This document shows, in pieces, positions 1 through 44,270 of a stretch of DNA of 44,270 nt. The notes under the pieces are model-generated. The model made no database searches, had not been told where the DNA came from, and was given only the letters and a program-made list of their open reading frames with translations. Position numbers and translations under genes: made by a program. Origin of the DNA: Phormidium sp. OSCR (GTDB lineage: Bacteria; Cyanobacteriota; Cyanobacteriia; Cyanobacteriales; Geitlerinemataceae); NCBI GenBank assembly GCA_001314905.1, contig LJZT01000029.1, forward strand, positions 1 to 44,270, in the 5' to 3' direction. Position 1 is the first letter of the stretch, and each line of letters starts with the position of its first letter.

Positions 1-2
1 GT

Positions 3-100
3 GCCTCTTGCCTCTTGCCTCTTGCCTCTTGCCTCTTGCCTCTTGCCTCTTGCCTCTTGCCTCTTGCCTCTTGCCTCTTGCCTCTTGCCTCTTGCCTGTT
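3..100. repeat. heptanucleotide tandem repeat (GCCTCTT)n
   Basis: Thirteen perfect copies of GCCTCTT run from 3 to 93, followed by one variant copy (GCCTGTT, 94-100). The array lies just beyond the psaB terminator. It belongs to the class of 7-bp short tandemly repeated sequences known from filamentous cyanobacteria. No coding role is visible. It starts almost at the window edge, so its true left end may be outside. Confidence 0.95.
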
Positions 101-103
101 CCC

Positions 104-140
104 TTAAAAAAAACAAAACCCCCTCTCGGGTGAGAGGAGG
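104..140 (-). terminator. rho-independent terminator of psaAB
   Basis: On the minus strand a hairpin (CCTCTC at 122-127 pairing with GAGAGG at 132-137, extended by CC/GG at 119-120 and 139-140) is followed by a T-rich tract (complement of 104-118). It lies 34 bp past the psaB stop codon, the expected place for the end of the psaA-psaB transcript. Confidence 0.85.
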
Positions 141-173
141 TCTTGTCGATTATCCTAGAGGTCGGAGTTCAGA

Positions 174-2402
174 TTAACCGAACTTACCAGCCGTCGAGGC
201 AATCAGGAAGGCAGCGTAGGTGAAGATATACCCCACAGTAAAGTGAGCTAGACCCACAACCCGAGCCTGAACAATCGAGAGTGCAACGGGCTTGTCTTTC
301 CAACGAACCAGGTTCGCCAGAGGAGTGCGCTCGTGCGCCCAAACCAGGGTCTCGATGAGTTCTTGCCAGTAACCCCGCCAAGAGATGAGGAACATGAAGC
401 CTGTAGCCCAAACAAGGTGACCGAACAGGAACATCCAAGCCCAAACCGAGAGGTTATTGACACCGAAGGGATTGTAGCCGTTGATTAACTGGGAAGAGTT
501 CAACCACAGGTAATCGCGGAACCAACCCATCAGATAGGTGGACGACTCATTAAACTGGGCAACGTTACCTTGCCAAACGGTGAGGTGTTTCCAATGCCAG
601 TAGAAGGTCAACCAACCTAGGGTGTTCAACATCCAGAACATGGCGAGATAGAAGGCATCCCAAGCAGAGATGTCGCAAGTACCGCCACGACCGGGACCAT
701 CACAAGGGAAGCTGTAACCGAAGTCTTTTTTGTCCGGCATCAGCTTAGAACCACGGGCATCCAGGGCACCTTTAACGAGAATCAAGGTGGTGGTATGCAG
801 ACCGAGGGCGATCGCATGGTGGACTAAGAAGTCACCAGGACCAATGGTCAGGAACAGGGAGTTGGAACCACTATTGATGGCATCCAACCAACCGGGGAGC
901 CACACGTTGGCATGGTTGGGCCAAGCGGTGGTGGCAATGCTGTCGGGGTTCGACAGAAGAACATCAAAGCCGTAGAGGGCTTTACCCGATGCAGCCTGAA
1001 CCCATTGGGCGAAGACCGGCTCAATCAGGATTTGTTTTTCGGGGGTACCGAAAGCAACGACGACGTCGTTGTGAACATACAGTCCCAAGGTATGGAAGCC
1101 GAGGAACAGAGACACCCAGCTCAGGTGAGAAATGAGAGCCTCTTTATGATCCAGCATCCGAGCCAGAACATTGTTTTTGTTCATTTCGGGATCATAGTCA
1201 CGGACAAAGAAGATTGCGCCGTGAGCAAATGCCCCAACCATCAGGAATCCAGCAATGTACTGGTGATGGGTGTACAACGCTGCCATGGTGGTGTAGTCCT
1301 TAGCCATGAAGGCGTAGGGAGGCAGGGCGTACATATGCTGCGCCACCAGGGAGGTAATCACACCCAAAGAGGCGAGAGCCAGACCCAGTTGGAAGTGCAG
1401 CGAGTTGTTGATGGTGTCGTAGAGACCTTTGTGACCTTCACCCAACATTCCGCCGAAAGGAGTGCCTTTGGGGGGATTGTGAGCGCCGAGGATCTCTTTA
1501 ATGCTGTGACCGATACCAAAGTTGGTGCGGTACATGTGACCGGCGACGATGAACAGGACGGCGATCGCCAAATGGTGATGCGCCATATCCGTCAGCCACA
1601 GGGACTCGGTTTGCGGGTGGAAGCCACCCAAGAAGGTCAAGATAGCGGTTCCTGCACCTTCAGATGTGCCAAAGACATGGCTGGCGGTGTCAGGACTCTG
1701 AGCATAGACGCCCCAGTTACCGGTGAAGAAGGGCTTCAGTCCGGCCGGGTGCGGCATGGTGCTGAGGAAGTTATCCCAACCCACATGTTGACCCCGAGAT
1801 TCAGGGATAGCGACATGCACTAAGTGACCGGTCCAAGCCAGTGAGCTAACTCCGAACAGACCCGCGAGGTGGTGGTTCAGGCGAGACTCAGCATTTTTGA
1901 ACCAAGAAAGGCTCGGACGATATTTCGGTTGCAGGTGCAGCCAGCCCGCGAAGAGCATGACAGCAGCCAGAACCAGAAGGAAGATCGACCCTTGGTAAAG
2001 GTCATTGTTGGTGCGCATTCCGATGGTGTACCACCAGTGGTACACGCCGGAGTAAGCGATGTTGACCGGGTTAGATGCCCCGGCTTGGGTGAAGGCATCA
2101 ACAGCGCCTTGACCAAATTGGGGGTCCCAAATCGCGTGGGCGATGGGACGGATGTTTAGGGGATCTTTGATCCACTGCTCGAAGTTGCCTTGCCAAGCGA
2201 CATGGAAGAGGTTGCCCGAGGTCCACAGAAAGATGATGGCGAGGTGTCCGAAGTGGGAGGCGAAAATCTTTTGGTAAAGATTTTCTTCCGTCATACCATC
2301 ATGGCTTTCGAAATCGTGAGACGTAGCAATCCCATACCAGATCCGCCGTGTGGTTGGATCCTGGGCCAAGTCTTGGCTAAATTTTGGGAATTTCGTTGCC
2401 AT
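174..2402 (-). CDS. psaB: photosystem I core protein PsaB (P700 apoprotein A2)
   Basis: PsaB pairs with PsaA to form the photosystem I reaction-centre heterodimer in the thylakoid membrane. Together they bind P700, the primary acceptors, phylloquinones and the FX iron-sulfur cluster. The 742-residue length is normal. The protein has many hydrophobic helices with His-rich antenna-chlorophyll sites, and the FX-binding motif [10 protein letters not shown] that supplies two of the four cluster cysteines. The ATG is preceded by an AGGA ribosome-binding site. It lies 28 bp downstream of psaA, so the two are almost certainly cotranscribed, as is usual in cyanobacteria. Long antisense reading frames across it are shadows. 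Confidence 0.99.
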
Positions 2403-2430
2403 AAGTCCTACAAGGAGATGCGTGCGAGTA

Positions 2431-4686
2431 TCATCCTACTGAAATGATCCGTGCCAGGAAGAATGCCCAGGTTGTGGCAATCCCACCTAACAGATAGTGG
2501 GCGACGCCAACGGCCCGACCTTGAATGATGCTCAGGGCGCGGGGTTGAATCGCGGGAGCGACTTTGAGCTTGTTGTGAGCCCAAACAATCGACTCGATTA
2601 GCTCTTGCCAGTAGCCACGTCCACTAAAGAGGAACATGAGGCTGAATGCCCAAACGAAGTGAGCACCGAGGAACAGCAGTCCGTAGGCGGACAGGGCTGA
2701 ACCGTAGGAACCGATTACCTGAGAGGCTTGCGCCCACAGGAAGTCGCGCAACCATCCATTAATGGTAATGGAGCTTTGAGCAAAGTTGCCATAGGTGATG
2801 TGAGACACTGAACCGTCTGCACCAACTGTTCCCCAAACATCGGATTGCATTTTCCAACTGAAGTGGAAGATGACGATGGAGAGGCTGTTGTACATCCAGA
2901 ACAGACCTAGGAACACATGGTCCCAACCAGAGACTTGGCAGGTACCGCCACGTCCCGGACCGTCGCAAGCAAAGCGGAAGCCTAGCTCGGCTTTATCAGG
3001 AATCAGGCGAGAGCTACGAGCAAACAGAACACCTTTGAGCAGAATCAGCACGGTCACGTGAATCGTGAACGCGTGAATGTGGTGAACCAGGAAGTCAGCC
3101 GTACCCAGTTCAATGGGCATCATGGCGACTTTACCGCCGACGGCAACGACGTCACCGCCAAAGGCAGGACTCACACTTGCTAAGGCGTTGGGGGCAGTGT
3201 TGCCCGGCGCCAAAGTATGTAGGTGTTGAACCCATTGGGCAAAGATCGGTTGAAGCTGGATCCCCGTGTCGGAGAACATATCTTGAGGACGACCAAAGGC
3301 ACGCATGGTGTCGTTATGGACGTAGAGTCCAAAGCTGTGGAAGCCCAAGAAGATACAAACCCAGTTCAGGTGAGAAATGATTGCATCTCGGTGGCGGATG
3401 ACCCGATCAAGCAGGTTATCCACGTTTTTGGCAGGATCATAGTCACGAACCATGAAGATGGCTGCGTGAGCGCCTGCACCGACGACTAGGAAGCCGCCAA
3501 TCCACATATGGTGGGTAAACAGCGACAGTTGTGTCGGGTAATCCGTCGCAATGTACGGATAGGGAGGCATGGCATACATGTGGTGAGCCACAATGATGCT
3601 CAGAGAACCCAGCATCGCGAGGTTAATCGCGAGTTGAGCGTGCCAGGAGGTGGTCAGGATCTCATAGAGTCCTTTGTGACCTTCTCCGGTAAAGGGTCCT
3701 TTATGGGCTTCCAGGATTTCCTTCATGCTGTGACCGATACCCCAGTTGGTCCGGTACATATGACCCGCGATGATAAACAGGACGGCGATCGCCAAGTGAT
3801 GGTGGGCCGTATCGCTGAGCCAGAGACCACCGGTTTGGGGGTTCAAGCCACCTTTGAAGGTTAGGAAGTCTGCATATTCGCCCCAGTTCAAGGTGAAGAA
3901 CGGGGTTAAACCTTTGGCAAAACTGGGATACAGTTCCGCCATTTTGCTTGTATCAAGGATAAACTCGTGCGGCAGGGGAATATCCTGCGGTGCAACACCA
4001 GCATCCAGAAGTTTATTAATGGGAAGCGAAACGTGGATTTGGTGACCGGCCCAACCTAAGGAGCCCAGTCCGAGTAAACCAGCCAAGTGGTGGTTCATCA
4101 TCGATTCCACGTTTTGGAACCATTCCAGTTTCGGTGCACTGACGTGGTAATGGAACCAACCGGCGAACAGCATCAGAGCAGCCATGACTAGACCACCGAT
4201 GGCGGTGCAGTACAGTTGGAACTCGTTGGTAATGCCGCTGGCACGCCAGAGTTGGAACAAGCCTGAGGTAATTTGAATCCCGTGGAAGCCACCACCAACG
4301 TCGGCGTTGAGGATGTCTTGACCCACGATGGACCAGACTACTTGGGCGCTCGGTTTGATCCCGGTGGGATCGCTTAACCAAGCTTCATAGTTGGAGAAGC
4401 GCGCACCGTGGAAGTAGGCACCGCTTAACCAGATAAAAATGACTGCCAGTTGACCGAAGTGGGCGCTAAAGATTTTGCGCGATACTTCTTCTAAGTCGTT
4501 GGTTTGACTGTCGAAATCATGAGCGTCTGCATGGAGGTTCCAAATCCAGGTGGTGGTTTTTGGACCTCGGGCCAAAGTGCGATCGAAGTGACCGGGTTTG
4601 CCCCACTTCTCAAAAGAAGTTGGAACCGGGTTCTTGTCGACCTCGACTTTGACTTTTGCATCCCGCTCCTGGGGACTAATCGTCAT
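2431..4686 (-). CDS. psaA: photosystem I core protein PsaA (P700 apoprotein A1)
   Basis: PsaA is the partner of PsaB in the photosystem I core; it binds half of the P700 special pair, one phylloquinone and half of the FX cluster. The product is 751 residues, the normal length, with the same [12 protein letters not shown] motif and His-rich transmembrane helices as PsaB. A GAGGAGA ribosome-binding site lies about 5 bases before the ATG. It is the first gene of the psaA-psaB unit. Its leader is unusual: about 25 bp upstream of the ATG begins a structured segment resembling an IS200/IS605 right end, and the best promoter is about 500 bp away. Confidence 0.99.
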
Positions 4687-4710
4687 CGAGTCTCTCCTCT
4701 CTCTAGACCA

Positions 4711-4966
4711 TTGACATACTCACCAGCCTAAAGGCGTGGGGATGCTCTAGCCCTTACGGTACTAGATTCCTGGTTCGGCTTGACCGGCTGCTGATGTTCG
4801 TTTCCTCACATCGTTAGCTCGGCGGCTCTCTCCAGGCATTTCTCTCAAAGTTTAACGCACGATGCGTTGGATTTGAGATCAGTTCCCGGATGCCCTCCGG
4901 TACTACGTGAAACGCATTCTATCACAGATAAATCTGCTTAGAATGTCTCCCGAATTATAGGGAGGC
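4711..4966 (-). mobile_element. IS200/IS605-type right end with omegaRNA-like scaffold, no tnpB
   Basis: Read on the minus strand, this segment ends with a small bulged hairpin (CCAGCC at 4723-4728 with GGCGTGG at 4733-4739) followed by ...GTCAA at 4711, the arrangement I know from right ends of IS605-family elements. Upstream lie further stem-loops: CCGGA/TCCGG (4886-4900), a nested CTCAAA...AACGCA/TGCGTT...TTTGAG (4844-4877), CATTCT...AGAATG enclosing CAGATAAATCTG (4915-4945), and CTCCC/GGGAG (4947-4964). This matches the shape of a TnpB guide-RNA scaffold that overlaps the element's 3' end. No tnpA or tnpB is present, so it is a remnant, a MITE-like derivative or a stand-alone RNA. Hairpins are seen directly; family assignment is from memory of similar ends. 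Confidence 0.5.
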
Positions 4967-5104
4967 TTTTAGACTCGCTTTCTTGGGTAACGTTTCGCTG
5001 CAAAACATTCTAACCAACTTCCGCAGTCTTGGATGTGATAACTTGGGATTTTTAAATCCCATATTACGTTTTTTATCTTTTATGTCGCTTGCAGTCAGCT
5101 TCAT
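4955..5104 (-). CDS. possible 49-residue small ORF in the psaA leader
   Basis: A short open frame starts with ATG at 5104 and stops with TAA at 4955, inside the CTCCC/GGGAG hairpin of the omegaRNA-like segment. The product would be very basic (MKLTASDIKDKKRN...), rich in Lys and Arg, with no family I recognise. It could be the degraded C-terminus of a lost tnpB, a leader peptide or chance. There is no clear ribosome-binding site. Reported only because it sits between the likely psaA promoter and psaA. Confidence 0.2.
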   Translation of the reverse strand: MKLTASDIKDKKRNMGFKNPKLSHPRLRKLVRMFCSETLPKKASLKASL

Positions 5105-5548
5105 ATTAGGGAAGTTGATGATTCCGCTGCTCAAAACCCGAGGGTTTAAGAGCTAGACTGAATGTTCTGCGGCTGTTACCGAGAATCTATGTTTGTGATT
5201 ATAGGTCTTCTTTCGGAATAATTCAAACGATTTCTTTTTATTTTTTGGCTAGGTGGGCTAGTAAAATTTTCTCGGTAAGTCAAGTAACGTAACATTAACT
5301 TTACAAAAGTTAAATTGTTTTAATAAATTGCACAGAGACGTAGCAAGTCTAGATCTATATATAATACACACCATGGTACAGGATGGATGGCTGGCTCTCC
5401 AACCGGCCAACCCGTTGGCCGAGAGCGGACGGGGCCAGAGGAGTTTTCAGGCTGTGGAGGTAACGCAGTTTGGGCATTTTCCGCTATAGTGACTGGCAAG
5501 TCCAGTGGTTTGCAATGGACGTTGTTATTTCGAGGGAGTGTTTCAGGC
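4967..5548. other. intergenic region between divergent psaA and the 5549 gene
   Basis: Apart from the minus-strand promoter, this stretch holds two more inverted repeats, GGGATTT/AAATCCC (about 5046-5061) and GCTC..AAACCC/GGGTTT..GAGC (about 5131-5155), and a plus-strand TATAAT at 5360-5365 that could start the transcript of the lipoprotein gene at 5549. The frame open upstream of 5549 (from 5387) shows no signal-peptide or domain character and is probably leader. Confidence 0.5.
5198..5226 (-). promoter_or_regulatory. sigma70-type promoter reading toward psaA
   Basis: On the minus strand TTGAAT (5226-5221) and a perfect TATAAT (5203-5198) are separated by exactly 17 bp. Initiation would fall near 5190, giving psaA a leader of about 500 nt that includes the omegaRNA-like segment. 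Just upstream (5260-5315) is an AT-rich stretch with repeated TTAC words that could hold regulator sites, but I cannot assign a factor. Confidence 0.6.
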
Positions 5549-6919
5549 GTGCTGAATCGTGACGATCGCCCATCACTATGGAAAACATGGCTATCCCGAC
5601 AACTAGCCCTATTCCTGCTTGTCGTCCTGGGACTCTGGGGATGTAGTCAACCGGATCTCAGCATCGACTCAGGAACCCGTCCGAGGCGAACCGCCGAGGC
5701 GATCGCTCCCCCCGTCGAACTCACCGAAGTCTCTCCCCCCGAGGCGATCGCCCAACTCAAAACAGCCCTCGATCGCTACCGTCCCCAGGTCCGCATCAGC
5801 CGACCTCGTCCTGATGAAGTCCTCCGCAACAACCAAGTGAACGTCCAACTTGACGTCCAAGACCTACCCATCTTCAAAAACGAAACCCTCGGCCTGGGTC
5901 CTTATATCCAACTCATCCTCGACGATCGCCCCCTCGACCCCATCCACAACCTTGAGCAGCCAATTATCCTCAAAGACCTAAGCGCCGGAACCCATACCCT
6001 GCGAGCCTTCGCCGTGCGTCCCTGGCATGAAAGCTTCAAAAATGAAGGGGCCTACGCTCAAACCACATTCCATCTCTATACCAAAACCGGCAACCATCAG
6101 CCGGACTCCAACCGTCCCCTGCTCACCTATAACCAGCCCCGAGGGACCTACAACGCCGAACCGATTCTGCTCGACTTTTACCTCACCAACGCCCCCCTAC
6201 ATCTCGTCGCCCAGGAATTTGACGCCGATGAGATTCCCGATTGGCGTGTCCGAGCGACCATTAACGGCTATAGCTTCGTCAGCGATCGCTGGCAACCCTT
6301 TTACCTCAAAGGCTTCCAACCCGGAACCAACTGGGTCAAGCTAGAATTTATCGATGAAAGCGGCGAACCCCTACAAAACACCTTTAACACCACCGCCGCA
6401 CTGATCACCTATGATCCCGACGGGAACGATGCCCTCTCCCAACTGGTGAAAGGTCAACTCAGTTCCCAAGAAGCCGAAAGTCTCATCGATCCCACCATTG
6501 TCTTAACTCCCGAGATTGAACCCGAACCCGAGATTGAACCCGAACCCGAGATTGAACCCGAACCCGAGATTGAACCCGAACCCGTCCTAACGCCTGAAGA
6601 CACCCTTCCCGAAATTGTCGAACCCGAAACAACCCCAGACATCCTCATCCCCGACGAAGCCGAGGAGACCCCACCCTCCCCAGCTAGGGAAACCCAAACC
6701 GAGACTGACGTCAGCGGCGACGACTCCCTTTCCACCCCAGCCGACGCATCAGACGCATCAGACGCATCAGCGACTAAGGACGAATCCCCCGCATCCTCAT
6801 CACAGAAGGCGGATCGTAGCGATCGCCGCGAAGTCATTGACGAAGCTGGACGTGAAACCGCAAGCGAAACCGCAACCCCAGCCGAAACAGCCACTCCACC
6901 GGTTCAGCCTGGGGACTAA
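5549..6919 (+). CDS. putative lipoprotein, unknown function, with EIEPEP repeats
   Basis: I chose the GTG at 5549 rather than the far upstream ATG at 5387. It has a GGGAG ribosome-binding site 9 bases away and gives a 456-residue protein that opens with a basic n-region, a hydrophobic core and a lipobox-like LWGC (Cys32). The middle (roughly 80-320) looks folded and includes an Ig-like 'AGTHTLRAFAVRPW' stretch common in cell-envelope proteins. The C-terminal 120 residues are acidic, low-complexity linker: four EIEPEP units, DAS triplets, then Ala/Thr/Glu. It is likely anchored in the periplasm or outer face. Its 3' end overlaps the next gene. Function is not recognised. Confidence 0.75.
   Translation: MLNRDDRPSLWKTWLSRQLALFLLVVLGLWGCSQPDLSIDSGTRPRRTAEAIAPPVELTEVSPPEAIAQLKTALDRYRPQVRISRPRPDEVLRNNQVNVQLDVQDLPIFKNETLGLGPYIQLILDDRPLDPIHNLEQPIILKDLSAGTHTLRAFAVRPWHESFKNEGAYAQTTFHLYTKTGNHQPDSNRPLLTYNQPRGTYNAEPILLDFYLTNAPLHLVAQEFDADEIPDWRVRATINGYSFVSDRWQPFYLKGFQPGTNWVKLEFIDESGEPLQNTFNTTAALITYDPDGNDALSQLVKGQLSSQEAESLIDPTIVLTPEIEPEPEIEPEPEIEPEPEIEPEPVLTPEDTLPEIVEPETTPDILIPDEAEETPPSPARETQTETDVSGDDSLSTPADASDASDASATKDESPASSSQKADRSDRREVIDEAGRETASETATPAETATPPVQPGD
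6512..6583 (+). repeat. four tandem 18-bp units in the lipoprotein gene
   Basis: GAGATTGAACCCGAACCC is repeated four times without a mismatch and encodes (EIEPEP)4. Nucleotide identity between units suggests recent slippage expansion in the linker of the putative lipoprotein. Confidence 0.95.
6743..6769 (+). repeat. three tandem 9-bp units (GACGCATCA)
   Basis: Perfect triple repeat encoding Asp-Ala-Ser three times, in the same low-complexity tail of the putative lipoprotein. Confidence 0.9.
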
Positions 6920-7439
6920 ATTAAGTCTTGCGATCGCCACCCTAATGACCGTCCTCGTGGCGACTCGTAGCGTAGCTGAACTGTCCTCAATTCCCCAACC
7001 AGCAAGCGATCCCCTCAACCTAGACCATCTCGATCGCCCTCCCGACCTTTTCGACGAACCAATTATCCGTCCCGATACCGTCTCCCAAGACCATCCGACC
7101 GAACCGAGTTTATGGTGGGCCGCCGAGCAGTTTGGTGGCTCACTCCTCAATACCTGGCTCGCCTATCCCGAAGAACAACGCATTGATTTGGTGATCAACC
7201 CGCAATTTTGGACCCCTCTCGACTATCTCGAACGCTATCAATTTGTCTATCAAATGGGTGTTGTGGCCCGTTCCTATCGTTACAACCTGCGAGTGTTCAG
7301 TCGTCAACAACCCCAACGGCTTCTCGCCGCCTATACCTGTCAGTTTCAAGGATCTCCAATCCGTTGTCGCCTAGATATAGCACGGGGCGGAACCGCCGGA
7401 TTGAGTCGTCTTGTTCCCGACTCCGTACCGCCAGAATAG
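6852..7439 (+). CDS. conserved-looking exported protein, unknown function
   Basis: The start is uncertain. GTG at 6852 gives 195 residues with a basic N-terminus and a hydrophobic stretch (TKLSLAIATLMTVLVA) that looks like a signal peptide; the next in-frame ATG (6944) falls inside that stretch. The frame is open further upstream, but there it is a shadow of the lipoprotein tail. The mature part has a plausible globular sequence, including 'FWTPLDYLERYQFVYQMG' and two Cys near the C-terminus (TCQFQGSPIRC) that could form a disulfide. It overlaps the preceding gene by 68 nt, so the two are probably co-expressed envelope proteins. No family recognised. Confidence 0.65.
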   Translation: MKPQAKPQPQPKQPLHRFSLGTKLSLAIATLMTVLVATRSVAELSSIPQPASDPLNLDHLDRPPDLFDEPIIRPDTVSQDHPTEPSLWWAAEQFGGSLLNTWLAYPEEQRIDLVINPQFWTPLDYLERYQFVYQMGVVARSYRYNLRVFSRQQPQRLLAAYTCQFQGSPIRCRLDIARGGTAGLSRLVPDSVPPE

Positions 7440-7551
7440 CCGTGTTAGTCACATAAGCTAGGACAATCATAAGCTCTGGTGCTATTAACTTAAAAAAGTA
7501 AAGCTATTTTTTTGTCGCTTATTTCAAAGTGTCTTTTTTAAATTGTGAATC

Positions 7552-8796
7552 ATGGTTAAAATCCTCCATCTTTCAGACATCCATCTCGGGAGCGGTTTTT
7601 CTCACGGCAAAATCGACCCAGACACGGGACTGAACACCCGTCTGCTGGACTTCACCGGAACCCTGAGACGGTGTATTGATCGCGCCCTAGCCGAACCCGT
7701 CGATTTAGTTCTCTTTGGAGGCGATGCCTTTCCCGATGCGACTCCAGCACCTTATATCGCCGAAGCCTTCGCCCGAGAATTTCATCGGCTGGCCGAAGCC
7801 AACATCCCCACCGTTCTCTTGGTCGGGAATCACGATCGCTACTCCCAGGCCGACGGAAGTGCCAGTCTTGGCATTTATCGCACTTTGGCCGTCCCTAACT
7901 TCATTGTCGGCGATCGCCTCGATCTCCATCGCATCCCCACCCGTAGCGGTCCCATCCAAGTCATTACCTTACCCTGGCTGACCAGTTCAACCCTCCTGAC
8001 TCGTCCCGAAAGTCAGGGACTCTCCATCGCCGAAATCAACGAGTTATTAGCCGAACGGCTGCGAATTGCCCTAGAAGGAGAAATCCGCAAACGCGATCGC
8101 GACTGTCCCACCATCCTCCTGGGTCATCTGATGAGTGATAAAGCCCAATTTGGTGCCGAACGCCTCCTAGCGGTAAGTAAAGGCTTTACAATTCCCCTCT
8201 CCCTTCTAGTACGTCAAGAATTTGACTATGTGGCCCTCGGTCATGTCCACAAACACCAAAATCTCAACCCCAGTAACGATCCTCCTGTCGTCTATCCAGG
8301 AAGTATCGAACGGGTTGATTTTAGTGAAGAGAAAGAAGAGAAAGGCTATGTCTTGGCAGATGTGACCCTTGGTGGCTGTGACTGGGAGTTTTGTCCCCTT
8401 CCTGTGCGCGCCTTCATAACCCTGTCGATTGATGTTTCCGATGCCGACGATCCCCAAGGACTGTTACTGAAGACCCTACAGAAGAGCGATATCGGCGATC
8501 GCGTGGTGCGCTTACGCTACAAACTACGGGCCGATCAACTTGATCGCATCAATACCTCTGAACTTCGTAAAGCCCTCAAAAGCGCCCATAGTGCCACCAT
8601 TCAGCCAGAACTGATCAGTCAATTGAGTCGTCCCCGGATTCCCTCCTTAAGTGGCCGAGCCATCGATCCTCTCGATGCCCTGCACGCCTATCTCGACAAC
8701 CGCGAAGACCTGCGAGATATCCGCGAGGATGTCGTCAAGGCCGCTGAACATCTCTTGCATGAGGAGCAGCTGCCCCTATTTCGTCAGTCTAGCTAG
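7552..8796 (+). CDS. sbcD: SbcD/Mre11-type DNA repair exonuclease (metallophosphoesterase)
   Basis: Calcineurin-like metallophosphoesterase of the SbcD/Mre11 class, the nuclease partner of the SbcC/Rad50 ATPase that processes double-strand ends and hairpins. The metal-binding motifs are in order: DIH (residues 9-11), GGD (56-58), GNHD (92-95), GH (191-192) and GHVH (230-233). They are followed by YPGSIERVDFSEE, typical of SbcD. Length (414) fits the family. It starts at the ATG at 7552. No sbcC lies next to it, so the partner must be elsewhere. It converges on panC-cmk and shares 4 bp with its stop codon. Confidence 0.9.
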   Translation: MVKILHLSDIHLGSGFSHGKIDPDTGLNTRLLDFTGTLRRCIDRALAEPVDLVLFGGDAFPDATPAPYIAEAFAREFHRLAEANIPTVLLVGNHDRYSQADGSASLGIYRTLAVPNFIVGDRLDLHRIPTRSGPIQVITLPWLTSSTLLTRPESQGLSIAEINELLAERLRIALEGEIRKRDRDCPTILLGHLMSDKAQFGAERLLAVSKGFTIPLSLLVRQEFDYVALGHVHKHQNLNPSNDPPVVYPGSIERVDFSEEKEEKGYVLADVTLGGCDWEFCPLPVRAFITLSIDVSDADDPQGLLLKTLQKSDIGDRVVRLRYKLRADQLDRINTSELRKALKSAHSATIQPELISQLSRPRIPSLSGRAIDPLDALHAYLDNREDLRDIREDVVKAAEHLLHEEQLPLFRQSS

Positions 8797-10334
8797 GATT
8801 TGGGAACATAGCTGAGAATCTGATCAACCACATCTTCAATGGTTAAATCATCGGTTTGGATTTCGATCGCATCCTCGGCCTTTTGTAAAGGAGACAAGGC
8901 CCGAGTGCTATCTTGCTGATCCCGCTGAGCAATCTCAGCTTCTAACTGAGATACGTTGACCTCATAGCCTTGCTCTTCTAAGTCCAACTTACGCCGTCTG
9001 GCTCGTTCTTCAACAGAAGCGGTCAGGAAAATCTTGACTTCGGCCTGGGGAAAGACCTGAGTTCCCATATCTCGTCCTTCGGCCACCAAGCCTCCGGCGG
9101 CACCATAGTCCTGTTGTTGTTGTACCAAAAACTGACGCACAGCGGGGAAAGCGGCAACGGTGGACACCTTGGCGGTGACATCAGGGCTGCGAATGGCTTG
9201 GGTAACATCATGCTGATTCACCCAAACCCGACATTGGGGACGATCGGCTTGGGGTTCGAGACGAATCTGGCAATTGTCTAAGGCTTGGGCGATATGGGCT
9301 TCATCCTCGATCGCAATACCTGATTCGAGGATATACCAGGTGACGGCCCGATACATGGCTCCAGTATCCAAGTACAGGAGGCCCAAGCGATCGGCTACTT
9401 GTCGGGTGACGGTCGATTTACCTGCCCCAGCGGGACCATCAATGGCGACGATAGGTTGGCGGGTGCTGGGTTGGCGAACGGTTAACAGCATGGTATCAAT
9501 TAGGCGAGTGGAACCGAGGTGAGCGGCGATTAGAAGTCGTCCTTGCTGCTCAATCGTGTCTAAGGACTGTAGGGTTTGGGGATCGACAAGTTCGATATAG
9601 TCAGGCTGGAGTTGGGGAACCTTGGCCAGTTCAGCCTGAACGGTGGCCAGAAGATGTTGGGCTTGGCGTTGTCCGGCTTCAAATTGCTGTCGGGCCGATT
9701 CTAAGCTGCGAAATAGGGCGCTGGCTTGGTCTCGTTGGCGATCGCTCAGGTATTGGTTACGGGAACTATAGGCCAGTCCTGATGCTTCTCGGACAATGGG
9801 ACAGGCAATAATGTCTACAGGGATATTCAGATCCGCCACGAGATGACGGATAATCACCAGTTGCTGAGCGTCTTTCTCACCAAAGTAGGCACGATGGGGC
9901 TGAATCAGGTTAAAGAGTTTGCTGACAATGGTGGCTACCCCTTGAAAATGTCCGGGACGCGATCGCCCACAGAGGACTGAGGTTAAGTGTTGGGGTGGGA
10001 CTACGGTGGTTAGGGTGGGCGAGGACTCTGCGGGAGTGATTCCCAATTCTTGGGGTTGGGGGCAAAAAACGGCATCCACTCCTAAGTCTCGACAATGTTT
10101 TAGGTCCGTGTCTAGGGTTTGGGGATAGCGATCGAGGTCTTCGTTGGGACCGAATTGCAGTGGGTTAACGAAGATGCTGACAATCACCTGGTCATTTTGC
10201 GATCGCCCCTGCTGAATTAGGCTCAAATGCCCCTGATGCAGATTGCCCATGGTGGGGATCAACCCTAGGCTGGCTTCAGGGGACAACTGTTGCCGATAGT
10301 GGCGTAATTCAGCAATGGTGGTCAGTTTTTCCAT
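8793..10334 (-). CDS. panC-cmk: bifunctional pantothenate synthetase / (d)CMP kinase
   Basis: A fused enzyme of 513 residues. Residues 1 to about 283 are pantothenate synthetase, which joins pantoate and beta-alanine using ATP: PTMGNLHQGH at 27-36 (HIGH-type motif), FGEKDAQQ at 151-158, SSRNQYL at 190-196. Residues about 293-513 are cytidylate kinase, which phosphorylates CMP and dCMP: P-loop GPAGAGKST at 300-308, then a DTGAMYRAVT motif, VAEGRDMGT and a lid ARRRKLDLEEQG. This fusion is characteristic of cyanobacteria. Both halves keep their catalytic motifs. ATG at 10334. Confidence 0.97.
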   Translation of the reverse strand: MEKLTTIAELRHYRQQLSPEASLGLIPTMGNLHQGHLSLIQQGRSQNDQVIVSIFVNPLQFGPNEDLDRYPQTLDTDLKHCRDLGVDAVFCPQPQELGITPAESSPTLTTVVPPQHLTSVLCGRSRPGHFQGVATIVSKLFNLIQPHRAYFGEKDAQQLVIIRHLVADLNIPVDIIACPIVREASGLAYSSRNQYLSDRQRDQASALFRSLESARQQFEAGQRQAQHLLATVQAELAKVPQLQPDYIELVDPQTLQSLDTIEQQGRLLIAAHLGSTRLIDTMLLTVRQPSTRQPIVAIDGPAGAGKSTVTRQVADRLGLLYLDTGAMYRAVTWYILESGIAIEDEAHIAQALDNCQIRLEPQADRPQCRVWVNQHDVTQAIRSPDVTAKVSTVAAFPAVRQFLVQQQQDYGAAGGLVAEGRDMGTQVFPQAEVKIFLTASVEERARRRKLDLEEQGYEVNVSQLEAEIAQRDQQDSTRALSPLQKAEDAIEIQTDDLTIEDVVDQILSYVPKS

Positions 10335-10347
10335 GACCCTGCAACGG

Positions 10348-10428
10348 TTAACAGTGAATCGTGAGCAACGGCTTGGACAGTTTCAGGGGTTGAGTTGAGA
10401 TGCACCCTTCCAAACCATTCACTGTTAA
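10348..10428. repeat. 12-bp inverted repeat between panC-cmk and rlpA
   Basis: TTAACAGTGAAT (10348-10359) is the exact reverse complement of ATTCACTGTTAA (10417-10428). The arms flank 57 bp in the gap downstream of rlpA and upstream of panC-cmk. It may form a long stem in RNA or be a small dispersed repeat. Confidence 0.7.
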
Positions 10429-10452
10429 TGATTCTGGGTCAACTGTCAAGGG

Positions 10453-11193
10453 TTAGTTGGCGAGAACTTCCAGAACCACGGGAGCGGTTCCGGTATGAAT
10501 CATACCGAGTTCTTCGGCGGCTCCAGCGGAGAGGTCAATAATCCGTCCGCCGGTGTAGGGACCGCGATCGTTGATACGGACAACCAGAGAACGACCATTG
10601 TCGAGGTTCGTCACCCGGACTTCGGTGCCAAAGGGCAATTCTAAATGAGCCGCTGTAATCTCCTGACTATTGAAAATTTCACCGTTGGCGGTTTGGTTTC
10701 CTTCAAATCCCGGCCCATACCAGGAGGCGATACCTTCTTCTTCGTAAAGAACTGGGTCGGATTTGGGAACAGCCGGGTCTGGTTTTTCAGAGGTTCCGGC
10801 GTCGCGATAGGCATGATGAGTTTCCCCGGCAACGGTTCCTAAAACTTCGGGTTGCGGGGGGGCTAAGGCCTCTAGTAAACTGGAGGTGTCTAGAACCTGG
10901 CTCGGTACGAATGAGAGTTGTTCGATGTCCGAGTTAGCATTCTCGATTTGTTCTCGATTCGCAATAAGCCTCTCCTCAGCAGTTGGAGAGGACGTCACGG
11001 TGTTTTCTGAGCCGTTTTCTGAGCCGTTTCCTGAGCCGTTCTCCCCTTGTGCCAGCTCTGAAACAGTTGCTTCAGCGGCAACGGGGAGGTAGCGTGCAGC
11101 CACGCTCTCCTGGGCGTTGACTACCTGCGCTGAGCTTCCCAGTCCGGAAATGGCTAAGGCCACCGTGAAGTTTCTCCAAAGTTGATAACTCAT
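10453..11193 (-). CDS. rlpA: RlpA-like double-psi beta-barrel protein
   Basis: Septal-ring lytic transglycosylase family protein. The C-terminal domain (about residues 150-246) has the RlpA signature: GIASWYGPGFEGNQTANGE, FGTEVRVTNLDNGRSLVVRINDRGP and DLSAGAAEELG. The ATG at 11193 is preferred over the upstream GTG-type start at 11229: it has a GGAGA ribosome-binding site and directly begins a signal peptide ending near VNAQES, giving 246 residues. Between the signal peptide and the barrel is a low-complexity region rich in Gly, Asn, Ser and Glu. Exported; it probably acts on denuded peptidoglycan at division sites, although activity varies within the family. Confidence 0.9.
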   Translation of the reverse strand: MSYQLWRNFTVALAISGLGSSAQVVNAQESVAARYLPVAAEATVSELAQGENGSGNGSENGSENTVTSSPTAEERLIANREQIENANSDIEQLSFVPSQVLDTSSLLEALAPPQPEVLGTVAGETHHAYRDAGTSEKPDPAVPKSDPVLYEEEGIASWYGPGFEGNQTANGEIFNSQEITAAHLELPFGTEVRVTNLDNGRSLVVRINDRGPYTGGRIIDLSAGAAEELGMIHTGTAPVVLEVLAN

Positions 11194-11700
11194 AAATAGG
11201 AACGTCTCCTGAGTGAGTACAGTACACACCGCTGGTTGTTTGGGGGTGTGTTGGCGAGTATGGGATTGGTTCGCTGCGATCGCCGCCCCTGGAAGGAGTC
11301 TGCCTAACTCCCAACGAGGCTGATTGGCTAGAGTGGCAGATTTTGCTCACTCAACAGCTAACTCATACTCATTTCGTGTTTAAGTTGTAGGTGGAACTGC
11401 AACAGAATAACACGAAGTTTTGGAATCGGGGATCAGTAGTCGCTCGAAAAGCGGTTAAACTTTATCAAAAGTTCACAATCCGCTTTTCGGGCATTTTCTG
11501 CTGTAACGCTTTACTGGGAAAGCGTTCAGCGTTTCTTGCCTTGGCGCAAATCTTTAACAAAACAACACATAAAAACAGTCCAAAATGTGGTATTGGAGCC
11601 TAAGAATTTCAGGAATGAGGCAAGGTTAAGCTAGAATGCAGCTTGCAGTTGCGATCGCGCGATCGCAGCCTACGGTCAAGTCATTAAAGAAATCTGCCCC
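11194..11700. other. intergenic region upstream of rlpA and purM
   Basis: About 500 bp between divergent rlpA and purM. It contains an adjacent HIP1 pair (GCGATCGCGCGATCGC, about 11651-11666) and a TAGAAT (11632-11637) that could serve as the purM -10 box. Several direct repeats of AAAGCG-like words occur at about 11440-11530. No ORF with coding character is seen. Confidence 0.5.
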
Positions 11701-12726
11701 ATGGACTATCAGGACGCTGGAGTGAATATCGAAGCCGGTCGCGCCTTCGTCAACCGCATCGAATCCCTTGTCAAAGACACCTATCGTCCTGGGGTTTTGG
11801 GAGGTCTAGGAGGCTTTGGCGGCTATTTTGAGATTCCCGAAGGTTATCAGAAACCGGTTCTCGTATCAGGAACCGACGGCGTGGGGACCAAACTGAAACT
11901 GGCCCAATCCCTAAACCGCCACGAGACGGTCGGGATCGATCTCGTCGCCATGTGTACCAATGATGTCCTCACCAGTGGGGCCGAACCCCTCTATTTCCTG
12001 GATTACCTGGCCACCGGAAAACTCGACAGCGAACAACTGGCCCAGGTCGTGAGTGGGATTGCGATCGGCTGTCGCGACGCCGGATGTGCCCTATTGGGGG
12101 GAGAAACTGCCGAAATGCCAGGGTTTTACCCCGACGGGGAATATGACATGGCCGGATTTTGCGTGGGGATTGTCGAAAAAGCGCAACTTCTCGATGGATC
12201 TCAGGTGAAGGTAGGGGATGTGGCGATCGCCCTCCCCAGTTCCGGAGTTCACAGCAACGGCTATAGTCTTGTGCGAAAAATCATCGCCGATGGGGGCTAT
12301 TCCTGGAGTGACTGTCCCCCGGTGTTTCAGGGACAATCCTTGGGAGAGGTATTTCTGAGGCCCACTCAACTCTATATCCAACCCATCTTAGAACTGCGTC
12401 GTCAGGCGATCGAGATTCATGGAATGGCCCATATTACCGGCGGCGGACTCCCAGAAAACCTACCCCGTTGTCTGGGAGATAAGCAGTCCGTGCGTATTAT
12501 CCCAGATGGCTGGGAGACTCCCGCTGTATTTGAATGGTTGGCTGAAGCGGGGAACGTCTCAGCCGAGGCCATGTTCGACACCTTTAATATGGGAGTGGGA
12601 TTTGTGGTGATTGTTTCCCCGAGAGATGTCGAAGCGACTCTGGCCAGTTTGAACACTCAACAGCAAACGGCCTGGGTGTTGGGGGAAGTCATTGACGGAG
12701 AGGGTGAAGTTCTAGGATTGATGTGA
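11701..12726 (+). CDS. purM: phosphoribosylformylglycinamidine cyclo-ligase
   Basis: AIR synthetase, the fifth step of de novo purine synthesis, closing FGAM to AIR with ATP. At 341 residues it has the normal length. Visible motifs are GTDGVGTK (57-64), the substrate/ATP region [28 protein letters not shown] and [13 protein letters not shown]. Its 3' end overlaps trmB (opposite strand) by 15 bp. purK lies nearby on the other strand but is not in the same transcript. Confidence 0.98.
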
Positions 12727-13353
12727 ACGGCGGAAGATACAGCGATAAACCGGTTCTCCTTTGTTGTAAGTGGCGATTTCCCGTTCCGTCGCCACCGGGA
12801 GAGGGTTATCTGGTAGCCAGTCATCGCTGGTAGCGGTGAAGGCGGGATGTTCCGAGAGGCGATCGCGCATCTCGATCGCCACCTCCTCCACATCCGATTG
12901 CAGGAAAATCTCGCCATCGGCGGCCAGGAAACGGGCTAAATCTTCGACTAACTCCGGTTGAACCACGCGACGCTTATGGTGGCGTTTTTTGAACCAGGGA
13001 TCTGGGAATTGAATCGAGACGCGTTTGAGACATCCCTGGGGGAGTGATTGGAGTAAGGCCTCACTCATGACATTGATATTGCAATATAAATAGTGAAGAT
13101 TGGTCAGATTGTCGCGATCGCGCCATTGATTGGCCTCATCCACCAACGACTGACGAATCTCCAAACCCAAAAAATTCCAATCAGGCTGTTGTGGGGCCAA
13201 TTCGTAGAGAAAACGACCTCGCGCACAACCAATATCCAAATGGAGTGGCTGCTGGGGGTTGTCGTAGATTTTAGTCCAGTCCGGGAGGGGAACCGGCTGC
13301 TGGTACTTACGACTGAGGGGGTTAACGTGTTGGCGAACTCGAACCGGAGACAA
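12712..13353 (-). CDS. trmB: tRNA (guanine-N7-)-methyltransferase
   Basis: SAM-dependent enzyme forming m7G at position 46 of tRNA. The 213-residue product has the SAM-binding [11 protein letters not shown] motif and the conserved [17 protein letters not shown] substrate segment. The start is a TTG at 13353: an AGGAGG ribosome-binding site sits 8 bases before it, and the product then begins [14 protein letters not shown]. The GTG three codons upstream overlaps the ribosome-binding site and is unlikely. The gene overlaps purM tail-to-tail. Confidence 0.95.
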
Positions 13354-13439
13354 GACAAACACCTCCTAAAGACAATCTTATTATCCTATGACGGTTGGGG
13401 AACCAGAGAAGATTTCCGAGTCAATCCTGGCCGGTGTTT

Positions 13440-14573
13440 TCATTCCCCCCGCCAAATCGCTTCGATCGCCGCCGCCACTTTATCGGCCTCTGCAACCTCA
13501 TCAAGTAATACCGTAACATGACCTAATTTGCGTCCAGGACGAGATTGGCGTTTACCATACCAATACAAATGAGCGTTGGGAAACTCGCAGAGGCGATCGC
13601 GTTTCTCGTGATAGTCCGATTTCGCCGTCTCAAAACCCAACAAATTCACCATCACCGCCGCAGGAGATGTCATCGCCGTTGAACCCAGGGGGAAATCACA
13701 CACCGCCCGCAAAATTTGGGCAAATTGAGAGGTTTCACAAGCATCCAGGGAGAAATGTCCTGAATTATGGGTTCGCGGAGCAATTTCATTGACTAACACT
13801 TGCCCATCTGGAGTTAAAAAGAGTTCGATTCCAAACAACCCCACCACATCTAAATTTGTCAGGAGCGATCGCGCGATCGCCTGACAATCCTTCACCACCT
13901 TCTCCGACACCGCCGCCGGGGCAATCACGCGCCGACAAACTTGGTTTTCCTGTTGCGTTTCCACAATCGGATAAATCGCCATCTCTCCCTGACAATTACG
14001 AGCAGCAATCACCGCCAACTCTCGCTCAAAGGGGATAAACTCTTCCATGAGAACTGAAGGATAACCCCAACGTTTCCAAGTCTCTTCAAACTGGGTTCTA
14101 TCTCGCAAAATTACCGTTCCTTGACCATCATAGCCATGTCGTCGCGCTTTCATGACGCAAGGAAAGGTGAGAGACTTAGAATTTATTTGAGATTTGTTTA
14201 ATTCAAAAAAACGAGGGACTGGCAACTGCAAATCATCTAAATAGCAGCGCTGTTCATATTTGTCTAAAAGTGGTTTTAATGCTGATAAACGAGGACGGAA
14301 TAAGACGTTAGAATTATTAATTTTTTCGAGTTCAGCTAAATCAACAAATTCATTTTCAAACGTGATGACATCGCAGCGTTTAGCCAAATCTTGAGTCGCC
14401 GCAACATCCGCAACATCCGCAAACACGACTTCATCGGCTAATCCGACCGCTGGATCATCGGAACTTGGCGTTTGAATAATTGTTTTAAGTTGCAGTTTTT
14501 GGGCTTCTTGCGCCATCATCCAGGCGAGTTGTCCACCTCCAATAATTCCAACAATTTGTTTAGTTTTACTCAT
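13440..14573 (-). CDS. purK: 5-(carboxyamino)imidazole ribonucleotide synthase
   Basis: ATP-grasp enzyme that carboxylates AIR to N5-CAIR in purine synthesis. It is 377 residues with a Rossmann-like N-terminus GIIGGGQLAWMM, the ATP-grasp MKARRHGYDGQGT and the metal-binding LFLTPDGQVLVNEIAPRTHNSGH. It lies about 90 bp upstream of trmB on the same strand and may be cotranscribed with it. AT-rich patches near its 5' end differ a little from the rest but do not disturb the frame. Confidence 0.97.
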   Translation of the reverse strand: MSKTKQIVGIIGGGQLAWMMAQEAQKLQLKTIIQTPSSDDPAVGLADEVVFADVADVAATQDLAKRCDVITFENEFVDLAELEKINNSNVLFRPRLSALKPLLDKYEQRCYLDDLQLPVPRFFELNKSQINSKSLTFPCVMKARRHGYDGQGTVILRDRTQFEETWKRWGYPSVLMEEFIPFERELAVIAARNCQGEMAIYPIVETQQENQVCRRVIAPAAVSEKVVKDCQAIARSLLTNLDVVGLFGIELFLTPDGQVLVNEIAPRTHNSGHFSLDACETSQFAQILRAVCDFPLGSTAMTSPAAVMVNLLGFETAKSDYHEKRDRLCEFPNAHLYWYGKRQSRPGRKLGHVTVLLDEVAEADKVAAAIEAIWRGE

Positions 14574-14691
14574 GATTTTATTAGAAATAAATACTCATCT
14601 GAATCAGTTTTTGATTTGAATAATCGACCATTTTTAGGACGACATCGGACTACAAAGGTATACCTTGAATTGCCACTTGCGGTACATCGTT

Positions 14692-14780
14692 CCCTATTCC
14701 CTGTTCCCTTCCCCTCCTGGGAGGGGCCAGGGGTGGGTTATCCCTGTTCCCTATTCCCTATTCCCTATTCCCTGTTCCCT
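14692..14780. repeat. composite repeat: GGGAGGGGCCAGGGG core plus TTCCCTR heptamers
   Basis: TTCCCTA/TTCCCTG heptamers flank a GC-rich core. The 28-bp core at 14718-14745 recurs exactly, inverted, at 44144-44171, next to another heptamer array. Part of it (CTCCTGGGAGGGG) also occurs near 25703. The element lies between purK and the pentapeptide gene and abuts the latter's stop codon. Confidence 0.9.
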
Positions 14781-14783
14781 TCT

Positions 14784-15284
14784 TCACCGACAATACAACG
14801 AATCCCGAGTCGCCACACCCGTCTTAGGATTAATTCCCTCAGCCATCTCACAGAGTTTATTAACCTGAGATCCATCGAGAATGGCATCAGTAAAATCGGC
14901 CCCAGCAATCTGGACATTCTCAAACTTAGAACGCAGAAAAATCACATCAGTTAAGACCGCATCTCTTAAATCTACGGTCTTAAACGTTACCTGATCGAGC
15001 ATGGAATTACTCAAATCCGCCCCTCGGAAACTAACATCTGTCATCCAGGAAACGCTGAACGTGGTTCCTCGCAAATCCGCATCAGTGAAGTCTACCGATC
15101 GCAACGTACAGCCAGCAAACTCCGCCTTCGCCAGCTTTTGCCCCGAGAAATCCTCATTAACAAGAGTAGACTCACTATAAGAGAGTTCTGGCTCGTAGAG
15201 AACCGCTTGAGCGAGGGAATGTCCCAAGCCGAGATTGAGGGAAAGTAGCAGGGCTAAACCAGTATGGGCGATCGCCATCAACAT
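14784..15284 (-). CDS. exported pentapeptide-repeat protein
   Basis: Protein of 166 residues. An N-terminal signal peptide (about 1-26, ending LAQA) directs it to the thylakoid lumen or periplasm. It is followed by roughly fifteen pentapeptide repeats of the A(D/N)LXX kind (for example ADLRG, ADLSN, VDLRD, ADFTD), which fold as a right-handed quadrilateral beta-helix. The C-terminus has two Cys (LCEMAEGINPKTG...SLYCR) likely to form a disulfide cap. The role is unknown. The first ATG (15284) and the third codon ATG are both possible starts; neither has a good ribosome-binding site. Confidence 0.85.
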   Translation of the reverse strand: MLMAIAHTGLALLLSLNLGLGHSLAQAVLYEPELSYSESTLVNEDFSGQKLAKAEFAGCTLRSVDFTDADLRGTTFSVSWMTDVSFRGADLSNSMLDQVTFKTVDLRDAVLTDVIFLRSKFENVQIAGADFTDAILDGSQVNKLCEMAEGINPKTGVATRDSLYCR

Positions 15285-15450
15285 AACAACAAGGATATCT
15301 CAGGACAATCTTCACTGTACACCGAAGCCCACCCTCAGTAACAGTGACCCCTGGCCATCTCCTGAGACAACCCTCCAGTCCACATTTCCCGGCAATTCTC
15401 GATACAATGGGGAAAGCATTCCTGACCGCTATAGAAAGAGTTAAGAGCAA

Positions 15451-15807
15451 ATGCCACAATTTATCGTCACTTGGCTGATGACGGCACTGGCCCTCGTCGT
15501 CACCGCCTATATCGTCCCCGGAATCGAGCTAGATGGCTTTAACGCCGCCCTGATTGCGGCCATTATCCTCGGCCTTGTCAACGCCGTAGTCCGTCCCCTG
15601 TTAATTCTGCTGACTCTGCCCATTACCATTGTCACCCTAGGACTGTTCCTACTGGTGATTAACGCCCTGAGTATTCAACTGGTGGCCGCCTTAACCAATG
15701 GCTTTACAGTCAATGGGTTGTTGTGGGCCATCATTGGATCGCTCGTTCTCTCCTTTGTCTCTAGCATCTTGGATAGTTTAATTGGAAAGAACGCCGATCC
15801 TACCTAA
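15451..15807 (+). CDS. phage-holin-family-IV-like small membrane protein
   Basis: 118 residues with four predicted membrane helices (about 5-25, 30-55, 55-80 and 88-110) and the conserved NAVVRPLLILLTLPITIVTLGLF segment seen in the widespread small membrane family annotated as 'phage holin family 4'. In chromosomes these are ordinary membrane proteins of unknown function, not evidence of prophage. A TACAAT (near 15403-15410) could be its -10 box. It ends 12 bp before tyrA and may be cotranscribed with it. Confidence 0.85.
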   Translation: MPQFIVTWLMTALALVVTAYIVPGIELDGFNAALIAAIILGLVNAVVRPLLILLTLPITIVTLGLFLLVINALSIQLVAALTNGFTVNGLLWAIIGSLVLSFVSSILDSLIGKNADPT

Positions 15808-15819
15808 GTATTCTGCCCC

Positions 15820-16923
15820 ATGCCTGATTTGTCCCTTGAGGCCATTGACCAACAACTGATTCACCTCCTGAGTCAGCGGATTGAGCTCTTGTCTGAGCGA
15901 TCGCCGTCTTCCTCGACAACCCCAGTAGACACGGAACTCCAGAAGGCTGGGGTTCCGCCTTTTGTCTGGAATAGCCTCGTCACCAGTTGTACGGCGGCCC
16001 TAGCCACTCGCCCTCTACGCCACCCTGATGAACCTCAACGACGGATTACCCTAATTGGGGGACGAGGAATGATGGCTCAATTTTTCGGCCAACGATTCCA
16101 AGCGGCGGGCCATGAGGTGCGTCTGTTGGGGCGACAAGACTGGCCTCAGGCCCCGGAGTTACTTCAAGATATTGACTTAGCCCTTGTTTGTGTTCCCATT
16201 GACCGCACCTTAGAGATTATCCGTCAAACAGCAGGCTATCTCTCTCCCACGGCGACTTTAGCCGATATTACCAGTATTAAAGGCCCCATGCTAGAGACGA
16301 TGTTAGCGGCTCATCCGGGTCCTGTGGTGGGGTTACATCCCATGTTTGGCCCTGGGGTGGAGTCATTTTTGTCTCAGAAAGTGGTGATTTGTCCCGGCCG
16401 CGATCGCCCCGCTTGGCAATGGCTAGTTGAGTTGATGGCCCGTGATGGCGGGGACTTAGTTGAATCTCCCCCCGATGAACATGATCAGATGATGGTCACG
16501 GTTCAGGCGATTCGTCACTTCGCCACCTTTGGACTGGGGGTGTTTCTAGCTCAAGATGGCATTGAAGTGGGCCGCAGTTTGGAGTTATCCAGTCCCATTT
16601 ATCGGTTGGGGATTGATATGGTCAGTCGTCTGTTTGGCCAGGATGCCGAACTCTATGCCGATATTATGCTGGCCAATGGGGACCGTCGTGAGGCGATCGC
16701 CCGTTTAGCCCAAACTTTCCAAGTCTTGGCCAAACAGGTACAAGCCAAGGACCGTAAGGGGCTAATTGAGGCCATGAACGCCGCCAGTGAGACCTTTGGT
16801 AGTGAAACGGAACGAGCGGTTCGGGAGAGCGATCGCCTCATCGAAGCCATGAGTATTCTGCTGGCCGCAGATCGTGTTGTTGACTCAGCCTCGGCTGCCA
16901 GCTCTCCCCCCGATATGGAATGA
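15820..16923 (+). CDS. tyrA: prephenate dehydrogenase of the E. coli T-protein type
   Basis: Tyrosine-pathway NAD-dependent dehydrogenase, 367 residues. The dehydrogenase part (about 75-360) closely follows the enterobacterial T-protein: GGRGMM nucleotide motif (80-85), [19 protein letters not shown] with the likely catalytic His172, [15 protein letters not shown] and LSSPIYRL. The first about 65 residues correspond in place and helical pattern to an AroQ chorismate mutase domain but lack its key basic and acidic residues, so mutase activity is doubtful. Cyanobacteria commonly use a shorter arogenate dehydrogenase instead. The neighbour menB also draws on chorismate. Confidence 0.88.
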
Positions 16924-16963
16924 TGAAACAGGCAAGCAAGCAAATCGACCTGGCAACAATTCT

Positions 16964-17797
16964 ATGGATATCACCTGGCAAACGGCGAAAACCTATGAGG
17001 ATATTCTCTACCATAAAGGGGATGGTATCGCCAAAATTACCATCAACCGTCCCCACAAACGTAACGCCTTTCGTCCCCAAACCGTCGTTGAACTCTATGA
17101 CGCTTTCGCCGATGCTCGCGAAGATACCGGCATCGGCGTTGTGCTACTGACGGGAGCCGGCCCCCATAGTGATGGTAAATACGCCTTTTGTTCTGGGGGC
17201 GATCAGAGTGTGCGAGGGAAAGCCGGTTACATGGATGATGCCGGAGTTCCTCGTCTTAATGTTTTGGATTTACAGCGGCTGATTCGCTCGATGCCCAAAG
17301 TTGTGATTGCTCTAGTGGCGGGGTATGCCATTGGTGGTGGCCATGTTCTCCATGTCGTGTGTGACCTCACGATCGCCGCTGATAACGCTATTTTTGGACA
17401 AACGGGTCCTAAAGTCGGCAGTTTCGACGGTGGCTTCGGGGCTAGTTATCTGGCTCGTAGTGTCGGCCAGAAAAAGGCCCGCGAAATCTGGTTCCTTTGT
17501 CGTCAGTATGACGCTCAACAGGCTCTCGATATGGGATTAGTCAATACTGTTGTCCCGGTTGAGGAGTTAGAAGCTGAGGGCGTTCGTTGGGCTGAGGAGA
17601 TTCTGCAAAAAAGCCCCATCGCCATCCGCTGTCTCAAAGCTGCGTTTAACGCCGATTGTGACGGACAGGCGGGCCTACAAGAACTCGCCGGTAATGCCAC
17701 GCTCTTGTACTACATGACCGAAGAAGGGGTTGAGGGAAAACAAGCGTTTTTGGAAAAACGCCCTCCTGATTTTCGTCAGTATCCTTGGCTACCTTAA
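16964..17797 (+). CDS. menB: 1,4-dihydroxy-2-naphthoyl-CoA synthase
   Basis: Crotonase-fold enzyme that closes o-succinylbenzoyl-CoA into the naphthoquinone ring, here for phylloquinone, the A1 acceptor of photosystem I. The ATG at 16964 gives 277 residues beginning [13 protein letters not shown], as in the family; the open frame upstream overlaps tyrA and is ignored. Motifs include [36 protein letters not shown] and [16 protein letters not shown]. The Gly in QTGPK is the pattern of the type I enzymes that use bicarbonate in place of an Asp side chain. It ends at a terminator. Confidence 0.97.
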
Positions 17798-17874
17798 TTG
17801 AGTCTTGATTCGTCAACTGTGAACTGGGGTTTGTGTCATCTATGGTTTCTGATTGACGACAATGCCCGAGTCTC

Positions 17875-17904
17875 CCCCACCTTTCCCCTTAGGTGGGGAT
17901 TTTT
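17875..17904 (+). terminator. rho-independent terminator after menB
   Basis: CCCCACCT (17875-17882) pairs with AGGTGGGG (17891-17898) around an 8-nt loop, followed by ATTTTTCT. It lies about 80 bp past the menB stop and would end a holin-like/tyrA/menB transcript. Confidence 0.85.
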
Positions 17905-17962
17905 CTGTGAAGCTGTAACTTCATTGAACGGGATTAGACACCTTTATAGAAAGGGCAAACCT

Positions 17963-18223
17963 TTATACAGAAACGGGTTCAGCTTCGGCAGAAATGGGTT
18001 GTTTAGGTAAAGTCCGAGCAGGAACAGACTCACGGCTATCGAGAGAAATGAGTTTTTCTAAATGTTCCCAAGACGGGGCAAAGGGTGGAAATGCTAAAGA
18101 ACAGGATTTCCAGCTTCCACAAACTGGAGCGCTGAGTTGTTGGCATTGACCACCCCGACGACCTTCGGGGGTATAGTATCGGCAAGAGCGGCAGGTTGAA
18201 ACAGAACAGGTATTGATATTCAT
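17963..18223 (-). CDS. small Cys-rich protein, conserved-looking in cyanobacteria
   Basis: 86 residues with six Cys in the first half: C6, C11, C14, C27, C35 and C41. The sequence CRSCRYYTPEGRRGGQCQQL, followed by GSWKSC and a PPFAPSWE segment, is one I associate with a short conserved cyanobacterial protein of unknown function. The Cys spacing suggests a zinc-binding or disulfide-stabilised knot. The C-terminal about 30 residues are low complexity. The start at 18223 has no strong ribosome-binding site. It is a single-gene unit flanked by a 14-bp palindrome (GTAGCGATCGCTAC, near 18377-18390) upstream. Confidence 0.75.
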   Translation of the reverse strand: MNINTCSVSTCRSCRYYTPEGRRGGQCQQLSAPVCGSWKSCSLAFPPFAPSWEHLEKLISLDSRESVPARTLPKQPISAEAEPVSV

Positions 18224-18460
18224 GGAACTGATTTAAAGGGAACGTTTTTATTTATCTTCTTTAATTTTACAATCGTTCTCTTTTTTTGATCCCAAAGAAA
18301 ATATAAAAGTTAGTCTTAAGTCCCTTTTGTGTGAACTAATAATAAAGTTTGTAAAGATAGATGAAGTATAGTTCGTAGCGATCGCTACAGTTCAAATAAC
18401 CCCCTTAGACTCAATAGGGATCGATTGCAGATGAGTTGTCAAAGGAGCGAAAATCTAGGT

Positions 18461-19039
18461 TTATTCTCTCTCAAGCTCAGGATCAGATACGGCACAAACG
18501 GCACAAACCGACCAACGCTCTAGTTCACCGATGGGGGTGGGACAATGGCAAACTGGACATAGGGGCAACTGATGAGTGTGAACGGCTACTTTTTGTAATA
18601 ACGCTTCAAAGGCTCGTTGTGGGCTAGAGGGGAGCGAGTTAGGGGTAACCGGTTCCCAGGATGAGAGAGATGGGCCGGGCGCTCCCCAGTAACTCGGATG
18701 CTCCGATAGCTGATATTCAGGATTAGGTTGGGGGGGGTCGATGTCCCGATGCCAGAGTCCCGGAGATAAACGAATGTCCCGCAGCGGTTCGTCTAAGTCG
18801 CGATTTAACCGAGTTAGCCAGCTTCGTCGGGCAAAGGTTAATTGTTGCGCCCAAACAGCATTGGCTGTCGCGACCTGTAAAATACCATTGGACAGACGGA
18901 CGGGACGACTAAAGCGAGCTGTTTTTTCTCCCACCACATCGGGCCAAACTGTGATGATTTGATCCAACGGCTCCTGTTTGGGATCAACCAGTTGATTGGA
19001 TAAGGCTTGTAAAATCTGATCTAACGATTGAAAACTCAT
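18461..19039 (-). CDS. DUF721/DciA-like protein with C-terminal zinc ribbon
   Basis: 192 residues from the ATG at 19039; an upstream GTG at 19069 is possible but less likely. The N-terminal domain (about 5-90) is DUF721, the family of DciA, which loads the replicative helicase in bacteria lacking DnaC: LDQILQAL, ITVWPDVVGEKTA, RPVRLSNGILQVATANAVWAQQL. A Pro/Ser-rich linker follows. The C-terminus has two Cys pairs, CPVC and CAVC, around PTPIGELERW, which look like a zinc ribbon. Replication-associated role inferred from the family; the ribbon may bind DNA or a partner. Confidence 0.8.
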   Translation of the reverse strand: MSFQSLDQILQALSNQLVDPKQEPLDQIITVWPDVVGEKTARFSRPVRLSNGILQVATANAVWAQQLTFARRSWLTRLNRDLDEPLRDIRLSPGLWHRDIDPPQPNPEYQLSEHPSYWGAPGPSLSSWEPVTPNSLPSSPQRAFEALLQKVAVHTHQLPLCPVCHCPTPIGELERWSVCAVCAVSDPELERE

Positions 19040-19248
19040 AGCGGCGGCTCTCAGACTGTTCTCAGACACTTAACACAATTAACAATTGACTGTTGATTCG
19101 TGTTTCTGATGAATAGACAGTTTTTATAGGATGTTTATTGCTGTAAAATCGCTTTGTTAGTAGTGCTTAAGCAAATTTTAAACGTCCTATATTATCTGGC
19201 TATCAACAGAGTGTTGGCGGTTGACTTAACTGTGATAAACAGTAATCG

Positions 19249-19480
19249 CTCAGTGTAGGCTTCGACGTGAACGTGATCCGGGTCAGGGGTTAAGCGAGCC
19301 TCGGGATGGCTCAACGCCTCTTTCCTACGAGGATGCCCTACCTTTGTGAAGGTTCTGTGAAATTCAGGTAAACATTTTGGGAATGGGGATCAAGGGAGTC
19401 AGGGCCAGTTCAACTCGGCTGAGGCAGTTCCCCCCATTCCCAGCCAAGTCGGGTTAATCTTGTAACAGCCCCAACGGGGT
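19249..19480 (+). ncRNA. candidate structured RNA or leader before the SPOR gene
   Basis: Within about 230 bp there are several inverted repeats in series: GTAGG/CCTAC (19255-19259, 19337-19341) enclosing GAGCC/GGCTC (19296-19312) and CCTC/GAGG (19317-19332); CCTT/AAGG (19341-19352); an 11-bp perfect pair TGGGAATGGGG/CCCCATTCCCA (19378-19388, 19432-19442); and CCCC/GGGG (19469-19479). A weak promoter-like TTGACT (19221) and TAATCG (19243) precede them. This density suggests a folded RNA: either a small RNA of about 190 nt or the 5' leader of the SPOR gene. I cannot match it to a named RNA family. Confidence 0.35.
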
Positions 19481-19502
19481 TTCTATCTTGTGAACTGGCA
19501 AC

Positions 19503-20804
19503 TTGAGTCAAGTGTCTTCCACCAAATCTTCCCCTAGACCCACACAGTATCTTCTTCATCCCTCGTTACAAGTCGCGTTGGCGAGTTTGGATGTTCCACT
19601 TGATGCTGAACTGGAGCGATATCGACAGCATCGTCAGCAGATGAGTCCCCCACCGCCTCCGCCTTCGTCGCAGCCGCTGATTGTCGAGGGACAACTTGAG
19701 TCACCTGAGTCTCCGTCACCTGAGTCTCCGTCGTCTGAGCGATCGCCCTGGGAGGCTCCATGCGAGGAGGGCTCGAAGTCAGCCGAGGTCATCAATTCCA
19801 CGGTCGATCCATCAGAGATTTCTGAGAGGGACTCGGATGTGGCGATTGATGACGCGGCAACGGACTCGGCTACGGCGCCGAGAACCTATTTGGAGTCAGC
19901 TGAGCGGCTTCGTCAAGACTCTGATCTCGACGGCGTCTCAGCTTGGACGGCGGATCGAGAGTCCTCGGCTGTATCGGTCAATGATCTCTCGACGGCCTCA
20001 AATCAAGAGGATGAGGGAGAGACGCGGCGGTTTACTGCTCTGGGAGTGGGGTCGGTGTTGCTCTTTTTGGCCGCCACGGCCACCCTGGGATATGTTTTGG
20101 TCAATCCTGAGAGTTTGGGACAGTTGGGGTTAGAACGATTTTTTGGCGGTGAGACCGCCTCAGAGCCTGGAGACTCGGAGACTAGCCCAGAGTCGGCTTC
20201 TGAGTCTGCATCTCGTGGGACGGGTTTACCGACGTCACCGGATTTAGCCGCCGAGGAGTTTATCCAACTGGATCTCAGTACTCTGAGCAGCTTAGATCCC
20301 GAGACGCGATCGCCCCTGGTAACGCCCCCTCCTGCGCCCCAAGAAGCTCCCCAACCGTCGCCGGAAACAACGGCCACGCCCCCAACGGCCTCTGAAGGGG
20401 CTGAACCAGCCGAAAATAGCCTCGATAACATTTCGGCGTTGCTCACGCCTGAATCGACGGGGGCCGGTGAATCGGAGGAGACCTCGGAAACGCCTGCATC
20501 CGAGAATCAAGACGCTGAGGAGGCGAATGCAGAAGCGGCCACCCCGGACCAGGCATCGGGTCCGCCACCAAGGATTGATCGCGATCGCAACTATTCTGGG
20601 TTTATCTTTGTGGTGGTGGATTATAACGATCAGGTGTCAAGATTGGAGCAGGTGCGAGAGGTGGTTCCTGATGCCTATTTGCGCGAGTTTCCTGATGGGG
20701 TGAAGGTTCAGGTGGGAGCGTTTGATGATACGCAGACGGCTCAAGGTTTGGTGAACCGCCTCGGGGAAGATGGGATATCAGCCCAAGTGTATGAACCTCG
20801 CTAG
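19503..20804 (+). CDS. SPOR-domain membrane protein
   Basis: 433 residues from a TTG start at 19503, chosen because the product then begins MSQVSSTKSS...LHPSLQVALASLDV, a coherent N-terminal domain. No clear ribosome-binding site is present. Order: N-terminal cytoplasmic segment (1-45), a long Pro/Ser/Glu-rich linker, one transmembrane helix near 182-200 (VGSVLLFLAATATLGYVLV), a second long Ser/Glu/Pro-rich periplasmic linker, and a C-terminal SPOR-like domain (about 355-433: GFIFVVVDYND...FPDGVKVQVGAFDD...LVNRLGEDGI). SPOR domains bind septal peptidoglycan, so a division or wall role is likely. Confidence 0.82.
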   Translation: MSQVSSTKSSPRPTQYLLHPSLQVALASLDVPLDAELERYRQHRQQMSPPPPPPSSQPLIVEGQLESPESPSPESPSSERSPWEAPCEEGSKSAEVINSTVDPSEISERDSDVAIDDAATDSATAPRTYLESAERLRQDSDLDGVSAWTADRESSAVSVNDLSTASNQEDEGETRRFTALGVGSVLLFLAATATLGYVLVNPESLGQLGLERFFGGETASEPGDSETSPESASESASRGTGLPTSPDLAAEEFIQLDLSTLSSLDPETRSPLVTPPPAPQEAPQPSPETTATPPTASEGAEPAENSLDNISALLTPESTGAGESEETSETPASENQDAEEANAEAATPDQASGPPPRIDRDRNYSGFIFVVVDYNDQVSRLEQVREVVPDAYLREFPDGVKVQVGAFDDTQTAQGLVNRLGEDGISAQVYEPR

Positions 20805-20964
20805 GCATGGATTCGGGTTAGGATGGGGAAGTGGACTGATCTGGGGTTGTCACGCCATCAACTCTCCCCCCTCACCCCCCCAATTTGAACCGCTGCTGGC
20901 TACACTTGAAGTAGACGCCCGTTTTTCGATTTGTTAACCAATTGTCAGAAGGAATAGAGACGTT

Positions 20965-21726
20965 ATGGGATTATTTGATCGCATCAGCCGCGTCGTTCGC
21001 GCCAATGTTAATGACATGGTGAGCAAGGCTGAAGATCCAGAGAAGATTTTAGAGCAGGCGATTATTGATATGCAGGAGGACTTGGTGCAGTTGCGCCAAG
21101 CTGTTGCGAAGGCGATCGCCCAACAAAAACGAACTCAACAACAGTACAATCAAGCTCAGACGAATGCCAATCAATGGCAGAGTCGCGCTCAGTTGGCTCT
21201 GCAAAAGGGAGATGAGAATCTGGCTCGGGAGGCTCTGCAACGGAAAAAGTCTCATGCGGAAACGGCGGCCACGCTTAAGGCTCAATATGATGGCCAGTCG
21301 GGCCAGGTGGATACCCTCAAACGCAGCTTGATGCAGCTAGAGAGCAAGATTTCTGAGGCCAAAACGAAGAAAAATATGCTCAAGGCTCGGATGCAGTCGG
21401 CGAAGGCTCAAGAGCAGTTGCAAAATAGCCTCGGTTCCCTTAATAGTAGTGGGGCGATGGGGGCGTTTGAACGCATGGAAGAGAAAGTCCTCGAAGCCGA
21501 AGCCACCTCTCAAGCTTCCGAAGAGCTAGTCGGGGCTGATTTGGAAAGCCAGTTTGCTCAGTTGGAATCCGGGAGTGATGTCGATGATGAGTTGGCGGCG
21601 ATGAAGGCTCAGCTTTCGGGTGGCTCAAAACCCGCTGGCGCACTTCCGGAAGGCCAAACTCCGGCGGCGGATGCGGAAGTCGATGATGAACTCGAAAAAC
21701 TCCGGGCTGAACTGGATAATCTCTAG
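20965..21726 (+). CDS. vipp1: Vipp1/IM30 (PspA family) membrane-maintenance protein
   Basis: ESCRT-III-like protein of 253 residues that assembles into rings and rods on membranes and is needed for thylakoid biogenesis and repair. The N-terminal amphipathic helix MGLFDRISRVVRANVNDM is followed by long coiled-coil helices (about 25-190). A C-terminal extension ending DDELEKLRAELDNL separates Vipp1 from plain PspA. AAGGA ribosome-binding site. The gene is a single unit closed by a HIP1-containing stem-loop. Confidence 0.95.
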   Translation: MGLFDRISRVVRANVNDMVSKAEDPEKILEQAIIDMQEDLVQLRQAVAKAIAQQKRTQQQYNQAQTNANQWQSRAQLALQKGDENLAREALQRKKSHAETAATLKAQYDGQSGQVDTLKRSLMQLESKISEAKTKKNMLKARMQSAKAQEQLQNSLGSLNSSGAMGAFERMEEKVLEAEATSQASEELVGADLESQFAQLESGSDVDDELAAMKAQLSGGSKPAGALPEGQTPAADAEVDDELEKLRAELDNL

Positions 21727-21745
21727 GGTTGAGGTTTGGGGTTTG

Positions 21746-21791
21746 GCGATCGCCTAATCTTAAGATCACGAATCTGAGATTGGGCGATCGC
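21746..21791. terminator. HIP1-armed stem-loop after vipp1
   Basis: A stem of about 15 bp (21746-21760 with 21777-21791) is built from two GCGATCGC palindromes plus AATCT/AGATT, with a 16-nt loop. A T-rich but interrupted tract (TTGTTTGTTT) follows on the plus strand. It probably terminates or stabilises vipp1 mRNA. Confidence 0.5.
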
Positions 21792-21880
21792 TTGTTTGTT
21801 TCCGGCTCATCTCGTTTTAAACTGGATGATGGGGATTTTGTTCTGTCCTGTCTCCCCTCAGGGATGTTAACGACAAAACC

Positions 21881-22210
21881 ATGAGTCAACCGGTTACGAT
21901 TAATGATTCTCAGTTCCAAGCTGAAGTGTTAGAGGCAAGTCAACCTGTTTTGGCCTATTTTTGGGCATCTTGGTGTGGTCCGTGTCGCTTGGTTTCTCCT
22001 TCGATTGATTGGGCCGCGCAGAACTATGACGATCGCCTTAAGATTGTCAAGTTAGAGGTGGATGCCAATCCCGAGTCGGTGAAACGTTGCCAGGTTGAAG
22101 GAGTCCCGGCGTTACGCTTCTATCGCCAAGGCGAGATGCTTGAGGCGAAGGAAGGGGCGATTACGCGATCGCAACTTCAGCAGCTGTTAGACTCTCTGTT
22201 AGGGGCTTAA
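21881..22210 (+). CDS. thioredoxin
   Basis: 109 residues with the classical active site WCGPC and the cis-proline segment VPAL. It is a cytosolic disulfide reductant, a thioredoxin-fold protein of normal length. Subfamily cannot be set by eye; the ASWCGPCR context and the less-conserved C-terminus differ from the main m-type, so it may be one of the additional cyanobacterial thioredoxins. It ends about 40 bp before the aminotransferase and may be cotranscribed with it. Confidence 0.92.
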   Translation: MSQPVTINDSQFQAEVLEASQPVLAYFWASWCGPCRLVSPSIDWAAQNYDDRLKIVKLEVDANPESVKRCQVEGVPALRFYRQGEMLEAKEGAITRSQLQQLLDSLLGA

Positions 22211-22250
22211 CGGCTTCGTCGCCGCTCTCTGTCTCGTTCAGGCTTTTGTT

Positions 22251-23423
22251 ATGCTTCATTTTGCTCAACGCCTCACCTCGCTCCGTTCTAATGTTTTTGC
22301 AGATATGGATCGGGCCAAGGCGGCGGCCCGCCAGGCGGGACGAGATATTATTGATTTATCTCTCGGCTCGTCGGATTTAGCGACGGCCGATTTTATTTTG
22401 CACGAGATTGAGCGATCGCTCTGGGATCGTCAAACTCATCAATATCTCCTTTTTCATGGAACAAGGGCCTTTCGTGAGGCGGCGGCGCACTGGTATCAAC
22501 GACGCTATCAGATTGAGATTGATCCAGAAACAGAGGTGTTACCCCTGGTGGGTTCTCAGGAGGGAACGGCTCATTTACCTCTGGCTTTGTTGAATCCTGG
22601 GGATTATGCACTCCTGCTCGATCCCGGCTATCCGTCTCATTATGGTGGGGTGGCTTTGGCGGGAGGGCAGATTCATCGGCTACCTTTGCGGGCAGAACGA
22701 GGGTTTTTGCCGGATTTTAGTGAAATTCCGCCCCAGGTGTGCGATCGCGCCCGCATGATGGTCTTGAATTATCCCCACAACCCGACGACGGCGACGGCTT
22801 CTATTTCATTTTTTAAAGAAGCCTTGACATTTTGCGACAAGTATAATATATCCTTGGTTCATGATTTCCCCTACGGGGATTTAGTGTTTGAGGGCGATCG
22901 TCCTCCCTCGATTCTGCAAGCGGATGTTGAGAAACGTCGTAGTATTGAGTTTTTTACGCTGTCCAAGTCCTACAATATGGGCGGCTTCCGGGTCGGCTAT
23001 GCCATTGGTAACCCGGAGTTGATTTTGGCGTTGCGCCAGGTGAAAGCGGCGGTCGATTTTAATCAGTATCAGGGGATTTTTAATGGGGCGATCGCCGCTC
23101 TAAACAGTGACACGACTTCCGTTCAAGCTACAGTTGACTGTTTTCGTCAACGTCGAGATGCGTTTATCAAGGGGATGCAGGAGATTGGCTGGCCCGTTCC
23201 CACACCGAAAGCCACTATGTATGTTTGGGCTAAACTCCCAGAACCCTGGTCTGAGAATTCAATGGGTTTTTGTGAGGCGTTGGTGCAAAAGACGGGGGTG
23301 GCTGTATCTCCAGGGGTGGGCTTTGGAGAGAGTGGCCAGGGCTATGTTCGCTTTGCGTTGGTGCGATCGCCTCAAGTCTTAGCCGAGGCGGTGCAGCGAA
23401 TCTCTGTGTTTCTACGGGGATAG
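22251..23423 (+). CDS. class I/II PLP-dependent aminotransferase
   Basis: 390 residues, fold-type I aminotransferase. Visible motifs: NYPHNPT (173-179), Asp205 in HDFPYGD binding the pyridine nitrogen, Lys239 in TLSKSYNMGGFRVGY as the Schiff-base lysine, and R247 for cofactor phosphate. General similarity is to the LL-diaminopimelate/aspartate aminotransferase group, but the substrate cannot be assigned. The ATG at 22251 starts MLHFAQRLTSLRSNVFADMDRAK, a typical N-terminus of this group. Confidence 0.88.
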   Translation: MLHFAQRLTSLRSNVFADMDRAKAAARQAGRDIIDLSLGSSDLATADFILHEIERSLWDRQTHQYLLFHGTRAFREAAAHWYQRRYQIEIDPETEVLPLVGSQEGTAHLPLALLNPGDYALLLDPGYPSHYGGVALAGGQIHRLPLRAERGFLPDFSEIPPQVCDRARMMVLNYPHNPTTATASISFFKEALTFCDKYNISLVHDFPYGDLVFEGDRPPSILQADVEKRRSIEFFTLSKSYNMGGFRVGYAIGNPELILALRQVKAAVDFNQYQGIFNGAIAALNSDTTSVQATVDCFRQRRDAFIKGMQEIGWPVPTPKATMYVWAKLPEPWSENSMGFCEALVQKTGVAVSPGVGFGESGQGYVRFALVRSPQVLAEAVQRISVFLRG

Positions 23424-23820
23424 TTTTCGACCCATGAACGCTTAACCATGATCACCCCATTTTCTGCGAGTTAACACGCAGAAAACTATCCTAACATTAA
23501 CCTGGCTGCGCGAGAATCAGTAATTCTATTTAGAATCGCCAAATCCCTTTGCGGATCAGGGTTTGCTGCTCTGTTTTAACTTCGCCAAAACTTTATAAAA
23601 CTCGGGCAAAACTCAACACTAACTTTACCTACAGTCGCGATTCATTGCCTACAATGAGGGTAGGTTGAAATTGAGCAGGTCGGCGATCGTGCCAGAGCAG
23701 GCTAGAAGACTACGGCAAGTTTCTTGTCATTCTGCCCCAAATCTGAAGGCACAATCCGCCAACATCTACCCGGTATACGAATTTTATCTAAATCAAACTT
23801 AACGTAAGGACTCACCCATC
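23424..23820. other. intergenic region before the PEP-CTERM gene
   Basis: Contains a 9-bp hairpin TTTTCTGCG/CGCAGAAAA (23460-23485) shortly after the aminotransferase stop. It is probably an mRNA end although no T-tract follows. A TACAAT at 23650-23655 may be a -10 box for the PEP-CTERM gene. No coding frame is convincing. Confidence 0.5.
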
Positions 23821-24663
23821 ATGTCTGGATTACTTCAAAAAACTCTACTGAGCACCTCGGCGGTAGGCATTAGCCTCCTAGCCACAGCCCCAGCCTTTGG
23901 CGCAGGTTTAACAGGTGCGACTCTCAATGGCGGTAGTTACCTCTTATATGAACAGCAAGGGACCTCCACGGTTCTGAACAACGACGCGGACTTGGCAACG
24001 CTCCTGCAAGGAGATATCAATGCCCCCGGCGGTAATATTGAACTCTCGGGAATCTTGGGAGATGCCAATGCGGCCGATATCAATAATGCCACCACCCTAT
24101 CGGGATTTCTCGATGGTGAGGCGATTACGGTCAGCAGCCTTACTAAGAGTGATTGGCTGTACACCCCCTATCAAGGCTACAACAGCTTTGCTGAAAAATG
24201 GTTCTCTGAGGCTTGGAACCATTCTGATACTGGCTTGCAAAGCTGGTTCGCTGACCAAGGTGCAACCAACTACACTTCGGCATTTTCTGCCTTTACAATG
24301 TTTGGAGGCTACGCTCGGTTTAGTGACCCGAACGTGAACTACGTCAACCAGAATAGCAATGGTGATGTCTCCATTGGTTTAGCCGGTCACCTTAATCACG
24401 ATTCGGGACTCCAGTTGAGTGAAGTTGTCAAGGTTAACTATGGTGGCGAAACTCACTTCCTCTACGGGTTGGGAGAGGCGTTAGCGTCAGGCTTGGTGAA
24501 TGACCAAGGTGAAGGCGCTGATGGCGTGTCTCACAGTGGTTTGTATAACTTGACGATTCCTGGAGAGCCGTCCACTGATATTCCTGAGCCTTCTACGATG
24601 CTCGGCTTGCTGGCCATTGGTGGACTGTTCGGACTCACCAAACGCAACAAGTCCAACGCCTAG
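23821..24663 (+). CDS. PEP-CTERM secreted protein
   Basis: 280 residues. N-terminal signal peptide about 1-28 (ending APAFGAG). The mature part is rich in Asn, Gly, Ser and aromatic residues. The C-terminus has the PEP-CTERM sorting signal: Ile-Pro-Glu-Pro-Ser, a hydrophobic helix and a basic tail (KRNK). Such proteins are exported, processed by an exosortase, and often become part of the extracellular matrix. An AAGGA ribosome-binding site precedes the ATG. It is a single-gene unit closed by a strong terminator. No exosortase gene is in the window. Confidence 0.9.
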   Translation: MSGLLQKTLLSTSAVGISLLATAPAFGAGLTGATLNGGSYLLYEQQGTSTVLNNDADLATLLQGDINAPGGNIELSGILGDANAADINNATTLSGFLDGEAITVSSLTKSDWLYTPYQGYNSFAEKWFSEAWNHSDTGLQSWFADQGATNYTSAFSAFTMFGGYARFSDPNVNYVNQNSNGDVSIGLAGHLNHDSGLQLSEVVKVNYGGETHFLYGLGEALASGLVNDQGEGADGVSHSGLYNLTIPGEPSTDIPEPSTMLGLLAIGGLFGLTKRNKSNA

Positions 24664-24722
24664 TTTGGAGTCGGTGGAGGTGACGCTCAACCCTCAACCC
24701 AATCCCTAAACTCCAGACATTG

Positions 24723-24747
24723 GGGAGCCTCACGGCTCCCTTTTTTT
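24723..24747 (+). terminator. rho-independent terminator after the PEP-CTERM gene
   Basis: GGGAGCC (24723-24729), loop TCAC, GGCTCCC (24734-24740), then seven T. A textbook terminator. Confidence 0.97.
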
Positions 24748-24811
24748 GTGCGCATTGGGGTCAAAGTTGTTACAATGGCGTTACAATACGCGCGTTTTGC
24801 ACAATCGTTTT

Positions 24812-25594
24812 ATGGCTCAGTCGGTCGCGAATTGGCAGGAGATTACCCGAAGTTCTGTGCTGATTCCCGGAAATCCCAAAGGAATTGTTCACTTCCTCGG
24901 TGGTGCGTTTGTCGCCACTGCGCCTCAAGTGACCTATCGTTTTCTGCTCGAATATCTGGCCCAACAACGCTATGTGGTGATTGCGACTCCGTTTGTGAAT
25001 ACCCTCAATCACAAGGAGATGGCTCAGGAGGCGTTGAATCGTTTTGAGCAAACTCGCGATCGCCTCTATGCTACAGGAAAACTGCGCAAACGAGGCTTGC
25101 CGGTGTACGGGGTCGGTCATAGCATGGGGTCTAAGCTACATCTACTCATTAGTAGCTTGTTCAATGTGAAACGGGCCGGCAATGTTTTGATGGCCTATAA
25201 CAATTATCCGGCTCGGCGATCGATTCCCTTTGTTGAGCAGCTTTCAGTGCTGACGGATGTGGAGTTTACCCCATCTCCTGAACAAACTGAAGCGTTAATC
25301 GCCAGTCACTATGGGGTTCGACGCAATTTATTGATTAAGTTCCAGGATGACACGATTGACCAAACTTTGATGCTGCGTCCGGTGTTGGAGGAGATGTTTC
25401 CTGATTGGGTCAGTTTTCGTGTTCTTAAGGGAACTCATCTGACTCCTATTGCTCAGGATATTCCCTGGGAGGTGGGACAGTCTTTTTCTCCCCTAGATGC
25501 GATGGCTCAATGGGTCAAACAGGGATTCTACCGCGATTTGAATTTTCTAACGCGGGAAGTCGGGTTCTGGCTCGATCCGACGACGGTTCGCTGA
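24812..25594 (+). CDS. DUF1350 family alpha/beta-hydrolase-like protein
   Basis: 260 residues from the ATG at 24812. The frame is open from 24746, but that start lies on the T-tract of the preceding terminator. Motifs GIVHFLGGAF near the N-terminus and GHSMGSK (about 102-108, nucleophile-elbow-like Ser104) point to an alpha/beta-hydrolase fold. I recognise the family as DUF1350, present in cyanobacteria and plastids and of unknown function. No membrane segment or signal peptide. Confidence 0.85.
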   Translation: MAQSVANWQEITRSSVLIPGNPKGIVHFLGGAFVATAPQVTYRFLLEYLAQQRYVVIATPFVNTLNHKEMAQEALNRFEQTRDRLYATGKLRKRGLPVYGVGHSMGSKLHLLISSLFNVKRAGNVLMAYNNYPARRSIPFVEQLSVLTDVEFTPSPEQTEALIASHYGVRRNLLIKFQDDTIDQTLMLRPVLEEMFPDWVSFRVLKGTHLTPIAQDIPWEVGQSFSPLDAMAQWVKQGFYRDLNFLTREVGFWLDPTTVR

Positions 25595-25610
25595 GAGGAA
25601 GGGAATGGGG

Positions 25611-25666
25611 AATAGTTAATAGTTAATAGTTAATAGTTAATAGTTAATAGTTAATAGTTAATAGTT
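25611..25666. repeat. heptanucleotide tandem repeat (AATAGTT)8
   Basis: Eight perfect copies of AATAGTT between the DUF1350 gene and the atp operon. It is followed by a GC-rich CTCCTGGGAGGGG palindrome (about 25703) shared with the composite repeat at 14718. Confidence 0.95.
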
Positions 25667-25739
25667 AACTTTGGAGAACCCACCCCGCCCTCCGGGCACC
25701 CCTCCTGGGAGGGGAAAGATTTAGATGGTTGTTTTTGAT

Positions 25740-25876
25740 TGGTGTACGATAACCAAAAATAAAATTGCGCTGCTTAGATGTTTAGCTTTGCGCGGCCCGC
25801 ACCGGGGCCGCGAAGCCTTGCCAACCTTAAACAAAAATTTGGTGCGCTTTGATTTAAGGGGTGAAGCTTTATTTAT
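25740..25876 (-). ncRNA. candidate small RNA transcribed behind the atp operon
   Basis: A consensus promoter (25883-25911) predicts a transcript starting near 25876 on the minus strand. The transcript contains a very stable GC-rich hairpin (GGGCCGCG at 25805-25812 with CGCGGCCC at 25791-25798, extended by GCTT/AAGC), then a T-rich stretch (TTTTATTTTTGG, about 25755-25766) that could end it. No ORF is visible. It could instead be the left end and promoter of a lost IS element. Confidence 0.4.
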
Positions 25877-25882
25877 ACTTTT

Positions 25883-25911
25883 ACTATAGCAAAATGAATC
25901 AAGAATGTCAA
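25883..25911 (-). promoter_or_regulatory. consensus sigma70 promoter
   Basis: On the minus strand TTGACA (25911-25906) and TATAGT (25888-25883) are separated by 17 bp. It sits 13 bp after the atp operon terminator's T-tract and points away from the operon, toward no annotated gene. Confidence 0.75.
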
Positions 25912-25923
25912 GGGCAAACGGAC

Positions 25924-25951
25924 AAAAAAAAGCGCCCTCCGAAGAAGACGC
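25924..25951 (-). terminator. rho-independent terminator of the atp operon
   Basis: On the minus strand GCGTCTTC-TTCG-GAGGGCGC (25951-25932) is an 8-bp stem with a UUCG tetraloop, followed by eight T (complement of 25924-25931). It lies about 125 bp past the gamma-subunit stop codon. Confidence 0.95.
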
Positions 25952-26013
25952 ATTTGGGGAATAGCAAACACAGGTCTAAGCAAGATCCCTAGCTGGGAAG
26001 ATAGAGGGGTCTG

Positions 26014-26039
26014 TTGCCTATTGCCTATTGCCTATTGCC
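26014..26039. repeat. heptanucleotide tandem repeat (TTGCCTA)3
   Basis: Three full copies of TTGCCTA plus a partial copy, inside the 3' untranslated part of the atp operon between the gamma gene and its terminator. Confidence 0.9.
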
Positions 26040-26076
26040 AGAAGCGAGCGACCATAAAGGTACGCCCCTACCTGTT

Positions 26077-27024
26077 TTAACCGAGAGCTTCGGCACCGCC
26101 GACGACTTCAAGAATTTCTTGAGTAATGGCGGCCTGACGAGCTTTGTTGTAGGAGCGAGTCAACTCAGAGATGAGGTCATTGGCGTTGTCGCTGGCGTTG
26201 TTCATGGCCGTCATCCGAGCTGCCAACTCACTAGCTGCCGATTCTTGCAAGGCCCGCAGAATCTGGTTCGTGATATACAGCGGCAGCAAAGCATCGAGGA
26301 TTTGCACCGGATCTTGCTCGAAGATCATATCTCGGGGCAGTTCGTTGGCCGTCATGGGAGCGGGTTCGCGCTGCACTTCAAAGGTGCCACCGCGACTGGT
26401 GAGGCGGAAGATTTCGTCATCTTGGGCCGCTAAACCTTGAGGATCAAGGGGAAGCAGGGTTTGCACCACTGGCTTAGAACTGACGAGGGAGACAAATTTG
26501 GTGTAAACTAACTCCACCCGTTGCACATTATCCGAGAGATAGAGGGCGCGGGTTTCGTCGTTAATTTGTCCGGCTTCTTCGGCGGTGGGGATTTGCGAGA
26601 GGTTGGCAAACGTAGCCGTAATGGAAACGTCCCGACGCTTGAAGTATTGAATGGCTTTGCGGCCAATCAAGATGAAGGTGACGTTTTTGCCTTCAGCTTT
26701 GAGTTCAGCGGCGCGGGCCTCGGCACGACGGATAATGTTGGCATTGTAGCCGCCACAGAGACCGCGATCGCCCGAGACGACCACCAAAGCCACGGACTCC
26801 ACCTCTTGCTGTTGCAACAGAGGGAGTTCCACGTCTTCAAATTGCAGCCGGTTTTGCAAGCCAAACAACACTTGCGCCAAAGCATCGGCAAAGGGACGAG
26901 TCGCTAGGACTTGTTCCTGAGCGCGACGAACCCGCGCCGCTGCCACCAGACGCATAGCCTCAGTAATTTTTCGCGTATTTTTAACAGATTTAATGCGATC
27001 GCGAATCGCCTTTAGATTAGCCAT
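26077..27024 (-). CDS. atpG: ATP synthase gamma subunit
   Basis: Rotary shaft of F1 (often called atpC in cyanobacteria). 315 residues, starting [24 protein letters not shown] and ending [13 protein letters not shown], both family-typical helices. A segment around 195-240 ([25 protein letters not shown]) is the extra loop of photosynthetic gamma subunits. As in other cyanobacteria it lacks the two Cys that make the plant enzyme thiol-regulated. Last gene of the operon. Confidence 0.97.
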
Positions 27025-27110
27025 AGGGGAAACGGTTGAACAATAGTGGCACTAGAGGGATTGAGGGCAAGGGATGGCCGGCCAGCCTCACCCTCAAATC
27101 CAGTTCGCGA

Positions 27111-28628
<1,518 letters not shown>

Positions 28629-28711
28629 AATCTTGTCTCGCTGTTGAACGCTTCTTGGATAAAACTGTGATCACGAACGTCTAGACGCACTCGCGGCCAA
28701 TGGCGGTGGCC

Positions 28712-29260
28712 TTAACTGAGGCTCAGAGCTAACCGACGCAGTTGACCCCGTAAACTGACGTCAAGCACTTGAGAGCCAACGCGGATAATCACGCCACCGA
28801 GCAGGGCCGGATCGACGTCAATCTGTAACTCCACATCACTGGCGTTGGTGAACCCTTTGACGCGATCGCGAACTTGCTGTTGTTGCTCATCGCTGAGTTC
28901 TACGGCTGAGGTAACTTCAGCTAGAGCAATGTTTTTCAGTTCTCGCAACAAGACTTGATACTGAGAACAAATCTCTTGTAAGAACAGAATGCGACCGCGA
29001 TCGACGAGCAGGCGCAAAAAACGGAAGGTATAGTCATGCACCTGGCCGTCAAACAGTTGCGTTAAGACGGCTTTTTTCGTCGCCGGTTTGATGATGGGGT
29101 TGGTGATAAATTGCTGTAACTCCTCTGAACTCTTGAGAGTATCGAGGATTTGAGCCGTATTCTCGCCGATGACATCCACCAGGTCATGTTCCGTGGCGAT
29201 CGCCATCAAGGCTTTCGCATAAGGCTCAACAATTTCGGCCGTTGCCATTTGTCCTGTCAT
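28712..29260 (-). CDS. atpH: ATP synthase delta subunit
   Basis: Peripheral-stalk subunit linking the b/b' dimer to the top of F1 (atpD in cyanobacterial naming). 182 residues, with an N-terminal helical domain ([15 protein letters not shown]) and a conserved C-terminal [29 protein letters not shown] ribosome-binding site 6 bases before the ATG at 29260 supports this start. The ATG overlaps the stop of the b gene (ATGA), implying translational coupling. Confidence 0.97.
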
Positions 29261-29781
29261 CGTTGACCTCCAATTAGGCTAATGCTGCGATCAATAATTT
29301 TCTGTTGATCTTCAGAATTGAGGCGATCGCGCAGGTACGTCTGAGCCTCGTCCACGGCCAATTCCACAGCACGCTGACGTAACTGTGCCATGGCGCGGCT
29401 TTCATCAGACTGAAGTTCCTGAGCCGAGGACGCTTTCAACCGTTCGATTTCAGCGCGAGTCTCGTCCTGAATTTGGCGTTTGACGGTCTCCGACCGTTCT
29501 TTGGCCTCGGCTAGAATACGCTCAGCCTGGGCCTGGGCCTGTTCAAGATTCGCTTGAGCCGTTTTCAGATCGGCTTCCGCCTTGCTTGCTTTTTGCTCAG
29601 CTTCTTTAATGTCTGTTTCAATGGTGTTGCGGCGTTCACTGAGGATTTTGCCTAGGAAGCCCCGACCGAAGTAGTACAGTACACCAATGACAATGATGAG
29701 GTTGATCAGGTTGCTGCCGAATAGGTCTGGGTTAAACGCAAAACCTCCTTCGGCCTCAGCCAGCCACACAAAAGTCTCCAT
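29257..29781 (-). CDS. atpF: ATP synthase b subunit
   Basis: Membrane-anchored peripheral-stalk subunit, 174 residues: one N-terminal membrane helix ([20 protein letters not shown]) followed by a long charged coiled coil. It pairs with b' encoded just upstream. Its stop codon overlaps the start of the delta gene. Confidence 0.97.
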
Positions 29782-29899
29782 GATTCTTAAACCCTAATCG
29801 CTTAAATGTTACCTTGCCGATCCAGCGAGGCTGTTCCCCATTGGATCTCGAAATCGAGACACCCACTGATTGCACAGTCTGTGACTCGTGACTAGCTCG

Positions 29900-30382
29900 T
29901 TAACGTTTGACGAGTTCAGAACCGAGGATTTTTTCGAGGATTTGTCGACTGAGGGCATTTACCTGCTGATCAATCTGAGCAAACGCGGCTTGTTTTTGCT
30001 GTTCAATTTCAGCAGCCGCTTGTTCTCGTTCCTCATTAGCTTGACGCTGTGCTTCCGCAATTTCAGCATCGGCCGTTTTATTCGCTTCTGCTCGAGCCGC
30101 GTTAATAATTTCTTGAGCCTTTCTACGACTTGAGGCGAGTTCTTGCTCGTACTTCGCCTGTTTGTCTTGAATCTCTTTCAGACGGGCCTGGGCGCTCTGA
30201 TTTTTGTTGCGGATATAGTCATCTCGGTCATCAAGGGATTTTGTCAACGGTTTATAGAACACCGCATTGAGAATCCCGACCAGAATCATGAACTGAACAG
30301 CCATCAGGGGCAAGGTTGCGTCGAATGCAAACAACCCGCCCTCTTGAGTGGCTTCAGTTGCCAGTACGATTGTCCAATGCAT
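29900..30382 (-). CDS. atpF2: ATP synthase b' subunit
   Basis: Second, divergent b-type stalk subunit found in photosynthetic organisms (atpG in cyanobacterial naming). 160 residues with one membrane helix ([22 protein letters not shown]) and a long coiled coil rich in Ala, Glu, Gln and Arg. Start [10 protein letters not shown] at 30382. It lies between c and b. Confidence 0.96.
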
Positions 30383-30419
30383 AATCTTAGGTTTGTCCTT
30401 ACCCTCCTTATCGTGAGTC

Positions 30420-30475
30420 GGGGGTCAGAACCGCTGTTCCTTGAAGTCACTTCAGTGAACTGGCTCTGAACCCCC
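30420..30475 (-). promoter_or_regulatory. intercistronic stem-loop downstream of the c-subunit gene
   Basis: GGGGGTCAGA (30420-30429) pairs with TCTGAACCCCC (30465-30475) with one bulge, enclosing GAAGT/ACTTC. It sits between the c and b' genes and has no T-tract, so it more likely stabilises or partly attenuates mRNA than ends it. Confidence 0.5.
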
Positions 30476-30492
30476 TAGCGTCAAAAACTCGA

Positions 30493-30741
<249 letters not shown>

Positions 30742-30851
30742 TTACTCCTTATTTCAGTCTAAATTAAACGTTAAACGACAAACGAATTGCCGAGGGTGTT
30801 GCTAACAGAGAGGGTGAGGCTTGCCGTAGCTGGCTCAACTCAGTCTTCTCT

Positions 30852-30891
30852 GTGGGGTTTGTGGGGGTCACACCAAAGGCTTCAACCCCAC
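30852..30891 (-). promoter_or_regulatory. intercistronic stem-loop upstream of the c-subunit gene
   Basis: GTGGGGTT (30852-30859) and AACCCCAC (30884-30891) form a perfect 8-bp stem in the roughly 170-bp gap between the a and c genes. No T-tract follows. Confidence 0.5.
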
Positions 30892-30909
30892 GGGAAGGCT
30901 GGCGACGAA

Positions 30910-31653
30910 CTAATCGTGGTCGCCGTGTCCCTCCATGGCTTCGCCAATATAGGCAGCCGCCAAGGTGGCGAAAATCAACGCCTGAATGGCACTGGTGAAT
31001 AATCCCAGTAGCATTACGGGTAATGGCACGAACAGCGGCACCAGTAAAACCAAAACCGCTACCACTAATTCGTCCGCTAAGATGTTACCAAAGAGACGGA
31101 AACTCAGGGAGAGGGGTTTGGTAAAATCTTCCAGAATGTTAATCGGAAGCAGGATTGGCGTTGGCTCAATATAGCGGGCGAAGTAGCCCAGCCCGCGTTT
31201 GCTGAACCCAGCGTAGAAATACGCCAGGGAGGTCAGGAGCGCCAAGGCCACGGTGGTGTTGATATCGTTCGTCGGTGCCGCCAGTTCACTGGCGGGTAGC
31301 TCAATGAGCTTCCAAGGAACGAGTGCCCCAGACCAGTTTGACACGAAAATGAATAAAAATAACGTCCCCACGAAAGGAACCCAGGGGCGATACTCTTTTT
31401 CTCCAATCTGGGTTTTAGCCAAATCCCGGATAAATTCCAGGGCGTACTCCATAAAATTTTGGAGTCCGCTGGGAACCCGTTGCAGGTTGCGAGTTGCTAA
31501 AATCGAAACGATCGCCAACAGGGCGATTACGAACCAAGAGGTCAGAAAAACTTGTCCGTGAAGTTTAAGGCTACCGACTTCCCAGTACCAATGTTGACCG
31601 ACCTCCAAGTTAGCCAAAGGGAAAGTATTAACGGTATGTAGCACGTCGAGCAT
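30910..31653 (-). CDS. atpB: ATP synthase a subunit
   Basis: Membrane stator carrying the proton half-channels (atpI in cyanobacterial naming). 247 residues with several helices. The conserved [21 protein letters not shown] segment contains the essential Arg, and [10 protein letters not shown] lies at the C-terminus. It is preceded by atp1 with a very short gap (6 bp). Confidence 0.98.
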
Positions 31654-31659
31654 GTTATC

Positions 31660-32211
31660 TCATCGATTGACAGGTTGCCTGGAAGAGTTTAAGTCCGGCG
31701 CGAACGTCGTCAACAGGACATAGACGAGAATCGCCACTTTGTACGTCATAAACCCAAGGAAGGTGGGGAGAATCTGGAGCTGCTGAACTTGGGTGGCGAC
31801 CACCATTAGCCCGATAAACAGTGCCATCCGTCCGTTCCCCAACCGAACCTTCGTCCGACCGAGACGACCTACATCTCTCGCCATCATGCGTAAATAGACT
31901 GTGCCGACCATTGCCCCAATCAGATAGTTCAAGGCCACATCACGAGAGTACAAAGACCCAAGGGAGGCACAAACCACTCCAGAGATGACCAAGGTAACAA
32001 CGTAGAGTTGTTTCTGAAGCTGGTAATAGTCCTCATCTGAGGCTTGACTCTCAGTCGAAGCCGCAACGGTTTCCGATGGGGGTGGAGGCGCAGAGACTCG
32101 GATCGGCTGGGACGAGACGGGGGATATTTTGCCGCCAAACTCGTCATCAGACCGACGAAAGCGAGGACGTGTCGTCAACGGCGTGAGGTTATCTTCGAAA
32201 CGTGGGTGCAT
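31660..32211 (-). CDS. atp1: ATP synthase accessory protein Atp1
   Basis: First gene of the operon. 183 residues from the ATG at 32211 (MHPRFEDNLTP); the TTG start 15 codons upstream is less likely. A Pro/Ser/Glu-rich N-terminal tail precedes four predicted membrane helices (about 72-170). It is the position-equivalent of the uncE/AtpI-type assembly factor, and homologues at this place are thought to help c-ring assembly. A TATGAT (complement of 32369-32374) upstream could be the operon's -10 box. Confidence 0.85.
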   Translation of the reverse strand: MHPRFEDNLTPLTTRPRFRRSDDEFGGKISPVSSQPIRVSAPPPPSETVAASTESQASDEDYYQLQKQLYVVTLVISGVVCASLGSLYSRDVALNYLIGAMVGTVYLRMMARDVGRLGRTKVRLGNGRMALFIGLMVVATQVQQLQILPTFLGFMTYKVAILVYVLLTTFAPDLNSSRQPVNR

Positions 32212-32455
32212 AGTGCAAACACCTACATTGATGTCACGCAGGACCGATTGGCGCAATTAGTAACGCCCTAATCTGCCTCAAGGGAATTTGAGTCAAGGGT
32301 TAGGGTGATCTAACTGACCATCTCGGGCTGACGAGAAGGAGCGTCTGGACTAATCCAAACCAGAAGCGATCATATCACGGTGCGGTACGCCAACTGCCCG
32401 AGAACTTTCCCTTTTGAGGAATCGATCTGATTTGGTGGTGTGGCCAAGGTGGCTT

Positions 32456-33643
32456 TTAGGAGGCGGGGGTTAGTAGCAGCAGTTGTTGCTTGAGGAGCGA
32501 TCGCACCCCGGCTAGATTGAACCCGAGGCGATCGCAGAGGTCGCCGATGCAAGTGTCCCCCGGTTCACAGGCCTGCATGAAGGCAAACTCAGCTTCTGAG
32601 AGGGTAACAATCTGATAATCGTAGTTAAACAATGATTGACTCGGCCAGCCTTGCAAACAGGGGTGAATCTCGGGAATTGCCTGGCGTAAGATGTCATCCT
32701 GTTGCCAATGCCACTGTTCGAGAGGCGGACGAGAGAGGAAAAATTCGTAGTGGGTTAATTCCGGGTCGAGTAGTTCGACGAGGCGATAATAGTCTCGTTC
32801 GGGTAACTGCTGCGATCGCGCCATCAACTCGTCATCAGAGCCAATCAAGCGGTCAACTTGCCAATAGGCGGGGTTGGAAAAGCCGACAAACGAGAGTCCC
32901 GAGGCATCAATCAACTCAAATAGGGTTTCAATGTTGTAATCGACCTCCTGAGGATGGAGATACATATCCGCGAAATTAGCATCGCGATGATTTTCCAGGG
33001 ACCAACGGCGTTTATCTTCGACCACCAGGCGATTGGTTTCGGGTAAAGCCTGAAACAGCTGGCGCCCTAAGCGTACCCCCTCTTTAAAGTTGCTGCGATC
33101 GCCCCCTTGCAACAACCCTAACGCCTGCTGGGCCAAATAAATCTCCCGTCGTCCCAACTCCGCATAAACAAACACGTGCATCAAGCCTCCCGGTTTCAAG
33201 CGATTGGCCAAGGCTTGAATCCCGGCGATGGGGTCTGGGAGATGATGTAGAACCCCAACACAGTTAATGTAGTCAAAGGTCGTTTCGAGTTGGTCGACCT
33301 CATAGATACTCAGGTTCTGTAGCCTAACCCGCTGCGCTCGCGATCGCCGACAGCGTTCCCGGGCCACGTTGATGGCTTCCTCACTCAAATCAATCCCCGT
33401 CACCTGGGCCTGGGGGTTGAGATGAACCAGGTATTCAGTCCCTACTCCCGTTCCGCAGCCAGCATCGAGAATTTGCACATCATCCCGTTGCGGCTTGCGT
33501 CCCGTGCAGAAATTGTAGGCCGCCTGCCAATGCCAGCGCCAGTTATAGCCGGGAGGGGGTTCATCGAGTAATGGTTCTGGGGGAAAGGGATAGGTATTGT
33601 AAAGTTGGCGCACTGCCGCGCTAATCTGAGACCGGTCTGTCAT
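32456..33643 (-). CDS. class I SAM-dependent methyltransferase
   Basis: 395 residues. The N-terminal half is a Rossmann methyltransferase: SAM motif ILDAGCGTGVGTEYL (about 58-72), acidic VTGIDLSEEAI, and post-motif VGVLHHLPDP and LKPGGLMHVFVY. The C-terminal half (about 220-395) has a hydrophobic-aromatic region and a winged-helix-like end (DLCDRLGFNLAGVRSLLKQQLLLL). The substrate is unknown. It is a monocistronic gene divergent from apcE. Confidence 0.88.
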   Translation of the reverse strand: MTDRSQISAAVRQLYNTYPFPPEPLLDEPPPGYNWRWHWQAAYNFCTGRKPQRDDVQILDAGCGTGVGTEYLVHLNPQAQVTGIDLSEEAINVARERCRRSRAQRVRLQNLSIYEVDQLETTFDYINCVGVLHHLPDPIAGIQALANRLKPGGLMHVFVYAELGRREIYLAQQALGLLQGGDRSNFKEGVRLGRQLFQALPETNRLVVEDKRRWSLENHRDANFADMYLHPQEVDYNIETLFELIDASGLSFVGFSNPAYWQVDRLIGSDDELMARSQQLPERDYYRLVELLDPELTHYEFFLSRPPLEQWHWQQDDILRQAIPEIHPCLQGWPSQSLFNYDYQIVTLSEAEFAFMQACEPGDTCIGDLCDRLGFNLAGVRSLLKQQLLLLTPAS

Positions 33644-36643
<3,000 letters not shown>

Positions 36644-36737
36644 AACTGAGCGGGTTGGAGTTGTGTTATACCCGAAACGCAGCTCCCTGCCGTTGTCATT
36701 GGGGGTCATCTACAATCAAGTCTGGTTCGACTGAAAC

Positions 36738-36773
36738 AAAAAAAGATGGGGGGCTTGACTCCCATCTTTTTTT
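36738..36773. terminator. bidirectional terminator between apcE and the 36791 gene
   Basis: A 13-bp perfect stem, AAAAAAAGATGGG (36738-36750) with CCCATCTTTTTTT (36761-36773), with a T-run on each strand. It would stop both convergent transcripts. Confidence 0.95.
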
Positions 36774-36790
36774 ATGCTATGCAACTCAGG

Positions 36791-37153
36791 TTAGTCGTCG
36801 AGGTTGAGGGATTCTACCTCATCAGTTGAGATAGCATCCTGTTGGCGGATGCGTTCGAGTTGACGGCGACGAAAGTCATCGGCGGCTGTGTTTAAACGAC
36901 CTTCTTGTCCAGAACGGAAGTCTTCGAGGGTTTGACCGCCGCTGAGGTTGCTGCGGTGGATGATGTCCAACATATCTAGGCCACCTTCCCCTTGCATGGG
37001 GTCGCGATCGCCGGTGTTGGGACTATCCCGGAAGGGGTCATTGGAGGGAACATCGCGGGAGCTTTGGGCCTGGGCCGTTGTCGCGAGAACCAGACTGCTG
37101 GCTAAGGCGATGAGAGGGAGAGAACGACTGACAAGAAAACGTAAGAGATTCAT
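36791..37153 (-). CDS. small secreted protein, unknown function
   Basis: 120 residues. Signal peptide about 1-29 (MNLLRFLVSRSLPLIALASS..., cleavage after AQA). The mature part is polar and charged, with no Cys and a helix-prone C-terminal half (AADDFRRRQLERIRQQ). I recognise no family. It follows the ABC permease on the same strand with a 43-bp gap, so the two may be cotranscribed. GGAGGA-type ribosome-binding site before the ATG. Confidence 0.75.
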   Translation of the reverse strand: MNLLRFLVSRSLPLIALASSLVLATTAQAQSSRDVPSNDPFRDSPNTGDRDPMQGEGGLDMLDIIHRSNLSGGQTLEDFRSGQEGRLNTAADDFRRRQLERIRQQDAISTDEVESLNLDD

Positions 37154-37196
37154 AGAAATATCCTCCTAAACGGGGATTGACTGAGAGCGTCGAAGG

Positions 37197-38072
37197 TTAA
37201 GCGAAGCGGCGACGGAGTAGGGGTTGAATCAGGGCTAACGCCGCCATGGCGAAGACAACCAAGACCAGCAGAGCTGCCCCAAAGCTAATATCAGCAAAGG
37301 GGGCTTCCATGACGATACTACTCAAACTCCAACTGTCATGGAGGTAGAGGTAGCGAATTGGCTCAATGGCGTAGCTGAGCGGGTTGAGACTGGCGACGAC
37401 TTGTAACCAACCGGGCATAAAGGACAGAGGGGCTAGGGCCGTGCTGGCAAACAGGAGTGGTAGGTTAGTGACGAAAATGGCGGCAATCAGTTCCACATGG
37501 CCCGGGAGAGCAAAGGCTAAGCCGAGACTTAGGCCAGTTACGCCGAGGATGAGGAAAAAGAGGAATAGGGCGATCGCCCCCAAGCCAGCCAATCCCGGAA
37601 GTCCTGCCCCCATGACGGTTCCAGCGGCCATAATGACAGCAGTTTGCAGGAAACTGAGACTAACAATATAGATAGTTGAGGCCAACACAATCGAGAAGCG
37701 GCTAGAGAGGGGGGCGACTAGGAGGCGATTGAGGAAGCCAAACTCGCGATCGAACATAATCGGCAAACCCGCATTGAGGGCGCCCGCGAAGGCGGTAAAG
37801 ACAATCACCCCAGCCCCGAGGAACTGGAGATAGTTTTGGCTTTCTTCAAACAGGCCAGCGGGAGCATTTTGGAATAAAGCACCAAAGAGAATCAACCACA
37901 TCAGGGGTTGGATAATCCCCGCCACCAGGGTTGTGGGCCGACGTTGCAGTTGGATAAACAGACGTCGGGTGAGGGCTAAGGTTTCTTGGATAAAGTCGCT
38001 CAAGGCATTGTCGGCGACGGCTTGCGCGGCCAACTCAGCTTTGGGCGTGGGTGTGTTGATGGTGGTACTCAT
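37197..38072 (-). CDS. ABC-2 type transporter permease
   Basis: 291 residues with six predicted membrane helices and the ABC-2 layout: a cytoplasmic N-terminus, RRPTTLVAGIIQPLMWLILFG, an FDREFGFLNRLLVAPLSR-like coupling segment, and a C-terminal helix after LNPLSYAIEPIRYLY. Such permeases export drugs, lipids or polysaccharides together with a separate ATPase. No ATPase gene lies in the window, so the substrate and partner are unknown. Confidence 0.9.
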   Translation of the reverse strand: MSTTINTPTPKAELAAQAVADNALSDFIQETLALTRRLFIQLQRRPTTLVAGIIQPLMWLILFGALFQNAPAGLFEESQNYLQFLGAGVIVFTAFAGALNAGLPIMFDREFGFLNRLLVAPLSSRFSIVLASTIYIVSLSFLQTAVIMAAGTVMGAGLPGLAGLGAIALFLFFLILGVTGLSLGLAFALPGHVELIAAIFVTNLPLLFASTALAPLSFMPGWLQVVASLNPLSYAIEPIRYLYLHDSWSLSSIVMEAPFADISFGAALLVLVVFAMAALALIQPLLRRRFA

Positions 38073-38264
38073 AGGAACTTAGGAAAATTGAGAATTGCGA
38101 TCGCAGGAGGTGTTCAACTTTCTCAATTGTAGAAGACTTATTCAAGGTAATCTTGGTTAAGCTGGTCCAGGCCTGAAAAACAGGCCCCCCGAAGAGAACC
38201 TGTTCGATATAGCTCGCTCTAAACAATAATGCCGCCAGAGCGTGATCGATTCATCTCGTCACTC

Positions 38265-41200
38265 TCAACTCAAATCCAAGACATCACTCAGGAACGGTTG
38301 CACCTGACCCGATGAGGGGTCAGCACTCGCCTCCAGACTGCCGCCAACTTGCCCGCCAAACAATAGCCCTAAGCCATTGTCCCCACGGAAGCCGGTGTTA
38401 ACTGAATTAACGAAGGCGACAAACTTGCCAAAATTGATGGTTTGTTCAGAGTCGATAAAGAGACGAACCACCTCATTTGTCGGCATCCCCGTCAACGGAT
38501 CAAACACCCCATCTTCGCGTTCAGTTAACCGCTGAATGCGAGTATCTGCTTGAGCCGGGGTTTCCGGTTCCATAAACGGGCCGACGGTGAGTAAATACTC
38601 CGCGAGGGCATCCTGTTCCGAGCCAGGATTGGCCGCCGTAGCCGCTCCCGCCTCCGTCAGCAGGTCCGGTAACTCTACCACATTGGCAAAGGCCGGATTC
38701 TCGGCTACAAAGTCATCAAACGGATAACCATCACCGCCGTCAGCCAAGAAATTGAGAGTCACTAAGCGGATGGGGCGATCGCCATCGCCGAAGACCTGAC
38801 CCCCAATCACCAATGGATCGACAATATCACCCGACTCATCCACGATCGCCGCCGAGCGAACCCGCTGGCCCGGAGGTAACGTCGCATCAAAACTGAAGGA
38901 AAGACCTCCCACTTGAGGAAATCGCCCCGGAGTCTGACCGGGGGCCGTTTCAGCCACCCCATGTTCGAGGACTTGGCGTAGCTGCTCAGCGGTGAGAGTT
39001 AACAGGGTCAGTTCATTGTTAAACCGCAGCGAGTTTTCAATATCCAACTGGGAAATCTGGCCCGTTTCCTTACCCGAGAGGGGATTCCCTTGCGGGGGAA
39101 CGAGATCACCACTATCTCCGAGGACTTCGCCAATGGGAGCGCGAATCCCACCGCCATTTTTCAGAGAAACCTGAACCGTTGGGTCAACCTGCTGGGCCGC
39201 AAAGAGATTCGCATCAGCCGTGAGATTGCCGAGGGTTGTTTCTTCCGTGCGAACTTTCTCGCGGCGACCTTCAACAAAGACGGTACTGGTGCCAAAAATT
39301 TGCTGATCCTTGGCGGTAACAACCCCTTGCACAGCATCCGTTAGTTGACGGACGACAGCACCTTTACCCCCAGGGGCAAACGGGTCTTCACCTGGTGCCG
39401 CTTGCGTCCAAACCTCACTCACCCCTTGAGCATCACTGGCCACTGGGCCGCTCTCATTGGGGTTAATACTCTCCGGGAGTAGCACGCCATTGTCATCAAA
39501 CTCCACCACCAGACGACCGACATAGGAATACTCGCCATCGGTGCTGACAATGGCCGCCGGGTCCCCATCAGCATTGTTGGTTAAGACCGGATAGGGCAGT
39601 TCCGCCGTATCACCGGCCCGGAGACGGTTGTCTGGATTGGCAAGAATACTGTCCGAGCCACCGGACACTGCCACATCCACCCCTCGCAGCAAGGGAATTA
39701 ACTCTTGTTCGAGTTGGAACTGCTGCAAGTGACTGACGGTGACAATTTTGTTGATTCCCTGATTGAGCAGTTGGTCAATGGTGGGTTGAACCACATTGGC
39801 TAAGGCCCCCATATCATTGCTGTTGGGACCAAGTACCGTCACATCCCCAGTCGAGGAAATGGTTTCCACAATTGGCGTTGTAATGCCCACCACGCCGATG
39901 CGATCGCCGTTGCGTTCAATAATCGTCGCCGGAGCAACTTTCGGCGCGGCCCCAGCGGCATCCAAGTCCTCGGGAGTTGACGCAAAGGCGGTATTCGGGA
40001 GAATCTCAGAGGTGGCGAACTCTCCTAAATCACTATTGGAGAAATCCAAATTAGCCGAGAGATAGGGGAATTGTGCCCCCAACCAGCGCACATCATCAGG
40101 TCCATTTCCCCGGATATCACTGCCGATAATCTCAGCAAAGGTACCGGTTCCGGCGTCAAATTCATGGTTCCCCACGGCCGAGGCATCAAAACCAATCACA
40201 TTGGCATTGGTGATGTCAAAGCGGCCCACCCCTTCGCGGATATTGGATAAGTCAACGCCGAACAGCTCACTATAAACCCCTTGTAGCGTCTCGCGAACTG
40301 AGCTATCTCCGGCCGCCGCAAAAAATGGCCCCGGTAGATAATTATCGCCAGCAGAGAGCAGAATCGAGTTGATGCCCTGATTTTGAGCCTCGCGTTCCAA
40401 CCCGTCCACCACAGCGGCAAAATTGGGGGCATCCTGAATAGCGCTCACACCACCCTCTAAGTCGGAGGCGTGAAGAATCTGCCAACGGTTCGAGGAGGGT
40501 GTTGTGGGCGGTGTTGTGGGCGGTGTTGTGGGGGGAGGGGGCGTCTCGTCAGAGGCAATATCGAATAGCCGCGTGTTGCCACTCACCTCATTGGCCACAA
40601 CGAGTAGGGGTTGACCGGTGGGACTTTCCTCAGGGGGAATCACGATAATCCCCTCGGGTCCTAGGTCTCCGGCAGTTCCCGCTTCGACATCTCCATTGAA
40701 GTCACGGTTATTCAAGTAATCAACGAACACAGGATTGTTGGGGTCAGTGATGTCATAGGTCATCACCCCGCCCATGCGTTCTAAGCCCACGAAGGCATAG
40801 GAGCGTCCATTCACCTCACCAATGGCAACGCCTTCGGGTTCAGGTCCCTTGTTGTCACTGCGGGTATCAAAACTATTCTCGTCGTTGTTGGAGTTGAAGT
40901 TGTCGGGGAAGCGCTCGGCGGTAATGCGTTCAAAGTCCGAACCACTGTCGGCAATGAGATTGCCCTGGCTATCCCAAATGGCAAAGGAACGAGCGCCAAA
41001 GGCGAACAGTTGGTCGTGGGCTTGGGTGGCGGTGAGTTGGCCTCGCAGTTCTCCGTCGGGGTTCGCTTCGGTGTGGATGTTGACGTATAACCCCACTTCG
41101 TCATCGGGGCTGGCGGCGAGGAGACTGGGAATAAAGGTACTGAGAGGTTGGTTGGCCGCATCAGTTTCTTGCCAGATGCCGCTGAGGGTGGTTGAGCCAT

Positions 41201-42506
41201 CCTCGTTAATTGTGGCGCTGAAGTCAGGATCTTGGGCGGGATCGAGCATCCCCAGGGCTACGGGACCATTTTCGCCGGCATTGGCGGCATGAAGATGAAG
41301 CCTGGTGACATCGTCAGCCGTGTCTGGGGTTTGGGGGGCTTGTCCGAGAACGGGGCCAAAGTCCAAGCCCTCGACTTTGATGTCATAGCGGAGGGCGGTT
41401 TGGTCGTCATTGAGTTTGAAGACGGCCCGGCCGCTGGCATCGGTTTCGAGGGGGGGAACTTGGGATTCGCCGCTGAGATCGGCGTTAAAGAAGGTTCCGT
41501 TGCTTAGGCCGTTGACGGTGGTGATGGTGAGGCGGCCGAGGTTTTCGTCGGCCTGTAGGGTCCAGAAATCGGGGAAGGCGTCGGGATCGAGGGTGACGTC
41601 TTTGATGCGGGCTTCTTCACTGAAGCCATCGTAATCACGGGCGTCTCCTTCGTTGGCGGTGACGATGAAGGTTTGCCCGTTGGCTTCATAGACGGCGATC
41701 GCATCGGGTTGATACATCCCGACGAGGTTGGGGTGGCTGGTGATGTTGATGGCGTCGTCGCGATCGCTGGCATCGAAACCATTTTCGGGGAGGCTATGAT
41801 CTTTAAAGCCAAAGGGGAAAATATCTTCAATCCGGGCTTCGGCGATGTTGACAACGGCGAAGGCATTGTTTTCTTGTAGGGCGACGAAGGCGCGATCGCC
41901 CCCTGGGTCGACGGCGATGAATTCGGGTTCGACATCTTGGGCGACGCTGGCGTTGGGGCCAAAAATACGCACGCCAGCGTCGAGGAGTTCTTGGCGCTGC
42001 TCATTAAAGGCGGTAAAGTCAGCGGTGCGGACGGTGGCGTTGGCAACACCGGCACTAATGTCAATGACACTGACTGAGCCTTCAGGGTCGATGGTATAGT
42101 CGTCGTTGGGTTCCCCTTCGTTGGCCACCAAGAGGGTTCTACCGTCGGGGGTGAAGGTGAGCATATCGGGCAAAGCGCCGACGGGGACGGTGTTGAGGAG
42201 GGTTCCGTCGATGTCATAGAAGGCAATCAGTCCCGGTTCTTGGGTGTTATTATTTTCAACGGCAACGGCCACTAGACCATCGTTAACGGCAACACTATTG
42301 GCAATCCCCCCGAGATCGGTGGCGTTAATCTCAAAGAGTTTGCTGGGATTATTAGGATCGCGGATATCTAAAACTTCGATGCTGGCGCTATTGGCATTAA
42401 CGACAAATAGGCGCTGACTGGCTGGATCGTGAGCGGCAATTTCTGCGGCGCTTTCATCAAAAATTCCGGTTTCGAAGCTTCCGATTGAGTTGAGTCGAAT
42501 TGCCAT
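38265..42506 (-). CDS. choice-of-anchor I / 5'-nucleotidase-like phosphatase with inserted CHRD domain
   Basis: 1413 residues. Order: choice-of-anchor I beta-propeller-like domain (about 1-650) that is split by a CHRD-like domain (about 338-495); a PPTTPPTTP linker (about 655-671); a UshA-type metallophosphatase domain (from about 674, with SDLEGG, SAGDNYLPGP and GNHEFDAG at 779-786); then a 5'-nucleotidase C-terminal domain with KNGGGIRAPIG. No classical signal peptide is seen, as in the large atypical cyanobacterial alkaline phosphatase (PhoA of Synechococcus type), to which this may be related. Two metal-ligand motifs are altered. A Pho-box-like array lies upstream. Phosphate scavenging is inferred. 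Confidence 0.82.
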   Translation of the reverse strand: MAIRLNSIGSFETGIFDESAAEIAAHDPASQRLFVVNANSASIEVLDIRDPNNPSKLFEINATDLGGIANSVAVNDGLVAVAVENNNTQEPGLIAFYDIDGTLLNTVPVGALPDMLTFTPDGRTLLVANEGEPNDDYTIDPEGSVSVIDISAGVANATVRTADFTAFNEQRQELLDAGVRIFGPNASVAQDVEPEFIAVDPGGDRAFVALQENNAFAVVNIAEARIEDIFPFGFKDHSLPENGFDASDRDDAINITSHPNLVGMYQPDAIAVYEANGQTFIVTANEGDARDYDGFSEEARIKDVTLDPDAFPDFWTLQADENLGRLTITTVNGLSNGTFFNADLSGESQVPPLETDASGRAVFKLNDDQTALRYDIKVEGLDFGPVLGQAPQTPDTADDVTRLHLHAANAGENGPVALGMLDPAQDPDFSATINEDGSTTLSGIWQETDAANQPLSTFIPSLLAASPDDEVGLYVNIHTEANPDGELRGQLTATQAHDQLFAFGARSFAIWDSQGNLIADSGSDFERITAERFPDNFNSNNDENSFDTRSDNKGPEPEGVAIGEVNGRSYAFVGLERMGGVMTYDITDPNNPVFVDYLNNRDFNGDVEAGTAGDLGPEGIIVIPPEESPTGQPLLVVANEVSGNTRLFDIASDETPPPPTTPPTTPPTTPSSNRWQILHASDLEGGVSAIQDAPNFAAVVDGLEREAQNQGINSILLSAGDNYLPGPFFAAAGDSSVRETLQGVYSELFGVDLSNIREGVGRFDITNANVIGFDASAVGNHEFDAGTGTFAEIIGSDIRGNGPDDVRWLGAQFPYLSANLDFSNSDLGEFATSEILPNTAFASTPEDLDAAGAAPKVAPATIIERNGDRIGVVGITTPIVETISSTGDVTVLGPNSNDMGALANVVQPTIDQLLNQGINKIVTVSHLQQFQLEQELIPLLRGVDVAVSGGSDSILANPDNRLRAGDTAELPYPVLTNNADGDPAAIVSTDGEYSYVGRLVVEFDDNGVLLPESINPNESGPVASDAQGVSEVWTQAAPGEDPFAPGGKGAVVRQLTDAVQGVVTAKDQQIFGTSTVFVEGRREKVRTEETTLGNLTADANLFAAQQVDPTVQVSLKNGGGIRAPIGEVLGDSGDLVPPQGNPLSGKETGQISQLDIENSLRFNNELTLLTLTAEQLRQVLEHGVAETAPGQTPGRFPQVGGLSFSFDATLPPGQRVRSAAIVDESGDIVDPLVIGGQVFGDGDRPIRLVTLNFLADGGDGYPFDDFVAENPAFANVVELPDLLTEAGAATAANPGSEQDALAEYLLTVGPFMEPETPAQADTRIQRLTEREDGVFDPLTGMPTNEVVRLFIDSEQTINFGKFVAFVNSVNTGFRGDNGLGLLFGGQVGGSLEASADPSSGQVQPFLSDVLDLS

Positions 42507-42608
42507 GATGGTGAGATTCCCGCTGATTGTCTGATTGACTTGAAATTCGGCAGCAACACGGCTAGTTTTTGGGTGCCTTAAACTGCCTCAATTAGAATCT
42601 CACAGCTT

Positions 42609-42660
42609 TGTTTAGATATACATTAAGACTTTAATAAACCCAGTTTATATTTTGGTTAAA
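42609..42660 (-). promoter_or_regulatory. Pho-box-like array upstream of the phosphatase gene
   Basis: On the minus strand, 8-bp words spaced by 3 bp repeat with an 11-bp period: TTTAACCA, TATAAACT, TTTATTAA, CTTAATGT, TCTAAACA. The first matches the cyanobacterial PhoB half-site pattern (YTTAAYYW) fully, the fourth at 7 of 8, the others at 6 of 8. The region is AT-rich, so chance is possible. Confidence 0.35.
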
Positions 42661-42769
42661 GAATTGGTGGACATTCACTCATGCAAACCTCTAATGATAG
42701 AGATTTAAAGTTCAAAAAAAGTAGGGTGAGCAATGCGTTACTCACCCTAACAAAGCCTAATTTCAATGC

Positions 42770-44068
42770 TTAGCGATAGTCTCGACGCTGGATATCGGTC
42801 AAGCGAGCTTCAGGACGTAAAAAGCGATCCATTTGTGCTTCAAAGAAGTCGCGGTTTTTCTTCAAATGCTTAGGTTTGGGGTCATCGAGAGGATAACAGA
42901 GGGCTTGGCGTAATGCCTGAATCACGGCTGAGGTGACATTATACATGGAACGTTGAAAGGTAATCCCCAATTGAATTAACTGGTCATCTTCTCCCCGACA
43001 ATGTTGACGATAATACTCTTGCAAATAGGGGGGCAGAAAATGGAACATATCCTGCATTAACAAGGTTGGGGGAATCCCGGCACTCCCGACGGGGAAGACA
43101 TCGGCGTAAAGAATGCCATAGTGAAAGTCTTTCTGTTCGTGGGGAACTTGGTTGGCTTGGGCGTTATAGGATTTCGTTCCCCGGAAGGGTGCGGTTCGGT
43201 AAAAGACGGCTTCTACATAGGGTAATGCCGCTTCATAGAGCCAAGTAAAGGCTTTCGATTTGGGGATGATTTCATAGCATTCACCCCGAATATAGACGTG
43301 ATGGTAAATGGGACGACTGGCGACGGCAAAAATGCCATTGATCAGAAACTCCATAGCTTCGGGGACGGTGGTCATTTTTCCTTCGTCATAGAGATCCGAC
43401 ATTTCAAAAAACACTGGGGCCATGACTTCCCAAAATAGCCCCAGGTTGGCATAGTAGGACAGTTGTCGGACTTGCTCGATAAACATCGTCGGGAAGAGTT
43501 TATAGAGTCCCAACATCAGGGGATTGCCTTTGAAATAGGCGCGGATGGCGCGATCGCAGTTGGCGATATACTCGTCGCTTTCGAGGTAGTCGTTAAAGCG
43601 TCCCCCCATCCCTTGATGCCACAACATGGCTCGCATACAGGCTTCGGCGAACTCCATATTGATGCGATCGTGCCAGAGGTGATGAAACAGTTTGGGCATT
43701 TTGCCGGTTTCACCTCGCTCGATAAAGTCTAGGAGTTCAGGATGAGCCTCGCCTCGGCCACGCCAAATTCGTAATTCGGATTGGTCGCCGGAGTAGCTAT
43801 TTTGACGGTCTAAATAGGATTTTGGGAGAAAGTATTTGAAGGCGGGAATGGGATTGAGAAAGACTTGTTCGGCAATATAAAGCAAGTTCCGCCAGTAGAA
43901 ATCCATGGGAACGGCATAGGCTTTATAGATACCGATAATTTGCATCAAGTTTTCTGGGGTATCTGGAAGCATTGAACCGCCCGCTTCCAAACGATGAATG
44001 ATGTCTGCGTAGGGATGTTGGGAAGGAGGGAGGGCGTTTTGGCTGGGTTTGGTGGTGGTTTGGGTCAT
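42770..44068 (-). CDS. CO2 hydration protein (Cup/Chp family)
   Basis: Subunit of the specialised NDH-1 complexes that turn CO2 into bicarbonate in the CO2-concentrating mechanism; it sits on the NdhF/NdhD module on the cytoplasmic side of the thylakoid. The ATG at 44068 gives 432 residues; an upstream TTG start is inside a repeat. The HHLWHDRINMEFAE segment holds His130 and Arg135, the pair I recall as the zinc site of CupA. Whether this is the inducible CupA/ChpY or the constitutive CupB/ChpX cannot be decided; partner ndh genes, if linked, would lie beyond the right edge. No ribosome-binding site is visible. Confidence 0.9.
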   Translation of the reverse strand: MTQTTTKPSQNALPPSQHPYADIIHRLEAGGSMLPDTPENLMQIIGIYKAYAVPMDFYWRNLLYIAEQVFLNPIPAFKYFLPKSYLDRQNSYSGDQSELRIWRGRGEAHPELLDFIERGETGKMPKLFHHLWHDRINMEFAEACMRAMLWHQGMGGRFNDYLESDEYIANCDRAIRAYFKGNPLMLGLYKLFPTMFIEQVRQLSYYANLGLFWEVMAPVFFEMSDLYDEGKMTTVPEAMEFLINGIFAVASRPIYHHVYIRGECYEIIPKSKAFTWLYEAALPYVEAVFYRTAPFRGTKSYNAQANQVPHEQKDFHYGILYADVFPVGSAGIPPTLLMQDMFHFLPPYLQEYYRQHCRGEDDQLIQLGITFQRSMYNVTSAVIQALRQALCYPLDDPKPKHLKKNRDFFEAQMDRFLRPEARLTDIQRRDYR

Positions 44069-44078
44069 GGGGAAAAAA

Positions 44079-44171
44079 GGCAAAAGGCAAAAGGCAAGAG
44101 AAGGGAACAGGGAACAGGGAACAGGGAACAGGGAACAGGGAATAGGGATAACCCACCCCTGGCCCCTCCCA
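44079..44171. repeat. heptamer arrays and inverted copy of the composite repeat
   Basis: GGCAAAA copies (44079-44092) begin 10 bases upstream of the cup gene start codon. Five GGGAACA copies follow (44103-44137), then the exact inverted copy (44144-44171) of the 28-bp core at 14718-14745. The remaining 100 bp to the window edge hold nothing I can name. Confidence 0.92.
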
Positions 44172-44270
44172 AGCTTATCTTGTAGGGGTTTGCTAAATGA
44201 CGTAGGATTTAGGTAAACCAGTACCTGTAAGGGGCGCTTGACTGGGACTAGCAGTGGCCAAAGGTTGAGA

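Follow-up and report, generated by a model that had tools for sequence, protein, structure and literature searches.

Why should an RNA that looks like the guide end of a transposon stand immediately before the start codon of psaA, and does it now serve that gene? OmegaRNAs are known as parts of transposons. We examined the question in a 44,270-nt stretch of DNA from Phormidium sp. OSCR (contig LJZT01000029.1; the window). An earlier note, made from the letters alone, had proposed that the right end of an IS200/IS605 element lacking tnpB is embedded before psaA, either as a dead tail or as a retained RNA. In the open-licence literature we found no paper joining psaA with IS605, TnpB or omegaRNA.

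A tnpB-less IS608-type element before psaA

The 276-nt feature before psaA is, by its sequence, a whole tnpB-less IS200/IS605 (IS608-type) element, with both ends and an omegaRNA region. The locus is laid out as follows.

174–2402, minus strand: psaB (PF00223, E 0)
2431–4686, minus strand: psaA (PF00223, E 0)
4687–4710, minus strand: psaA ribosome-binding region TGGTCTAGAGAGAGGAGAGACTCG in guide position, directly 3' of GTCAA; the same 24 nt stand in the empty-site genomes G008 and G009
4711–4986, minus strand: tnpB-less IS200/IS605 (IS608-type) element; edges from the G008 and G009 empty sites and the ends of related elements
4987–4990, minus strand: TTAC target/TAM at the left flank; GTTAC just outside the left end in 6/6 read-through genomes, CGTTAC+TGGTCTAG in G008 and G009
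5198–5226, minus strand: candidate promoter of psaA, TTGAAT-17-TATAAT, lying 5' of the element; sequence reading and alignment of g1, G008 and G009

The element reads on the minus strand, sense to psaA, which bears out the orientation given earlier, and PsaA and PsaB are confirmed by PF00223. Its right end (...GTATGTCAA) closes at 4711, exactly where the terminal GTCAA had been placed, and 24 nt separate it from the psaA ATG (4686). At the right junction of the six read-through genomes GTCAA is followed by TGGTCTAG, and the psaA ribosome-binding site does occupy the guide position that the earlier note had assigned to it. On the other side the element starts directly 3' of GTTAC (4991–4987) with a left end of its own. 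The far edge had been drawn at 4966; the empty sites and the left ends of related elements put it at 4986, with the omegaRNA-like part confined to 4711–4911. Because both transposon ends are present, we regard the element as whole and non-autonomous and not as a right-end tail: the attribution to IS200/IS605 and the omegaRNA-like character stand, while the restriction to a right end does not. If transcription starts a few nucleotides past the putative promoter (an assumed start site), the psaA leader would be ~505 nt long.

Domain searches found neither a TnpB domain nor a Y1 transposase on the window's contig, in agreement with the proposed absence of tnpB at psaA. Five matches to Y1 TnpA genes lie elsewhere in the window's genome, where the psaA copy is the sole full match to the element.

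G008 and G009, from two other genera of the same family, are without the element and carry ...CTCGTTACTGGTCTAGAGAGAGGAG... at the site. Because these empty sites read through TTAC, the insertion can be placed 3' of TTAC, as for IS608. The element occupies the same place before psaA in all seven genomes examined from the genus (G000–G006) and was found at psaA in none of the family's seven other genomes; a single insertion in the ancestor of the genus would account for this distribution. In G003 a run of N in the leader leaves the insert visible at its right end only, and this genome was left out of the rate and fold comparisons. Sequence records of Phormidium willei BDU 130791 and Geitlerinema sp. 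P-1104 likewise contain the right end of the insert together with the start of psaA.

Kinship with elements that carry tnpB

The motifs recognized by IS608 TnpA are C_L TTAC, C_R TCAA, G_L AAAG and G_R GAAT, as given in the excerpted text of PMC5934647. The psaA element shares with IS608-type members of IS200/IS605 the TTAC target, a right-end hairpin, the TCAA end and, preceding the left hairpin, AAAG (replaced by AAAA in G004). It differs in having neither tnpA nor tnpB and, in 7/7 copies, in the change of GAAT to GCAT or ACAT and a mispaired right-end stem. Its parts are these.

4947–4970, minus strand: left-end AAAAGC and hairpin CTCCC..GGGAG, equivalent to the AAAG guide and the palindrome that IS608-type elements have at their left end (motifs as in the excerpts of PMC5934647); resembles relatives' GGGTCTAAAGCCTCG... 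left ends
4914–4946, minus strand: second hairpin, ACATTCTA..TAGAATGC; 28/33 columns invariant in six genomes
4711–4911, minus strand: omegaRNA-like scaffold; match to covariance model R1, 105.8 bits, E 3.6e-25
4881–4903, minus strand: stem 1 with GGGCA loop (GTACCGGAGGGCATCCGGGAACT); 22/23 columns invariant; may form a pseudoknot with the ATGTC that precedes the guide position
4840–4880, minus strand: variable arm 1, hairpin retained; 14/42 columns invariant; folding z −2.5 to −4.1 in 6/6
4774–4831, minus strand: variable middle arm (stem 3-like), hairpin retained, partly deleted in G002; 2/58 columns invariant; z −1.6 (G002) to −6.3 (G004)
4762–4779, minus strand: tnpB 3'-end relic GCCGAACCAGGAATCTAG, last codons ..EPGI-stop; the 472-aa TnpB frame of L213 and L214 has an identical EPGI-stop
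4711–4745, minus strand: right end, with GCAT/ACAT as altered guide tetranucleotide where relatives have GAAT, a UUUA-loop hairpin containing GGTG in place of relatives' GGGG, and TGTCAA

The EPGI-stop relic can be read in five of six genomes, G004 being the one in which it cannot.

Copies of the last 33–36 nt are spread across the order. At E <= 0.001 the 282-nt query has matches in 84 of 291 genomes, and those listed outside the genus stop at the right end or 1 nt before it. The comparison with tnpB-linked elements that had been suggested was run and found such elements. Eight of 20 fetched copies contain a TnpB frame of 429–439 aa that stops ~20 nt before the right end. Six of the 20, from G008, are without a TnpB frame; five of these have a common long body and a left end consisting of TTAC and then CAAAAATTTGGGTCTAAAGCCTCG, and the sixth (L064) agrees near the right end only. 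L213 and L214, also from G008, bear tnpB as a 472-aa frame, with a left end after TTAC, and both TnpB-type domains were found in the protein (412-aa form tested). The omegaRNA of L213 and L214 matches the psaA element part by part, and the left end of the psaA element is also as in L213.

Non-autonomous, tnpB-less IS605 derivatives (MITE-like, such as the multicopy short elements of G008) likewise have both ends and an omegaRNA with no TnpB frame; the psaA copy differs from them in having no second full match in its own genome and in being orthologous throughout the genus and apparently immobile. G008 is rich in omegaRNA-type elements (L064–L069, L212), with 84 R1 matches, four of them tied at the top score.

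Fold and omegaRNA covariance model

The nested stem-loops described in the earlier note are real: 4687–4975 (minus strand) folds at −100.8 kcal/mol (z −4.68), and 0/200 shuffles fold as well. Covariance model R1 was built from six omegaRNAs, two from G008 and one each from G040, G160, G091 and G024, none of them derived from psaA. Run against the 44-kb window at E up to 10, it gave the single match at 4711–4911 (minus strand), and it also matches the genus's five other complete psaA leaders at E 1.1e-20 or better; E-values of this search are rough by the tool's own statement. Rfam gave zero family matches on the whole window at gathering scores, and on 4500–5420 up to E 5 it gave two unrelated chance-level matches and nothing else. 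The Rfam psaA motif, RF01752, matched neither the window nor any of 40 other loci, and hence there is no positive control for it.

A close architectural parallel is the omegaRNA/reRNA of ISDra2 TnpB, as described in excerpts of PMC10097598: shared features are placement at the right end with the sequence running on into flanking DNA, a stem 1 whose loop can pair with pre-guide nucleotides, a middle stem and a hairpin with a UUUA tetraloop. According to the same excerpts, stem 1, the pre-guide pseudoknot and the UUUA-tetraloop hairpin of ISDra2 are bound, and stem 3b can be replaced by a short linker (PMC10097598). The psaA copy differs in being embedded in what would be a host mRNA leader, in lying on a contig without tnpB and in its weakened right-end stem, and TnpB binding is putative. 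By analogy with the ISDra2 architecture (PMC10097598, excerpts), the stem-1 loop and ATGTC are candidates for a pseudoknot; GGGCAU is complementary to AUGUC, and both are invariant in 6/6, hence with zero covariation.

In a new leader fold predicted for 6/6 genomes, the left end pairs with AGACUCG before the AUG and the right end with UGGUCUAGAG. CGAGTCT of the left end (4971–4977) is fully complementary to AGACTCG (4687–4693) near the psaA start in 6/6, and four relatives' left ends that were examined have TGGGTCT in its place. We do not claim that this fold sequesters the psaA ribosome-binding site, because shuffled guides pair as well (155 and 555 of 2000, within chance). A long left-end/right-end helix proposed by RNAalifold was rejected, being outcompeted by other folds once downstream sequence was added.

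Probable loss of mobility

Apart from the psaA copies of the genus, 79 of 82 right-end contexts matching the search pattern have GAAT; the seven psaA copies all lack it and have ACAT (five contexts) or GCAT (two). These copies have GGTG where all 82 other contexts have GGGG; the pattern admits GGTG and GGGG only, and the 82 distinct contexts exclude the psaA copies of the genus and include the second-genus leaders described below. The computed energy of the right-end hairpin is −7.9 kcal/mol in the psaA copies vs −15.1 kcal/mol in relatives' ends. Since GAAT is lost and the stem mispaired in 7/7, excision is unlikely by analogy with IS608 biochemistry, and the psaA element is probably immobile. 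With both GAAT and full right-end pairing missing, we therefore class it as a relic of the IS608 family and not as an active member.

Conservation within the genus

Constraint was measured in six genomes, with tests against four-fold sites that treat sites as independent. The mean pairwise difference is 0 in the last 34 nt, 0.054 in the last 62 nt and 0.095 in the left half; it is 0.111 in the upstream leader, 0.170 at psaA four-fold sites, 0.304 in arm 1 and 0.416 in the middle arm. Taking the invariant psaA four-fold sites (194/301) as the reference fraction, the last 34 nt (P 3e-7), the last 62 nt (P 3e-6) and the left half (P 2e-4) vary too little, the same holds for the upstream leader (183/233 columns invariant, P 2e-6), and both arms vary too much.

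The omegaRNA core (stem 1, ATGCCTGG, CCAGGAA and the right end) has 69/73 columns invariant vs 14/42 and 2/58 in the arms, in slices that differ slightly from those of the pairwise differences. Within the core the counts are 22/23 for stem 1, 7/8 for ATGCCTGG, 6/7 for CCAGGAA and 34/35 for the right end. The TCTAG hairpin has 16/21 columns invariant and the left-end parts 11/16, 18/24, 28/33 and 8/10. The arms still form hairpins at pairwise differences up to ~0.6, even in G004, where most letters have changed and conversion by another element is possible. The middle arm of G002 has a deletion of ~39 nt and folds weakly better than shuffles (9/200). Pairs changed on both sides number 14/53 vs 6.6 in shuffles (0/500 as many), counted in a model-fitted alignment that leans towards structure; one right-end pair is broken in 6/6.

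The insert is old, being present in 7/7 genomes, and under constraint, and from these alignments it seems to have been kept by selection, probably for its role within the leader RNA. The dead tail suggested earlier does not fully describe it.

A separate insert in a second genus

R1 also matches the psaA leader of G014, from another family. In G014's genus (g7), 24 of 29 genomes match the G014 leader over the insert; the other five gave no match over the psaA part of the leader-plus-psaA query, and in G067, from another genus of G014's family, the insert was not found. R1 passes E 0.01 in 22 of the 24 insert leaders; of the remaining two, one reached 0.12 and the other gave no match. The g7 insert ends 48 nt before the ATG, unlike the site in the window's genus, and resembles other tnpB-bearing elements (L290, L291); because of this different place and likeness, we take it to be a separate capture. 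The terminal TCAA is retained in 2/24 copies. Conservation of the g7 insert does not exceed that of psaA four-fold sites (37/76 invariant, 23 genomes), and pairs in the insert show no covariation above shuffles, so we do not claim selection there (G182, identical to G014, was left out of alignment A5, and G268, with a short psaA piece, out of the g7 four-fold count). In some g7 copies (examples are L054:2034–2204, minus strand, and L266–L289) the stem-1 loop is CGACA, not GGGCA, and still complementary to TGTC before the end.

Beyond the window's genus, R1 was run on 99 psaA loci, some of them sharing a genus, and was positive at one (G014). The survey comprised 23 loci with the one positive and then 76 further leaders, 0/76 of which pass E 0.01 (best 0.019); in 63 of the 76, a simple pattern search located the psaA start where it was expected. 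A native leader would have been indicated by the same segment before psaA in distant cyanobacteria. The segment did not turn up in any psaA leader examined from another genus; one genus has a different insert of the same kind. On the empty site in G008 and G009 and this survey we reject a native psaA leader.

TnpB genes in the genus

Six of the seven genomes of the genus encode TnpBs, with a best identity of 52–59% to the G008 TnpB; long matches at 66–100% identity occur in G008 only. At E <= 1e-30, the window's genome (187 contigs) yielded a relative at 34% identity and, where a contig breaks off, one piece of 80 residues. A search of the genus for the closest TnpB type gave relatives of 52–59% at best. 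R1 matches besides the one at psaA are present in 7/7 genomes.

What the element may do at psaA

Exaptation of the element as a structured psaA 5' leader is, in our judgement, the likeliest reading, and about as probable as not. The element would be transcribed within the ~505-nt leader, its fold and the segment adjoining the ribosome-binding site would now matter for the stability or translation of psaA mRNA, and TnpB would not be needed. The nearly frozen core, the unchanged last 34 nt and arms that have diverged yet retain their hairpins argue for this reading, as do the paired changes in excess of shuffles, the apparent immobility and the fact that a second genus has separately kept an insert of this kind. 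However, conservation near the ribosome-binding site could equal ordinary leader constraint, the upstream leader being conserved too, and the highest conservation falls on the TnpB-type core, superfluous in a TnpB-independent leader. The new leader fold is no better than with shuffled guides, the second-genus insert is without excess conservation or covariation, the pair counts come from a structure-fitted alignment, and the middle arm of G002 folds weakly. A neutral relic, that is, an ancient insertion never lost and conserved at its right end solely by the adjoining ribosome-binding site, is in our view rather unlikely. It accords with the abundance of IS605-type right ends (84/291 genomes), the fast decay of the arms and the unremarkable conservation of the second-genus insert, and with many solo omegaRNAs about, we estimate, without computing it, that psaA struck in two genera of the order is unremarkable. 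It does not explain why stem 1, ~200 nt from the start codon, has 22/23 columns invariant, or why the hairpins of the arms persist after most of their letters changed. Cyanobacteria are in general polyploid. A TnpB encoded elsewhere might act in trans by binding the omegaRNA part of psaA mRNA. Its guide would be the psaA ribosome-binding site, and the complex would either cut element-free psaA leaders (TTAC+TGGTCTAGAG...), fixing the element in what would be a polyploid cell, or mask the ribosome-binding site. We consider this unlikely. Its strongest point is that the columns that hardly vary belong to the omegaRNA core (stem 1 with its GGGCA loop, the UUUA-loop hairpin and TGTCAA). The arm partly lost in G002 sits at the dispensable stem 3b of ISDra2 (PMC10097598, excerpts), TnpBs at 52–59% identity occur in 6/7 genomes and further R1 matches in 7/7, and the relatives' empty site has TTAC and target intact. 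Excerpted reports also describe a TnpB gene drive on multicopy plasmids (PMC11870625) and the processing by TnpB of its own mRNA (PMC10278001). Against it, every copy has a weakened right-end hairpin and the genus has no close TnpB, the long 66–100% matches being confined to G008.

The more specific idea that psaA mRNA doubles as a TnpB guide RNA, loaded by TnpB from other copies, is doubtful. If true, both the expression of photosystem I and the lasting presence of the insert in a polyploid chromosome would be tied to an RNA-guided nuclease, and the solo omegaRNAs before a petJ-like gene, bolA and others would form a small regulon of mRNA-borne guides. Repression of the psaA promoter, or of another gene, by a nuclease-dead TnpB working with the element RNA would resemble the TldR regulators, which excerpts of PMC13418256 establish as existing. 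We regard it as very improbable, since the guide matches its own source leader, where TTAC is no longer adjacent after insertion; TldR is recognized by a nuclease-dead TnpB encoded beside the guide, and the window's contig holds no TnpB domain. TldR (PMC13418256) and the TnpB gene drive (PMC11870625), as excerpted, have in common with the psaA locus the host-relevant reuse or selfish retention of TnpB/guide systems; the psaA locus differs in having the RNA half only. Hardly credible, finally, is a native psaA leader structure (RF01752, for example) that merely looks like an omegaRNA. Structured RNA does occur in some cyanobacterial psaAB leaders, as in the psaA motif of Weinberg et al. (excerpts of PMC2864571). 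That motif, RF01752, has three hairpins, often with UNCG loops, and the excerpted description mentions no transposon origin (PMC2864571); it goes unmatched in the psaA element and the rest of the window. The empty site in G008 and G009, the 0/76 further leaders passing E 0.01 and the matches of both ends to transposons also speak against a native structure. At this locus the RNA half has become fixed in the absence of its nuclease and is under constraint, within the leader of a core photosynthesis operon; a similar insert was separately kept in a second genus. The psaA insert is a natural test of what a stranded omegaRNA does: leader element, decoy or live guide.

Solo omegaRNAs elsewhere in the genus

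Eleven places with solo omegaRNAs were fetched from many R1 matches and chosen with their context, so they give no unbiased count; several have no gene start close behind. At L378 (G000:C38), L381 (G004:C91) and L383 (G006:C343) an orthologous omegaRNA element stands 50 nt before the bolA ATG, with no TnpB zinc-ribbon frame. The bolA copies differ little and are therefore less informative on constraint. L379 (G000:C77; omegaRNA at 175–342) is a tnpB-less element in the sense orientation to a cytochrome c gene (petJ-like; PF13442, PF00034) and ends 18 or 36 nt upstream of it, by the start codon chosen. L385 (G003:C664) and L384 (G006:C122) each have a solo omegaRNA behind one and the same purA-like frame, an identification made by eye; the next gene in L385 is, also by eye, ribosomal protein L25-like.
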